Source of the DNA: a virus
Length of the DNA: 38,409 bases
Reading direction: 5' to 3' (one strand)
IMG/VR virus record: IMGVR_UViG_3300038307_000159
Span: 1-38,409 of that record
Part shown: in pieces, positions 1 through 38,409 of the stretch
Position numbering within the stretch: position 1 is the first letter of the stretch
How the letters are laid out: each line of letters starts with the position of its first letter
Notes under the pieces: model-generated
Told to the model about the DNA's origin: nothing
Databases searched by the model: none
What the model saw: only the letters and a program-made list of their open reading frames with translations
Position numbers and translations under genes: made by a program

Positions 1-362
1 AGTTCTGGATGGATTGAAAACTCTTGTATGTGGTCAGCTTGAATTGTTCTGTCTTTTCTGCCACACCATATACAAGTATAACTATCTCTTGCAAATACAG
101 CTTTCCTCCATAGTTTATATTCAAGTGACTTTCTTATCTTTTCATTTATCGGAGTGACACCACCTTTCCACCATATATGTTTTTCTCCACGACACAAACT
201 TTCTATTGGTGGTCTTGGTGGTTTTATTCCTTTCCTTTTAAGAGTGTTACTTATTTTCTTTTTATTTTCAGTAGTTCTAACTCTGCCTTTATTATCAGGA
301 ATAAACTTTGGCTTTTTACCCTTCATCGCTTTACTTATTTTGTCTTTATGAGCTTGTTTCAT
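1..362 (-). CDS. HNH homing endonuclease, 3' part cut off by window edge
   Basis: The protein starts MKQAHKDKISKAMKGKK. Its first ~50 residues are basic with two NUMOD3-like segments (KISKAMKGKK, KKISNTLKRKG), which are DNA-binding modules of phage homing endonucleases. About residues 96-112 hold the first half of an HNH zinc site: a CxxC pair (CIWCGR) followed by ADHI. The second cysteine pair and the end of the gene lie outside the window. The start follows the MT-A70 gene by 4 bases, so it is co-transcribed with it. Such enzymes cut a specific site and spread by recombination. Family assignment is firm; the target is unknown. Confidence 0.8.
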   Translation of the reverse strand, partial: MKQAHKDKISKAMKGKKPKFIPDNKGRVRTTENKKKISNTLKRKGIKPPRPPIESLCRGEKHIWWKGGVTPINEKIRKSLEYKLWRKAVFARDSYTCIWCGRKDRTIQADHIQEFSIHPE

Positions 363-366
363 ATAG

Positions 367-951
367 TTATTTTACCATTTCTTCAAGTGTTTCTCTAATA
401 TCTTTACCATCAATATCATTTCCTATGACATCCCAACCTTCTGTCTTTTCTCTTGCGAATAGTTCTATTTTAGGAATATCGCCAAACATATTTACAATTC
501 TATCTCTGACTTCTTGTGGTTTTTCTGAATGTCTACCTCTAATTGCTTCTACAAGCTGTCGTACATTATTGGATTTTTTATTCTTAGTCATATATCCCTT
601 GATACCTAACAAACATAATTCTGTACTTTTTAATGTCCATGGAGCAAAGTTTACACATAAATTACCACTTTTGTATTTTTTCAACCAAACAAATGCAACT
701 GTCTTGTATTTAAACCCCCAATTTTCTAATAATTCAATACCCTCTTTTAAATGGCTGTCCGTAACCCACATAAAACAAATACTATCTTTTTCTGTAATAT
801 CTTCTACTGGTAATTTATTCAAATCATTAATAGACATTGTTTGGTATTGATTTTCTTCCAATTTCTCAAAAGGTCTACTATTGTCTTGGTATTGCCTATT
901 ACCATATTGCCAAGGAGGGTCTGCATATATTATTTGGTATTTCTTTTCCAT
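367..951 (-). CDS. MT-A70 family N6-adenine DNA methyltransferase
   Basis: A 194-aa protein beginning MEKKYQIIYADPPWQYGN. The catalytic DPPW motif is at residues 11-14, the arrangement of the MT-A70 family, in which this motif lies next to the transferred methyl group. Later family features include the FMWVTDSHL and VWLKKY strands and a C-terminal GRHSEKP stretch. Phage members methylate adenine in DNA and commonly protect against host restriction, or less often act on RNA. It is near full length for small phage versions. It sits in a minus-strand operon between a small unknown gene and an HNH gene. A purine-rich stretch (AGAAAGAGAT) precedes the ATG. Confidence 0.9.
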   Translation of the reverse strand: MEKKYQIIYADPPWQYGNRQYQDNSRPFEKLEENQYQTMSINDLNKLPVEDITEKDSICFMWVTDSHLKEGIELLENWGFKYKTVAFVWLKKYKSGNLCVNFAPWTLKSTELCLLGIKGYMTKNKKSNNVRQLVEAIRGRHSEKPQEVRDRIVNMFGDIPKIELFAREKTEGWDVIGNDIDGKDIRETLEEMVK

Positions 952-983
952 ATCTCTTTCTAATTATTCTTGTAAGTGTTGGG

Positions 984-1187
984 TTAAATAAGTGAACAAT
1001 CCTTTGGAAGTATCATCGGTTCTGGGTGAATAAACAAATTATTGATATGCACAGCCATATTTAAAAACTGCTCTGCCTTTTCTGAGTCACCTAATTCTTT
1101 AAATTTAACCATATTATCCAGTGCCTCATCTCTTGCTTTTTTATAATCAATTAGCTTGTATTCTTTTTCTGTTGTTTCTTTTTCCAT
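984..1187 (-). CDS. small acidic protein of unknown function (67 aa)
   Basis: The protein is charged and predicted helical (ARDEALDNMVKFKELG), with no membrane segment or recognised motif. The region around residues 25-50 resembles a short TPR-like helical pair, but this is too weak to name. It lies in the early minus-strand operon 32 bases upstream of the MT-A70 gene. AAGG about 9 bases before the ATG is one of the few Shine-Dalgarno-like sites in this block. Function unknown. Confidence 0.6.
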   Translation of the reverse strand: MEKETTEKEYKLIDYKKARDEALDNMVKFKELGDSEKAEQFLNMAVHINNLFIHPEPMILPKDCSLI

Positions 1188-1200
1188 AATATTGCCTTGG

Positions 1201-1356
1201 TTAATCCTTTAAAATATCTGATAATTTTCCTACATCCTTAACACAGTCTTTTGCTTTCTGATGGTCTTCAGTCATTAACATTAATGGAGAGCCTTTATAG
1301 GTAGCTACCATTACACTTCCACCCTTCATTGCTTTTTCTAATTGTTTTGTATTCAT
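1201..1356 (-). CDS. small protein of unknown function (51 aa)
   Basis: This short gene encodes MNTKQLEKAMKGGSVMVATY, followed by a beta-like stretch and a charged helix ending KLSDILKD. It has no recognised domain. It sits 13 bases upstream of the next minus-strand gene, the spacing typical of this operon. The upstream base run is AT-rich without a Shine-Dalgarno. The fold looks like a compact alpha/beta small phage protein. Function unknown. Confidence 0.55.
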   Translation of the reverse strand: MNTKQLEKAMKGGSVMVATYKGSPLMLMTEDHQKAKDCVKDVGKLSDILKD

Positions 1357-1412
1357 AATTTTTATTATTAAATTGATAAGCCTTGGTTAGGGTGGGGTAA
1401 TTCACTAAGGAC

Positions 1413-1491
1413 GGCACTTATTAAAAACTCTATAAAATAGTTACATCTTAGTAGATTTTGGAGCTACAGAGATATATTTTTAATAAGCACC
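1413..1491 (-). promoter_or_regulatory. intergenic structured RNA element (15-bp closing stem)
   Basis: Bases 1477-1491 and 1413-1427 pair as a 15-bp stem in the minus-strand transcript, including two G-U wobbles. On the plus strand those two positions would be C-A mismatches, so the pairing favours the strand on which all nearby genes lie. The 49-base loop could add a CTCT/AGAG stem. No T-run follows, so it is not a simple terminator. It fills the gap between the HNH gene and the 51-aa gene. It could be an mRNA processing or stability element. Confidence 0.5.
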
Positions 1492-1503
1492 AGCTTTAAT
1501 GAA

Positions 1504-2133
1504 CTAAACCCCCTTGAGGTTCTCTACGACTGCTGATAATGGGGTAGTAAAGGCTTTTTTAAATGACCAACCTCTTCTAATTCTATCCTGTATCAAGTCA
1601 TTATTACCTCCTAATTTTTTATTTACATCAATAGCGTATTCCCCATTAAAAATAATATTATTCCTTCTATTTCGCTGTTGTTCTTTTGGTGTAGCCCACC
1701 TAATATTTCCCACCTCATAGTTTCCATTGTTATCTATTCTATCCAAGCTATGTTGAGGTGATGGTTTTCTGCCTATTGCTTTTATTAAGTCTGTTATTGA
1801 TGGTATTAAGAATTTAATTCCACGACTTCCATAATTTTTATATTTAGGGTTAGATTTATTAGTACATCTACTTTTTGCACCTGAATAACTTTCATATTCT
1901 AATGAACTTCTTAATCCGTGTTTAAGATTTAATTTAGAAGCCACTTCATTCCTATGACAACCACAACTTTTAGTATGTCCATTCTTTAGATTTCTTAGAG
2001 AAATTTCTCTCTCAGTTCCACAATCACATACACATACAAATTTTCTAGGAGGCCTGTTCTCAAATTCTAATTCTTTTATAATAGTTAATCTATTATATTT
2101 ACTCCCTTTTTTAATTATTTCTTTTTTACGCAT
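1504..2133 (-). CDS. HNH homing endonuclease with N-terminal zinc-finger-like region
   Basis: From the ATG at 2133 this is a 209-aa protein. The N-terminal third has paired cysteines (CVCDCG, then SCGCH), which suggests a small metal-binding or structural knot. The core HSLDRIDNNGNYEVGNIRW is the HNH signature of phage homing endonucleases related to the AP2-HNH group, followed by a basic QQRNRRNN stretch. The start overlaps the upstream 50-aa gene by 8 bases (ATGCGTAA), which is why I prefer it to the earlier ATG at 2154. It probably acts as a selfish mobile gene. Confidence 0.8.
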   Translation of the reverse strand: MRKKEIIKKGSKYNRLTIIKELEFENRPPRKFVCVCDCGTEREISLRNLKNGHTKSCGCHRNEVASKLNLKHGLRSSLEYESYSGAKSRCTNKSNPKYKNYGSRGIKFLIPSITDLIKAIGRKPSPQHSLDRIDNNGNYEVGNIRWATPKEQQRNRRNNIIFNGEYAIDVNKKLGGNNDLIQDRIRRGWSFKKAFTTPLSAVVENLKGV

Positions 2134-2278
2134 CTTCTTTAAGATTAAATACATTTTCTACGACAGTTGTTCCTGAGCCAGATGTCGGCTTGATTAAGTA
2201 TCTCTTGCGACCATAAGAGCTTCTTTCTTCTAGTATTTCTACACTTATTTTCATTCCTTTGTATTCTATGTATTTCAT
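2126..2278 (-). CDS. small basic protein of unknown function (50 aa)
   Basis: The gene reads MKYIEYKGMKISVEILEERS, then a basic strand, a Gly/Thr-rich turn and VVENVFNLKEDA. It looks like a small beta-rich domain. It starts 3 bases after the stop of the NPPY methyltransferase gene, and its stop overlaps the start of the HNH gene, so it is part of the operon. No family recognised. Confidence 0.6.
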   Translation of the reverse strand: MKYIEYKGMKISVEILEERSSYGRKRYLIKPTSGSGTTVVENVFNLKEDA

Positions 2279-2280
2279 TT

Positions 2281-2799
2281 TTATTTAATTATTTCTTCAA
2301 AGACTATTCTATTTGGCAAAACTCCTTTTGTTATATACACACTACTAAAAGGTGGATTAAGTGCTGGTTTTTGGTCTGTATAGTTTTCAAAGAATGCGAC
2401 TCTTTTATTAAGGTACATAATTTCAAAATCATTATCTTTGAATAATCTATATCTATGCTGGCTTTCAAATATACCCACAACACCAACCAACATTGCAAAC
2501 TTCTTTTTTAATATAAATAATCGCTCAAACACTTCATTCTTTAATGAGTATGGTGGGTTACTTACAATATAATCATATTCCTCATCTGGCTCATAATTAA
2601 AGAAATCTTGTCCACTTTCTAAATGCGTTACTATCACTTTATTTCCTCTATCACGAAACATTTTAACAAAGTGACTTTCCTCTGTATCAAAAGGACACCA
2701 AACTGTAGCTGTAGTTGGTATATATTTCAATATCGGCTCAATAGCATATTCTGGTGTGTAATACTCATCTTTCTTTTGTGTTATTTCATCTAGCTTCAT
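2281..2799 (-). CDS. NPPY-type adenine methyltransferase-like protein
   Basis: A 172-aa protein. Residues 81-84 are NPPY within YDYIVSNPPYSLKNEV, the catalytic motif IV of class I amino-methyltransferases. The upstream stretch (WCPFDTEESHF, around 34-44) occupies the place of the SAM-binding motif I, though it lacks a textbook glycine loop. Small phage proteins of this shape are usually called N6-adenine DNA methyltransferases. The degenerate motif I leaves open that it has lost activity or modifies another substrate. One base separates it from the upstream gene. Confidence 0.72.
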   Translation of the reverse strand: MKLDEITQKKDEYYTPEYAIEPILKYIPTTATVWCPFDTEESHFVKMFRDRGNKVIVTHLESGQDFFNYEPDEEYDYIVSNPPYSLKNEVFERLFILKKKFAMLVGVVGIFESQHRYRLFKDNDFEIMYLNKRVAFFENYTDQKPALNPPFSSVYITKGVLPNRIVFEEIIK

Positions 2800-2800
2800 A

Positions 2801-3097
2801 CTATCTTTTTAATGTATATCCATCAGATTTTAGTAATGTATGTCTTTTTTCTGCCCGATTAACCATCATTACCCAAGTTTTTTTATGTCCCTCAAGGGTA
2901 CTTGGGTGTATCATATCAGGTAGTGAGTCAATACTATCTAATAATCGCCACAATTCTATAGCTATTTCTTTATATGTCTTTTTTTCTCCACTATCATCTA
3001 CTACATTTTGTGACATATTGTAAATCATCGTAGGTGATGAATTATCTGGTGTCATTGTTTCTGCTTGTTCTTTTGCTTCGTTTAATATTTTTTCCAT
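2801..3097 (-). CDS. unknown protein, first gene after a consensus promoter (98 aa)
   Basis: A mostly helical charged protein starting MEKILNEAKEQAETM. It has no membrane segment or recognised motif. It is the first gene downstream of a near-perfect sigma70 promoter (3127-3154), with about 24 bases of leader. It therefore probably leads the transcription unit that carries the NPPY and MT-A70 methyltransferases and two HNH genes. Function unknown. Confidence 0.6.
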   Translation of the reverse strand: MEKILNEAKEQAETMTPDNSSPTMIYNMSQNVVDDSGEKKTYKEIAIELWRLLDSIDSLPDMIHPSTLEGHKKTWVMMVNRAEKRHTLLKSDGYTLKR

Positions 3098-3126
3098 AAC
3101 AATATTGCTTATCTAGTAATACTTCT

Positions 3127-3154
3127 ATTATAAGCTATAGGGTGTCATTGTCAA
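3127..3154 (-). promoter_or_regulatory. sigma70-type promoter, minus strand
   Basis: In the minus-strand direction the sequence is TTGACA (3154-3149), a 16-base spacer and TATAAT (3132-3127), both consensus hexamers. The predicted start is near 3121, just before the gene at 3097. Two direct copies of ACACCCTAT on the minus strand (3166-3158 and 3145-3137), 21 bp apart, lie one on each side of the -35. They are placed on the same helical face and are candidate operator half-sites. Confidence 0.8.
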
Positions 3155-3175
3155 GGGATAGGGTGTTAGTAACTC

Positions 3176-3367
3176 CTACCTCCCAAATAACCTAGTAAAC
3201 AAGCCCTCTTTCACCTCCAACCTCTTAACATCTTCCAATATCCTACCTTGTCTTTGAATGACACTTATCATTATTCCTATCATCTCTTCGTCTGTGTAGT
3301 CTCCATCACTTCCAAAGTCCATGGGTAGTTTGTTTATTTCTTGTTTTATTTGTTTTAGTGTTTTCAT
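3176..3367 (-). CDS. small helical protein (63 aa)
   Basis: The sequence MKTLKQIKQEINKLPMDFG opens a short helical protein ending in a basic GLFTRLFGR tail. The start overlaps the stop of the upstream coiled-coil gene as ATGA, so the two are translationally coupled. The C-terminus resembles that of the upstream protein (KKSLFNRIFK), which hints at a shared membrane- or partner-docking tail. Function unknown. Confidence 0.6.
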   Translation of the reverse strand: MKTLKQIKQEINKLPMDFGSDGDYTDEEMIGIMISVIQRQGRILEDVKRLEVKEGLFTRLFGR

Positions 3368-3684
3368 TTGAATATTCTATTAAATAAACTTTTCTTTGGT
3401 TGCACCTTATTTACTTTCTCTTCAAAGTTATCTACTACAAGTGCCATTGCATTTCTATCAGTCATTACTTCTTCTAAGTCTTCTGTGAGTTTTTTGTTCT
3501 GTCTTACTAATAGATTTATGTTACTTTCAAAGGAAGCGTGTTCTGCTCTGTTTTTTACTCTTAGGTTTGCTATTTCATCTTTCAATCCACCAACTTCCTT
3601 AGAATAAACAGCAACCTTATTTTTTAAAAGATTGTGCTGTATCTGCATATTTGTTGTTCTCTGGTCTAGTTGTTCTATGTTCAT
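3364..3684 (-). CDS. coiled-coil protein (106 aa)
   Basis: Nearly the whole protein is a heptad-rich coiled coil (QHNLLKNKVAVYSKEV, LVRQNKKLTEDLEEVM), ending in a basic amphipathic tail KKSLFNRIFK. It has no catalytic motif. It probably oligomerises. It is coupled through an ATGA overlap to the following 63-aa protein with a similar tail, so the two may interact. No Shine-Dalgarno is seen before the ATG. Confidence 0.62.
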   Translation of the reverse strand: MNIEQLDQRTTNMQIQHNLLKNKVAVYSKEVGGLKDEIANLRVKNRAEHASFESNINLLVRQNKKLTEDLEEVMTDRNAMALVVDNFEEKVNKVQPKKSLFNRIFK

Positions 3685-3706
3685 ATTGTGATGGTGTTAT
3701 TAGGCT

Positions 3707-3880
3707 CTACAAGCCCTCTGACGGGTTTGAATCGCTGTCTGGGTAATAAGTCTTGTTAAAGACTCTTATTTGCTCACAGCTAAGTTTTGACGTCTTGTAA
3801 AATGCGACATTAAACACGATGATGAGTGTCAGTATGCTAAGTGCTATGAGGAATAGTAAGATGTGGTTTATTTTTTTCAT
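3707..3880 (-). CDS. small single-pass membrane protein (57 aa)
   Basis: MKKINHILLFLIALSILTLI begins a protein with one strong transmembrane segment (about residues 6-27) and a soluble tail with one cysteine. The short basic N-terminus suggests either a signal anchor or a cleavable signal. The start overlaps the VRR-NUC stop as ATGA. It has no recognised family; small membrane proteins of this sort in phage early regions are often host-interaction factors, but that is only inference. Confidence 0.62.
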   Translation of the reverse strand: MKKINHILLFLIALSILTLIIVFNVAFYKTSKLSCEQIRVFNKTYYPDSDSNPSEGL

Positions 3881-4185
3881 ATTATTTCGGTTACGTCTTC
3901 TGGTGTGTGTGCAAGTATGTAACAGCCACCAGCATCGACTAAAGCCTTTTGGAATTTAATTTGTCCCTTGCTGTGTACTCCACCAGTGCTTTTAACTTCT
4001 ATTCCTACGAATTGCCCATTTATGACACAGATTATATCGGGAGAACCTGTCGCACCAAATCTTACAAAACCACCCTTCTCCGTTTTTAAAGCACCTGAGT
4101 TATTTCTGTAGTGAAATATTCTTTTTGCTTCTAAGTATTTAAGGATAGTTTTTTGTGTATCTTTTTCTTTGAGTTTAATTTTCAT
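3877..4185 (-). CDS. VRR-NUC domain nuclease
   Basis: This 102-aa protein is a single PD-(D/E)XK-type VRR-NUC domain. Visible active-site positions are D50 in GSPDII, E63 and K65 in GIEVKS, and Q75 in KGQIKF, in the correct order and spacing. Stand-alone phage VRR-NUC proteins act on DNA branches or junctions and are found near replication and recombination genes. The ATG overlaps the upstream HNH-like gene by 11 bases, and AAGAGGAT just before it is Shine-Dalgarno-like. Confidence 0.85.
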   Translation of the reverse strand: MKIKLKEKDTQKTILKYLEAKRIFHYRNNSGALKTEKGGFVRFGATGSPDIICVINGQFVGIEVKSTGGVHSKGQIKFQKALVDAGGCYILAHTPEDVTEII

Positions 4186-4498
4186 ATCCTCTTAATTCAT
4201 TAAATATTCTATCGGACTCTTCTTGGGTTGTTTGGCTTCTGCTGTCCAAACGGGTATGGCACGCCATACAACAACTTAACCATTCGTTGTAGTCTGACAG
4301 TTTGTCTGCGTCCCCCAAATAATATGAGCGGGGTCTGCGATGGGCGGGGGCTAAACCCATAGTACCCATACATATATCTTTAAACCCCACTTCACAGTAA
4401 TCTAAGCACTTCTCTTCTGCTATCTCAGCAATCCTTTGCCGTGCTTCACGGTTTGCTTGTCCTACCTTACCTATTTTGTTTATTGCTTTTCTTCTCAT
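4175..4498 (-). CDS. HNH/zinc-binding nuclease-like protein (107 aa)
   Basis: Cysteines at 31 and 35 (CLDYC), histidine 53 in LAPAHRRP, and C76/C77/C80/H81 (CCMACH) form the layout of a compact HNH-like zinc-finger nuclease. AHRR stands where the first catalytic histidine would be. Similar small proteins occur beside Holliday-junction and recombination genes in phages. It is coupled to the gene upstream by an ATGA overlap and overlaps VRR-NUC downstream. Assignment is by cysteine/histidine pattern only. Confidence 0.6.
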   Translation of the reverse strand: MRRKAINKIGKVGQANREARQRIAEIAEEKCLDYCEVGFKDICMGTMGLAPAHRRPRSYYLGDADKLSDYNEWLSCCMACHTRLDSRSQTTQEESDRIFNELRGYEN

Positions 4499-4647
4499 TC
4501 TAATTTAAGTAATATCTCGTTAATATCCATACGCTTCTGCGCTTGTTGTAACAGAGTGATGGCACGCTTTCTTCTTATGTTATGTAATTCCTTAACTAAC
4601 TGTCTTTGTTTTTTGCTTTGCATAATACCTAACTTAGTGGAGACCAT
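4495..4647 (-). CDS. small basic helical protein (50 aa)
   Basis: From the ATG at 4647 the protein is MVSTKLGIMQSKKQRQLVKE and continues as a highly basic helix. The open frame extends upstream to 4683 (IGLEEIGELINS), where an ATT overlaps the stop of the preceding gene. The true start is therefore uncertain: an internal ATG, a rare ATT start, or a -1 frameshift from the gene before. Its stop overlaps the next ATG as ATGA. Function unknown; nucleic-acid binding is plausible from charge. Confidence 0.5.
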   Translation of the reverse strand: MVSTKLGIMQSKKQRQLVKELHNIRRKRAITLLQQAQKRMDINEILLKLE

Positions 4648-4682
4648 GGAATTTATGAGTTCCCCAATCTCCTCTAAACCAA

Positions 4683-4784
4683 TTATTCCCCCTCTGACAC
4701 TACCGTGTCTTCTGTTACAGGGTCTGCTTCAAGAGGCGCTTCTTCTTTTACTTCTTCTACTGCTTCGTTTGTTTCTTCTGGCAT
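4683..4784 (-). CDS. small acidic protein, leader gene of its unit (33 aa)
   Basis: It encodes a very acidic, low-complexity 33-aa product (MPEETNEAVEEVKEEAPLEA and on). It is the first reading frame after the structured leader at 4830-4904. The last codons contain five Gs followed by AATAA. A one-base slip back at that point would continue into the downstream basic frame, giving a ~95-aa acidic/basic fusion. It may be a small protein or the upstream half of a frameshift product. Confidence 0.5.
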   Translation of the reverse strand: MPEETNEAVEEVKEEAPLEADPVTEDTVVSEGE

Positions 4785-4829
4785 AATTATCTTGCAAGAT
4801 TAAATTATTAAAATATGTCAGACCTTTTT

Positions 4830-4904
4830 GGTATCCTGAACCCTCAATACTAGATTGAAGGTAATGTATACTACCCCCACCTTGCGGTGAGAGTTCAAGA
4901 TACC
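4830..4904 (-). promoter_or_regulatory. structured 5' leader beginning at the predicted transcription start
   Basis: Bases 4888-4904 and 4830-4846 form a 17-bp closing stem in the minus-strand RNA. All 17 positions pair, two as G-U wobbles that would be mismatches on the other strand. Inside is a CACC-GCAA-GGTG hairpin with a GNRA tetraloop, and a GGTA/TACC hairpin. The extended -10 promoter at 4913-4918 would start the RNA at about 4906, so this fold would be the 5' end of the transcript. No T-run follows. It is a candidate riboswitch, protein-binding leader or stability element. Confidence 0.6.
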
Positions 4905-4912
4905 TTTACTTA

Positions 4913-4918
4913 AGTATA
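4913..4918 (-). promoter_or_regulatory. extended -10 promoter, minus strand
   Basis: The minus strand reads TGCTATACT, an extended -10 element (TGn followed by TATACT). There is no good -35 at the usual distance. Its position, about 7-9 bases before the structured leader, supports it. Confidence 0.45.
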
Positions 4919-4967
4919 GCAAAGTGTTGTGGCTTGTATAGACCTCAAATCATCTAGTTGGGGAAAA

Positions 4968-5117
4968 CTAATCACACCTACAACTTGCCCCCTGTGTTCC
5001 CATCATTCCACAGGTTTTGCATTTGAATGAGTGTTCATGTTCTTTTGCTCCACAGATTTGGCAGGTGTCCTGCTGTGGGGGTTCAAACTTGTGGGGGTGG
5101 TGTGTGATGTTTTTCAT
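4968..5117 (-). CDS. zinc-ribbon-like protein (49 aa)
   Basis: Two knuckles, CQICG (residues 19-23) and CKTCG (33-37), form a four-cysteine zinc site, with histidines between them and a final CRC. It has no other domain. It lies directly downstream of the broken methyltransferase gene. Such ribbons usually mediate nucleic-acid or protein contacts. Specific function unknown. Confidence 0.62.
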   Translation of the reverse strand: MKNITHHPHKFEPPQQDTCQICGAKEHEHSFKCKTCGMMGTQGASCRCD

Positions 5118-5130
5118 ATTTACTTTAGCT

Positions 5131-5910
5131 TTAATTATGCAATCTTTCTCTATTTTCCTTAATTCGCTTTCTACCTATTTCACAATACTCAGCTTCTTGT
5201 TCAATACATATCCAGTTTCGTTTAAGGTTGTCGCAAGCCACAGCTGTTGTAAATGAGCCAGCACAATTATCCAAAACTAAATCTCCTTCGTTGGTATAAG
5301 TCTTAATTAGGTATTCCATCAGGGCTACTGGTTTTTGGGTTGGGTGAAGTTTTCCTTTCTGTGAAGCATTACTGATTTTTATTTCTTGGTCAGGGTAAAA
5401 ATCAGTGTACTCACCACCAGTAGCCTTTAGAGTCCCATATACTTGGTTTCCGTCACCTTTATATACTTTATCTCTCGGCTTATCTTTTCTTACTCTTCCT
5501 CTATCCTCCATTTGAGGTTTATATAAACATTGATTACTATAAAAAATCATTATATCTTCATATTTTCGTAAAGGTTGTTTTTTTGCATTTAAATGCCCAG
5601 TAGCTTTTACTTTATTCCACAACCAAGAATACTTAAACATCTTAGGATTACTCATCACCAAAGCACTTGTAAAGGGTTGTGAAGCTGTCAGAACTATTGC
5701 TCCGTTATCCTTGATTATCCTTTTGTATTGTTCCCATAATGGCTCAAAAGGTATTACAGTATCCCATTTGCAAGCAGTAGTTCCGTATAGTTAAGGAAGG
5801 TCTGCCAAAATCATATCAACTGATTTATCAGCGATATTTTTCATTTCAACAAGGCATTCTCCTTGTATCAATTCAAATTTTGGCAAACCTTCATTTGTTT
5901 TGTTTATCAT
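5131..5910 (-). pseudogene. N4/N6 DNA methyltransferase interrupted by an in-frame stop at its catalytic motif
   Basis: Reading from the ATG at 5910, codons 1-39 give the N-terminus of a beta-class DNA methyltransferase ending in ADLP. Codon 40 is TAA and 41 is CTA, after which the same frame resumes with YGTTACKWD. Deleting the six bases TAACTA would restore the catalytic DLPY motif. The rest is intact: HPTQKPVALMEYLI and the SAM motif VLDNCAGSFTTAV near the end. The start overlaps the HNH stop as ATGA. Either the enzyme is dead, or a fragment is made from an internal start around 5661, or the stop is bypassed. Confidence 0.75.
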
Positions 5911-6389
5911 AAATAATATTGTATTTTTAATTTCATCTTATTCCACTCGACCTGTGGAATATCTACTTTCGCTCTGTTCTCTAACCAAGATACAAACTGT
6001 AAGTTATCTAATAAAAGTGTTCCGCCATTCGCTTTTGCTTCAATATGGTCAAGCGATGGTTTAATCCATTTATTTTTTGTTTTAGTCCACTCATTAAATA
6101 AATCATTAAACTTCTTATCTTTATAGAACTTTTCAATAAACTGCTTGTATATTTCTGTGGTAAATCCTTCGTAATCTCTCTTTCTTTTTATTGAGGCATT
6201 GAGAAATTTTAATTTTTCAATATCTGTAAAACTATCTAACCATTCAAGCGACACATCATACTTCAAGTGAGCTTTCATATTCTTTAGGTTGTGGTCTCGG
6301 CTCATTTTTTTACCCTCTGACCAAACCTTTCTACCCTTACACGCTTTACTTATATTTTCTCTATGTGTTTTTGTAAATACTCTTTTCAT
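5907..6389 (-). CDS. HNH homing endonuclease inserted by a methyltransferase gene
   Basis: This 160-aa protein has an N-terminal NUMOD3-like basic segment (THRENISKACKGRKVW) and a C-terminal HNH core SLDHIEAKANGGTLLLDNL, followed by SWLENRAK. It lies between two copies of a methyltransferase N-terminus that both break straight after the codons for DLP. This suggests that those conserved codons are its target. Its stop overlaps the downstream methyltransferase start (ATGA). It is a selfish mobile gene by family. Confidence 0.82.
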   Translation of the reverse strand: MKRVFTKTHRENISKACKGRKVWSEGKKMSRDHNLKNMKAHLKYDVSLEWLDSFTDIEKLKFLNASIKRKRDYEGFTTEIYKQFIEKFYKDKKFNDLFNEWTKTKNKWIKPSLDHIEAKANGGTLLLDNLQFVSWLENRAKVDIPQVEWNKMKLKIQYYL

Positions 6390-6416
6390 ACCATAAGTCT
6401 ACCATACTACTTGCTG

Positions 6417-6509
6417 TTATGCAACTGGTAAGTCACATAAAATCATATCTATAGACTTATCTGGTATATTCTGCATTTCTTTTAAGCATTCTCCTTGAAT
6501 TAGTTTCAT
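6417..6509 (-). pseudogene. methyltransferase N-terminal fragment (second copy)
   Basis: From the ATG at 6509, 28 codons read KLIQGECLKEMQNIPDKS and onward to CDLP, followed by two unrelated codons and TAA. About 20 of 27 residues match the N-terminus of the gene starting at 5910. It ends at exactly the same point, just before the tyrosine of the DLPY motif. It looks like the 5' remnant of a methyltransferase gene split by the HNH element, or a duplicated N-terminus. Confidence 0.65.
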
Positions 6510-6523
6510 ATTATTTTATTTAG

Positions 6524-6604
6524 CGGACTGATTGAGATTTGAACTCATATCTTATAAAGTCCCAATGGGAGTTTTATATATGTTACCAGTTACACCACCA
6601 GTCC
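6524..6604 (-). tRNA. tRNA-like gene with an abnormal anticodon arm
   Basis: Several parts are standard. The 7-bp acceptor stem is GGACTGG with TCAGTCC, the D arm is GTGTAACTGGTAACAT, and the T loop GTTCAAATC has a 4-bp stem. No CCA is encoded. The anticodon arm is wrong for a normal tRNA: TATAAA/TTTATA closes a 14-base loop (ACTCCCATTGGGAC) that can itself fold as TCCC/GGGA. The total of 81 bases is about 8 too long. An anticodon cannot be assigned with confidence (CCC or TGG are readable). It could be a degenerate tRNA, a decoy, or one with a small insertion. It abuts the stop of the upstream gene. Confidence 0.6.
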
Positions 6605-6855
6605 TAACTTATCTTATATATTGCTTCAGTCTTATTATACTGTTCCTTTATTTTATATATGTACCCGCAAAATGGAATCAGTTTTCTAGTGAGATATTTA
6701 GATGCTTTCCTCCACTGACTTGGTGTAAGTTTAGCCCTCCATTCTGTAAGTGTTTCACCTTTTGTATCAGTAAAACTCACATAAGTATCTTTTACTACAA
6801 TATTAAATCTTTGATACTCTTGTAATTTCCTTTCTTTTTTTAATTTCTTCTTCAT
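6604..6855 (-). CDS. basic protein of unknown function (83 aa)
   Basis: A very basic N-terminus (MKKKLKKERK) leads into an alpha/beta stretch (VVKDTYVSFTDTKGETL) and LTPSQWRKASKYLTRKL. No recognised motif. Its TAG stop shares one base with the tRNA-like gene, so both would be on one transcript. Function unknown. Confidence 0.5.
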   Translation of the reverse strand: MKKKLKKERKLQEYQRFNIVVKDTYVSFTDTKGETLTEWRAKLTPSQWRKASKYLTRKLIPFCGYIYKIKEQYNKTEAIYKIS

Positions 6856-6862
6856 ATTTATT

Positions 6863-7178
6863 CTTTATAGTTGTTAATAATCTTATCTAATTACGCTTTT
6901 AGCTTCAACACAGTATCTTTAAACATATCTTTAAGCTGTGGCACACCTTCTAATAAGAGTTTTTCTTCATTACTCATATATTTTATATTCTCTAGATGAT
7001 TTCTCCACCGCTCCTCATCTTTCACAATAGATACATAGAAGCTGGGGTTGATTATTCCTCTTCTTACCATTACAGGGTTTTTACCGACAATTCCTTTTAA
7101 GATGTTCGGTAGTTCATCAGCGTCAATCTGTATGTTGTCTCCTCTACTCATTATTATTTTATAGGGTTTGTTTTGCAT
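6863..7178 (-). repeat. direct repeat copy A flanking the C5 methyltransferase module
   Basis: About 316 bp, from CTTTATAGTTGTTAATAATC through the whole 95-aa gene, is repeated at 8201-8499 in the same orientation at high identity. The region between is the methyltransferase plus three small genes. Confidence 0.75.
6891..7178 (-). CDS. duplicated protein of unknown function, copy A (95 aa)
   Basis: It encodes MQNKPYKIIMSRGDNIQIDA and is closely similar along its whole length to the protein at 8221-8499; the main difference is a short stretch near residues 66-76. No membrane segment or catalytic motif is seen. The compact pattern (IMSRGD, VRRGIINPSFYVSIV) looks like a small alpha/beta domain. 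It overlaps the end of the C5 methyltransferase gene by 25 bases. Function unknown. Confidence 0.7.
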   Translation of the reverse strand: MQNKPYKIIMSRGDNIQIDADELPNILKGIVGKNPVMVRRGIINPSFYVSIVKDEERWRNHLENIKYMSNEEKLLLEGVPQLKDMFKDTVLKLKA

Positions 7179-7786
7179 ATTGATTTTAATACGTGTAATC
7201 CCAATTCAGGACTGACACAATTTCTTAATACTTGTCTTTTGTTTTTTATTTTATACTCACTTAAATCATAACCATAGAGTTTTTGTAGGTCAGGTATTTG
7301 TGCGGTTCGTATCTTGTCCTTTGTGAATTCTTTGTCGGGTATGTCAAAATTAGACCAAAATAAATGTCGCTGTAACAACTTTCCTTCAATCAGGGGCTTG
7401 TAGTATGGTTTAACATTTTCCACAACCCACTTACCCTCAAAGTGGTGTTTTAAAAATAATATTTCTTCGTACAAAGTCATATCAGGATAAACTGGTTCTG
7501 TTCCTCTGTAACGGACACAGATGTTATGTCTAAATGATGAATGTGTCTGACAAGGTGGACTACTCCAAATAAAGTCAAACTCTTTATAATGTTCCAGTAG
7601 ATACTGATGTGCATCACCGACAACAACTTCGTCATTAGGAAAAATGTTCTGATATATCTTTGCAAGCACAGGGTCATTTTCAATAGCAGTTACTTTAAAC
7701 TGATTATCAATATCAAATAACTCTTTCCACTTTTTTCTATTTCCTCCTATTCCTGCGTATAAATTTAATATTTTAAATGTTTTCAT
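7154..7786 (-). CDS. C5-cytosine DNA methyltransferase
   Basis: Residues 7-16 LNLYAGIGGN form SAM motif I, PPCQ at 77-80 supplies the catalytic cysteine C79, ENV is at 123-125, RHLFWSNF follows, and NCVSPELGLHVL near the end is motif X. At 210 aa it is short for the family, with a minimal target-recognition region between motifs VIII and X. Phage versions usually protect DNA from restriction. It starts in an ATGA overlap with a small gene upstream. Confidence 0.9.
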   Translation of the reverse strand: MKTFKILNLYAGIGGNRKKWKELFDIDNQFKVTAIENDPVLAKIYQNIFPNDEVVVGDAHQYLLEHYKEFDFIWSSPPCQTHSSFRHNICVRYRGTEPVYPDMTLYEEILFLKHHFEGKWVVENVKPYYKPLIEGKLLQRHLFWSNFDIPDKEFTKDKIRTAQIPDLQKLYGYDLSEYKIKNKRQVLRNCVSPELGLHVLKSICKTNPIK

Positions 7787-7944
7787 ATTTGATTAAACTT
7801 TATCTGTATTTGATTACCTACTGGTGTCTTCCTTAGACGGAACTTTATAATATGTTTTAGCCCACACTTGCAACATTCCTGTTCAAATCCTTTTCTATTT
7901 GGTGTAATCCACTGATTGTCATATATTTGTCCTAAATATTGCAT
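7783..7944 (-). CDS. small metal-binding-like protein (53 aa)
   Basis: The product MQYLGQIYDNQWITPNRKGF has a CCKCG cysteine cluster around residues 24-28, then a basic strand. It overlaps the next gene start (ATGA at 7786) and the previous gene by 13 bases, which supports real translation. It may be a half zinc-ribbon. Function unknown. Confidence 0.58.
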   Translation of the reverse strand: MQYLGQIYDNQWITPNRKGFEQECCKCGLKHIIKFRLRKTPVGNQIQIKFNQI

Positions 7945-8075
7945 ATTAGTTTCTCAATTTCATTATTCTTCTCACAGCCATCACATTTACATTTAGTATC
8001 CCATATATGAGGTGGTTTATTACCTCCTTTTGGATTCCATTGTATTTTTCTTAATTTTTCTTTTATATTTTCCAT
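7932..8075 (-). CDS. small cysteine-containing protein (47 aa)
   Basis: MENIKEKLRKIQWNPKGGNK is followed by CKCDGC, a compact three-cysteine motif, then a helix. It overlaps its downstream neighbour and lies between the two copies of the duplicated gene. Function unknown. Confidence 0.5.
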   Translation of the reverse strand: MENIKEKLRKIQWNPKGGNKPPHIWDTKCKCDGCEKNNEIEKLICNI

Positions 8076-8100
8076 ATCTCTTATCTCTTAGTCTAATAAT

Positions 8101-8190
8101 CTATTTAGTTGGGTTAAAATCTTCAGCTTTAATAAAATCTCCTTCTGTTAAACTTCCTAAGTATTCTTTTTCTGTTGGTTCTTTCTCCAT
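8101..8190 (-). CDS. possible microprotein (29 aa)
   Basis: An acidic 29-codon frame, MEKEPTEKEYLGSLTEGDFI and on. Its N-terminus resembles that of the 67-aa protein starting at 1187 (MEKETTEKEYK), which suggests a shared origin. It fills the gap before the next gene. Short length keeps confidence low. Confidence 0.4.
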   Translation of the reverse strand: MEKEPTEKEYLGSLTEGDFIKAEDFNPTK

Positions 8191-8200
8191 ATTTATTTTA

Positions 8201-8499
8201 CTTTATAGTTGTTAATAATCTTATGCTTTCAGCTTCAAAACAGTATCTTTGAACATATCTTTGAGCTGTGGCACTCCTGCAATCCTCAACTGCTTGTCAT
8301 ACTTAGTATTTTCTTTGAAATTTCTCCACCGCTCTTCATCTTTTACGATTGATACATAGAAGCTAGGGTTTATTATTCCTCTCCTTACTATCACAGGGTT
8401 CTTTTCAACAATTCCTTTTAAGACATTTGGTAGTTCATCAGCGTCAATCTGTATGTGGTCTCCTCTGCTCATTATTATTTTGTAGGGTTTGTTTTGCAT
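8201..8499 (-). repeat. direct repeat copy B flanking the C5 methyltransferase module
   Basis: Second copy of the ~300-bp repeat at 6863-7178, same orientation, with scattered substitutions and a short indel. Recombination between the copies would delete about 1.3 kb including the methyltransferase. Confidence 0.75.
8221..8499 (-). CDS. duplicated protein of unknown function, copy B (92 aa)
   Basis: A paralog of the 6891-7178 gene, sharing MQNKPYKIIMSRGD and the C-terminal GVPQLKDMFKDTVLKLKA. Differences are concentrated in the middle (KENTKYDKQLRIA). Both copies are intact, so both are probably used, or the duplication is recent. Function unknown. Confidence 0.7.
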   Translation of the reverse strand: MQNKPYKIIMSRGDHIQIDADELPNVLKGIVEKNPVIVRRGIINPSFYVSIVKDEERWRNFKENTKYDKQLRIAGVPQLKDMFKDTVLKLKA

Positions 8500-8500
8500 T

Positions 8501-8986
8501 TTATTTGTAACAACTTGGTAATTGCATTTCGTTAGGTATTTCTTTTTCTGCTGTTTTTTCTAGTATGCTTTGCATCACCGCTTTCATTTCTTCATTTCTC
8601 CAAGCACCTATCACATAACTGCGAACATTTTTACTATAATGATAGTCATTTTGTTTTATATGCTCATCACAAGCTTTCTCTGTAAAAAATACTCCTGCCC
8701 TCAAATTAAACTCCCAAATCTCCTTAACAGGTAAATAATATTGAACACCACAATCAACACACGGACTTGTTTCAAGAAAGCCGTCAGAACACGCTTTACT
8801 TTCACATTCCTCACATACATCTTTTTCCTCTATCTCGTTACCTTCCTCGCCAGAGTATTTATGAAAATCACAATAATCTCCGTGGGTAACAACTTCTTTT
8901 TTGTCTTGTATAACAAACAAAGGGTATTGTGTGCCTCTGTTGTTTTGTGAACGCATTTGCTCACTTGTTTGTTTTAATATTTCCAT
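8501..8986 (-). CDS. cysteine-rich protein of unknown function (161 aa)
   Basis: The middle contains cysteine pairs (CEEC around 58-61 and CVDCG around 76-80) plus further Cys/His residues, consistent with one or two zinc sites. The C-terminal half is helical (SYVIGAWRNEEMKAVMQSIL). It follows the replication-initiator-like gene directly, with only a 6-base gap. I recognise the general look of a phage early protein but not a specific family. Confidence 0.6.
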   Translation of the reverse strand: MEILKQTSEQMRSQNNRGTQYPLFVIQDKKEVVTHGDYCDFHKYSGEEGNEIEEKDVCEECESKACSDGFLETSPCVDCGVQYYLPVKEIWEFNLRAGVFFTEKACDEHIKQNDYHYSKNVRSYVIGAWRNEEMKAVMQSILEKTAEKEIPNEMQLPSCYK

Positions 8987-8992
8987 AACATT

Positions 8993-9661
8993 TTAATTTA
9001 ATCCTATAATCTCCTTCTTCTTACTTTTAATCTCTAGTGCTTTACGCCTAGCCCAGCTTTGGAGTGTGGCGTAGTGGGACTTGTACCTTTTACCTTTTGA
9101 GGCGATGTAAGTATCTAACTCAAAGATTAACCCTTTAACGTTATCTTCTCCCATAAGGTCAATTAACTTCGTGTATTCGTTTGGAGTTAATTTAACGTTA
9201 TTAAATTCACCGTACGACACTTTGTCTGTCTTAACTTTACTTAACTTAACCTTACCTAACCTAACCTTACTTAAGCCGTCCGTGGACTGTCCACCTAATC
9301 TTTTACTATTATCTTCAACATCTGTGCGGGGTTTTGCCTTAAGTAAGGCTATATTTTCGGGAATTAGATGTTTGTAAATACTATCCACTTTTCTATCTGC
9401 TCGGATTGAATTATGCTCAAGCCAATTATTTATTAGCATTACTTGGTCTTCATTTAATTGGACTATAAATTCTTTTGTTAGGAGGATTTTAATTATGTCA
9501 GAAGCTGTGCCGAGAGTTCGTGTTATTGGGTAGACTTCCACCACACCGTCATCATCTGCGTTGAGTATCAAATGAAAATACAAAGCTTGTGCCTCTAAAG
9601 GCATCTGTAGAAACTTTGCCGACCTTGCTATTCTATTTGAGAACATTCTACGATTTGCCAT
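8993..9661 (-). CDS. replication-initiator-like protein (DnaD/O-type winged helix)
   Basis: From the ATG at 9661 (MANRRMFSNRIARSAKFLQM) the first ~110 residues match the winged-helix pattern of phage replisome organisers: ALYFHLILNADDDGVVEVYP, then LTKEFI and INNWLEHNSIR. The C-terminal part is lysine-rich and ends in a helical domain (YKSHYATLQSWARRK), typical of such initiators, which bind origin DNA and recruit the helicase. An earlier start at 9694 lies within a stem of the leader and is less likely. No strong Shine-Dalgarno is present. Confidence 0.65.
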   Translation of the reverse strand: MANRRMFSNRIARSAKFLQMPLEAQALYFHLILNADDDGVVEVYPITRTLGTASDIIKILLTKEFIVQLNEDQVMLINNWLEHNSIRADRKVDSIYKHLIPENIALLKAKPRTDVEDNSKRLGGQSTDGLSKVRLGKVKLSKVKTDKVSYGEFNNVKLTPNEYTKLIDLMGEDNVKGLIFELDTYIASKGKRYKSHYATLQSWARRKALEIKSKKKEIIGLN

Positions 9662-9675
9662 ATTTACACACTTAA

Positions 9676-9763
9676 AAAGTCCACCGATTTGCAAAAACTC
9701 GTAAGAATTTTATCGGAGGACTTTGTAAATTTATAAATATATCTCTTACGTTAAGTTTTTGCA
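9676..9763 (-). promoter_or_regulatory. initiator-gene leader with two interleaved stems (pseudoknot or switch)
   Basis: In the minus-strand RNA, arm B1 (9763-9744) pairs with B2 (9706-9690) over 17 bp with a 3-base bulge. Arm A1 (9724-9712) pairs with A2 (9688-9676) over 12 of 13 positions. The order along the RNA is B1, A1, B2, A2, so the stems interleave: either a pseudoknot or two mutually exclusive folds. B1 begins about where transcription should start. A2 lies 14 bases before the ATG. This could control initiator translation or act as replication-origin DNA. Confidence 0.65.
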
Positions 9764-9770
9764 TACTCTA

Positions 9771-9799
9771 AGACTACCAAATAGGACTCAACCTGTCAA
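9771..9799 (-). promoter_or_regulatory. sigma70-type promoter for the initiator gene
   Basis: The minus strand reads TTGACA (9799-9794), a 17-base spacer, then TAGTCT (9776-9771). The -35 is consensus and the -10 matches three of six positions. The predicted start is near 9764, at the first base of the structured leader. Confidence 0.6.
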
Positions 9800-9816
9800 G
9801 GAAATGTGGGGGTAAA

Positions 9817-10179
9817 CTATTTTAATATCTCATTAACCAGATACTCAACCATATAAGCATAAACTTCTTCGCTCTCTACACTTGGTTCTACTCCCATCGT
9901 TGCGAGTATCATCCAGACTGCATGGAATGCTTCGTGGGCTATTACTCCATAAGTAGGTTTTTCCACAAAATAAATTAAGACTGCTCTGTTAGGTAATTTT
10001 ACTGTGTGAGCTACACCAGACTTTTTTAGATACCCTTCCGTTTCTTCGTCTAACTCAACTTTATATTTAGTGAGTTCTTTTTTAATTTCTTCTACACTAT
10101 TTCCAAAAGAAACCATCACATCATATGGAAATACATTTAGCTGGATTATTTTTATAGGTTGCTCTTTAGGTTTTTTCAT
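9817..10179 (-). CDS. HEXXH metallopeptidase-like protein
   Basis: From the ATG at 10179 this is a 120-aa protein. It carries VIAHEAFHAVW with H82, E83 and H86 as the zinc-binding HExxH motif, followed by an acidic helix with candidate third ligands (SEEVYAYMVEYL). Small phage HExxH proteins of this kind are known but their substrates are not. It sits alone next to the divergent switch point. AGGGGG lies directly before the ATG. It may be inactive as a protease and only fold-related. Confidence 0.62.
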   Translation of the reverse strand: MKKPKEQPIKIIQLNVFPYDVMVSFGNSVEEIKKELTKYKVELDEETEGYLKKSGVAHTVKLPNRAVLIYFVEKPTYGVIAHEAFHAVWMILATMGVEPSVESEEVYAYMVEYLVNEILK

Positions 10180-10340
10180 CCCCCTATTAAAACACAAAAG
10201 CCCTCAAGAGTGAAGACTTTTGCTGGGGTTTATTTTATTTTGGAAAGGACTTACTTTATTCTACCAAACCATCACATCTTTTGGAAGTGGGGGGTTGTAT
10301 AGCCTTCTCTCGACTATCCACAGGTAGATACAAATAGGTC

Positions 10341-10368
10341 TTGACCCCTCTTGGATATCCTGTATACT
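10341..10368 (+). promoter_or_regulatory. rightward sigma70-type promoter
   Basis: TTGACC (10341-10346), a 16-base spacer and TATACT (10363-10368). The expected start, 10374-10376, coincides with the ATG at 10375, so the mRNA could be leaderless. A near-consensus DnaA-box-like CTATCCACA lies just upstream at 10314-10322. Confidence 0.6.
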
Positions 10369-10374
10369 ATAAAT

Positions 10375-10500
10375 ATGACAGATAAAACATACAAAGGAAT
10401 ATTCGTACCAGTCAAGGTACATAAGAAGTTAAAAGTCCGAGCATTGAAAGAAGATAAAACAATGATTGAACTTTTAGAAGAATTATTATCAGTTAAGTAG
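10375..10500 (+). CDS. ribbon-helix-helix (Arc/CopG-like) regulator (41 aa)
   Basis: The 41-aa protein has a short strand GIFVPVKVHKKLK followed by helix VRALKEDKT and helix MIELLEELL, the size and pattern of a minimal ribbon-helix-helix DNA-binding dimer. It is the first gene of the plus-strand unit and sits at the divergent junction, which suits a repressor of the early promoters. The start codon lies at the predicted transcription start. Confidence 0.68.
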   Translation: MTDKTYKGIFVPVKVHKKLKVRALKEDKTMIELLEELLSVK

Positions 10501-10517
10501 CACATTACAACAAAATA

Positions 10518-10665
10518 AATCTTTCCCAACCTTCCTCAGAAATACCCTACGGTAATTTAGTACAAAGTGTTCACGATTATTTGTAAGGGTTCGACCCTCC
10601 AACCGCTTTGAACAATTTTTATGTAAACAAACGGTCGGGTCATCTGAGGTAGATTGGGTGGGATT
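10518..10665 (+). ncRNA. candidate structured RNA (148 nt, multibranched)
   Basis: Arms 10518-10539 and 10644-10665 pair at 19 of 22 positions. Two T-G wobbles would be mismatches on the minus strand, although one C-A would instead be a wobble there. Inside, ACCC/GGGT (10544-10547, 10637-10640) closes three hairpins: ACAAA/TTTGT (10562-10566, 10580-10584), AGGG/CCCT (10586-10589, 10595-10598) and a bulged 8-bp stem (10602-10610, 10628-10635). The layout is cloverleaf-like but does not fit a tRNA. No reading frame with coding character covers it. Confidence 0.5.
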
Positions 10666-10690
10666 AAGATTATAAACTAACAAAAAAATT

Positions 10691-10999
10691 ATGACTTTTT
10701 TTAGAATCACACGAGATAAAAAAGGTAGATATTCAAAGAAAAAAATATCTATCCTCACATCACTAATCATTATATCAATCATCTTTATAGGAGCTATGAC
10801 ACAGACACAGAGTTATACAGTACAGGCAGAGATTGTAGACGAGAGAGATAGTATACAAAAGATTACAGATGAAATAGCAGTTACTTATAGAGAACTAGAA
10901 GAGACCAGAGAAGCACTGGAGGTCGTACAAGAGAGACATTTAAAAGCGTTAGAAGATTATAAGAGCAGTTTGGAAAGTTTCGAGCTGTACAGTAATTAA
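10691..10999 (+). CDS. membrane-anchored coiled-coil protein (102 aa)
   Basis: The N-terminus is basic (RITRDKKGRYSKKK), then a transmembrane segment (ISILTSLIIISIIFIGAM, about 19-36), then a long coiled coil (DEIAVTYRELEETREALEVV). The topology suggests a cytoplasmic basic tail and an outward coiled coil. The ATG follows an A-rich stretch with no Shine-Dalgarno. Function unknown; it could be spanin-like or an exclusion factor. Confidence 0.62.
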   Translation: MTFFRITRDKKGRYSKKKISILTSLIIISIIFIGAMTQTQSYTVQAEIVDERDSIQKITDEIAVTYRELEETREALEVVQERHLKALEDYKSSLESFELYSN

Positions 11000-11005
11000 A
11001 TCATT

Positions 11006-11134
11006 ATGTATCAATCAAGATGGAAAAGAGACAAACTAGCACAAGAGCAGACACCTTTATGGAAGCTAGTGGCGATAGTAACACCCATAATGGCAGTAGT
11101 AGTAGTTTTATTAGCTTGGATAATGCCACATTAA
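11006..11134 (+). CDS. small membrane protein (42 aa)
   Basis: A basic head (YQSRWKRDKLAQEQ) and one transmembrane helix (LVAIVTPIMAVVVVLLAWIM). It begins 7 bases after the preceding stop with the AT-rich spacer usual here. Unknown function. Confidence 0.5.
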   Translation: MYQSRWKRDKLAQEQTPLWKLVAIVTPIMAVVVVLLAWIMPH

Positions 11135-11138
11135 GATT

Positions 11139-11216
11139 ATGACTCTACAAGAAATAACAATAATTATTTTAGGTGCAACAATACTTTTACACCTTGGTAG
11201 CCATTTATTAGCATAG
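11139..11216 (+). CDS. possible 25-aa membrane peptide
   Basis: The frame MTLQEITIIILGATILLHLG is almost entirely a hydrophobic helix. It starts 5 bases after the previous stop. It is very short, so it is kept at low confidence. Confidence 0.35.
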   Translation: MTLQEITIIILGATILLHLGSHLLA

Positions 11217-11219
11217 AAA

Positions 11220-11239
11220 AAAACCGTGCGAACGGTTTT
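11220..11239 (+). terminator. hairpin with GCGA tetraloop, weak terminator
   Basis: AAAACCGT-GCGA-ACGGTTTT forms an 8-bp stem with a stable GNRA loop, ending in only four T. It lies between the tiny membrane genes and the next gene, so it may attenuate or stabilise rather than fully terminate. Confidence 0.42.
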
Positions 11240-11254
11240 AATCACTAAACATAT

Positions 11255-11521
11255 ATGAACAATATAACACACCGAAGACTAGAAGCAATGTCTTTAGAAG
11301 AACTATACACAGAGCAGAGAGGACTTTATGACCTCATAGAGAACTCAGAGAAGAAGGGGTTAGCTTACGCAGAAGCGTGGGAGACTCTTTTGGAGATACC
11401 CCTCTTCATAAGTAAGAGAATTGCAGGAGATGAATACATTAAGATTAGACAGGCTAAGAGGGAGGTAGAGCCAGAAGAGTGTGGGTATGATTTGGTGTTA
11501 CATGAACAATTAATGGCTTAA
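11255..11521 (+). CDS. unknown helical protein (88 aa)
   Basis: A soluble, charged, mainly helical protein (LEAMSLEELYTEQRGLYDLI, then IAGDEYIKIRQAKREVEP). No cysteine motif or membrane helix. Located in the plus-strand early unit before the HNH gene. Function unknown. Confidence 0.62.
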   Translation: MNNITHRRLEAMSLEELYTEQRGLYDLIENSEKKGLAYAEAWETLLEIPLFISKRIAGDEYIKIRQAKREVEPEECGYDLVLHEQLMA

Positions 11522-11532
11522 TATAAATCACT

Positions 11533-11709
11533 ATGTTTGAAGAATATTTAGAACAAAAGTTTTTTGACGAACACCCCGAAGTAATGAAAGACCAATTTGA
11601 AGACGCTTTTGACAAATGGCTTACAGAATTAGATGTCGATGAGTGGATAAAGCTAGGAGATGATTTTAAAGCAAGTCCTTCCAAAGAAGTGGCGAAGATT
11701 ATTAAATAA
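11533..11709 (+). CDS. small acidic protein (58 aa)
   Basis: It encodes MFEEYLEQKFFDEHPEVMKD and an acidic helical remainder ending KEVAKIIK. One base separates its stop from the HNH start. No family recognised. Confidence 0.58.
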   Translation: MFEEYLEQKFFDEHPEVMKDQFEDAFDKWLTELDVDEWIKLGDDFKASPSKEVAKIIK

Positions 11710-11710
11710 T

Positions 11711-11989
11711 ATGGCAAAAAGAAAAAACAGCACATTATCAGAATGGCAAAGAGAATGTAAGGAGGGTGGGGTGTGCGAATATTGTGGAGAGCAAAGTAAC
11801 CACTTAACAATAGACCACATAGTACCAAAGAATATACTTGAGACCATAGACAAAACAGGAGAGGCAGTATTTGAAGATACGGAAAACTTTGCAAAGGTAT
11901 GCCCACCTTGTAATAGATTTAAAGGAGCTGTACTAGACATTAAGAACCCAAAGACAAAGTTATTATTAAAAAAGTATTTAGACTTATGA
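11711..11989 (+). CDS. HNH endonuclease (92 aa)
   Basis: From the ATG at 11711 it has CxxC at 22-25 (CEYCG), TIDHIVPK with D35-H36, and a second CxxC at 64-67 (CPPCNRFK) followed by N68. This is a complete minimal HNH zinc nuclease without a NUMOD domain. Compact phage HNH proteins of this type occur both as homing enzymes and as helpers of packaging terminases; this copy is far from the terminase genes. The start matches a one-base gap from the previous stop. The stop overlaps the next ATG. Confidence 0.85.
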   Translation: MAKRKNSTLSEWQRECKEGGVCEYCGEQSNHLTIDHIVPKNILETIDKTGEAVFEDTENFAKVCPPCNRFKGAVLDIKNPKTKLLLKKYLDL

Positions 11990-12138
11990 TATGCTACCAA
12001 CTCAAAAACAGACTAGAACACCTACAACTTGCAGGCTATGATAAAGATGAGGGTTATCTATGGTTTGCACCAAAAACTGAAACTGGCTGGGACAAAGTAG
12101 AATTAGCAGATGACGAGTTTGAAGAATTATCAAATTAA
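11986..12138 (+). CDS. small acidic protein (50 aa)
   Basis: Starts in an ATGA overlap with the HNH stop. The sequence MICYQLKNRLEHLQLAGYDK and GYLWFAPKTETGWDKVEL looks like a small alpha/beta fold. No motif recognised. Confidence 0.58.
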   Translation: MICYQLKNRLEHLQLAGYDKDEGYLWFAPKTETGWDKVELADDEFEELSN

Positions 12139-12150
12139 CAATAAATAAAT

Positions 12151-12741
12151 ATGATTGATAACAATATAAAAATAGAGAAAATGGAAAGTAAAAAATACCC
12201 ATCACTACCGAAGAACATTTACCAGATACAGCTTTTAGACGTTAATTCAGAACAAAAGCCAACATACGATACAAGACTTAAAGCTGAACCAGAGCAAGTC
12301 AAAGAAACAGTTTTAAACTTCCAGTTCACACTTCTTAACGGTACAGACGCATCGCAGGAAAAAGAAGAAGATAAAAACTTACGAGGGCGTAATGTGTGGC
12401 AGAACTTTGTACCAACATATCTTTATGAGGGTGGTAAGGGTAAGAATAAGCTCTACAAGATAGTAGAAGCTCTTATAGGTAGAGAACTTACTGAAGAAGA
12501 GATAGCCTTTGGAATTGATGGAGAGTTTATAAACAGGCTGATAGGTAAGCAGTGTAGACTAGGTATAGAGCCTGTTACAAAAGGCGAGAAGACTTACGAC
12601 AGCATTGAAAGCTACTACGCCATTGAAAATGAGCTAGCACCTTTGACTGATGAAGAAAAGGAGAATGCGAGAGTGAAAGACAAAGAAGAGAAGAAAGCGG
12701 AGGTGGCGAGTGAGGAGATAGATGAGATACCAATGGAATAG
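12151..12741 (+). CDS. OB-fold ssDNA-binding-like phage protein
   Basis: The 196-aa protein has the pattern of phage single-strand-binding/DUF669-like proteins: an N-terminal strand region with NIYQIQLLDV, a central LRGRNVWQNFVPTYL, then GKGKNKLYKIVEALIGREL, then FINRLIGKQCRLGIEPVTKG, and an acidic C-terminal tail (DEIPME). The acidic tail is typical of SSB-type proteins that recruit partners. Neighbouring NinB-like and replication genes fit. Assignment is by pattern, not alignment. Confidence 0.62.
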   Translation: MIDNNIKIEKMESKKYPSLPKNIYQIQLLDVNSEQKPTYDTRLKAEPEQVKETVLNFQFTLLNGTDASQEKEEDKNLRGRNVWQNFVPTYLYEGGKGKNKLYKIVEALIGRELTEEEIAFGIDGEFINRLIGKQCRLGIEPVTKGEKTYDSIESYYAIENELAPLTDEEKENARVKDKEEKKAEVASEEIDEIPME

Positions 12742-12765
12742 ATATAAAGATGTAATAAGTCTATT

Positions 12766-13026
12766 ATGGAAAATGATATTAAAAAAAGATTTGAGAAAGA
12801 AGGTCGCTGTACTAAGTCAGTTGAAAATGGACAAGCTATTTGTGGTGTGAAACTTGATTGTCACTTACACGATTGGAGGTCAACTGAACTTGCAGACCTA
12901 CAAAAAGCAGATATAAGAAAAAAGGTGGTGGAATTGATGAAAACTTCAGATAAGTATGTACCATTTCAAAAGATACATTATCAATCAGCCTTACAAGACA
13001 TCTTAACCCTAATAGATGAAATATGA
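12766..13026 (+). CDS. unknown protein with Cys/His residues (86 aa)
   Basis: The N-terminal half has C15, C26, C32 and H34/H36 (RCTKS, ICGVKLDCHLH), a possible zinc site. The second half is helical (LADLQKADIRKKVVELM). The stop overlaps the next ATG, so it is coupled to the NinB-like gene. Probably a recombination or replication accessory, by context only. Confidence 0.6.
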   Translation: MENDIKKRFEKEGRCTKSVENGQAICGVKLDCHLHDWRSTELADLQKADIRKKVVELMKTSDKYVPFQKIHYQSALQDILTLIDEI

Positions 13027-13562
13027 TGAAAGACAAAAGTATACCAACATATAAGTCAGTAAAACTTGCAGGTAAGTTTGTAATGGTAGACGGTAAACTT
13101 ACTAAGCAATACAATTCTGAAGCTCACTTACAGCACTTCATAAACACTTACGCAAAAGCAGGAGATGACTTTTCAGAAGAATTGACCTGTAAAAGACCTA
13201 AAAGAAGTGATGCTCTGAATAACTACTACCACCTGTATTTGTCTTTGATAGCCTTATCAAGTGGACATACAATGAAAGAATTGAAAGAGTGGGCGGTAGG
13301 TAAATTCTTAACAAAAGGTATTAAAGAGGTATTTGGAGATAAGACTCGTATCACAGATAGCTCTGCTGACCTCAATATGGACGAATTTGGAGAGTTTCTG
13401 AATGAATTAGAGGAAACTACCGAGATCCCCCTACCAGACCCTAAGCCGTTCAAAATGGGGCTTCTATTGACCGAAGAAGGTAAGCTCAAACGAGAACAGA
13501 AAGAGAAGTACAGTAAAATGAAGCCAAAGGGTTTAGTTCCTGTCTGGCATCAGAATAAGTAA
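13023..13562 (+). CDS. NinB-like recombination protein
   Basis: A 179-aa protein. The order CKRPKRSDALNNYYHLYLSL, then GHTMKELKEWAVGKFL, then SSADLNMDEFGEFLNELEE and IPLPDPKPF resembles lambda NinB (Orf), a recombination mediator that binds ssDNA and can stand in for RecFOR functions. The N-terminal 45 residues are variable. Located right after the ssDNA-binding-like gene. Confidence is moderate, since the match is to overall layout. Confidence 0.6.
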   Translation: MMKDKSIPTYKSVKLAGKFVMVDGKLTKQYNSEAHLQHFINTYAKAGDDFSEELTCKRPKRSDALNNYYHLYLSLIALSSGHTMKELKEWAVGKFLTKGIKEVFGDKTRITDSSADLNMDEFGEFLNELEETTEIPLPDPKPFKMGLLLTEEGKLKREQKEKYSKMKPKGLVPVWHQNK

Positions 13563-13576
13563 TTCATTAAAACATT

Positions 13577-13648
13577 ATGAAAGGTACACTCCCATTAATA
13601 GTCGTAGCAGTAGCACTCGGTTTAATTCTTTTTGCACAATTCTTATGA
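13577..13648 (+). CDS. possible 23-aa membrane peptide
   Basis: MKGTLPLIVVAVALGLILFA is a single hydrophobic helix. Its stop overlaps the start of the following gene as ATGA, which supports translation. Function unknown. Confidence 0.42.
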   Translation: MKGTLPLIVVAVALGLILFAQFL

Positions 13649-13788
13649 AAAAGCCCCGCCCAGAAGACCTTATAGGTTACATACTCTTCGCAATAGCACT
13701 GATACTGATTGCTGTAAGTGTCTTATTTGTTGCTTTTGATTATTCTGAAAAGATGCATAATGAAGAGGTGAGACACAAACATTTATAA
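13645..13788 (+). CDS. small membrane protein (47 aa)
   Basis: KKPRPEDLIGYILFAIALIL gives a basic head and a transmembrane segment (about 10-30), followed by a charged tail (YSEKMHNEEVRHKHL). Coupled by ATGA overlap to the preceding peptide, and its stop is 3 bases before the long structured RNA. Confidence 0.52.
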   Translation: MKKPRPEDLIGYILFAIALILIAVSVLFVAFDYSEKMHNEEVRHKHL

Positions 13789-13791
13789 CAT

Positions 13792-13935
13792 TGTAGTACT
13801 TTCAAACCAGTAGTAGGTCGGTAGACCTTTGTATCCGCCAGTGCGCACAGAAGCTCGGGGACTATCAACCGTTAGGATGAAAAGCTCGAAGGATAACTGT
13901 ATCAAGCGGACGACTACTGGTTTGAGGGTATTACA
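13792..13935 (+). ncRNA. candidate structured RNA (144 nt, 23-bp closing stem)
   Basis: Arms 13792-13814 and 13913-13935 pair at all 23 positions, three of them G-U/U-G wobbles that would be mismatches on the minus strand, so the RNA is read from the plus strand. Inside are AGGTC/GACCT with a 4-base loop (13815-13828), TCCGC/GCGGA (13834-13838, 13906-13910), CAGT/ACTG (13839-13842, 13896-13899) and further possible pairs. The interior is more GC-rich than its surroundings. It is upstream of the gene at 13976. I do not recognise it as a known class. It may be a riboswitch-like leader or a free-standing phage RNA. Confidence 0.65.
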
Positions 13936-13975
13936 CCCGAATTTAGTTCTTTTAAATTTAGAAAGGAGAAATAAG

Positions 13976-14155
13976 ATGATTTCCCAATGTATACTTTGTC
14001 AAAGGATATCGCACGATAATATTCTTTGGAGTGAAAAACCAGAAGGACAAGTGATCGTATCAGTCTTACTAACTAAATGTTATCCATGTAAAACAAGAGA
14101 GGAGGCGGACATTGAAACCTATAAGCATAGAGAAATGTCACTGCGGGAGGATTAA
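13976..14155 (+). CDS. zinc-finger-like protein (59 aa)
   Basis: The start at 13976 is fixed by GAAAGGAGAAATAAG directly upstream. Residues C5, C8 (CILC) and later CYPC form a four-cysteine knuckle pair. The frame is open further upstream to 13829, but that part lies in the structured RNA and has no coding look. First of five genes in a row with strong Shine-Dalgarno sites. Confidence 0.65.
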   Translation: MISQCILCQRISHDNILWSEKPEGQVIVSVLLTKCYPCKTREEADIETYKHREMSLRED

Positions 14156-14342
14156 GGCAGGCGAACACTGGGTAAGTCCACTCGACTTCATCAGAAAGAT
14201 TATACAGTTAAGAAACGAAGAGAAGATTGAGAATGTAGAGTTGATTAATTGTACCTGTCCTGAATGTACTTGCGCTCTTGAGAGAGCCGAGAGTGCATCT
14301 TATCAAGAACACAAAGAAGCACAGGTGAGGAAGCAATCATGA
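14112..14342 (+). CDS. zinc-ribbon protein with TTG start (76 aa)
   Basis: The chosen start is TTG at 14112, six bases after AGGAGG. Cysteines CHCG near residues 9-12 and CTCPECTC near 48-55 would form a zinc ribbon; the C-terminus is a charged helix. It overlaps the preceding gene by 44 bases in a different frame, and its stop overlaps the next ATG. The early in-frame ATG alternatives are lacking, which supports TTG. Confidence 0.62.
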   Translation: MKPISIEKCHCGRIKAGEHWVSPLDFIRKIIQLRNEEKIENVELINCTCPECTCALERAESASYQEHKEAQVRKQS

Positions 14343-14410
14343 TTAAAAACTTCTGTGTAATACTGGTATTAGTCTACATTTACTTTAACTTCATAAGGAG
14401 TATGCTATGA
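14339..14410 (+). CDS. 23-aa membrane peptide
   Basis: MIKNFCVILVLVYIYFNFIR is one hydrophobic helix. It is preceded by GTGAGGAAGC (Shine-Dalgarno-like) and starts and ends in ATGA-type overlaps with its neighbours. This tight packing supports real translation. Confidence 0.5.
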   Translation: MIKNFCVILVLVYIYFNFIRSML

Positions 14411-14496
14411 AAGCAATCGTTGTTTTAATAGTCTTACTTTGCATCTGTGGTATTGGTTATATTTTTGACACTAGGAAGGAGAGGAGAAAATGGTAG
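14407..14496 (+). CDS. 29-aa membrane peptide with basic tail
   Basis: A hydrophobic helix (AIVVLIVLLCICGIGYIF) followed by a basic tail (RKERRKW). ATAAGGAGTATGCT precedes the start, with AAGGAG at good distance. Could be a small holin- or antiholin-like peptide; unproven. Confidence 0.55.
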   Translation: MKAIVVLIVLLCICGIGYIFDTRKERRKW

Positions 14497-14612
14497 TCAT
14501 AATCAAAGTCATTGCGTGTTTTTATTTCTTCTTTATTGTTTATCCTTGTAGGTATCTAAACGTGATTAGAATGATAGATATGTATAAGTATAGACAAGCA
14601 GGACGCTCGTAG
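14490..14612 (+). CDS. 40-aa membrane protein
   Basis: VVIIKVIACFYFFFIVYPC is an N-terminal hydrophobic segment followed by a basic soluble tail (YKYRQAGRS). AAGGAGAGGAGAAA precedes the ATG. Last gene of the plus-strand unit before the bidirectional terminator. Confidence 0.55.
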   Translation: MVVIIKVIACFYFFFIVYPCRYLNVIRMIDMYKYRQAGRS

Positions 14613-14616
14613 AGAG

Positions 14617-14660
14617 CAAAAAAGAGCCCAGTCAAGGAACTTCTGGGCTCTTTCTTTATT
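14617..14660. terminator. bidirectional rho-independent terminator
   Basis: GAGCCCAG (14624-14631) pairs with CTGGGCTC (14643-14650). Rightward it is followed by TTTCTTTATT; leftward by six T (14623-14618). It sits where the plus-strand early unit and the minus-strand late unit converge. Confidence 0.8.
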
Positions 14661-14759
14661 AATATTAATTTAAACTATTATTTCCTGCTAAGGGTTAGCT
14701 CCATTAAGGAACATCTCTATTAGTACCATATATGAATATTAAAGTCAATAGCTATAACC

Positions 14760-14785
14760 AAAAAAAGACCACTAGTAGGTCTCTT
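14760..14785 (-). terminator. leftward terminator of the late unit
   Basis: On the minus strand AAGAGACC pairs with GGTCTTTT around the loop TACTAGT, 8 bp with one wobble, leading into seven T. It lies 98 bases beyond the last late gene. Confidence 0.6.
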
Positions 14786-14851
14786 CTTGGTAGTATAGTA
14801 CCGAAATTATCAACTAAATTGTTTTAACAACTTAAATGATGATTAAGGTTT

Positions 14852-14885
14852 TGCGCTCCGTATTAACTTAGGAGCGCAGTTTTTA
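14852..14885 (+). terminator. rightward terminator facing the late genes
   Basis: TGCGCTCC (14852-14859) pairs with GGAGCGCA (14871-14878), followed by GTTTTTATTT. Its orientation would stop plus-strand read-through before it enters the late genes as antisense. No T-run on the other strand. Confidence 0.6.
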
Positions 14886-15059
14886 TTTATCTGCTATTGG
14901 CTTTGTAGTAATTGTCCTTATGTATATATCCCCTAAAGATTTTACAATAGCTACATAACCTATCATGTCTAGGTCTGTGAATACTGCTATTGCTATACCT
15001 ACTATTGCTTGTGCGGTAGCTAATTTAATCGTCTTGCTTCGTAAAAGTTGTTTTAACAT
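14883..15059 (-). CDS. holin-like small membrane protein (58 aa)
   Basis: MLKQLLRSKTIKLATAQAIV opens a protein with one or two short hydrophobic segments (AQAIVGIAIAVF; MIGYVAIVKSL) and an ending IYIRTITTKPI. This pattern is common in small phage holin-type proteins found beside endolysins. It lies 7 bases from the M23 peptidase gene and is the last gene of the late unit. The holin role is inferred from size, topology and position. Confidence 0.6.
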   Translation of the reverse strand: MLKQLLRSKTIKLATAQAIVGIAIAVFTDLDMIGYVAIVKSLGDIYIRTITTKPIADK

Positions 15060-15066
15060 ATTATTT

Positions 15067-15750
15067 CTATTTATTTAATAAACTATTTAAACCTCCTCTA
15101 AATGCGTAGATTACTCTAGCAAGTTTTTGTGCTGTGTCTAAATTCTCTTGTGATAGTCCTAGTGTCTCTCGTACCATTATCTCGTGATAGTAGTATGGTG
15201 CTGGATCTATTGCTCCATAGTAGCCATTTCCTGAAATTATAGTATTTCTACCCTGTTTATCACATACCTTAAGACCAAAGTGTAAATGTACCCCACTAGA
15301 AGCCCCTGTGTTACCCGCTAAGGCGATTGGATCGCCCATCTTAACCTGTTGCCCATCATGAACTATAATCTCCTGACAGTGCCAATTTCGGAGTTTGATG
15401 TAGTGCTTCTTTCCTTCGTATTCAAAGATTGGTTCGTTACTTATTATATCTACTCCTAAACCTCCATCCATGTCCTTTTCTACTTTAGCCCAACCATCAA
15501 AGTTAGCTGAATGAAATATGGGTTCTCTCATCCACGCACCGAAATCAAGACCTGAATGCCCTTTCATACCAATAGCTGGATAAAAAAGTGTTGAGCCAAG
15601 TGAACACAATCCATTACTGATTGCACTAATTACTTGAAAAGGACGATAGGGCTGTTTTAATACATTTGTTTTTATACACGCTTTGTTCTCACCGAAACCT
15701 TGAGTAAGTCTCTTGGTATACATCGGACGATATATTTCTAATTCTTTCAT
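15067..15750 (-). CDS. M23-family (LytM-like) peptidase, probable endolysin
   Basis: The 227-aa protein has the M23 zinc motifs: H65 and D69 in GHSGLDF, H124 in the WH strand, and HLHFG with H155 and H157, plus GDPIALAGNTGASSG before it. These enzymes cut peptide cross-links of peptidoglycan. There is no signal peptide, which fits export through a holin. The insertion between 75 and 110 is unusually acidic. It sits between a basic small protein and a holin-like gene, forming a lysis cassette. Confidence 0.85.
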   Translation of the reverse strand: MKELEIYRPMYTKRLTQGFGENKACIKTNVLKQPYRPFQVISAISNGLCSLGSTLFYPAIGMKGHSGLDFGAWMREPIFHSANFDGWAKVEKDMDGGLGVDIISNEPIFEYEGKKHYIKLRNWHCQEIIVHDGQQVKMGDPIALAGNTGASSGVHLHFGLKVCDKQGRNTIISGNGYYGAIDPAPYYYHEIMVRETLGLSQENLDTAQKLARVIYAFRGGLNSLLNK

Positions 15751-15761
15751 ATTATTTAATA

Positions 15762-15911
15762 TTATACCAATCTCCCCCTCCTACGTCTAGAGGGTTTTCT
15801 CTTTGGTGTTACCTTTACTTTACGACCTTTCTTTGCTGTACCTTTTGGTACAAGTCTAAGTTTTCTCTTTGCAGTACCTTTGGGAACTAATCTTACATTT
15901 AATTTTGTCAT
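15762..15911 (-). CDS. small highly basic tandem-repeat protein (49 aa)
   Basis: Two near-identical units RLVPKGTAKR and RLVPKGTAKK are followed by a very basic tail (TPKRKPSRRRGRLV). With almost no acidic residues it should bind nucleic acid or an acidic surface. Located inside the lysis/late block, so it could be a packaged DNA-condensing peptide. No family recognised. Confidence 0.6.
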   Translation of the reverse strand: MTKLNVRLVPKGTAKRKLRLVPKGTAKKGRKVKVTPKRKPSRRRRGRLV

Positions 15912-15922
15912 ATATTATTTAA

Positions 15923-16375
15923 TTAGATTTCAAACTCCATATTATCTATATATTCTATAACTGCTGATTTTGTACTGTTTTGTATGTTCTCTTGTATATC
16001 ATCAAACCAACCTGAACCTATCCAAACAAAGATGGTAGCTGTGGCTACTCCTATTCCTATAATGTACCATATCTTGTTCTCTGCGTAGCGTATTCGTTTG
16101 TCGAAGTCTTTAACAGGTCTTACGATTTCACGCACTTCAGTATCTACTATCTTTAAGTCTACTAATTCTTTAGCATGTGTGGCTACCTTACCATTTAATG
16201 TTTTAAGATGGGTGTTAGTCTCGTCTTGTTTTTCTTTTACAACAGCTATGTCGGTTAAGAGTTGTTGTCCTATGATAGAAAACACAGTTGTTGAAGAAGC
16301 GTGACTTTTAGCTATCACATCGTCTAAGTGACTTTTAAGTTGATCTACTATTCTTTTTTCTGTATCATCGCTCAT
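15923..16375 (-). CDS. coiled-coil protein with C-terminal membrane anchor (XhlA-like)
   Basis: The start at 16375 is preceded by AGATAGGCGGTCA and overlaps the stop of a 20-aa frame. It encodes a 150-aa coiled coil (VVKEKQDETNTHLKTLNGKV) followed by a C-terminal transmembrane segment (WYIIGIGVATATIFVWIGSG) and a short tail. XhlA/haemolysin-type proteins with this layout assist holins. A longer frame to 16459 exists but overlaps the previous gene. Role inferred from topology and position in the lysis block. Confidence 0.62.
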   Translation of the reverse strand: MSDDTEKRIVDQLKSHLDDVIAKSHASSTTVFSIIGQQLLTDIAVVKEKQDETNTHLKTLNGKVATHAKELVDLKIVDTEVREIVRPVKDFDKRIRYAENKIWYIIGIGVATATIFVWIGSGWFDDIQENIQNSTKSAVIEYIDNMEFEI

Positions 16376-16434
16376 TGACCGCCTATCTCTTTTGGCATCG
16401 CTGTCTCTGTTGCTAATTGTTGATCGTTGTTCAT
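16372..16434 (-). CDS. possible 20-aa leader peptide
   Basis: The frame from the ATG at 16434 has 20 codons and ends in TGA overlapping the next ATG (CAATGAGC). The 5-base gap from the previous stop is like other gene junctions here. It may serve only to couple translation. Confidence 0.38.
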   Translation of the reverse strand: MNNDQQLATETAMPKEIGGQ

Positions 16435-16439
16435 ATTGT

Positions 16440-17399
16440 TTAATTCTTAAATACTCCACGCTTTGATTTTACACGATTTTGTATTCCTTTTTCCAAATCT
16501 TTAATATAACCATCAACTTCTTTTGAAACACAAGTTTTGGAATCTTTATACCAAATGAAATAATCGCAGATTTCTAACTTAGGCACGACCTTTTTTTCAG
16601 GTATTACCATTCCTGTAAATATACCTGCTATTAAAACTGCTATTGTAAGTAATGTATTTGTTTTCATAAATCCTGATATTAAGACTCTTCTTCTAAATGT
16701 TGCTACAGCTACCCCCAGTCTACTATCTACATCATTAGTTTCAATACCTCTTGGGCCACTATCTACACCTCCTATACTAAGACTTGTTTTTAATGTAGAA
16801 GAGAATTGTCCCGATTGTAAATATAACTTTTTGTCAGCAAACCCTATCCAAGGAGTATTGGTACCGTCCCAAGTTATACCAGTTGGTAGTGTATCTACAC
16901 CACCTATACCAAGACTCGTTTTTAATGTAGATGAAAACTGTCCCGACTGTAAGTATAATTTATCGTCAGCAAGTCCACACCAAGGAGTGTTAGTACCGTC
17001 CCAACTTATTCCATGAATCTGAGCGTCTACGGCTCCTATATCAAGACTTGTTTTTAGTGTAGACGAGAACTGTCCTGATTGTAGAAATAATTTAGTACCA
17101 ATAAGACCACACCAAGGGGTATTCGTGCCGTCCCAACTTATTCCAGTGGGAACACCGTCTACTCCACCTATACTAAGACTTGTTTTTAGTGTGGCAGAAA
17201 ATTGACCCGATTGTAAATACAGTTTATCACCAGTAAAGCCCGTCCATGGTGTATTCGTACCGTCCCAACTTATTCCAGAAGGGGCAGTATCTACCCCACT
17301 TACAGACAAACTCGTTTTTAATGTAGCAGAAAATTGTCCTGACTGTAAATACAGTTTATCACCAGTACTTCCTGCCCATGGTGTTGCTGTTGTTGCCAA
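16440..17399 (-). CDS. tandem 44-residue repeat protein with membrane-anchor C-terminus
   Basis: Five copies of a ~44-aa (132-bp) unit carry WDGTNTPW, GDKLYLQSGQFS and TLKTSL; four are complete and the first is degenerate (MATTATPW). The pattern resembles beta-propeller blades. After residue ~220 the sequence changes, and from 245 it has a hydrophobic segment (LLTIAVLIAGIFTGMVI) and a cysteine pair. The only upstream start is TTG, one base after the HNH stop. An internal ATG at 16667 could make the 75-aa membrane part alone. Confidence 0.68.
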   Translation of the reverse strand: MATTATPWAGSTGDKLYLQSGQFSATLKTSLSVSGVDTAPSGISWDGTNTPWTGFTGDKLYLQSGQFSATLKTSLSIGGVDGVPTGISWDGTNTPWCGLIGTKLFLQSGQFSSTLKTSLDIGAVDAQIHGISWDGTNTPWCGLADDKLYLQSGQFSSTLKTSLGIGGVDTLPTGITWDGTNTPWIGFADKKLYLQSGQFSSTLKTSLSIGGVDSGPRGIETNDVDSRLGVAVATFRRRVLISGFMKTNTLLTIAVLIAGIFTGMVIPEKKVVPKLEICDYFIWYKDSKTCVSKEVDGYIKDLEKGIQNRVKSKRGVFKN

Positions 17400-17400
17400 A

Positions 17401-17904
17401 TTAAGCGTTTTTTACTAACTCCTGAAAAAATGGAGATAGTTTCATTTCATCGTTTCTTTTGCGAGGGTGATGAAAATGACATAGCGTAATGCCGTTATTA
17501 ACCTCGTATCTCAATTCTGGGAAAGCCGACCAGCCCAATATATGATGAGCTATTACTTTCCCAGAACAGTTTTTATCTGCAATTCTACACTTCCAATTAT
17601 CTCTATCTTTTACAATCTTTCGCCATTCTCCATAAGCTGTATCATTTCTTTCTTGTCTTTTCGCTAGCTGTGTTCTATCTACAATCCAATTAGGATTATT
17701 TTTTCCAAGCACAGCAATATGACTTTTTCCTTTATTCCATGCTACTTGTAATCCTTTCTTTCCTTTATTCCACGGAATACATCCTTTTTTACTCTTACTG
17801 ATTTCCTGTCTAGTTTTTTCAGAGTGAGATTTACTATAAAAAGGATTGTTCTTATCTAAAGAATAAGTATGCCCTTTGGTGAATTGTCCTTTTTTATTTC
17901 TCAT
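17401..17904 (-). CDS. HNH homing endonuclease with NUMOD3 repeats
   Basis: The N-terminal 85 residues contain repeated basic helix-turn modules (HSEKTRQEISKSKKG, IPWNKGKKG, VAWNKGKSH), classic NUMOD3 DNA-binding units. The C-terminus has CRIADKNCSGKVIAHHILGW and ITLCHFHHPRK, an HNH zinc core. It is wedged between the glycosyltransferase-like gene and the repeat protein, with gaps of 1 base on each side. This suggests recent insertion at the repeat gene's start codon. Confidence 0.85.
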   Translation of the reverse strand: MRNKKGQFTKGHTYSLDKNNPFYSKSHSEKTRQEISKSKKGCIPWNKGKKGLQVAWNKGKSHIAVLGKNNPNWIVDRTQLAKRQERNDTAYGEWRKIVKDRDNWKCRIADKNCSGKVIAHHILGWSAFPELRYEVNNGITLCHFHHPRKRNDEMKLSPFFQELVKNA

Positions 17905-17905
17905 A

Positions 17906-18553
17906 TTACTCGTATAAGTTATTAAAAGCTCTTACTACCTGATTGAGCTCAACCTCACTGAAGTGCATACATGGATAATCAAAATGAGAATATATCTCAA
18001 ATCCTTGCTCTGCTGCTCTCTCACAAAATGAGATATCATTTCCTTTATGAACTCTACCATCAGGATATAACTTTCTTGTAAAAGCTCCCTTCTGCATTTC
18101 AGGGTTTTCAAATACTCGTCTTGACATTAAAAAACATCCTGTTCCAATAGCATCAACTTTCTGTAGCCCCTCTCTTTTTTGATGTTCTTTATAAGCATCA
18201 TCTTTCTTAACATAATCGTAAGCGTTCCAGTAAACAGGTCTTTCTCCTTTTTTTGTATTCTTTTCGTCAAAATGCCAGACAGGAGTTGGAAGTCCTATAA
18301 TATCCTTATCTAATTCTACTAAGTCTAAAGGATTTTGTGTTGGTGGATTATCGGCATCTATGTTAAGCCAAAAATCATAATCTCCATCTAAAAAGTCCCT
18401 TACAATATGGTGTAAGTTATTTTCATAAGGCTTGTTTGACGGAAGAACAATCTCTAATTTATATCTTTTGTCTTTCTGAAGTAGCAATAGTCTATGTACT
18501 ACATGCTTATGTATCCAATGTAATGATGGTACTGATACAAGGATTTTCTTCAT
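17906..18553 (-). CDS. GT-A type glycosyltransferase-like protein
   Basis: The 215-aa protein opens with KKILVSVPSLHWIHKHV and has NIDADNPP near residue 64-71, which fits the DxD metal/nucleotide-sugar motif of GT-A enzymes. Then come GTGCFLMSRRVFE (typical acceptor loop) and DISFCERAAEQGFEIY. Such genes in tail regions may glycosylate virion proteins or host surface molecules. Substrate unknown. Confidence 0.7.
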   Translation of the reverse strand: MKKILVSVPSLHWIHKHVVHRLLLLQKDKRYKLEIVLPSNKPYENNLHHIVRDFLDGDYDFWLNIDADNPPTQNPLDLVELDKDIIGLPTPVWHFDEKNTKKGERPVYWNAYDYVKKDDAYKEHQKREGLQKVDAIGTGCFLMSRRVFENPEMQKGAFTRKLYPDGRVHKGNDISFCERAAEQGFEIYSHFDYPCMHFSEVELNQVVRAFNNLYE

Positions 18554-18554
18554 G

Positions 18555-19091
18555 TTACTTAATAGTTAAACCTTTGTTTGCTTTGAATTGTGCGTAAGTC
18601 TTTTCTTTATTCCTTTTAATTCCTTTAGTTTCGTCCTCTGGATCAATAGCTTTAACAATTCTACTATCTACTTCTATAATATCTTGACCTAAACCTTCTT
18701 TTAGACTTTTCTCTAATTGAAGACTTTGAAGTGCATCATTATCATAGTCAAATTCGGGTATATGCGCCCTTGATTTTGTGTCATAGAACCCCCCAAACTC
18801 TGCTTCTGTAATCTCTGTTATTATATCAGGGAAAACAGCAAGAGCTTCGTCTGCAAACTTTCTTGTTACTAATAGACATCCCCACTGTTGTCCTACAGGA
18901 GAGTCCCATTCGTCATTCTCAGTCCTAGCTTCTTGATGTCCTGAGTTTTTGTCATACATCCAACCAAATGGCGCAAACTCTCTTACAGCTTCATCACTCT
19001 TAACCATAGGAAGTTTTGTCCATTGTGGGTGATCAGCATGACCATTTTCTCTTAAACCTATTTTTACTTTTATCGGCACTAAATTATTCAT
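18555..19091 (-). CDS. unknown protein next to the fibre gene (178 aa)
   Basis: A soluble alpha/beta protein (VPIKVKIGLRENGHADHPQW, then QQWGCLLVTRKFADEALAVF). No membrane segment or catalytic motif. Immediately upstream of the glycosyltransferase with a 1-base gap, so the two may act together, or it may be a fibre accessory. Not recognised. Confidence 0.6.
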   Translation of the reverse strand: MNNLVPIKVKIGLRENGHADHPQWTKLPMVKSDEAVREFAPFGWMYDKNSGHQEARTENDEWDSPVGQQWGCLLVTRKFADEALAVFPDIITEITEAEFGGFYDTKSRAHIPEFDYDNDALQSLQLEKSLKEGLGQDIIEVDSRIVKAIDPEDETKGIKRNKEKTYAQFKANKGLTIK

Positions 19092-19162
19092 AATTGTTGA
19101 TGCTTCCGCTTGTTGTGCAAACAGAAACTTAAATAAATTAATTAATTAATAATGTAAGAATT

Positions 19163-22100
19163 TTATTCGACATCTTTTCTATAGTAAATTACTCCTTGTA
19201 TTAAATCGACCGTGTTAGTTTCAGCACTCGCTCCTGTGGTAAACACTATATGTGCTTTTGTTGACAATTCCGCATTACTGAATGTTGTTGTTGAAACTCC
19301 GAAATCAGTTGTGGTTTCTGTAGCGTCTATAATTGTCGTTCCTGTTGTTGTGGCTGAACCAAAAGCCCTTTCCTCTAATTGCCAATCAAGTGATGGATTT
19401 GTACCAAATACAACCGAGTCCACCTGTACTACGGTAATTGCCATATCTTTAGGAGATATCCAAATTGGTACTTCTTCATTATCCCAGCTATCATCTGCAT
19501 ATATTGTAAAGTTTGCCTGATATATGTCATGGGCAATTACACGCTCTGCTGTACCATCATACCACAGTAAAGTGCCGTCGGTTGTATCAAAACCAAACTG
19601 CCCTAATACTGTTAACACTGGGTTGGATGAATTTACAGCCTCAAATGAAGTTGCTCCCCCAAAATCAAATACTCCAGTTCCTATGTCTCCAGTGTTAAGT
19701 AAGAAAGCATCGTCTACATTCACAGTAAGTGAATCTCCTGACATTACTGTGGTTGCATTTGTACCACCAGCGATAGTTAAGGTATCTGTTGTAGTATTCG
19801 CCGCAGTTGAACCAGTATCACCTGCTACTGTAAGCCAGATGTTTTGGTCAACATCTCCACCTACACATACTCCTAAGACTGAGAAACAGCCCGCAGACAA
19901 GTCTATTCCGTTTGCAAAGGTAGAAGTAGCTGTACCGTTCACATCAAGCTCTTCTGCCGTCTCTATACCGCCTGTAAAAGTCGTAGTACCAACATTAGAA
20001 AAAGCCTGTAATCCTGTGAACGTTTGACTTGCTTCAAGTAGACACATAGTACCTGAAGCATCTGGGAATGTTAGTGTCCTTGTCGTTCCTGTGGTCACTC
20101 CTGATATTTGGAATTGTCCGACCTTAGTTATGTCTCCGTTATCTAACAACTTAAATGTATTGTCTTCAAACTCTGTAACTGAACCTGCTACACCTCCTGC
20201 AAAGATTGAAGGCTCTTGTCCTCGTAGGTCAATGGTATCAACCATTGTAAATGTTCCACCTGCTCCACCTGAGTTAGTTACGATAACTCTTGCAACAAGG
20301 AATCCTGTGCCTTTAAACTCACTAGGAATAGTATAGTTTGATGTTCTATTACTATCGTCTGTTGCTTGATTGACGTTGTTGTATGAAGCAGCGGGTAAGT
20401 TTACATACATCTTAGAAGTGGAAGCTACCTCATTTACTGAACCCCATATAACAATGTTGTATGATTTGCCAGACATTGAGACTCCATTTGCATCAAGTAT
20501 CTCTTGTGTTAAGTTTCCAACTTTTTTATACGCAGTACTACTATCATTTACTACATATAGAGAATCAGTACCCGATGTATCTATTGCTGGGAATGCGTGT
20601 GAGTGAAGCTGTAATACTGTACCTGCCGTTGTTGATATATCAAATGTGTTAGCTCCACCTGTTGGTGTTGTCGCTACACCTGCAAGCCAAGTAGCATTTT
20701 GGTTTCTAACCCATGCGTTCAAGTCTGAAAGGTGTCCTTGATTTACACTAGTAGCTAAGTGGTCATTCCATTGATGCTCTTTATAACATCCGTCAGTTGA
20801 TGCTAGTGATGCTGATGGGCATAAGAATGTACCAACTGGTATAAATTCAAAGGTTGTAGGGAAGCCAGTTAATGAGACCTCTAATTGATTTACAGTTGTG
20901 TTTTTGTAATATACATAGTTAATTTGTGGTGATGTATCTGAACCTGCTGTCAAAGCTGTTGTTGTGGCAGGTGTTGTGTCTAAGTACACAAATGTACCAT
21001 CTATTATTCCAGTTAAGTCACCACCACCTGACTTTTCCCAAGCCAGAGTTATTACTGAACCGTCTGAAGTCACCTCGATAGATGGAGACTCTACCACTGT
21101 ACCGTTATATATATTTACTACAGATGCTTCTATTCCCGCTGGGCCTTCACCATCATCAACAAAGAATGAGCCTGTGGCGCTGTCTTCACGCATAGCACCT
21201 ACATACACTGGGTCGTACGGAGCTGTTGGTCTTAGGTTTGTCAAAGCTCCTGCTGTTGTAGTAGACACATATAAATCATCTCCTACTGAAAAAGCGGAAG
21301 TGTCAACCATGTTTACATATCCGTATGTAGCGATAGTACCTGTTGCATTATTTGCTATGTTAGCAGTAGCCACACCTGAAAATCTTGCAGTTGAGATTAC
21401 GTCTGCTTTAGAAAGTGCGATTGTATTAAGTCCACCTGCATCAAAACCATTTATATAGACAACTTGTCCGTTATTAATCTGTGAACCTGAGTTATTGTAA
21501 ACTCTTGCTAAGTCTTCCTGTCCGATTTGAAGTAGAGTACTAGAGTTTGAATCTTGAAACTCCAAAACATCATCTACGTCATTATAGAATAAACTACCTG
21601 CTCTGTATGCAGGTGAGACTGTGCCTCCAAGATTAATATAATCTGATACATTTAAATGACTTGCGATTGTAGAGCTTGCCTGTGATACAAAGCCGTCTGT
21701 AAGGATCAAATCCCCCGTACCGTGCGGGTCTAAGGTTATATCTGAGTTACCTGATGATGTTGTTATAGATACACCCCCTGAACCTGCACTCAAGTCTAAT
21801 ACACCTGCGCCACTTGGTTGTAATGTTAAGTTCTCTGCACCTACTGTTGTAATATCTGTTGCTACTCCTGAGAATACCAAACCACCAGTCATCGTATCAC
21901 CTGCATTTAGTACATACACATCATCAATAGTAAGGTCTCCTGCTATACCCCCTACAACAGCACCTAAAGTACCTGAATAAGAAAGGTTAGTACCAAGAGT
22001 TAGTGATGTTGTAGCTACAGGGTCTACAAGTTCTGGTGTTGCCCCTGACGTTGTGTAATAAAGAAGAGAACTTTGAACACCTGCTGATGAGGTTGCTATT

Positions 22101-22525
22101 TGGTTAGCTTCACCACCTCCTGCACTTGTATCATCTGTACCCCAGCTAGGTATTCCTGCGGAGAGTTTAAGTACTTGTCCGTTTGAGCCTGCTCCTAAGT
22201 TTACCCATTTGCCAGTTGCGTCATTATATAAAACATCTCCTGTTGAGGTTGATGTAAGAGTTACGTCTGTGAGGTCTGTCATAGCACCTACGCTACTACC
22301 ACCTCCACAGCCAGTACAACTATCAACATATATATTCCTCCATTTTTGAGTTGATGTTCCTAAATCATATAAAGAATCTGCAATAGGAAGAATAGTTTTC
22401 TCATAAGTTAAGTCAGATGAGGGAGCGCCTTGTGCTTCTGTCTTGCCGTCGCTGTATATCCAACCACCTAACCCACCTAGTATTAAGATTCCTACTATTA
22501 TTGCTATTATTTTAAAGTATTTCAT
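19163..22525 (-). CDS. large tail-fibre-like protein with N-terminal signal/anchor (1120 aa)
   Basis: Residues 1-30 form a hydrophobic segment (FKIIAIIVGILILGGLGGWI) and a possible cleavage point. SLYDLGTSTQKWRNIY is the shaft motif of phage fibres, followed by low-complexity Thr/Ser/Gly repeats. A middle module (VVYINGFDAGGLNTIAL to YVSTTTAGAL) is typical of phage tail/fibre proteins. The C-terminus is beta-rich. It probably binds the host surface. The N-terminal membrane segment is odd for a virion protein. Confidence 0.72.
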   Translation of the reverse strand: MKYFKIIAIIVGILILGGLGGWIYSDGKTEAQGAPSSDLTYEKTILPIADSLYDLGTSTQKWRNIYVDSCTGCGGGSSVGAMTDLTDVTLTSTSTGDVLYNDATGKWVNLGAGSNGQVLKLSAGIPSWGTDDTSAGGGEANQIATSSAGVQSSLLYYTTSGATPELVDPVATTSLTLGTNLSYSGTLGAVVGGIAGDLTIDDVYVLNAGDTMTGGLVFSGVATDITTVGAENLTLQPSGAGVLDLSAGSGGVSITTSSGNSDITLDPHGTGDLILTDGFVSQASSTIASHLNVSDYINLGGTVSPAYRAGSLFYNDVDDVLEFQDSNSSTLLQIGQEDLARVYNNSGSQINNGQVVYINGFDAGGLNTIALSKADVISTARFSGVATANIANNATGTIATYGYVNMVDTSAFSVGDDLYVSTTTAGALTNLRPTAPYDPVYVGAMREDSATGSFFVDDGEGPAGIEASVVNIYNGTVVESPSIEVTSDGSVITLAWEKSGGGDLTGIIDGTFVYLDTTPATTTALTAGSDTSPQINYVYYKNTTVNQLEVSLTGFPTTFEFIPVGTFLCPSASLASTDGCYKEHQWNDHLATSVNQGHLSDLNAWVRNQNATWLAGVATTPTGGANTFDISTTAGTVLQLHSHAFPAIDTSGTDSLYVVNDSSTAYKKVGNLTQEILDANGVSMSGKSYNIVIWGSVNEVASTSKMYVNLPAASYNNVNQATDDSNRTSNYTIPSEFKGTGFLVARVIVTNSGGAGGTFTMVDTIDLRGQEPSIFAGGVAGSVTEFEDNTFKLLDNGDITKVGQFQISGVTTGTTRTLTFPDASGTMCLLEASQTFTGLQAFSNVGTTTFTGGIETAEELDVNGTATSTFANGIDLSAGCFSVLGVCVGGDVDQNIWLTVAGDTGSTAANTTTDTLTIAGGTNATTVMSGDSLTVNVDDAFLLNTGDIGTGVFDFGGATSFEAVNSSNPVLTVLGQFGFDTTDGTLLWYDGTAERVIAHDIYQANFTIYADDSWDNEEVPIWISPKDMAITVVQVDSVVFGTNPSLDWQLEERAFGSATTTGTTIIDATETTTDFGVSTTTFSNAELSTKAHIVFTTGASAETNTVDLIQGVIYYRKDVE

Positions 22526-22526
22526 A

Positions 22527-23264
22527 TTATGCTTCTGCGTAAGTTACTATACAGGTTTGACCTGTTGCTAATGATGTACCTGCGTCTATTTCGCTAGTAA
22601 ATGTGATTGTTGAATTTGAAGCATCTGCCGTGAAGTCAACTGTTGGTCGTAATGCACGAGGGAATGAGCTTAAATCAACTGTAAGCACCCTCCAGTAAGC
22701 TGGTAGTGAGAATGTCTTAGTAACACCATCTAAGCTGTCTGAGAGGTCATATACCTTAACAATACCCCCTCCTTGAGCGCCTGAACCAGTTGGCATAGGT
22801 CGGAATTTTACAAAATCAATATCTTTTCTTAATAATTTTAGTTCTTCTCTCAATTCCTTTTCCACTATTTCTTCTACGTCTTTACCATTTAATCCATCTT
22901 TACCATCTTTTCCGTCTGCTCCGTCATTACCATCAAGTCCGTCATTACCATTTTTCAAACCCCTAACCTTGTCGTGTATAAAATTCATGCCAGTCTGTTG
23001 CTCTTTAAGAGTAGAAGCTAGTTGCTTTGATATTTCTGCCTTAACATCTTGTAAGTCAACACTGTTATTGTCTTTGAGTTGGTTAGACACATTTTCAAAA
23101 GCCCCTTTGAGTTGGTCTACCTCTTGTAGGTTCTTTTCTTCTATCCCTTTAATTAATTGTACTACCTTTTCAAATGAATTGACAAAATCCTCCTTAGAAA
23201 GCCTTTCGGGGTCTAAGGTGTTGAGCATTCTTAGTAGTTCTTCTTTTTTGTTGATTTCTGTCAT
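22527..23264 (-). CDS. coiled-coil/collagen-like fibre protein (245 aa)
   Basis: An N-terminal coiled coil is followed by a collagen-like stretch of Gly-X-Y triplets (GNDGLDGNDGADGKDGKDG, about residues 97-118), another helix, and a beta-rich C-terminal domain (LPAYWRVLTVDLSSFPR). This layout is typical of trimeric phage tail fibres. One base separates it from the next fibre gene. Likely a short side-fibre or connector. Confidence 0.7.
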   Translation of the reverse strand: MTEINKKEELLRMLNTLDPERLSKEDFVNSFEKVVQLIKGIEEKNLQEVDQLKGAFENVSNQLKDNNSVDLQDVKAEISKQLASTLKEQQTGMNFIHDKVRGLKNGNDGLDGNDGADGKDGKDGLNGKDVEEIVEKELREELKLLRKDIDFVKFRPMPTGSGAQGGGIVKVYDLSDSLDGVTKTFSLPAYWRVLTVDLSSFPRALRPTVDFTADASNSTITFTSEIDAGTSLATGQTCIVTYAEA

Positions 23265-23275
23265 AATTTGTGGTA

Positions 23276-23371
23276 TTAAGGGGTTATGTTTAAATTCTTA
23301 ATTGCAATAGGTGTGATTATAGGAATTATCTCCTTTATTGCTGTTTTTCCTGTGGTATCTATTGCTTTCAT
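23276..23371 (-). CDS. possible 31-aa peptide between virion genes
   Basis: The frame MKAIDTTGKTAIKEIIPIIT and on fits the gap exactly: 13 bases after the upstream stop and 11 bases before the next ATG, the spacing usual in this operon. It is amphipathic with a hydrophobic middle. An opposite-strand frame also fits the gap, so the call is tentative. Confidence 0.38.
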   Translation of the reverse strand: MKAIDTTGKTAIKEIIPIITPIAIKNLNITP

Positions 23372-23384
23372 ATTGTTTCTCTTA

Positions 23385-25133
23385 CTATTTAAGAGGAAGT
23401 GAATTTAATTTATTACTTTCCTGTATTTGTTTAAGCAATAATCGTGTTTGTTGTTCTGGTGAACCTACAAATGCACTCTTTCCTTTCTCTATTCCAAAGT
23501 CAATAAGTTTATCAGCAAAACCAAGTGGTGTAACTGGTGTCTTACTTGCTGACATAAGCTCTAATAATGAGACTCCTCTAAAGTCACCCGCATCTTTCAT
23601 AGCCTGTAATGCTAATACGGCATCATCGATAGCTTGATAGCCTGTAAGTTCTTCAAGTCGTAATAGCCAATCTTTTTTACCATTATTTAATACAGACTGT
23701 ACCGCACTCTTAGTCAATGAAGCATCTTTGGCAAAATCTCCAGCTTGTGTAATCTTACCTAAGAAACCTGAACCTTCTTGTATAAAGTTTGTAAGTTCTG
23801 AATATGACTGTCTTGCATCTGAATATGCTTTTAGTGCTGGGTTGCCAGTAGCTATTGGGTCAAACTGTTTTCTTAGATTAGACATTGAACCTTTTATAAT
23901 TCTTTCAGCGTTTGTTGTTCCTATAATATTATTTGTTGATTTATATATGTCTATTTCGCTAGAAACCCTAGAAAGGAAAGCATCAAGTTCTGCGATAGTT
24001 GATTTAGTACCCAAACCTTGTAGCTGTTGTGCATAATTTTCAATAAGTTTAATATCAGATTGTGCAAATTTAGTTTGTCCTGTTTTTGCTTTAACTGTTT
24101 TTGTAACCCTATCAAATACCACACCACTATCCCCTAATTCTTTTACAAAATCATCAACCGCACCAAGTGTATTGGTTTCAATAGTACCAACCTTTTTAAG
24201 CTCATCTGCCATTGCTTGCCCAACACTTCTTCTTAATGACACAACTTTATTAAATTCATTTCCTATTTTTTCACCAACTACTGATACAGCAGGGTCAACC
24301 TTAATATCTGTTATAGCTTTCTTAGATTGAGTTAGGTATTTTTCATAAGTTGCTAGTGGAGCATCTAATCTTTGCGTACCCTCTAAAAATAACCTTTCAG
24401 CAGAAGCTGCAAGTTGTGGATTAACATTCTTACTTGCCAGTGTAGTTTGTATATTTGTTTTTAGTTTTGTTATAGGCTTAACAACTTCTTTAAAGATTAA
24501 ACCAGTATCTTTAACTATTTTAGGCAATACTTCAAGACCCTTACCTGCTATTTTGGTTACAGGCGCAATAGCAATCAATTCCATAGCTGAACGGATATTA
24601 TCTTGTTGTCGTGGAGACAAATCTTCAAACTTTTCTACACCTAATTGTAATGCTTTACCTACTGGGCTTTCCTTAAAGTCAGGAAATAAGAGTGAAGCTC
24701 TATCTTTAACAACTTCTTTTATTTTTTCTTCTACTTTGTCTGGTGTGACACTTCTTCCAATAGATTTTATTCCTTCAATAGCAATATCAAATCCACCACC
24801 AACACCTTCTCCTAATCCTTGGAATACAGTTTCAGCTGTTGTTTGTTCACCTTTTATAGCTCTTTGTTGTCCTGCTTGTATTCTTTGTCTACGTTCGCCA
24901 AATTTAGCTTTTAGACCGCTGAAAAATCCTGTTTCTTCGGGAACGATTGCAGGTTCACTGATTACTTCAGGAGCTGTCTCTGTAAATGGCTTCACACCAA
25001 ATTTAGAAGTAAACTCTTCTTGAGTCATTCTTTGTGATGTAGGCTGTACAGGTGGTACAGATTGAACACTATCTAAAGCAGGCGCTTCCCCAAACTTTGC
25101 CTCAAACTCTTCTTTTGTCATTCTTATTGCCAT
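23385..25133 (-). CDS. large internal/ejection-type virion protein (582 aa)
   Basis: Two N-terminal short repeats (RMTKEEFEAKFG and RMTQEEFTSKFG) precede a mainly helical protein with a hydrophobic segment near 180-205 (AMELIAIAPVTKIAGKG) and long coiled regions. In podoviruses the large helical proteins after the tail nozzle are usually ejected into the cell to extend the tail. Position and composition support that; no enzymatic domain is visible. Confidence 0.62.
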   Translation of the reverse strand: MAIRMTKEEFEAKFGEAPALDSVQSVPPVQPTSQRMTQEEFTSKFGVKPFTETAPEVISEPAIVPEETGFFSGLKAKFGERRQRIQAGQQRAIKGEQTTAETVFQGLGEGVGGGFDIAIEGIKSIGRSVTPDKVEEKIKEVVKDRASLLFPDFKESPVGKALQLGVEKFEDLSPRQQDNIRSAMELIAIAPVTKIAGKGLEVLPKIVKDTGLIFKEVVKPITKLKTNIQTTLASKNVNPQLAASAERLFLEGTQRLDAPLATYEKYLTQSKKAITDIKVDPAVSVVGEKIGNEFNKVVSLRRSVGQAMADELKKVGTIETNTLGAVDDFVKELGDSGVVFDRVTKTVKAKTGQTKFAQSDIKLIENYAQQLQGLGTKSTIAELDAFLSRVSSEIDIYKSTNNIIGTTNAERIIKGSMSNLRKQFDPIATGNPALKAYSDARQSYSELTNFIQEGSGFLGKITQAGDFAKDASLTKSAVQSVLNNGKKDWLLRLEELTGYQAIDDAVLALQAMKDAGDFRGVSLLELMSASKTPVTPLGFADKLIDFGIEKGKSAFVGSPEQQTRLLLKQIQESNKLNSLPLK

Positions 25134-25135
25134 AT

Positions 25136-26629
25136 TTAATCTATAATTATTACTTGTGTACCGTCTGGTGCAGTAACAGTTCTTTCAGTACTAGTTGTAA
25201 CTCGACCTAATTCAACTGCGGTTTTCATATCTTTTAAGAGTTTGTCTAATCTTCCTATTTCAGTCCTCAAATCATCTGGTGATTGTAAGTCAGGGTTAAG
25301 TGTTGTACCTGCTGATGTCATCAACCTAACATCTGCCTCAGACATCTGTGGTCCAAAGAACTTTTTAATAGATGGGTCTGTCATAAGTGTAAGTACATTT
25401 GTTCTAAGTGTATTTGTAAATGCTTCAAGCCTTGTCTTATCAGTAGCACCAAATAATAATCGCGCAGGACCTTCTTTTAGAATACTTCTACCTGCTGCGT
25501 GTGCTAAGTCTAATGCACTTTTAGCGGTGTCTTCTAAGAAAGTAAGTTGAGCAATAGCATCATCAGGCGATATTGCTGTCACACCCTCTTCCTCATCAAC
25601 TGCTTTTGTAGATAACATTTTCTGTCCAACAACACTACCATCGGGAGCTTTTTCAAACTGTACCAAGTTACCATTTGCATCTAATCTAGTATCAAATGTA
25701 TTCTGTGGTGCATCTGGTAAGAATACTCCGTTAGTAAAGGCGATGTTAAAGGCTTCCTCTTTTGAACCAGCGTTTTGTATTTGTTTTAGTATTTCTCCAC
25801 CATTCGGGACATTTGCAAGAATAGGAGCTGATGAAATTCCAATATTCCAAATATCTAACTGGTCAGCGGCTCTTTCATCAATTTGTTTTTGTTCAGCTTC
25901 TTGTTTTTGTTTCTGCTCCTCTGCACGCTTAGTTTCTTCTCTATCAAGAGTTCCTGATGCAAGTAATAAGTCAAGATTTTCTATAAGAGCATCTTTTTCT
26001 GCTTTTAATGTACCGAACTTTTGTTGTACGGCTTCCTCCACTTGCCTTGTGGCTGTAACTATACGTCCTTGAACAGCAGAGAGTGTAGCGGACGCTGTGA
26101 GAGCTTGTGAGGTTATGTCTGCTTGCTGTAGAGTTATTCTTCTTTGTGCAGCGGCTGTAAGTGGTGCTGTACCGCCTCGTGTTCTTCCTCTTCCCTCACT
26201 CTCTAATTGGATTCTTTCAGCAGCTAATTGTTTTTGATTAGCTAAGTCTAATGATTTTAATTGAAGACCTTTAATTTGAGCCACCAAATCTTCTTCAGCT
26301 TTTCTTTCTGTCGGTAGTCCAAATTCTTCTTTTTTTTCTGCTGTGAATGCTGTTTGAGGTAGTAACCCTTTTTGTATCTCTTCAATTCTTGTAGTTAAGG
26401 CTGTTGCTTTGTCTGCTTGCGGTGTTACAATTTCAGGCAAATCTGTATCCAAACCTGATACATCAAATGTTGATGGTATATCTGGCTGTACCGTGTTTAT
26501 AGGAGTCTGTGTTTGCTGTAAGTCATTAACAGATATGGCAGTGTCAGCTATACCTGTGTTTTGGGGTACTCCTTGTGCGATGTTTTGTGTCGCTAGTTCT
26601 CTATTTTTTAATTGCTGTTCTGTTGCCAT
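25136..26629 (-). CDS. second internal/ejection-type virion protein (497 aa)
   Basis: A Gln/Ala-rich helical protein with long coiled-coil stretches (LADQ-like KQLAAERIQLESEGRG, EEQKQKQEAEQKQIDERA). The C-terminal part is better ordered, with EADVRLMTSAGTTLNPDLQ. It lies just before the other large helical protein in transcription order. Probably a virion core or DNA-ejection component. There is no membrane segment. Confidence 0.62.
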   Translation of the reverse strand: MATEQQLKNRELATQNIAQGVPQNTGIADTAISVNDLQQTQTPINTVQPDIPSTFDVSGLDTDLPEIVTPQADKATALTTRIEEIQKGLLPQTAFTAEKKEEFGLPTERKAEEDLVAQIKGLQLKSLDLANQKQLAAERIQLESEGRGRTRGGTAPLTAAAQRRITLQQADITSQALTASATLSAVQGRIVTATRQVEEAVQQKFGTLKAEKDALIENLDLLLASGTLDREETKRAEEQKQKQEAEQKQIDERAADQLDIWNIGISSAPILANVPNGGEILKQIQNAGSKEEAFNIAFTNGVFLPDAPQNTFDTRLDANGNLVQFEKAPDGSVVGQKMLSTKAVDEEEGVTAISPDDAIAQLTFLEDTAKSALDLAHAAGRSILKEGPARLLFGATDKTRLEAFTNTLRTNVLTLMTDPSIKKFFGPQMSEADVRLMTSAGTTLNPDLQSPDDLRTEIGRLDKLLKDMKTAVELGRVTTSTERTVTAPDGTQVIIID

Positions 26630-26642
26630 ATTATTAAAATTA

Positions 26643-26981
26643 TTATGATGTAATTCCCTTGTCTTGTAAAGCTGTTCTTATTGCATTGACCGCAGTTTCC
26701 ATTGACTGAGCTTCTGCTTGAACATATGTTCCACTAGGTGCTGTTGGTGCTGATATTGCTCCTGCTTGTACTACTGGTGCTACTCCGTGAAATGAACTCT
26801 TCTCTGATGCTGAAAGACCTAGTTTTGTACCTGTTGTCTGCCCGAACTGGAAATTTTTGCCATCAAACATTTGTATTAACTTATATACACTAAAACGGTC
26901 AGACTTTTCTAAGTCATTAAGTCTTTTTTCTAGGCTTCTTAATAATTGTTCTTGTTGTGGTGTCATACTAATATAAGTCAT
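26643..26981 (-). CDS. small coiled-coil virion-region protein (112 aa)
   Basis: SMTPQQEQLLRSLEKRLNDL opens a short coiled coil, then a Gly/Ser/Ala-rich segment. It overlaps the nozzle-like gene by 14 bases, so it is translated from the same message. It may be a tail-needle or plug accessory by position. No family recognised. Confidence 0.58.
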   Translation of the reverse strand: MTYISMTPQQEQLLRSLEKRLNDLEKSDRFSVYKLIQMFDGKNFQFGQTTGTKLGLSASEKSSFHGVAPVVQAGAISAPTAPSGTYVQAEAQSMETAVNAIRTALQDKGITS

Positions 26982-28488
26982 CTTTAATTTCTTCTTCCTT
27001 AAAATATAATCCCGTTATTTCTGCTCCACCTGTTGATTCCATACGGAGTTTCAATTCTTTAGATTGGGGTAAATTAGCACCTGTGCTTTCTATATTTATA
27101 GCGGAATGCCTTATTGAAAGATAGTCCTCATCATTTGCATCATCAGCTTTCTGTGTAAATATCGTTGTATGAGAAGTCTCTCCATCTTTTTTATATTTCA
27201 AAACTACCTGCTCTCCTGTTTGTAGTGGTGCTGTTGTCATAGTTACCCCAAGTAACTTCCTTGTGATTTCACTACCTCCCTCTTTACCAGGATTTATTAC
27301 TGTATTAAATACCGTTGTTCCTGTGTAATTAGCTTGGCTATCAGTTCTCCAAATAGTATATTTATTACCATCATTTTCATTTAGATATGCAATAAAATGA
27401 TAGCCAGGGAATCTAAAGAATCCTTTTAACTTACCTTGTGTAACAGCTGTGTCATTCCTTGGAGGTGTAATAAACTCTAATTTAAATCCTCCACTTGTTT
27501 TTCTAGATATACTCCAAATACCTACCAACAATTCCCCATCAATAGTTAGTGCCATCAAAAACTGAATAGCTGTTCCATATCTTTGAGTATCACTTAACAC
27601 CGTTGCTGTTCCACTAGCACCCGCATTAAAAGATATTATCTCTTGAGCATCAAATCCAACAATCGCAAAAAAGACAACTTCACTATATCCAGTTGTTGCG
27701 TCTACCCTAGTTGTGCAAACAACTGGCACACCTCCTGATGAATCAACCCACTTTATTGTGTTGTCTCCGAATAATTCAAGTTCTGTTGCAGTACTAACAC
27801 TACTATCTCTATCCCAGAAATAAATAATACCTTTATTGCCTCTGTTACCAGCTACTAATGCAAAGTTTTTGTATTCTGCAATAGATACACCACTAAAATC
27901 AGCTGGTAATCCTGTGAAAGCATCATTATTCCACCCTCCAGCACCGTCTTTAGATGCAACAACATTACCACAAGGGATATAAACTTTATCGTCTTTTGAA
28001 TGTACTATCCCATTTCCAGTAGGTTGAACACTTGTATTTTCGTTATGGGTAAAAGTATCGCCGGCGACAGTATATCCCCAAATACCAGCAGTGTTCCCAC
28101 CATAAATTGTATCTTGGTTTTTATAATATAAAAATAAGTCTGTATCTCTTGCACCACTTGAGGCATTTGTACCATTTATTTCTGTTGTCCAAACCGCTAG
28201 GGGGTCATCACTAACTTTTTTGTAAAGTTGAGGTTTATTATTGGCAGATGATACACGACCAAATCCAAAGAACTCACTACCAGTATAAAGGAACTTTTCA
28301 ATCCCAAAGTCATCAAGACCTGATTCTGTTACTGCATCTAGTTCAAAGTCCTTATAAGGTCTAATAGATTGTGTCCTAGAGGTATCAACACGAATAGCTA
28401 GTGCAGAATGAGTTTTATCTGCAAGGCGGAGGTTTTGTGTTAATCCTCCATCGAATCTATTTATTTTTGTTTCTAAGATTTTTCCCAT
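26968..28488 (-). CDS. beta-propeller-like tail nozzle protein (506 aa)
   Basis: The start MGKILETKINRFDGGLTQNL and the following many short beta repeats (ISIAEYKNFALVAGNRGNK, YFWDRDSSVST) fit podovirus nozzle proteins such as T7 gp12 or P22 gp10, which cap the tail tube. It follows the adaptor-like gene by two genes. Assignment rests on layout and repeats. Confidence 0.6.
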   Translation of the reverse strand: MGKILETKINRFDGGLTQNLRLADKTHSALAIRVDTSRTQSIRPYKDFELDAVTESGLDDFGIEKFLYTGSEFFGFGRVSSANNKPQLYKKVSDDPLAVWTTEINGTNASSGARDTDLFLYYKNQDTIYGGNTAGIWGYTVAGDTFTHNENTSVQPTGNGIVHSKDDKVYIPCGNVVASKDGAGGWNNDAFTGLPADFSGVSIAEYKNFALVAGNRGNKGIIYFWDRDSSVSTATELELFGDNTIKWVDSSGGVPVVCTTRVDATTGYSEVVFFAIVGFDAQEIISFNAGASGTATVLSDTQRYGTAIQFLMALTIDGELLVGIWSISRKTSGGFKLEFITPPRNDTAVTQGKLKGFFRFPGYHFIAYLNENDGNKYTIWRTDSQANYTGTTVFNTVINPGKEGGSEITRKLLGVTMTTAPLQTGEQVVLKYKKDGETSHTTIFTQKADDANDEDYLSIRHSAINIESTGANLPQSKELKLRMESTGGAEITGLYFKEEEIKDDLY

Positions 28489-28489
28489 T

Positions 28490-29599
28490 TTATCTTATAT
28501 GTTCAATTAAGACGTGTGTTGAGTTCATTCTGTTAGAACCTATCACGTTGTCCCACTTAGCTTCTACTTTAAGTGTTAAATCTCCTGTGCTATCCTCTGT
28601 CGCTGAACCACTACCACCCTCATAGAATGTTCTTGCAATAGATGCAAACCCTCCCTGATAAGATGTAAATGATGTCTGTGCGTTTGTAGCACCGTCAGCC
28701 ATAAGTAGAATATCAACAAACCCAGAACCAACATTTAAGTTAGAACCTGTATCATTTACTATAGCAGTTTCTAGTAACACAGTTGTGCCATAAGTAACCC
28801 TGATAGTCATTGTGTGACCATTGTTAATACCAAAAGGAGAAGCGTATAATTTAGCTCTTATACCATTTCTAGTTCCAAGAGTACCCCCTGGGATAGTTTC
28901 ACTCATCACAGTTTCGTAAGTTGTATTGTCTGCCAATGAGCTTTGCAGCCTAAAGAATAGTTTATCTATCCCTGCATCCCAAGTAAGAACACCTGCACCG
29001 TCTGTTACTAGAGTGGTAGAAGCTGTACCGTGTGTTGATGGGGTACTTAGAGAAAGCCCATTAAGATTGATAGGATTAGCTACTGTTGAAGAAGCAAAGA
29101 AGTTTTTAACTAAGAAATTAGTACCAGTCCAGTTATAACTAGCTGTTGTGTCTACTGCTCCTGATTGCCAAGTGGGGGCTGAACCCGCACCTGCTGATGT
29201 TAAGAACTGACCACTTGTACCAAGCCCTGCAACTACCCCTACTTGGCTTGTTCCTGCCCCTAGAAGCACTTGATTAGCTGATAAGGTAGTTGAGCCAGTT
29301 CCACCATAAGGGACTGTAATTGCTGTGCCTTGCCACACACCTGTACCAATAGTTCCTACTGTTGTAAGTCCAGTCATTGTGGTTACAAGAGGTAATGTGG
29401 TTGTAGACATCTCCATCTTTGTTGTATCAAGGTCTGTGAAGTTGTCGTTTATAACAGTACGAGAGTCAGATAATTTATCAGTTCCTAAGATGCTAGTAAC
29501 AGCACCTAGACTTAAATCTTCTGCTTGAAAAAAGTTAGCACCACTCACAACTAAGAGTGCTACTGCAAACATTATTCCTATTTGTTTTAAAGTTTTCAT
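28490..29599 (-). CDS. secreted or anchored fibre-like protein (369 aa)
   Basis: The N-terminus has a signal-like segment (QIGIMFAVALLVVSGANFFQ) followed by VINDNFTDLDTTK and several phrases of the type VPYGGTGSTTL, a repeat common in tail-fibre and CPR surface proteins. The C-terminal half is beta-rich (TIRVTYGTTVLLETAIV). It could be a virion spike or a cell-surface protein. The signal is unusual within a head-tail gene block. Confidence 0.65.
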   Translation of the reverse strand: MKTLKQIGIMFAVALLVVSGANFFQAEDLSLGAVTSILGTDKLSDSRTVINDNFTDLDTTKMEMSTTTLPLVTTMTGLTTVGTIGTGVWQGTAITVPYGGTGSTTLSANQVLLGAGTSQVGVVAGLGTSGQFLTSAGAGSAPTWQSGAVDTTASYNWTGTNFLVKNFFASSTVANPINLNGLSLSTPSTHGTASTTLVTDGAGVLTWDAGIDKLFFRLQSSLADNTTYETVMSETIPGGTLGTRNGIRAKLYASPFGINNGHTMTIRVTYGTTVLLETAIVNDTGSNLNVGSGFVDILLMADGATNAQTSFTSYQGGFASIARTFYEGGSGSATEDSTGDLTLKVEAKWDNVIGSNRMNSTHVLIEHIR

Positions 29600-29600
29600 T

Positions 29601-29798
29601 CTAGTTTTTCGTTTTATTACTAAATGATGTAGTGTTTTTAGTTCTCTTTGTATAACTTGATAGGATTAAATCCCAAGTACTCTGTCCTTGGTCGTCCCAA
29701 GAGTTGGTTGATTCGTCCCAAGTCCTATCACTATCAGAGGTCTTACTCTTGTTTGCAAATGAAGTTGAACTTTTTGGTTTATTTACGAAACTTGCCAT
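29601..29798 (-). CDS. small low-complexity protein (65 aa)
   Basis: Repeats of the type SFxNKxKxS at both ends (SFVNKPKSSTSFANKSK, TTSFSNKTKN) flank an acidic Trp-containing middle (TWDESTNSWDDQ). It is likely disordered or a strand-swapped linker. Two bases from the fibre-like gene downstream. Function unknown. Confidence 0.55.
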   Translation of the reverse strand: MASFVNKPKSSTSFANKSKTSDSDRTWDESTNSWDDQGQSTWDLILSSYTKRTKNTTSFSNKTKN

Positions 29799-29799
29799 A

Positions 29800-30486
29800 T
29801 TATTTATTATTTTCTACATTAGGTGTCATTCTACTTGGTTCATCTTTTGTTCTTCTTGAGTAGTGGGCTTTTATTCTTTCTGCGTGTTCTCTTATCTTTA
29901 ATTCAAATAAGTTTACACGATCTTGCTTATACTTTATCACGTAAGGAAGTGCTATCTTGTAAGCTATTATCATATGCTCTGTACTAACAAACCCCGGGCT
30001 TATAGCACCGAAAGAAGTGATGTCCTTAGTCTTTCTCTTAAAGAAGACTTTTAAGCCCTCTGAAAGCGTTACAGAGCCTGTGGCAGGGGCTGGATAGAGG
30101 AATACTGACCTACCTTGTTTGTCATAGTGTGTTGGAAGTCCATTTGTCTCTAAATACTCATCTGGGTCTACAGAAAGCTCTTGTTTATCAAAAGGTTTTA
30201 GCTTCTGATAGTCGCCTGAGCTATCCATAACAGAAACACCCTCAACAGAAAGCATCTCATCATCAAATGAGTAATCTTGTTGACCATTTACAAGTGTTGC
30301 TGTGGCTATTGGTAAATCAGTGTAATTTGTATCGTCATAGTTCCAATTACCATCAGCACCCATAATATCCCCTGATACTTCTGCTTGTGCTTGATTAGCG
30401 TAAATTAAGCGAGTAGCAGTAGGGAAACTCGTTGAATCTGAGTCTGTAAGGTCTGATACGATTGTGTCTATAGCTGACCACAACAT
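29800..30486 (-). CDS. head-to-tail adaptor protein
   Basis: The 228-aa protein resembles podovirus adaptors of the P22 gp4/T7 gp11 type: helical N-terminus (TRLIYANQAQAEVSGDIMG), a strand block QQDYSFDDEMLSVEGVSVMD, then PTHYDKQGRSVFLYPAP, and a final helix rich in YKIALPYVIKYKQDR. It bridges the portal and tail. Position after the capsid genes agrees. Confidence 0.66.
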   Translation of the reverse strand: MLWSAIDTIVSDLTDSDSTSFPTATRLIYANQAQAEVSGDIMGADGNWNYDDTNYTDLPIATATLVNGQQDYSFDDEMLSVEGVSVMDSSGDYQKLKPFDKQELSVDPDEYLETNGLPTHYDKQGRSVFLYPAPATGSVTLSEGLKVFFKRKTKDITSFGAISPGFVSTEHMIIAYKIALPYVIKYKQDRVNLFELKIREHAERIKAHYSRRTKDEPSRMTPNVENNK

Positions 30487-30488
30487 GA

Positions 30489-30926
30489 TTATCTATAAGT
30501 TATTGTTGTAGTTGGAGCTAATCCACTCTCCAACTCTAGTAATAAGCCGTCTGTATAAGAAACATCAAATGTGTATGTTCCTGCTACGGTACTTGCTGGG
30601 ATTGAAGCCATAAGAAGTGTTGAGCTTGCCCTCTGTCCTGTTCTTGCTAGTACATTTGAGGTAGTAGCGTTGTAGAAGTTTACTACTCCTGTATTAGCCC
30701 CTGTGATTACTACTGAACCTAGAGTACCTGCACCTGTTTGTATAAGTGTATCTCCTGTGAATGCTCCGTATACGTTACTAGCTCCTGTTGAAGTAGCGTG
30801 GTATTCACCTGAACGTGCTACAGAGCCAAGACCCTCAATTGGCTGTACTTCTTTTCTGTCTGATACAACTACAAACAAGACTGCTATGAGTATTATAAGT
30901 GTTGTGATTGATAATATATTCTTCAT
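30489..30926 (-). CDS. signal/anchor protein of the virion block (145 aa)
   Basis: KNILSITTLIILIAVLFVVV is an N-terminal membrane segment. The remaining 115 residues are Ser/Thr/Gly-rich beta strands (TSNVLARTGQRASSTLLMAS) with a DVSYTDGLLLEL ending. It looks like a small surface-exposed domain. Located between the adaptor and another anchored protein. Not recognised. Confidence 0.6.
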   Translation of the reverse strand: MKNILSITTLIILIAVLFVVVSDRKEVQPIEGLGSVARSGEYHATSTGASNVYGAFTGDTLIQTGAGTLGSVVITGANTGVVNFYNATTSNVLARTGQRASSTLLMASIPASTVAGTYTFDVSYTDGLLLELESGLAPTTTITYR

Positions 30927-30973
30927 AATTGGTTTGATTAATTAATAAATCTTTTTTATTTACGAACTAAGCC

Positions 30974-30989
30974 CAACCAATTTTGGTTG
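30974..30989. other. short palindromic hairpin
   Basis: CAACCAATTTTGGTTG is a self-complementary 16-mer in the gap between two anchored virion-block proteins. It has no T-run, so it is more likely a processing or stabilising hairpin than a terminator. Confidence 0.4.
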
Positions 30990-30997
30990 AGTGGAAG

Positions 30998-31663
30998 TTA
31001 TATTGAATATGACTCAAATGTTGCGTGACATCTTCCTACTGGTGCAAATCCTGTACCAGCATCTCCTGCTGTAATACCTCCTGTTTCACTCCATACTAAA
31101 TACTGATTTGGTGCAATAACTTCTACACCTCCAGCTGATGGTGTTGTTGAGGCATTTATAAATGCCTGTGCTGATGCACTAACAACATAATCAGAACCAA
31201 TTTGTGTAGTGGTAGCGTAAGCTGTTGATGCTATACCAAGACTCCAAGTTGTTGCAGATGTTGATGCTGTTGTAAGCAAGATACCTGCTGATTGTAGTGT
31301 TGAAGTTGCTGCTGGACTCTGAATAGCACAAACAGTTGTAGATGCTGTTGTAAGTCCTATTGCTGTTGGGTATATCCTTATTCCATACCCTAGACCCCAC
31401 TGAATGTGGTCGAAAGGCATCATTGGACCGCTTACAGCTCCAACTGATTCTGCTGGTGCTTCTCCAAGACCTAAAGCACCTAAGATTTTATCTAGAGCAC
31501 TGTCATTTAGAGATAGGTTTACAGCAGACTCATCGCCTACACCAGCACTTGCTGGCTTGTTGAAAGCTACAAAAGAGAGTATTCCAAGAAGTAAAGCAAT
31601 GACAAGTACACCGATTGCATAGATTTTCATTGTCTTTACATCATTTGTTTTTGTTGTTTTCAT
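30998..31663 (-). CDS. signal/anchor protein of the virion block (221 aa)
   Basis: After a short polar N-terminus comes KIYAIGVLVIALLLGILSFV and then NKPASAG, a good signal-peptidase I site. The mature part is Ala/Ser/Thr-rich with WGLGYGIRIYPTAIGLTTAS and a VIAPNQYLVWSETGG strand. It resembles a secreted surface domain more than a head protein. An internal ATG at 31630 would remove the first 11 residues. Confidence 0.6.
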   Translation of the reverse strand: MKTTKTNDVKTMKIYAIGVLVIALLLGILSFVAFNKPASAGVGDESAVNLSLNDSALDKILGALGLGEAPAESVGAVSGPMMPFDHIQWGLGYGIRIYPTAIGLTTASTTVCAIQSPAATSTLQSAGILLTTASTSATTWSLGIASTAYATTTQIGSDYVVSASAQAFINASTTPSAGGVEVIAPNQYLVWSETGGITAGDAGTGFAPVGRCHATFESYSI

Positions 31664-31688
31664 TTTATGAATTTCTCTTAACTAATAA

Positions 31689-31862
31689 TTATTTCATTGA
31701 ATCTAGCTTTTTAGCTAGTGCGTCTTTCTTTCCTGCATACTTTTCTGGGTTCTGTTCTGCATATGCTTCAATAAGAGCTTTATACTCTTTCTTTGAACTA
31801 GTAGCTGGAGCTTTTTCTTCTACTACCTCCTCTACTTTTTCTTCTGTTTTCTTTTTAGTCAT
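31689..31862 (-). CDS. small charged protein after capsid (57 aa)
   Basis: A highly charged, probably partly disordered protein: TKKKTEEKVEEVVEEKAPA, then a helix EYKALIEAYAEQNPEKY. It follows the capsid gene across a structured gap. Could be a head decoration or scaffold remnant; unproven. Confidence 0.55.
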   Translation of the reverse strand: MTKKKTEEKVEEVVEEKAPATSSKKEYKALIEAYAEQNPEKYAGKKDALAKKLDSMK

Positions 31863-31872
31863 AATTTTATGT

Positions 31873-31936
31873 CCTTATGGGGTCTTGTTGAGATGAGTAT
31901 CGGTGGGGAGACTCACCCCAGCAACACCCCATAAGG
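31873..31936 (-). promoter_or_regulatory. intercistronic hairpin after the capsid gene
   Basis: Arms 31873-31890 and 31919-31936 pair in a long stem (11 bp, one mismatch, then 5-6 bp). A TGGGG/CCCCA hairpin is inside. A short alternative hairpin, ACCCC/GGGGT at 31926-31939, competes with the outer stem. No T-run follows in the transcribed direction. Likely to protect capsid mRNA or lower expression of genes beyond it. Confidence 0.58.
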
Positions 31937-31948
31937 GGTATTTAATTA

Positions 31949-32800
31949 TTAAGCAAGTGTGATATCGATAGTAAGAGCAGCCTTTGGAGCCCATGCTTTA
32001 AATCCGATATAACCCCAAGCTACGACCTCTTTACCAGTTTTACCTGTAACTGATTTCTCTTCAAAACGAACACCTCTTGGATGTGCATAAGTTGTTACCT
32101 TATTAACACCGAATACTCTGTGTCCATCATTTGTAAATGTAGTTGTTCCGATTGTATCGTCTTTAAATAGTCCTGTTCTAACAACATAGATGTTTGTACC
32201 CATATAGTTAGTGAAGAAACCATTTTTAAGTGCTGCATCTGCGAAGCTGAAACCGTTTGCGGCTTGAGCCTGTGCAAATCCAGTAACATCTGTGTTTTCA
32301 ATGACAAGATATGTACCTTTGTACTGGTCTGAGTAACCTGCAATTTTTCCTTGCAAGTCAGCCATTATCTTTGTGATATTTGCAGGTGTTGTAAATCCTC
32401 CTGTTGCAGTTGTGTATGTTCCTGTTCCGTCTTCACAAAGATTGTTAAGTACAAACTCATCAATCTTATTTGCTACTGAAAATCCCATCTCTTTTACACG
32501 AGATGCGAAGATTGGAAGTGCTGTTAGAACCTCCTCAAAATCATAGATGTGTTCTGCAACGATGAACTCGTCTGTTACTGTCAGTGTGTCATCTGTTGTT
32601 GTGTATGCTGCTGGTGTGTATGTTCCTGCGATTGTCTGTACTGTTGTAGTTGGCTGTGAACCATAAGGAGATTGAATCCTTTTTGCATCAGTTCGGTCAA
32701 CCATACAGATTTTCTCTGCTACTACTGCACTTCTTAGCAGTGTATCAAGTGTTGCGGCACGATATTTGTCCCGATACACTCTAGTTGCGATTGTATTCAT
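31949..32800 (-). CDS. major capsid protein (HK97-fold type)
   Basis: A 283-aa protein beginning MNTIATRVYRDKYRAATLDT. Features include the N-arm, ADDEF-like strand (TVTDEFIVAEHIYDFEEV), a central ANKIDEFVLNNLC helix (spine-like) and a C-terminal beta stretch EEKSVTGKTGKEVVAWGYIG. Genes just upstream in transcription order are a scaffold-like protein and portal. The spine helix and A-domain order are those of HK97-type coats. Expected to be the most abundant product. AATCGGTGGG precedes it in the leader. Confidence 0.8.
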   Translation of the reverse strand: MNTIATRVYRDKYRAATLDTLLRSAVVAEKICMVDRTDAKRIQSPYGSQPTTTVQTIAGTYTPAAYTTTDDTLTVTDEFIVAEHIYDFEEVLTALPIFASRVKEMGFSVANKIDEFVLNNLCEDGTGTYTTATGGFTTPANITKIMADLQGKIAGYSDQYKGTYLVIENTDVTGFAQAQAANGFSFADAALKNGFFTNYMGTNIYVVRTGLFKDDTIGTTTFTNDGHRVFGVNKVTTYAHPRGVRFEEKSVTGKTGKEVVAWGYIGFKAWAPKAALTIDITLA

Positions 32801-32837
32801 ATTTATAATGGGTTATTTAATAAACCCACCGATTAGA

Positions 32838-33413
32838 CTAAGCTTCCGCAGAGTCCCCCTTGAGTTGAAGTCGTACCAGTCTATCCATATCTTTCTCTGA
32901 TTCAGGTAGTTTACCTTTGTCATAGTCAGATAGTAGAGTATCGTCTGATACTTTAGAACTTCCTCTCTTTGAAGCACCTGTTGAGGTAGCTTCTGCTGTA
33001 TTTCTTTCTTCTGCTTTCTCTTTAAGTATTGTCTTTACAACACTTGACTTTAAGGCTTCTAGTACCGATATTCCTTTAAGTTCAGCATAATCTGTTACTT
33101 CCGCAATATCTTCTGTTGGTACTTCTGCCTTGATGATAGCGATTAAGTCAGTCTGTGACAGTTTGTCGCTATCTGAGGCTACCTTTGGAGCTTTCTTGGC
33201 TACTGGCTTGTCTTCTACTATTCCAAGGTCTTTATTAACCTTTTTAAGTTGTCTTGTAAGCCGTGCTTTTTTAGCTTCATTGCTCTCCTTAGGTTTTTCC
33301 TCTACTACTTCTTCTTTGGCTTCTTCAGTAGTCTCTTCCTCTACTACTTCGTCAACCACTTCTTCATCATTGTTTTCAGATGTGATGATGTCATCGTTGT
33401 TTTCATTTTCCAT
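32838..33413 (-). CDS. scaffold-like protein
   Basis: From the ATG at 33413 the protein is acidic in its first 45 residues (DDIITSENNDEEVVDEVVEE), then highly charged helices (KKARLTRQLKKVNKDLG), with no tryptophan and almost no hydrophobic core. This composition, size (~191 aa) and place between portal and capsid match phage scaffolding proteins, which template assembly and leave. A start at 33434 is possible but lies in a poorer context. Confidence 0.66.
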   Translation of the reverse strand: MENENNDDIITSENNDEEVVDEVVEEETTEEAKEEVVEEKPKESNEAKKARLTRQLKKVNKDLGIVEDKPVAKKAPKVASDSDKLSQTDLIAIIKAEVPTEDIAEVTDYAELKGISVLEALKSSVVKTILKEKAEERNTAEATSTGASKRGSSKVSDDTLLSDYDKGKLPESEKDMDRLVRLQLKGDSAEA

Positions 33414-33485
33414 AAATGATAAGAGTTTAAGCACTTTGTAGATTAGTGCGAACTATATTGTTAATAAAATTATAACACAAAGTAT

Positions 33486-33821
33486 TTACTTTGCACTATT
33501 TGTCTGTAATCTCTTCTTTGTTTCCTCTGCTGTCTCATCTTTCTGACCTGCTAGTATCTCCAATACACTTAACTGCTGATCAAGATGTGAGATAAGACTG
33601 TTACGTGCTTTCAAGTTAATAATAGCTTCTTCTGGTGTCATTTCATCTATCTTTACTGTCATCCAAAGGTCAATGTTCTGTCCTATTGGTGTACTTGCAT
33701 CTAGTTCTGGTAAGAATATCTTCCTCATAAGTAATAACAGTGGCTCATTGTCCGCAAAGGTTGCCTTGATTAAAGCAAGCTCTGTGTCTGTTATGCGCAT
33801 CCTTTTTCCTGTTTTATCCAT
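33486..33821 (-). CDS. small helical protein between portal and scaffold (111 aa)
   Basis: A soluble helical protein (ELALIKATFADNEPLLLLMR, then KARNSLISHLDQQLSVLEIL). No known motif. Its place between portal and scaffold in podoviruses often holds a small head-assembly factor. Not recognised. Confidence 0.58.
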   Translation of the reverse strand: MDKTGKRMRITDTELALIKATFADNEPLLLLMRKIFLPELDASTPIGQNIDLWMTVKIDEMTPEEAIINLKARNSLISHLDQQLSVLEILAGQKDETAEETKKRLQTNSAK

Positions 33822-33882
33822 AATATTTTAAGTTAATTATAATGCTATTCCCACCGACCTGTCCTCCTAATAATAGCGTTGC

Positions 33883-35724
33883 CTACACGGTTACTGCTTG
33901 TTTAATCCCCTCTGGGCTTCCTGTTGCTGGTGCTACTTCCTGTCCTTGTATCTGTCTTGCTGGTTGTTGTGGCTGTGATGCACTCTGCGAAAGCTCTACT
34001 GGTGATATACCACCAACTTCTGTCATTATCTTGTTAAAGACTAACCTCATGTTCTCATCTTGCAGTATTGCTGGATTACCTCCTAGTGTCTGAAGCACAG
34101 TCGTTAGTGTTGTCAGTATTGTGTTCTTATCTGTTGACTCTCCTGTAACATCTACCTCAACATCCCATTCAAGGTTTTTAAATACTTTTTTCCAAGTAAC
34201 TGTTGGTATCTCATCTGGCTTTATGAACCTCTGGTTGCCCTGCGAAGCTAATCCTTGTTTTACTTCCTGCTCTTCTGCCTGCTGGTCAAATACTTGTAAA
34301 TTCTCTATGTCTCCACTAAGTATCTGTTCTACAGACCTCTCATTAAAGTTCTTAACTGCTTTGTTGGGAACATAAAGGGAGTCTATCTTGGTTAGGTTAT
34401 GAGCTGTTAGTGTTGCCGCCACTTCCTCTGATGTATTCATTTGCTTCTTCAAGTAAGGAATTACATGTATTCTCATCATTTCTTCTAAGTGTAGCCCTTT
34501 ATTCTCAATCATTATCTCAAAGAGTGAGTGTGATTCTTGGTTAAGTATAGCCACTTGTCTAAACGCTGTACCTGATGGCATTGTGTTGCCTTTTATAGCA
34601 TCTGGTGTTGATGTTATCTCATTAGCCAAGACTTGCCATTGTGTACCAAAGTTCTGTAATGCTGTTATATCTGTGCTTGAATTGTTTATTTGTGTTAAAG
34701 GTTGATTATCTGCGTGTATTAAAATATCCCCATTTTCAATAGAGGACATAGCATTTCTTCCAACAAAAGAACCGTCTGATGTTTGGAATATTATCTTTGA
34801 AGTTAAGTCTAACTGGTCTTTTATACCCTTAGCTGTGTGGTTTACCATCCACTGTGCCTCAAATAGGTGTTCTACTGCTCCAATTCCCTGTGTTCTACCA
34901 TCTTCTTTGATGAGGTGTGTAATCATATAAGGGTCTTTGCTTTCACGACCACTAACAAGTGTATAGTCGTCAAACTCTCCTTTTTCTTTAGTAGCTACAA
35001 AAGATATAACGTGCATTTGCTGTTGATATGTATCCTCATCTGCTTCTTTGTCTGTGAGTAATGACAATGGTAGTTCTCCGTGTACTTCATATACCTCAAT
35101 GTATTCACTGATATTATCTTTATCTTGTCCGTCTAGTGTCTCTCTTTGTGCTTTAGCATCTATAAGTTTCTCAACAAGTTCTTTATCGTATGACTTATTA
35201 GCTCTTAGTTGTGCAGGTGTGTAAAATAGTTTTTCTATCTTTAAGTTATTATCAAAGTCTATCTGGTCAACTATCAATCTATTCCAAGGAATTACAGAAG
35301 CGTGTAGTTGCCCTCCTTTCTCTACGAACTTAACTACTGATGAGCCATAGCGCGCGAGTGAACGTCCCCAGTCATTTAAGAAAGAGCCAAAGAAGTCTCT
35401 TCTCATATACTCTTGTAGGTGGATAGTAGCTAAGAACGCACTGATTTGGTCTTCTTGCTTAGTAGCTTTGATGTTTATATCCTTTCTGTCTATATCTGTA
35501 GCCCTGTACCAGATGTTTACTGCTGCGGTTACTATGTTGAAGAATGGCTTCTCTCGTCCTTGAGAGTCTGTGTCTCCTGATATGTGTTTACTGTTTAAGT
35601 ATGCATCAATCTTCTCTGTGTTTTCGTAGAGTGAAAACTCAACATATTTGTTTAATGTTGTTGTGCCTGAGATGTAGTTTGCCTCTGCATCTCTGACTAA
35701 TTCTTGAATGGATTTGGTTATCAT
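33883..35724 (-). CDS. portal protein
   Basis: The 613-aa protein has the portal layout: helical N-terminal region (TKSIQELVRDAEANYISG), WYRATDIDRK, the helix-turn segment SLARYGSSVVKFVEKGG, VIPWNRLIVDQIDF, a long stem helix region and a C-terminal variable tail. Length fits a podovirus portal. It is the first gene after a strong promoter (35763-35791). The transcript leader forms AAAAATC/GATTTTT around a GGTGGG loop before the ATG. Confidence 0.85.
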   Translation of the reverse strand: MITKSIQELVRDAEANYISGTTTLNKYVEFSLYENTEKIDAYLNSKHISGDTDSQGREKPFFNIVTAAVNIWYRATDIDRKDINIKATKQEDQISAFLATIHLQEYMRRDFFGSFLNDWGRSLARYGSSVVKFVEKGGQLHASVIPWNRLIVDQIDFDNNLKIEKLFYTPAQLRANKSYDKELVEKLIDAKAQRETLDGQDKDNISEYIEVYEVHGELPLSLLTDKEADEDTYQQQMHVISFVATKEKGEFDDYTLVSGRESKDPYMITHLIKEDGRTQGIGAVEHLFEAQWMVNHTAKGIKDQLDLTSKIIFQTSDGSFVGRNAMSSIENGDILIHADNQPLTQINNSSTDITALQNFGTQWQVLANEITSTPDAIKGNTMPSGTAFRQVAILNQESHSLFEIMIENKGLHLEEMMRIHVIPYLKKQMNTSEEVAATLTAHNLTKIDSLYVPNKAVKNFNERSVEQILSGDIENLQVFDQQAEEQEVKQGLASQGNQRFIKPDEIPTVTWKKVFKNLEWDVEVDVTGESTDKNTILTTLTTVLQTLGGNPAILQDENMRLVFNKIMTEVGGISPVELSQSASQPQQPARQIQGQEVAPATGSPEGIKQAVTV

Positions 35725-35762
35725 ATAAAAATCATCCCACCGATTTTTATTAAGTTAGCTTT

Positions 35763-35791
35763 ATTATAAATAGTATGTATTTTCTTGTCAA
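35763..35791 (-). promoter_or_regulatory. sigma70-type promoter for the portal and capsid genes
   Basis: The minus strand reads TTGACA (35791-35786), a 17-base spacer and TATAAT (35768-35763): full consensus. The predicted start is near 35756, 32 bases before the portal ATG. It would boost structural genes over terminase. Confidence 0.85.
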
Positions 35792-35792
35792 G

Positions 35793-36197
35793 TTATATCC
35801 CTTTCTTAATTACTTTTAAAGCTTCTATGTGTGGCATCATACTCCCATACAAAGGACTGGATAGGTTGCTAGCCATATCAAATAGCATACGAGCTACTAT
35901 GTTCCTATCCTTTACCATACCTTTAACGACCCTGTATTGCACTCTGTATGCTTCTATCTCTTGTTTGAGTCTAAACTCCTTATCATCTAGGTATTGATTC
36001 CACCACATCTCGGGGCTGTCCTCTTGTTGTAGCATATGAGTGTGTTCGTGTGCTATTAAGAAGTCATCTACTTGTCCTTTATGAGGATTGTAGATTGTGT
36101 TCCCTACTGCAAATACAGGTATTTGTCCTGTTAAGTCAAAGGTCTTCTCGCACTTCTCTCTTATGCTGTATGGGGGGTTGTTAGTTGATATTATCAT
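35793..36197 (-). CDS. HEXXH metallopeptidase-like protein
   Basis: From the ATG at 36197 (ATGA overlap with the upstream stop) the protein is 134 aa. LIAHEHTHMLQQE gives H50, E51 and H54 of a zinc HExxH site, followed by a second helical block with KQEIEAYRVQYR. E64-66 are candidate third ligands. It is the second HExxH protein in the window. Position between terminase and portal suggests a head-maturation or assembly role, but it might act on host proteins. Confidence 0.62.
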   Translation of the reverse strand: MIISTNNPPYSIREKCEKTFDLTGQIPVFAVGNTIYNPHKGQVDDFLIAHEHTHMLQQEDSPEMWWNQYLDDKEFRLKQEIEAYRVQYRVVKGMVKDRNIVARMLFDMASNLSSPLYGSMMPHIEALKVIKKGI

Positions 36198-36391
36198 CTT
36201 GTAAATACTATCCAATGTTTACCTTTTTCATCCCATTCAAACAAAACTCTAATTTCTTCGGGATAATTATAATTATCTGCTATATCTGTACTCGCTATTG
36301 GGTAGTCTGAATACTTGGGCAGGTGCAGCCTTGGTCTTAAATTCCAAATAATAGCAATAGTTTTCCAAAAGTATATTTTAATTGTTTTCAT
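36194..36391 (-). CDS. small protein after terL (65 aa)
   Basis: From the ATG at 36391, one base after the terminase stop, it encodes MKTIKIYFWKTIAIIWNLRP and an alpha/beta C-terminus with VLFEWDEKGKHWIVFT. The N-terminus is hydrophobic. A longer frame exists but overlaps terL. Function unknown. Confidence 0.52.
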   Translation of the reverse strand: MKTIKIYFWKTIAIIWNLRPRLHLPKYSDYPIASTDIADNYNYPEEIRVLFEWDEKGKHWIVFTR

Positions 36392-36392
36392 A

Positions 36393-37778
36393 TTACCTAG
36401 TTGAACTATCTTGATAATTACTAAAGTTCCTGTCAAATTGATTAGTTTGCACCTGTGATACTCGCGATGCTTCTTCACTCTGTTGGGGGAGCATCTTTTC
36501 TTTGACTACAAAGTAGCACCTCATTATCAATGTATCAGATACGTCAGGGCTACGACCTAGTAATGCCTTAATGTCTTCTTTCATTGTTGGCATTCTCTTA
36601 CCATCTCCTTGTGAAGCATCTTGATACAGTGATAACTCCTCAATAATCCTTTCCTTAATTCTAACATCTTCTACCCTCAAAGCTATCTTATGATTGTTAA
36701 CAAGGTCAGCTAACTCGAAAACACATTGGCTTCTAAGGTTCTTGTAGTCTGATATCAATGGTGCATCTTTCATATAATGCACATTGGGGAGCAATACAGG
36801 GCTACTGTCGGTCTTAATAGCTTGGTAACTAGACTTATAACCTACTATCCCATCTAACATTGAACTTGAAGCTACTCCTGCACCTACACCTATGGCATCT
36901 ACTGCTATCTGACTGAAAGGTATTCGCTCTTGGCTTGCATACTCTCGTATCTTATCAATAATATTCTCTGTGTTTAAGCGTGCAAACTCTTCTATCCTAT
37001 ACATCTCTAATCCTTCCCAGAAACTAAATACTGTCTTATCAGAGCCGTCGTCTGCTATGTCTACTATTAAATACTTTTCATTACTCTTGGTGATTGTGTT
37101 AGAGAACATATCCACCAGTGCTGTGTACTTGAATAACGCACCTTGATTGTCTACATACTCAGCCATAATCTCTTGGCGGTATGTGTCTTTGTCCATCTCC
37201 TCTTCTGCTTTCTTTAGCTCCTCTCTGGGTAGTGATGGGTTGTCGTGTGATGCAAAGTGAAAAGACTCCCACTCGTAGTCAGTCTCTGCCATCTTCTCTA
37301 GTCTTCTAAGGTTAGGGTTTTCTTTCTTTGGTGTACCGATGAAGTCAGCTGTACCTCCTGTGTCAATTAAAGCTGGACGGAATATCTCTTGCCAGCCTAT
37401 GAAGAAGTCTTTCATTGTATCAGTCTCGTCAAATACTATGTGGTGTGCTGATTGTCCTCTGAAGTTTTCTCTATTCTCCCACCCTGCTACCTTAATTAAA
37501 GAAGTTCCACCATCTTGTGTTGGTACTTTCATTTCTAGTCTTGACTCATTAGCTTCTCCTATTCCTGCTAATCTACTCTTAATACTCTCCCATATAATAC
37601 TTCTAGCTTGTACTTGTGTAGGAGCTATATAGAATACATGTCTGTCTTTACCACTAACACCTTTAAAAGCCATCACTTCTGTTTCAAGCATTGTTTTCCC
37701 ACCTCGTCTTCCTCCTCTGATTACTTTAAAGCGTGAGTTACTTCTTACTATCTTCTTTTGGTGTTCGTGCAAATTCAT
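36393..37778 (-). CDS. terL: large terminase subunit (packaging ATPase-nuclease)
   Basis: Counted from the ATG at 37778 (461 aa), Walker A is GGRRGGKT at 22-29, Walker B VFDET at 115-119, and the motor coupling region follows. The RNase H-like nuclease has D240 (LIVDIADDGSDKT), D294 (QIAVDAIGVG) and the late SPDVSD near 410-415. It drives DNA into the head and cuts it. It overlaps terS by 41 bases. A TTG two codons earlier would be an alternative start. Confidence 0.93.
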   Translation of the reverse strand: MNLHEHQKKIVRSNSRFKVIRGGRRGGKTMLETEVMAFKGVSGKDRHVFYIAPTQVQARSIIWESIKSRLAGIGEANESRLEMKVPTQDGGTSLIKVAGWENRENFRGQSAHHIVFDETDTMKDFFIGWQEIFRPALIDTGGTADFIGTPKKENPNLRRLEKMAETDYEWESFHFASHDNPSLPREELKKAEEEMDKDTYRQEIMAEYVDNQGALFKYTALVDMFSNTITKSNEKYLIVDIADDGSDKTVFSFWEGLEMYRIEEFARLNTENIIDKIREYASQERIPFSQIAVDAIGVGAGVASSSMLDGIVGYKSSYQAIKTDSSPVLLPNVHYMKDAPLISDYKNLRSQCVFELADLVNNHKIALRVEDVRIKERIIEELSLYQDASQGDGKRMPTMKEDIKALLGRSPDVSDTLIMRCYFVVKEKMLPQQSEEASRVSQVQTNQFDRNFSNYQDSSTR

Positions 37779-38040
37779 TATCAAATATAATAGCTAGTGC
37801 ATCTTTAATATCAGGTGTATCTATTTGTTGAGGCGCTTTACCCCATACTCTATCCAATACCTCTTTAATAGCTGGTATGTCTCCTGTCTTAGCTTTAGTG
37901 ATTAGTGCTTTATATATCTCATCTGCTTCAGCACCAAAAGACTCAATTAATTTCTTCTTGAGTTCTTGTGCCTGTAATGTATGTGATGCTTTACTTCCCT
38001 TCTTCTTTCCTGCACCTTCTCTCTTTCCTCCATGTGCCAT
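37738..38040 (-). CDS. terS: small terminase subunit
   Basis: The 100-aa protein has a basic N-terminus (GGKREGAGKKKGSK) typical of small terminases, then a helical region (GDIPAIKEVLDRVWGKAPQ) that matches the core helix pair of the family. It recognises the packaging site and activates the large subunit. Its stop lies inside terL (41-base overlap), which ties their expression. Confidence 0.8.
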   Translation of the reverse strand: MAHGGKREGAGKKKGSKASHTLQAQELKKKLIESFGAEADEIYKALITKAKTGDIPAIKEVLDRVWGKAPQQIDTPDIKDALAIIFDNEFARTPKEDSKK

Positions 38041-38063
38041 GATTAAAATTTCAAATTATCAAC

Positions 38064-38258
38064 TTACTTACCCACTGCCTTATTAGCTCTCTTGTGTGCT
38101 TCTCCAAACTTAACACCTAATTCCATAGACCTTATCATTAAGTTGTTGTGTAATGATGTGTGGTTAGGTGCGTGTTTTATCATAGCTTTTACTCCTTGAG
38201 GAGATATTAGCTTTGAGTTCTGCATCTTTGTTATTTTTGCTTTACTTAGTTTACTCAT
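38064..38258 (-). CDS. small basic protein before terS (64 aa)
   Basis: A basic helical protein (SKLSKAKITKMQNSKLISPQ, then LMIRSMELGVKFGEAHKRAN). It starts in an ATGA overlap with an 11-codon leader frame and is the first full gene after the promoter. Could bind DNA near the packaging site. Function unknown. Confidence 0.58.
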   Translation of the reverse strand: MSKLSKAKITKMQNSKLISPQGVKAMIKHAPNHTSLHNNLMIRSMELGVKFGEAHKRANKAVGK

Positions 38259-38290
38259 TTTTTCTTTTTTCTTTTAGATTTATAAGCCAT
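38255..38290 (-). CDS. possible 11-aa leader peptide
   Basis: MAYKSKRKKKK ends in TGA overlapping the next ATG, and starts a few bases after the predicted transcription start. It may only couple translation of the 64-aa gene. Confidence 0.35.
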   Translation of the reverse strand: MAYKSKRKKKK

Positions 38291-38300
38291 AGTTCTCTCA

Positions 38301-38329
38301 ATTATATTATTATCCCTTACTTATGTCAA
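38301..38329 (-). promoter_or_regulatory. sigma70-type promoter for the terminase/late unit
   Basis: The minus strand reads TTGACA (38329-38324), a 17-base spacer and TATAAT (38306-38301): full consensus. The start is predicted near 38294. It begins the long leftward late unit. Confidence 0.85.
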
Positions 38330-38387
38330 GCCCTTATTTAATCCTTCCTGTGGGGGTGGTAGGTTAGTTTCTAAAAAGTCTCATATC

Positions 38388-38409
38388 ATGCCAAGAAAAC
38401 CATTTATGG
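38388..38409 (+). CDS. start of a possible rightward gene, cut by window edge
   Basis: An ATG at 38388 opens a frame reading MPRKPFM, then the window ends. It would diverge from the terminase unit. Too short to assess. Confidence 0.3.

What the first reader, a model, noticed from the sequence alone, without database searches (positions are those of the whole stretch)
5131..6509. Methyltransferase gene broken twice at the same catalytic codons beside an HNH homing gene
Two copies of a methyltransferase N-terminus (6509-6417 and 5910 onward) both end exactly after the codons for DLP of the catalytic DLPY motif. Between them lies an HNH homing gene. In the downstream copy only six bases (TAACTA, 5793-5788) separate DLP from YGTT, in frame, with TAA as the stop. 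Joining the first fragment (ending 6426) to 5787 would also restore DLPYGTT. This points to insertion at a conserved active-site codon. A bypass or splice that rescues the enzyme is possible, as in T4 gene 60, but no intron signals are clear. Loss of the enzyme is the simplest reading.
Basis: partly seen in the sequence, partly recalled or inferred. Interest (0 to 1): 0.75.

Follow-up and report, generated by a model that had tools for sequence, protein, structure and literature searches.

The report
Mobile HNH gene with ribosome hop
A phage DNA-methylation gene is interrupted by a mobile nuclease gene plus a tiny stop-codon gap, and dozens of related phages carry the same layout with features suggesting that ribosomes hop over the gap and still make the enzyme.

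Summary
Minus strand: methyltransferase N-terminus cut at DLP (6509-6417), HNH gene (6389-5907), second N-terminus (5910-5794), six-base gap TAA-CTA (5793-5788), intact C-part (5787-5131). I found 55 distinct gapped loci, window included. The codon after the take-off codon is always a stop; gaps are 4-11 nt. In 12 of 28 Gly-type loci found through the HNH gene the gap is not a multiple of three, yet the C-part resumes in frame. Landing codons suit the take-off tRNA: GGN in 22 of 28 Gly cases, YYN in 15 of 15 Pro cases (window: CCT to CTA). A long RNA stem with compensatory changes ends at the take-off codon in 54 of 55 gapped loci; 69 intact methyltransferases show no such stability, and 5 of 6 gap-free HNH neighbours lack it. 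Near-identical elements sit in different methyltransferase alleles. Best explanation: a mobile HNH element bringing a replacement N-terminus and a programmed ribosome bypass, working like T4 mobA/gene 60 with a far shorter gap. Bypass itself is inferred, not shown. My literature searches found no report of it.

The parts
6417..6509 (-). N1: left remnant of the interrupted methyltransferase gene, MKLIQGECLKEMQNIPDKSIDMILCDLP|VA-stop; resemblance ends at DLP (6426)
   Evidence: phrog_67 E 2.6e-8; the same cut at DPP/DLP in other loci
6396..6424 (-). promoter-like sequence TTGCAT-17 nt-TAGACT directly after DLP, in front of the HNH gene
   Evidence: TTGnnn-17-TAnnnT upstream of HNH in 14 of 32 loci, 1.9 expected
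5907..6389 (-). HNH homing endonuclease gene (160 aa)
   Evidence: phrog_1035 E 1.3e-8; D, H and N of the motif invariant; PF01844 in 27 of 33 relatives, NUMOD3 in 16 of 33
5791..5910 (-). N2: replacement methyltransferase N-terminus carried by the element, ATG overlapping the HNH stop (ATGA), ends ...ILADLP-TAA
   Evidence: in relatives it travels with HNH
5876..5892 (-). 5' arm of the long RNA stem
5796..5812 (-). 3' arm of the long RNA stem, overlapping the ILADLP codons and reaching the take-off codon
5794..5796 (-). inferred take-off codon CCT (Pro)
5788..5793 (-). coding gap TAA CTA: stop codon followed by inferred landing codon CTA
   Evidence: TGA CTA in L082; landing codon YYN in 15 of 15 distinct HNH-found Pro-type loci
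5131..5787 (-). C-part of the N6/N4 DNA methyltransferase, resumes at YGTTACKWD, intact to its own stop
   Evidence: PF01555 E 1.2e-31; 80 best relatives 49-61% identical

Best explanation
This is a mobile element made of an HNH homing endonuclease gene, often behind its own promoter-like sequence, a replacement N-terminus for the methyltransferase gene it enters (N2), and a short coding gap that starts with a stop codon. Shown by sequence: it lies at the codons of the catalytic DPPY(G) motif, leaves an N-terminal remnant (N1) to its left in many loci, and near-identical copies sit in different methyltransferase alleles with the right-hand border at the gap. Inferred: the enzyme cuts intact DPPY(G) sites; ribosomes start N2 at the ATG that overlaps the HNH stop, reach the Pro or Gly codon before the gap, pause at the stop, and the peptidyl-tRNA lets go and re-pairs 4-11 nt downstream (window: CCT to CTA over TAACTA), so a full-length methyltransferase is made. 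The long upstream stem, whose 3' arm runs up to the take-off codon, would zip up as mRNA leaves the ribosome and pull it forward, as proposed for the 5' stem loop of T4 gene 60. The gap would also remove the cutting site, which would explain why bypass is kept.
For: (1) Recurrence: 55 distinct gapped loci, reached by three routes: HNH searches, methyltransferase search, and gap patterns. HNH lies within 1.5 kb upstream of 28 of 39 pattern-found gapped stretches; none of the 75 ungapped methyltransferase loci has an HNH relative. (2) Frame: in the HNH-found set gap lengths are 4-11 nt; 12 of 28 Gly-type gaps are not divisible by 3, and all 12 have an open C-part of at least 200 codons. (3) Codon rule: landing GGN in 22 of 28; YYN in 15 of 15 Pro-type loci against a background of 0.19; YYN can pair with a Pro anticodon NGG by C-G or U-G (general knowledge). 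(4) Stem: mean z -4.95 in 44 gapped loci against -0.29 in 69 intact genes; 12 of 27 consensus pairs show compensatory change, 0 of 500 shuffles as high; Gly-class covariation 0.380 against 0.183 in shuffles. Among HNH neighbours without a gap, 5 of 6 lack the stem. (5) Mobility: L150/L088 are about 98% identical through HNH and N2, then 82% in the 60 nt after the take-off codon; L129/L142 likewise. (6) N2 evolves as protein: median dN/dS 0.22 and 0.21. (7) L082 keeps a stop as TGA where the window has TAA.
Against: No protein or RNA data. The window's landing codon CTA fits the tRNA of CCT only with a U-G pair at the middle position. Six of 28 Gly-type landing codons are not GGN (AGC four times, TGC, GTT), and for 4-nt gaps a +1 frameshift would also restore the frame. 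GGN before ACN may simply be the recipient's own Gly codon, so the Gly match is partly built in. The pattern scans required an intact C-part start. C-part dS between window and L082 (2.27) far exceeds that of HNH (0.63) and N2 (0.70), so its purifying selection may predate insertion. Eight of 53 HNH loci with a methyltransferase downstream have no gap, and L226 has the stem without a gap. C-parts are broken in L141 and L165. Konateibacter L106 has no significant stem. Related loci are not independent observations.
Confidence: 0.8

Rival explanations
1. The methyltransferase is dead: the HNH element destroys the gene, and the stop-gap is only a scar or a block against re-cutting.
For: The stop lies in the catalytic motif. 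Some relatives have clearly lost the enzyme: VnaP keeps only a 40-aa N-terminus and a C-terminal tail; L141 and L165 have broken C-parts. Selection on the C-part may predate insertion.
Against: A dead gene needs neither a landing codon fitting the take-off tRNA, nor restored frame over gaps of 4, 5, 7, 8, 10 and 11 nt, nor an N2 under protein-level selection, nor a stem with compensatory changes. C-parts are open for 200 codons or more, or to the contig end, in 52 of 55 (one more has 199).
Confidence: 0.12
2. Stop-codon readthrough or single-base frameshifting joins the two parts.
For: 39 of 55 gaps are multiples of three, so readthrough would give a continuous chain there; 4-nt gaps could be a +1 shift.
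Against: Readthrough would insert two or three residues in DPPY(G) and cannot work for the 16 of 55 gaps not divisible by three. TAA, TAG and TGA are all used (13, 19, 23), which speaks against one dedicated suppressor. Gap lengths from 4 to 11 would need shifts of different size.
Confidence: 0.04
3. The parts are made separately and assemble, like split enzymes of T4-like phages.
For: Split NrdA and DNA polymerase in T4-like phages, associated with homing endonucleases or untranslated inserts, are functional (passages of PMC2988022).
Against: No start codon at the resume point; the first in-frame ATG/GTG/TTG lies 8-43 codons inside the C-part (43 in the window), after the conserved resume segment. 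The break splits the catalytic motif itself.
Confidence: 0.03
4. A self-splicing intron or other RNA-level removal joins N1 or N2 to the C-part.
For: HNH genes often sit in introns (general knowledge); DLP from N1 would also join to YGTT.
Against: No Rfam intron match in the window, nor in 4900-7000 at a lax threshold. Only 36 nt lie between DLP of N1 and the HNH start, and the rest codes for N2.
Confidence: 0.01

Closest known systems
Phage T4 mobA / gene 60 (homing endonuclease plus 50-nt translational bypass)
   Same: Homing endonuclease insertion splits an enzyme gene; stop codon directly after the take-off codon; landing codon matched there, matched or near-matched here; stem loop upstream of the take-off codon; gap thought to protect from cleavage (PMC5009743 passages; PMC2988022 passages).
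   Different: Gap 4-11 nt, not 50, too short for a stem inside it; the stem is far longer; take-off at Pro as well as Gly; target is a DNA methyltransferase; the element brings a replacement N-terminus; dozens of natural variants.
Synthetic stop-hops in E. coli
   Same: Matched codons flank a stop, 9 nt give one amino acid (PMC5009743 passage).
   Different: Those were test constructs; here the layout is natural, recurrent, and has a long upstream stem.
Mitochondrial bypassing in Magnusiomyces capitatus
   Same: Inserts skipped by ribosomes, with imperfectly matched codons in several cases (PMC5009743 passages).
   Different: Mitochondrial; reported there as seemingly independent of mRNA context, whereas here a stem is conserved.
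Mycobacteriophage Corndog tape measure gene with HNH insertion
   Same: HNH gene next to an unusual start; its authors consider bypass (PMC4351075 passages).
   Different: Different gene; its authors also consider an ACG start.

Membership tests
T4 mobA/gene 60-type bypass element | HNH homing endonuclease gene adjoining the interrupted gene | tested here: met
T4 mobA/gene 60-type bypass element | stop codon directly 3' of the take-off codon | tested here: met
   43 of 43 distinct gapped loci of the HNH route
T4 mobA/gene 60-type bypass element | identical take-off and landing codons | tested here: not met
   window CCT/CTA; mostly synonymous or wobble-compatible, rarely identical: GGN 22 of 28, YYN 15 of 15
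T4 mobA/gene 60-type bypass element | stem loop 5' of the take-off codon | tested here: met
T4 mobA/gene 60-type bypass element | take-off stem loop that includes part of a long gap | tested here: not met
   gaps are 4-11 nt
T4 mobA/gene 60-type bypass element | nascent-peptide signal needed for take-off | not testable with these tools
   the window's N2 peptide lacks the KKYK that PMC5009743 names; another signal cannot be excluded
T4 mobA/gene 60-type bypass element | continuous protein made across the gap | not testable with these tools
   needs expression or mass spectrometry
HNH homing endonuclease | HNH domain | tested here: met
   PF01844 in 27 of 33 relatives; the window's own copy is below Pfam's cut-off (14 bits against 21.4) but matches phrog_1035 and keeps the invariant D, H, N positions
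HNH homing endonuclease | spread to allelic sites | tested here: met
   by comparison of sequences only; cleavage not tested
N6_N4 DNA methyltransferase (PF01555) | methylase domain in the C-part and motif DPPY completed across the gap | tested here: inconclusive
   C-part E 1.2e-31; the motif is complete only if bypass occurs
Group I/II intron | intron core | tested here: not met
   no Rfam intron match
Intein | open frame through the insert | tested here: not met
   stops after N1 and N2

The most novel reading that the evidence does not exclude
A general class of mobile elements lives inside phage DNA methyltransferase genes and makes its insertion harmless by supplying a new N-terminus and a 4-11-nt programmed ribosome hop, powered by a long refolding stem behind the ribosome; bypass, so far established for one phage gene and for yeast mitochondria, is a common escape route for homing endonucleases that target active-site codons.
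Probability: 0.7. Interest if true: 0.93.

Novelty: new variant of a known kind. Interest (0 to 1): 0.88.

Why it matters
Reviewers wrote in 2016 that shorter counterparts of gene 60 bypass had 'long been presumed' to exist (PMC5009743 passage). This family would supply dozens of natural ones, with varied gap length, take-off codon, stop codon and stem, so the rules of take-off and landing could be read from nature and tested with small reporters. It would also show how a homing endonuclease can settle in an active-site codon without killing the gene.

Tried and rejected
Splicing: Rfam at the gathering and at a lax threshold gave only a tRNA above its gathering score. One-off decay: rejected once L082, L083 and others showed the same layout. 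Purifying selection on the C-part as proof of post-insertion function: rejected, because C-part dS exceeds that of HNH and N2. 'Every HNH-linked methyltransferase has a gap' was my early impression and is false: 8 of the 53 loci with a methyltransferase downstream lack it. 27 of 49 stretches were matches in intact genes shifted against the motif and were dropped. Repeats of the same contig or identical copies were dropped before the counts of 44, 55, 28 and 15. L106 was left out of alignment A3. Among cultured phages the HNH was found in only three records of two phages, both without a gapped methyltransferase, and in no plasmid.

Literature: searches gave no report of bypass in a methyltransferase gene; the library lacks most subscription papers and all preprints. 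Of PMC5009743, PMC2988022 and PMC4351075 I saw passages; of the other papers only search listings. The 2011 PNAS paper on mobA and the bypass sequence is recalled, not seen.

Full report
What is there. On the minus strand of this 38.4-kb viral record lie, in order: N1, a methyltransferase N-terminus cut at DLP (6509-6417); an HNH gene (6389-5907); N2, a second N-terminus (5910-5791) whose ATG overlaps the HNH stop; TAACTA (5793-5788); and a C-part open from 5787 to 5131. The C-part is an N6/N4 methylase (PF01555, E 1.2e-31). N1 reads two further codons, V-A, before its stop. The record holds one copy of this C-part.

It recurs. The closest HNH relative (86% identical, L082) has the same order with TGA in place of TAA; L083, with an HNH 50% identical, has DPPYG, then TGA AAC, then GGA. 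An HNH profile gave 17 viral and 7 genome loci, and a broader one 69 viral loci. Of those 69, by my tally over searches have a gapped methyltransferase downstream, 8 have one without a gap (L195, L217, L218, L220, L221, L226, L230, L231) and 16 have none within reach or end too soon. From the other side, 80 methyltransferase loci chosen by the C-part alone held 5 gapped ones (L008, L010, L018, L022, L043); HNH relatives occur in 3 of those 5 and in none of the other 75. Two gap patterns that do not mention HNH gave 17 of 17 and 22 of 49 truly gapped stretches; HNH lies within 1.5 kb upstream in 28 of these 39. Of the rest, L113 and L139 start at contig edges, and HNH tails are readable in L113, L114, L143 and L153. 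After dropping copies, 55 loci remain, the window included.

The gap. To avoid bias from the patterns I counted the 43 distinct gapped loci of the HNH route. All have a stop right after the take-off codon. The 15 Pro-type loci, window included, have 6-nt gaps, and the landing codon is YYN in all 15 (CTT 8, CTA 2, and CTG, CCG, CCA, TCA, TTA once each; background for YY 0.19). YYN can pair with a Pro anticodon ending in GG by C-G or U-G; that pairing rule is general knowledge, not a call. The 28 Gly-type loci have gaps of 4 to 11 nt, 12 of them not divisible by three; landing codon GGN in 22, AGC in 4, TGC and GTT once each. In L194 and L235 (5-nt gaps) the landing GGC or GGA overlaps the stop. 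Two further loci take off at TAT with 4-nt gaps (L087, L105) and are in neither count. Related sequences are not independent, so I give no probability. C-parts are open for at least 200 codons or to the contig end in 52 of 55; the others are L141, L165 and L224 (199 codons).

The stem. The window has an inverted repeat that folds into 17 pairs, 5892-5876 with 5812-5796, reaching the first base of the take-off codon, with two smaller hairpins inside. Over 44 gapped loci the mean z is -4.95, and 43 of 44 have at least 10 of the last 18 bases paired at long range; 69 intact methyltransferases give mean z -0.29, lowest -2.6, and 19 of 69 reach 10 bases. All 11 later loci pass the same pairing test, so 54 of 55. 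Weak ones by z are L124, L010, L106 and L235 (-0.18, -1.22, 0.25, -1.97). On 21 Pro-type loci 27 pairs are predicted and 12 carry changes on both sides; cells paired 90.0% against 80.3% in shuffles, covariation 0.391 against 0.219, none of 500 shuffles as high; sliding by one base drops pairing to 44-46%. On 20 Gly-type loci: 93.4% against 82.4%, covariation 0.380 against 0.183, though the count of pairs with both sides changed (3) is not unusual (115 of 500). Several third codon positions of DPPY(G) covary with the 5' arm (pairs there come from each sequence's own fold and so lean to pairing). Frequent U-G pairs (14 of 20 rows at one position) point to RNA of the coding strand rather than a DNA repeat. 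Of six HNH neighbours without a gap, five lack the stem (z -0.67 to 1.55) and L226 has it (z -5.42).

Mobility. L150 and L088 are 95-100% identical per 60 nt from -660 to the take-off codon and 82% in the next 60; L129 and L142 are identical over the last 240 nt and 87% after it. L112 and L113 share an identical N2 (75 nt compared) but C-parts with dS 1.76 over 58 codons. So HNH, N2 and stop travel together into different methyltransferase alleles. N1 remnants cut at DPP/DLP were found in 12 distinct gapped loci by one motif search. A promoter-like TTGnnn-17-TAnnnT lies upstream of HNH in 14 of 32 loci, 1.9 expected from shuffles.

Selection. N2 shows median dN/dS 0.22 (125 of 210 Pro-type pairs, those with dS 0.3-1.6) and 0.21 (31 of 210 Gly-type pairs). 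A 39-residue N-terminus alone would have no evident use, so this suggests that it is joined to the C-part. Selection on the C-part is not used as proof, as its dS between window and L082 (2.27) exceeds that of HNH (0.63) and N2 (0.70).

Mechanism. Peptidyl-tRNA take-off at a stop and landing a few bases on explains stop, frame, landing rule and stem at once. The zipper idea is taken from the gene 60 work: completion of pairing in a 5' stem loop outside the exit channel is described as a 'motor' (PMC5009743 passage). Whether the hop happens, how often, and whether the gap blocks HNH cutting are inferences.

Known systems. It works like T4 mobA/gene 60, but identical codons and a stem inside a long gap were tested and not met, so I do not file it as a member but as a new variant. 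The same review reports synthetic 'stop-hops' and says shorter counterparts had long been presumed. None of nine searches found this one.

Noticed in passing
window 6604-6524, minus strand: tRNA-like gene just upstream of N1: Rfam tRNA 42.2 bits (gathering 29), but ARAGORN finds none; its anticodon loop is enlarged and can form a small hairpin.
   Followed up: partly
window 6594-6572 with 6442-6420: The DLP region of N1 is 78% complementary to the D-arm region of that tRNA-like gene; folding of the stretch is only modestly stable (z -2.12), so it may be chance.
   Followed up: partly
window 6891-7178 and 8221-8499: Two paralogous genes of unknown function (85% identical over 212 nt); a short DNA-methyltransferase-like gene with a PCQ motif lies between them at 7154-7786.
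   Followed up: no
L226, around its DPPYGTT site: Has the stem and HNH but no gap, as if a homologous exchange had replaced the gap region.
   Followed up: no
L084 (phage H101) and L085 (phage VnaP): HNH relatives in cultured phages beside methyltransferase remnants without a gapped gene; H101 keeps another, intact methyltransferase upstream.
   Followed up: partly
L227, L232, L237, L238: More distant HNH relatives sit between other phage genes with no such methyltransferase nearby, so the HNH family is wider than the bypass elements.
   Followed up: no
L106 (Konateibacter massiliensis, NZ_LT860099) and L216: An isolate genome carries the layout GGT TAA GGA with HNH, though without a significant stem.
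   Followed up: partly

Follow-up and report, generated by a model that had tools for sequence, protein, structure and literature searches.

The initiator gene and its leader

The window, by which we mean the whole stretch of DNA analyzed, is a virus record of 38,409 bases that carries a terminase gene. A gene for a DnaD-like helicase loader, akin to replication genes in many Firmicutes phages, lies on its minus strand downstream of four interleaved arms (Table 1). The profile matches of its product thus bear out the expectation that the arms precede a replication initiator. Among 379 genomes of Patescibacteria, the initiator is present in two. Shine-Dalgarno (SD) sequences are nearly absent from the genes of the window as a whole, which have A/T-rich sequence ahead of their starts. 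By their sequence, these SD-poor starts suggest a host with SD-independent initiation. The rules for promoters and terminators used below are assumed to apply to the window phage. An alternative genetic code brought no clear gain for the long genes of the window. A tRNA at 6524-6604 (minus strand) has an Rfam match of 42 bits and is not reported by ARAGORN. Four open reading frames (ORFs; 367-951, 2281-2799, 5131-5661, and 7154-7786) have partial matches only, to DNA methyltransferase families, and may be split or decayed genes.

The four arms are found on the minus strand where the original prediction had placed them, and both stems have the extent that it gave them. B1 and B2 pair as helices of 10 and 7 bp, with the bulge on the B1 side, A1 and A2 pair at 12 of 13 positions, and A2 ends 14 nt before the ATG of the initiator gene at 9661 (minus strand). 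A version of A1:A2 with longer arms of 29 nt (83%) extends almost up to this ATG. As read from the sequence, A1:A2, its 23-nt loop, and UUUUU together are the form of an intrinsic terminator, a feature that the original prediction had missed. The U-run is short (5 U). The -10 element of a sigma70-type promoter ends 7 nt ahead of B1, placing B1 about at the expected transcription start, that is, at or near the predicted 5' end of the RNA and much as had been proposed. Since the promoter lies upstream of B1, a transcript that starts from TTGACA-17-TAGTCT must cross the terminator before it enters the initiator gene.

Table 1. Features of the initiator gene and its leader in the window.
Feature	Position	Strand	Basis or remarks
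Sigma70-type promoter, TTGACA-17-TAGTCT, drives the leader	9771..9799	-	score P = 0.01 against shuffles; similar position in relatives
Candidate 30-codon leader ORF, MQKLNVRDIFINLQSPPIKFLRVFANRWTF*, starts in B1 and stops in the U-run	9672..9764	-	direct reading; length P = 0.083 against shuffles; weak
B1, 5' half of the antiterminator-like helix, TGCAAAAACT-TAA-CGTAAGA	9744..9763	-	pairs with B2 over 17 bp, bulge of 3 nt
A1, 5' arm of the terminator stem, AAAGTCCTCCGAT	9712..9724	-	pairs with A2 at 12 of 13 positions; energy of the stem -19.2 kcal/mol
B2, complement of B1, within the 23-nt terminator loop	9690..9706	-	pairing of the loop with upstream sequence, P = 0.010 versus shuffles of the latter
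A2, 3' arm of the terminator stem, ATCGGTGGACTTT	9676..9688	-	pairs with A1
U-run (TTTTT) of the intrinsic terminator	9674..9678	-	direct reading and terminator detection
DnaD-like helicase loader / replication initiator gene, 222 aa	8993..9661	-	phrog_8489 E = 1e-40, phrog_5708 E = 1e-39; without Shine-Dalgarno sequence

Predicted folding and a putative attenuator

The 111-nt leader has a predicted folding energy of -29.6 kcal/mol (z = -4.5), and none of 200 shuffled sequences is as stable. The best interleaved pair of stems in the 160-nt leader is likewise stronger than in any of 200 shuffles (z = -4.8). Across the 38-kb window as a whole, chance is expected to give about one interleaved pair of such strength; the arm site is among the top five of the window, shuffled windows give similar totals, and the opposite strand pairs nearly as well. 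Because of this chance level, the sequence of the window alone does not prove function, and the case for it rests on the position of the arms and on the relatives. A scan of the whole window for terminator loops was also tried and was too permissive for use.

Minimum-energy folds of the growing RNA, computed from position 9768 with nested folding only and with kinetics and protein ignored, predict an order of events. B1:B2 forms once B2 is complete (-16.9 kcal/mol at 9690) and is still the minimum at 9680 (-18.3 kcal/mol). A1:A2 takes over only at 9678-9676 (-18.8 to -20.6 kcal/mol), when A2 is nearly complete. The predicted states thus lie a few kcal/mol apart, as expected of a poised switch. 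The original prediction held that the RNA must either choose between the stems or form a pseudoknot. Competition between the stems agrees with these energies, whereas a pseudoknot is less likely in the window, since B2 is followed by A2 after 1 nt: by the geometry of pseudoknots, a third loop of that length could not span a helix of 10-17 bp, and the full helices would exclude each other on these geometric grounds although they have no bases in common.

As the two stems are a terminator and an antiterminator-like helix, control is likely to act at the level of transcription termination. Taking sequence, predicted energies, and relatives together, we consider it fairly probable that the leader of this phage DnaD-like initiator gene holds a transcription attenuator. 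Transcription would begin at or beside B1, and in the emerging RNA B1 would capture B2 first. The B1:B2 helix would then keep A1 from pairing with A2, which is held off because B2 is only 1 nt away, and polymerase would read through into the initiator gene. When B1 is occupied or B1:B2 fails, A1:A2 would form with the U-run next to it, and transcription would stop ahead of the gene. The arms, the promoter, the form of the terminator, the competition by predicted energies, and the conserved architecture are supported by sequence; that transcripts do terminate in vivo, with B1:B2 as the state that allows read-through, is our inference.

A terminated RNA holds both B1 and B2, and it could thus act on new transcripts as its own antisense and report the number of genomes. 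More tentatively, then, terminated leaders might accumulate, the B2 in their loop might occupy the B1 of new transcripts, and gene dosage might in this way shut the initiator down, a possibility we regard as doubtful. If it is true, the concentration of the leader would report the number of phage genomes and turn the initiator off, in the manner of copy-number or superinfection sensing. Superinfection immunity or incompatibility would then follow from a private and fast-changing pairing code, with neither a repressor protein nor a second promoter, and a promoter, self-pairing, and a terminator would be simple parts for dosage-sensing gene control.

Leaders of related initiator genes

A direct protein scan of viral contigs gave no close relative, and alignment was needed to find relatives. 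Profile searches yielded 500 viral and bacterial loci, which reduce to 210 distinct, non-redundant leaders. A terminator lies 1-75 nt before the initiator gene in 39 of the 210. Strong terminators (stem energy ≤ -16; n = 26) were subjected to a U-run-based loop test with controls. Ten of these 26 initiator-abutting terminators are preceded by a segment that is complementary to their loop or 5' arm (P ≤ 0.05), compared with 7.4% of 351 other terminators of the same loci, a fivefold enrichment (Fisher P = 3e-5, Mann-Whitney P = 7e-6). Sense promoters are significant in 12 of 21 leaders. Two related phages, L153 and L158, have proteins that are 92% identical and leaders with no detectable DNA similarity; neither passes the loop test. 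Judging from sequence comparison, the architecture of the switch appears to be kept among relatives while the arm sequences turn over almost completely, as a dial for phage replication would lead one to expect. Since the pairing words differ between phages with nearly the same initiators, they may define compatibility groups.

The device is found in uncultivated phages with Firmicutes-phage-like initiators and in a Patescibacteria metagenome-assembled genome (MAG). It is absent from most SD-type homologues, in which the initiator gene sits within an operon. On inspection, a comparable leader was not seen in Enterococcus phage Efs 1-1-1, Streptococcus phage Javan64, Lactobacillus prophage Lj928, or Hujiaoplasma phage zrk29-2. 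In Lactococcus phage r1t (L009, 560-800), the gap that precedes the initiator is about 229 nt long and contains a terminator with a weak upstream complement (P = 0.09). A 53-kb IMG/VR contig, 2895183075_000002 (L084/L424 and L422), carries two DnaD-like initiator genes, and a terminator closely precedes the start codon of each. In the window and 20 related loci, only tRNAs reach the Rfam gathering score, and 10 loci gave no Rfam match at E ≤ 0.5. A search of plasmids for DNA similarity to the leader found none.

The best match in a bacterial genome is the Patescibacteria MAG contig (L224), at 65% over the N-terminus of the initiator. The order of elements is TTGACA-16-TATACT, TGCAACA...TACGA, a terminator with TCGTA...TGTTGCA in its loop, and a U-run, which stands 105 nt upstream of the start of the matched gene. 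Here too B1:B2 is predicted to form first and the terminator to win once complete. Another relative, L022, has the same design with a loop pairing of 10 bp (P = 0.07 on its own). The word TATGCAA[AC]A opens B1 in the window, L022, and L224, and stands just ahead of B1 in L180. Two phages close to the window (L013 and L016) have strong interleaved stems about 100 nt before the initiator and no U-run; control at some level other than termination is possible in them. L012 has neither interleaved stems nor a terminator just upstream of the initiator gene. Thus the device is not universal even in the clade of the window.

The original prediction had named covariation in related phages as a check, and compensatory changes of the arms were found. 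Between L390 and L355, four base pairs have double changes, two in each helix, and in the outer B1:B2 helix the window and the MAG contig differ by one compensatory change, A-U to C-G. The covariation statistics come mainly from a family, F1, that is distant in sequence from the window and was found by a pattern scan for terminator-SD-gene junctions. F1 is a structured RNA at the start of DnaD-like initiator genes, with no Rfam match and nine distinct leaders (L513, L517, L520, L523, L527, L528, L530, L536, and L538). The loop of its 5' hairpin reads UUGNNG and is complementary to CNNCAA within the terminator, which has inner hairpins; covariation is strong for this loop-loop pairing. The whole structure is 92.3% paired over the nine leaders against 78.1% in shuffles, with a covariation score of 0.434 (0.173 shuffled; ≤ 0.10 with slid partners). 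The loop-loop helix alone is 98.1% paired and scores 0.481 against 0.134.

A second crossing pairing in F1, which would join the stretch directly 5' of the terminator to the loop of the inner hairpin, is visible by eye but only suggestive, as the aligned core hardly varies. In F1 a co-existing pseudoknot is plausible, with the loop pairing alongside the terminator, and the sign of the switch could be on or off. The covariance model of F1 matches a leader of another branch (L170) at E = 1e-4, and this match ends at the gene start. One further member (L518, 3649-3761, minus strand) has part of the 5' arm of the terminator missing and the 3' arm kept; it reflects either misassembly or a terminator that is broken in this phage.

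Alternative readings and comparison with known systems

The alternative that survives best, and that we still consider rather unlikely, is attenuation by a leader peptide. A ribosome on the 30-codon ORF, starting from the AUG in B1, would keep A1 or A2 open and so permit read-through, and B1:B2 would hide the start codon. The ORF (9764-9672) runs across the terminator and ends in its U-run, its start context is like that of other start codons in the window phage, and ATGCAACAA stands at the same place in L022 and L224, the other clade members with the device. Four more leaders (L387, L362, L159, and L286) likewise have ORFs across the stem. Against this, the length of the ORF is marginal in the window (Table 1) and reaches P ≤ 0.1 in 9 of 29 leaders, the peptides have only MQ in common, and such an ORF is missing from F1 and from other leaders; it is not a general feature.

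It is improbable that control is exerted by a countertranscript from the opposite strand that binds B1 and triggers the terminator, as in the plasmids pT181 and pIP501 or ColIb-P9. The type of gene and the layout of the switch are as in those plasmids, the UUGGCG word of the ColIb-P9 target loop occurs in F1 loops, and a weak promoter-like match on the plus strand, TTGAGA-16-CATATT, lies within the gene start. That match, however, has P = 0.09 in a consensus scan. By the same kind of scan, antisense promoters are significant in 2 of 21 leaders, roughly as many as chance would give, and the contrast with the sense promoters argues against a plasmid-style countertranscript.

We give equally little credence to an ordinary terminator or to chance, that is, to A1:A2 simply ending upstream transcription and B1:B2 being accidental in an A+T-rich leader. 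The expected chance occurrence of interleaved stems once per 38 kb would allow this, as would an upstream gene in the same direction. On the other side, the promoter lies between that gene and the terminator, the stem is just 14 nt from the ATG, loop-upstream complementarity is enriched fivefold over other terminators, and the pairing is kept by compensatory change in relatives. That the interleaved inverted repeats are initiator-binding sites or part of an origin, also proposed originally, fits their place beside the initiator gene and the almost equal pairing of the opposite strand, but is very improbable, as neither leader nor gene has iterons (direct repeats), B1 and B2 have no further copies anywhere in the genome, the arm sequences turn over fully with pairing kept, and U-runs and promoters occur on one strand only.

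A transcription attenuator is thus the reading we compare with known systems. RNA control of initiator genes is textbook knowledge for plasmids, and the design in the window resembles the copy-number-type control of an initiator that had been suggested for it. Text searches of the non-subscription literature turned up no description of a leader of this kind for phages whose initiators are DnaD-like. As in pT181 and pIP501, the initiator lies directly downstream, and the leader terminator has a competing upstream pairing, which in the window is predicted from sequence and energies. The DnaD-like helicase loader is of another initiator family than those of the plasmids. Unlike the plasmid arrangement, B2 of the window sits in the loop 3' of A1, adjoining the 3' arm, and not in the 5' arm, and no countertranscript promoter is evident in the window by the consensus scan. 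In pT181 repC and pIP501 repR, the leader terminator of the initiator gene is blocked by upstream pairing, in which the antiterminator ties up the 5' arm of the terminator stem; the switch is thrown by an antisense RNA (PMC4878617, PMC8383071).

In ColIb-P9 repZ (IncI-alpha), a target loop pairs upstream of the initiator gene to form a pseudoknot, which controls translation and is acted on by the Inc antisense RNA (PMC8383071). The motif of this target loop is UUGGCG, according to a title in the references of PMC10724649. One F1 member (L523) has UUGGCG together with its partner CGCCAA, perhaps since such loops pair fast. The F1 hairpin loop pairs near the gene start, as in repZ, whereas B1 of the window is not clearly a hairpin loop. 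As regards the translated leader peptide of repZ, the clade of the window has a candidate ORF of marginal length and F1 has none. Unlike in ColIb-P9, the partner here lies inside the terminator of a phage gene, and significant antisense promoters were not found.

Termination in the satellite phage P4 is Rho-dependent. The CI RNA immunity of P4 limits replication genes by premature termination, and a small leader RNA pairs with the same leader from which it comes (PMC4825925). The likeness, drawn by logic only, is an RNA-directed limit on phage replication genes; P4 differs in relying on a processed RNA with two target sites. Since the promoter scan for an antisense RNA was negative, and since the antiterminator contact differs, the leader of the window is not filed in the pT181 or ColIb-P9 classes; in the model presented here, it would nevertheless work like the attenuator of a rep gene.

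What the first reader, a model, noticed from the sequence alone, without database searches (positions are those of the whole stretch)
13792..13935. A 144-nt structured RNA with a 23-bp perfect closing stem
All 23 positions pair, and three wobble pairs are valid only on the plus strand. The interior has at least three more stems and is GC-rich compared with its neighbours. It does not fit tRNA, and I cannot match it to a riboswitch or ribozyme class. It precedes the Shine-Dalgarno-rich small-gene cluster, so it may be its regulator or an independent phage RNA.
Basis: partly seen in the sequence, partly recalled or inferred. Interest (0 to 1): 0.75.

Follow-up and report, generated by a model that had tools for sequence, protein, structure and literature searches.

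The report
Stem-caged RNA in a Parcubacteria phage
A virus that probably infects tiny Parcubacteria carries, between two genes, a 144-letter RNA folded shut by a 23-base-pair stem; it matches no known RNA family, and its relatives carry many different RNAs built on the same plan, so it is probably one of a largely undescribed set of processed or insulating phage RNAs.

Summary
Window 13792-13935 (+) has a perfect 23-pair closing stem with three G-U pairs valid only on the plus strand. It folds at -57.2 kcal/mol (z -6.05). The longest uninterrupted stem in 40 random windows was 19 pairs. Rfam finds no family, and no sequence homologue was found by DNA search, covariance model or patterns, so covariation of this RNA could not be tested.

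The context is new. The window is a phage contig; in the genome collection its terminase matched one contig, binned in a Candidatus Parcubacteria MAG. Across 780 kb of clade DNA I found 31 intergenic long stems besides a conserved post-capsid hairpin (0 in 204 kb of five control phages). Their wobbles favour the coding strand (G-U 64, A-C 30, p=6e-4). Some stand in tandem and a few enclose tRNA-like parts. The focal RNA fits this architectural class.

Most likely it is a sense-strand RNA whose closing stem is an RNase III-type processing module, cut out of, or segmenting, the early transcript. The structure is predicted; the processing is inferred. Riboswitch-like control of the downstream genes is not supported. 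By-product: the post-capsid hairpin, a covarying RNA element in most of the clade, has no Rfam match.

The parts
13792..13814 (+). 5' strand of the 23-bp closing stem
   Evidence: fold and pair probabilities
13913..13935 (+). 3' strand of the 23-bp closing stem
   Evidence: fold and pair probabilities
13815..13828 (+). hairpin AGGUC-GGUA-GACCU stacked directly on the closing stem
   Evidence: pair probability 0.84-0.98
13834..13910 (+). second interior arm closed by UCCGC/GCGGA, with inner hairpins 13855-13889 (p 0.56-0.77) and 13865-13880 (p 0.92-0.97); remaining pairing uncertain
13645..13788 (+). upstream ORF, 47 aa, hydrophobic stretch; ends 3 nt before the RNA
13976..14155 (+). downstream ORF, 59 aa with CxxC pairs, Shine-Dalgarno outside the RNA
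13023..13562 (+). NinB/Orf-like recombination protein upstream in the same unit
   Evidence: PHROG 72, E 3e-6
10518..10665 (+). second long-stem RNA near the start of the same + unit (z about -3.9 on +); strand not certain
4830..4904 (-). 75-nt long-stem RNA of the - unit, 17 pairs, z -8.3 with flanks
1387..1517 (-). long-stem RNA of the - unit

Best explanation
A sense-strand intergenic structured RNA of the phage's short plus-strand transcription unit. Its 23-bp closing stem is a two-turn double-stranded RNA module of the kind that host RNase III cuts on both strands. Cutting would release the folded interior (about 100-140 nt) as a discrete RNA and at the same time separate the NinB-side mRNA from the small-gene mRNA, giving both new ends. 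Shown: the predicted structure and its excess over chance, the intergenic position, the recurrence of the architecture in relatives, the coding-strand bias of wobble pairs in that class, and an RNase III domain in the MAG that holds the only genome-collection relative. Inferred: that the region is transcribed through, that RNase III cuts it, and that the released RNA is stable. What the interior does after release is unknown; tRNA-like interiors of several class members make engagement of tRNA-handling machinery possible for those, but the focal interior carries no tRNA signature.
For: 23 perfect pairs, z -6.05, three wobbles valid on + only. Position between same-strand genes. In 780 kb of clade DNA, 34 intergenic stems at score 38 or more, against 0 in 204 kb of five control phages and 3 in shuffled clade DNA; 31 remain when post-capsid hairpins are removed, in 16 loci, with G-U:A-C = 64:30 on the coding strand, p=6e-4 (the scan scored G-U and A-C alike). 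Tandem sets of such RNAs in L004 and L025. The only genome-collection relative of the terminase is a contig binned in a Parcubacteria MAG; that MAG has an RNase III domain, 139.9 bits. Precedent: RNase III binds duplexes flanking 16S and 23S rRNA, and T7 R1.1 is a standard phage substrate (PMC8708148).
Against: No transcript data. No homologue of this RNA, so no covariation for it. The host link rests on one binned contig. The control set is five phages. Stem length was a search criterion, so the two-turn length in the class is not independent evidence for RNase III. Strand could be assigned automatically for 22 of the 31 stems only.
Confidence: 0.4

Rival explanations
1. The stem alone matters: a hairpin-type mRNA processing, stabilising or insulating element between genes; the branched interior is incidental and no RNA acts in trans.
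For: The clade's best conserved element, the post-capsid hairpin, is just such a simple two-helix hairpin between genes. Interiors of the class share no sequence.
Against: The focal interior has confidently predicted arms, and some interiors in relatives are tRNA-like, which is more than a spacer needs.
Confidence: 0.27
2. A tRNA-derived or tRNA-mimicking RNA with an extended acceptor stem, for example a decoy for tRNA-directed enzymes or defences.
For: Class members in relatives keep Leu-type D-arm and T-arm pieces inside long stems: L022 -19723..19910, L052 -4649..4888, L004 +891-988, T-loop UGCAAAU. The focal hairpin after the stem sits where a D arm would.
Against: No tRNA match of the focal RNA at any reported level; no T arm was recognised in it.
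Confidence: 0.11
3. A cis-regulatory leader (riboswitch, attenuator or protein-bound operator) of the small-gene cluster at 13976-14612.
For: It lies directly upstream of that cluster.
Against: Shine-Dalgarno outside the structure and not paired to it; no terminator between RNA and gene; no Rfam riboswitch; the interior stem has no evident alternative partner.
Confidence: 0.1
4. A DNA-level inverted repeat: a small transposable element, a cruciform or a replication or packaging site.
For: Nearly perfect inverted repeat of 23 bases at the ends of a 144-bp segment.
Against: Single copy in the contig; no direct repeat at the flanks by inspection; three wobbles valid on one strand only; class-wide coding-strand bias of wobbles.
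Confidence: 0.06

Closest known systems
RNase III processing duplexes around 16S and 23S rRNA in pre-rRNA
   Same: A long duplex closes a structured RNA inside a longer transcript.
   Different: The interior is a 98-nt phage RNA, not rRNA; cleavage is not shown here.
T7 RNase III sites such as R1.1
   Same: Double-stranded elements in a phage polycistronic transcript.
   Different: From memory, T7 sites are short hairpins with an internal loop; this stem closes a branched 98-nt interior.
Stem-loop annotated after the capsid gene of P22, noted there as similar in location to HK97 and lambda
   Same: Same place as the clade's post-capsid hairpin noticed here.
   Different: Not the focal RNA; the clade's element is a longer two-helix hairpin with a CCCACC loop.
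Large phage or mobile-element RNAs such as GOLLD, ROOL, HEARO (named from memory)
   Same: Structured non-coding RNAs of phages or mobile elements.
   Different: No Rfam family matches the focal RNA.

Membership tests
Any Rfam 15 family | Covariance-model score at or above the gathering threshold | tested here: not met
   best sub-threshold match 19.2 bits against a threshold of 41.2
tRNA | Cloverleaf match by ARAGORN or RF00005 | tested here: not met
RNase III-type processing stem | Uninterrupted double helix of about two turns in the transcribed strand | tested here: met
   23 pairs, (strand of transcription inferred from flanking genes)
RNase III-type processing stem | RNase III available in the host | tested here: inconclusive
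   PF14622 match in the Parcubacteria MAG that holds the only genome relative; host of this phage not proven
RNase III-type processing stem | Cleavage on both strands by RNase III | not testable with these tools
   needs in vitro cleavage or end mapping
Retron msr-msd RNA | Reverse transcriptase encoded nearby | tested here: not met
   no PF00078 match in the contig
TIGR-Tas guide RNA | Tas protein with a Nop-type domain, and a repeat array | tested here: not met
   no PF01798 match; RNA single copy. Pfam Nop may miss divergent Tas proteins
TnpB-type guide RNA | TnpB-family nuclease encoded nearby | tested here: not met
   no PF07282 match in the contig
Clade class of long-stem intergenic RNAs (defined here) | Intergenic, closing stem with strong score, fold z below -3.5 | tested here: met
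Clade class of long-stem intergenic RNAs (defined here) | Wobbles favour the coding strand | tested here: met
   focal RNA 3 G-U, 0 A-C on the + strand of its neighbouring small genes; class 64:30
Clade class of long-stem intergenic RNAs (defined here) | Compensatory changes among homologues of the focal RNA | not tested
   no homologue found

The most novel reading that the evidence does not exclude
Phages of Parcubacteria carry a fast-evolving class of 'stem-caged' RNAs, some derived from tRNAs, that are excised from operon transcripts by RNase III and act in trans as stable RNAs, for example as decoys for tRNA-directed host enzymes or defences; the focal RNA is one of them.
Probability: 0.17. 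Interest if true: 0.8.

Novelty: new variant of a known kind. Interest (0 to 1): 0.5.

Why it matters
Parcubacteria and other Patescibacteria phages have almost no described non-coding RNAs (two library papers held all of 'Patescibacteria', 'phage' and 'noncoding RNA', neither about phage-encoded structured RNAs of this sort as far as their abstracts show). A clade in which many genomes carry several long-stem RNAs, with coding-strand wobble bias and occasional tRNA-like interiors, suggests a heavy reliance on RNA processing in phages of hosts with very small genomes. It also gives direct tests: end mapping and RNase III cleavage of a few named segments.

Tried and rejected
Rfam at gathering and at E-value thresholds: nothing. 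DNA homologues in phages, plasmids, own contig and 19 relatives: none beyond chance. A single-sequence covariance model (R1), searched over the relatives and 32 whole records: only itself; such a model has little power for diverged homologues. Exact patterns of the interior in the viral collection: none. Searches by neighbouring proteins: NinB-like and the 76-aa protein gave nothing; the 196-aa protein gave two relatives (L052, L053), neither with the focal RNA. Relaxed ARAGORN with introns gave mostly noise and was not used, except that it agrees on an odd anticodon loop at 6524-6604. Retron, TIGR-Tas and TnpB readings dropped for lack of the partner protein. The 5796-5892 hairpin is inside methyltransferase gene remnants and was not counted as a class RNA. 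I first suspected the three-RNA sets in L004 and L025 to be orthologous to the focal RNA because small CxxC proteins follow both; there is no sequence support.

Full report
WHAT WAS CHECKED. The segment 13792-13935 was folded alone: -57.2 kcal/mol, z = -6.05 against 200 dinucleotide shuffles, none as stable. The closing stem pairs 13792-13814 with 13913-13935 without interruption; three pairs are wobbles on the plus strand and A-C mismatches on the minus strand. In 40 random windows of the same length and first-order composition the longest uninterrupted stem (wobbles allowed, same span limits) was 19 pairs. The interior has one confident hairpin right after the stem (13815-13828), a helix 13834-13838/13906-13910 and a hairpin 13865-13880; the middle is uncertain. 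Folding alone cannot show that the RNA is made.

WHERE IT IS. The window is a 38.4-kb IMG/VR virus record. It has a minus-strand unit with head, tail and terminase genes and another with replication and methyltransferase genes, and a short plus-strand unit (about 10.7-14.6 kb) with HNH and NinB-like genes and several tiny ORFs. The RNA lies between a 47-aa ORF and a 59-aa ORF of that plus-strand unit.

WHOSE PHAGE. The terminase has relatives at 59-76% identity over most of its length in dozens of viral contigs, none of the annotated phages is close, and in the one-genome-per-species collection the single relative is a contig binned in Candidatus Parcubacteria SURF_53. One binned viral contig is a lead, not proof, of the host. 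That MAG has an RNase III domain.

HOMOLOGUES OF THE RNA. None was found: blastn, a single-sequence covariance model over relatives and 32 whole records, exact patterns in the viral collection, blastn against all long-stem candidates of the clade. Covariation of the focal RNA is therefore untested.

THE CLASS. A scan of the relatives for long closing stems turned up many other structures. To avoid building in a strand preference I repeated it with G-U and A-C scored alike and kept intergenic cases only. At score 38 or more: 34 in 780 kb of clade DNA, 0 in 204 kb of five control phages (11b, lambda, T7, Venkman, P22), 3 in shuffled clade DNA. At lower thresholds the clade does not exceed the shuffles (at 30, 76 against 107), so only the strong stems carry the signal. 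Without the post-capsid hairpins described below 31 remain, in 16 loci; where the flanking large ORFs agree on a strand (22 cases), the coding strand has 64 G-U and 30 A-C (p = 6e-4); with the threshold at 34 it is 76 to 31 (p = 1.6e-5). Pairs in one stem are not independent, so these p-values are optimistic. The bias argues for function as RNA of the coding strand. Several stand in tandem: three in L004 (885-1182), three in L025 (14139-14491), two in L032 (17414-17584).

tRNA-LIKE MEMBERS. In L022 (-19723..19910) and L052 (-4649..4888) the long stem encloses a Leu-type D arm (GUGGCGGAAU..AACGC) and a T arm with loop UGCAAAU, and in L004 (891-988) the same T loop is followed by CCA. These were recognised by motif, not by Rfam, and have enlarged or altered anticodon and variable regions. 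The focal RNA has no such parts.

MECHANISM. A perfect two-turn helix that closes a branched RNA inside a transcript is the arrangement that RNase III resolves in pre-rRNA, and RNase III sites in phage polycistronic mRNA are established (PMC8708148). I therefore take excision or segmentation by RNase III as most likely (0.40), with a pure mRNA-processing or stabilising hairpin next (0.27). A leader that regulates the small-gene cluster is not excluded but has nothing in its favour beyond position: the Shine-Dalgarno is outside and unpaired with the RNA, and no terminator follows.

NOVELTY. No Rfam family matches, and the architecture recurs in a phage clade for which I found no description in the searched library. 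It works like known processing stems, so I call it a new variant of a known kind. The more novel reading, a class of excised trans-acting RNAs, I put at 0.17.

BY-PRODUCT. Directly after the capsid gene, 38 of 41 clade contigs have a 60-140 nt hairpin, in the typical case two helices of about ten pairs split by a small internal loop, with CCCACC in the loop. On an alignment of 21 of them 12 of 13 predicted pairs show changes on both sides with pairing kept. A model built from these (R2) finds further contigs not in the model and none of the five control phages. It has no Rfam match (for the window copy). This element is better supported than the focal RNA and would deserve its own report.

Noticed in passing
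window 31871-31938 (-), and the region after the capsid gene in 38 of 41 clade contigs: Conserved two-helix hairpin with a CCCACC loop right after the major capsid gene; 12 of 13 consensus pairs with double-sided changes, model R2 finds it across the clade and not in five control phages, no Rfam match.
   Followed up: partly
window 6524-6604 (-): tRNA-like gene (Rfam tRNA, 42.2 bits) missed by ARAGORN in its default mode; its anticodon loop appears to be 14 nt with an inner UCCC-AUU-GGGA hairpin, so it may not decode normally.
   Followed up: partly
L022 19723-19910 (-), L052 4649-4888 (-), L004 891-988 (+), L068 2506-2675 (+): tRNA-like pieces enclosed in long stems, with T loop UGCAAAU (or, in L068, the GCAAAU part) and enlarged other arms; possible non-translational tRNA relatives.
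   Followed up: partly
window 5640-5920 (-) and 6380-6500 (-): Two adenine-methyltransferase-like fragments that break off at the catalytic DLP-YG motif; in the first an in-frame TAA CTA stands between DLP and YGTTACKWD. Remnants, or something more unusual.
   Followed up: no
window 10518-10665 (+/-): Another long-stem RNA candidate (z -3.9 on +, -5.1 on -) near the start of the plus-strand unit; also overlaps a spurious-looking 97-aa ORF on the minus strand.
   Followed up: partly
L028 17833-18110 (-): Repeats of AGGTGTTCAG/CTGAACACCT around two hairpins upstream of the terminase; could be a protein-binding or packaging site.
   Followed up: no
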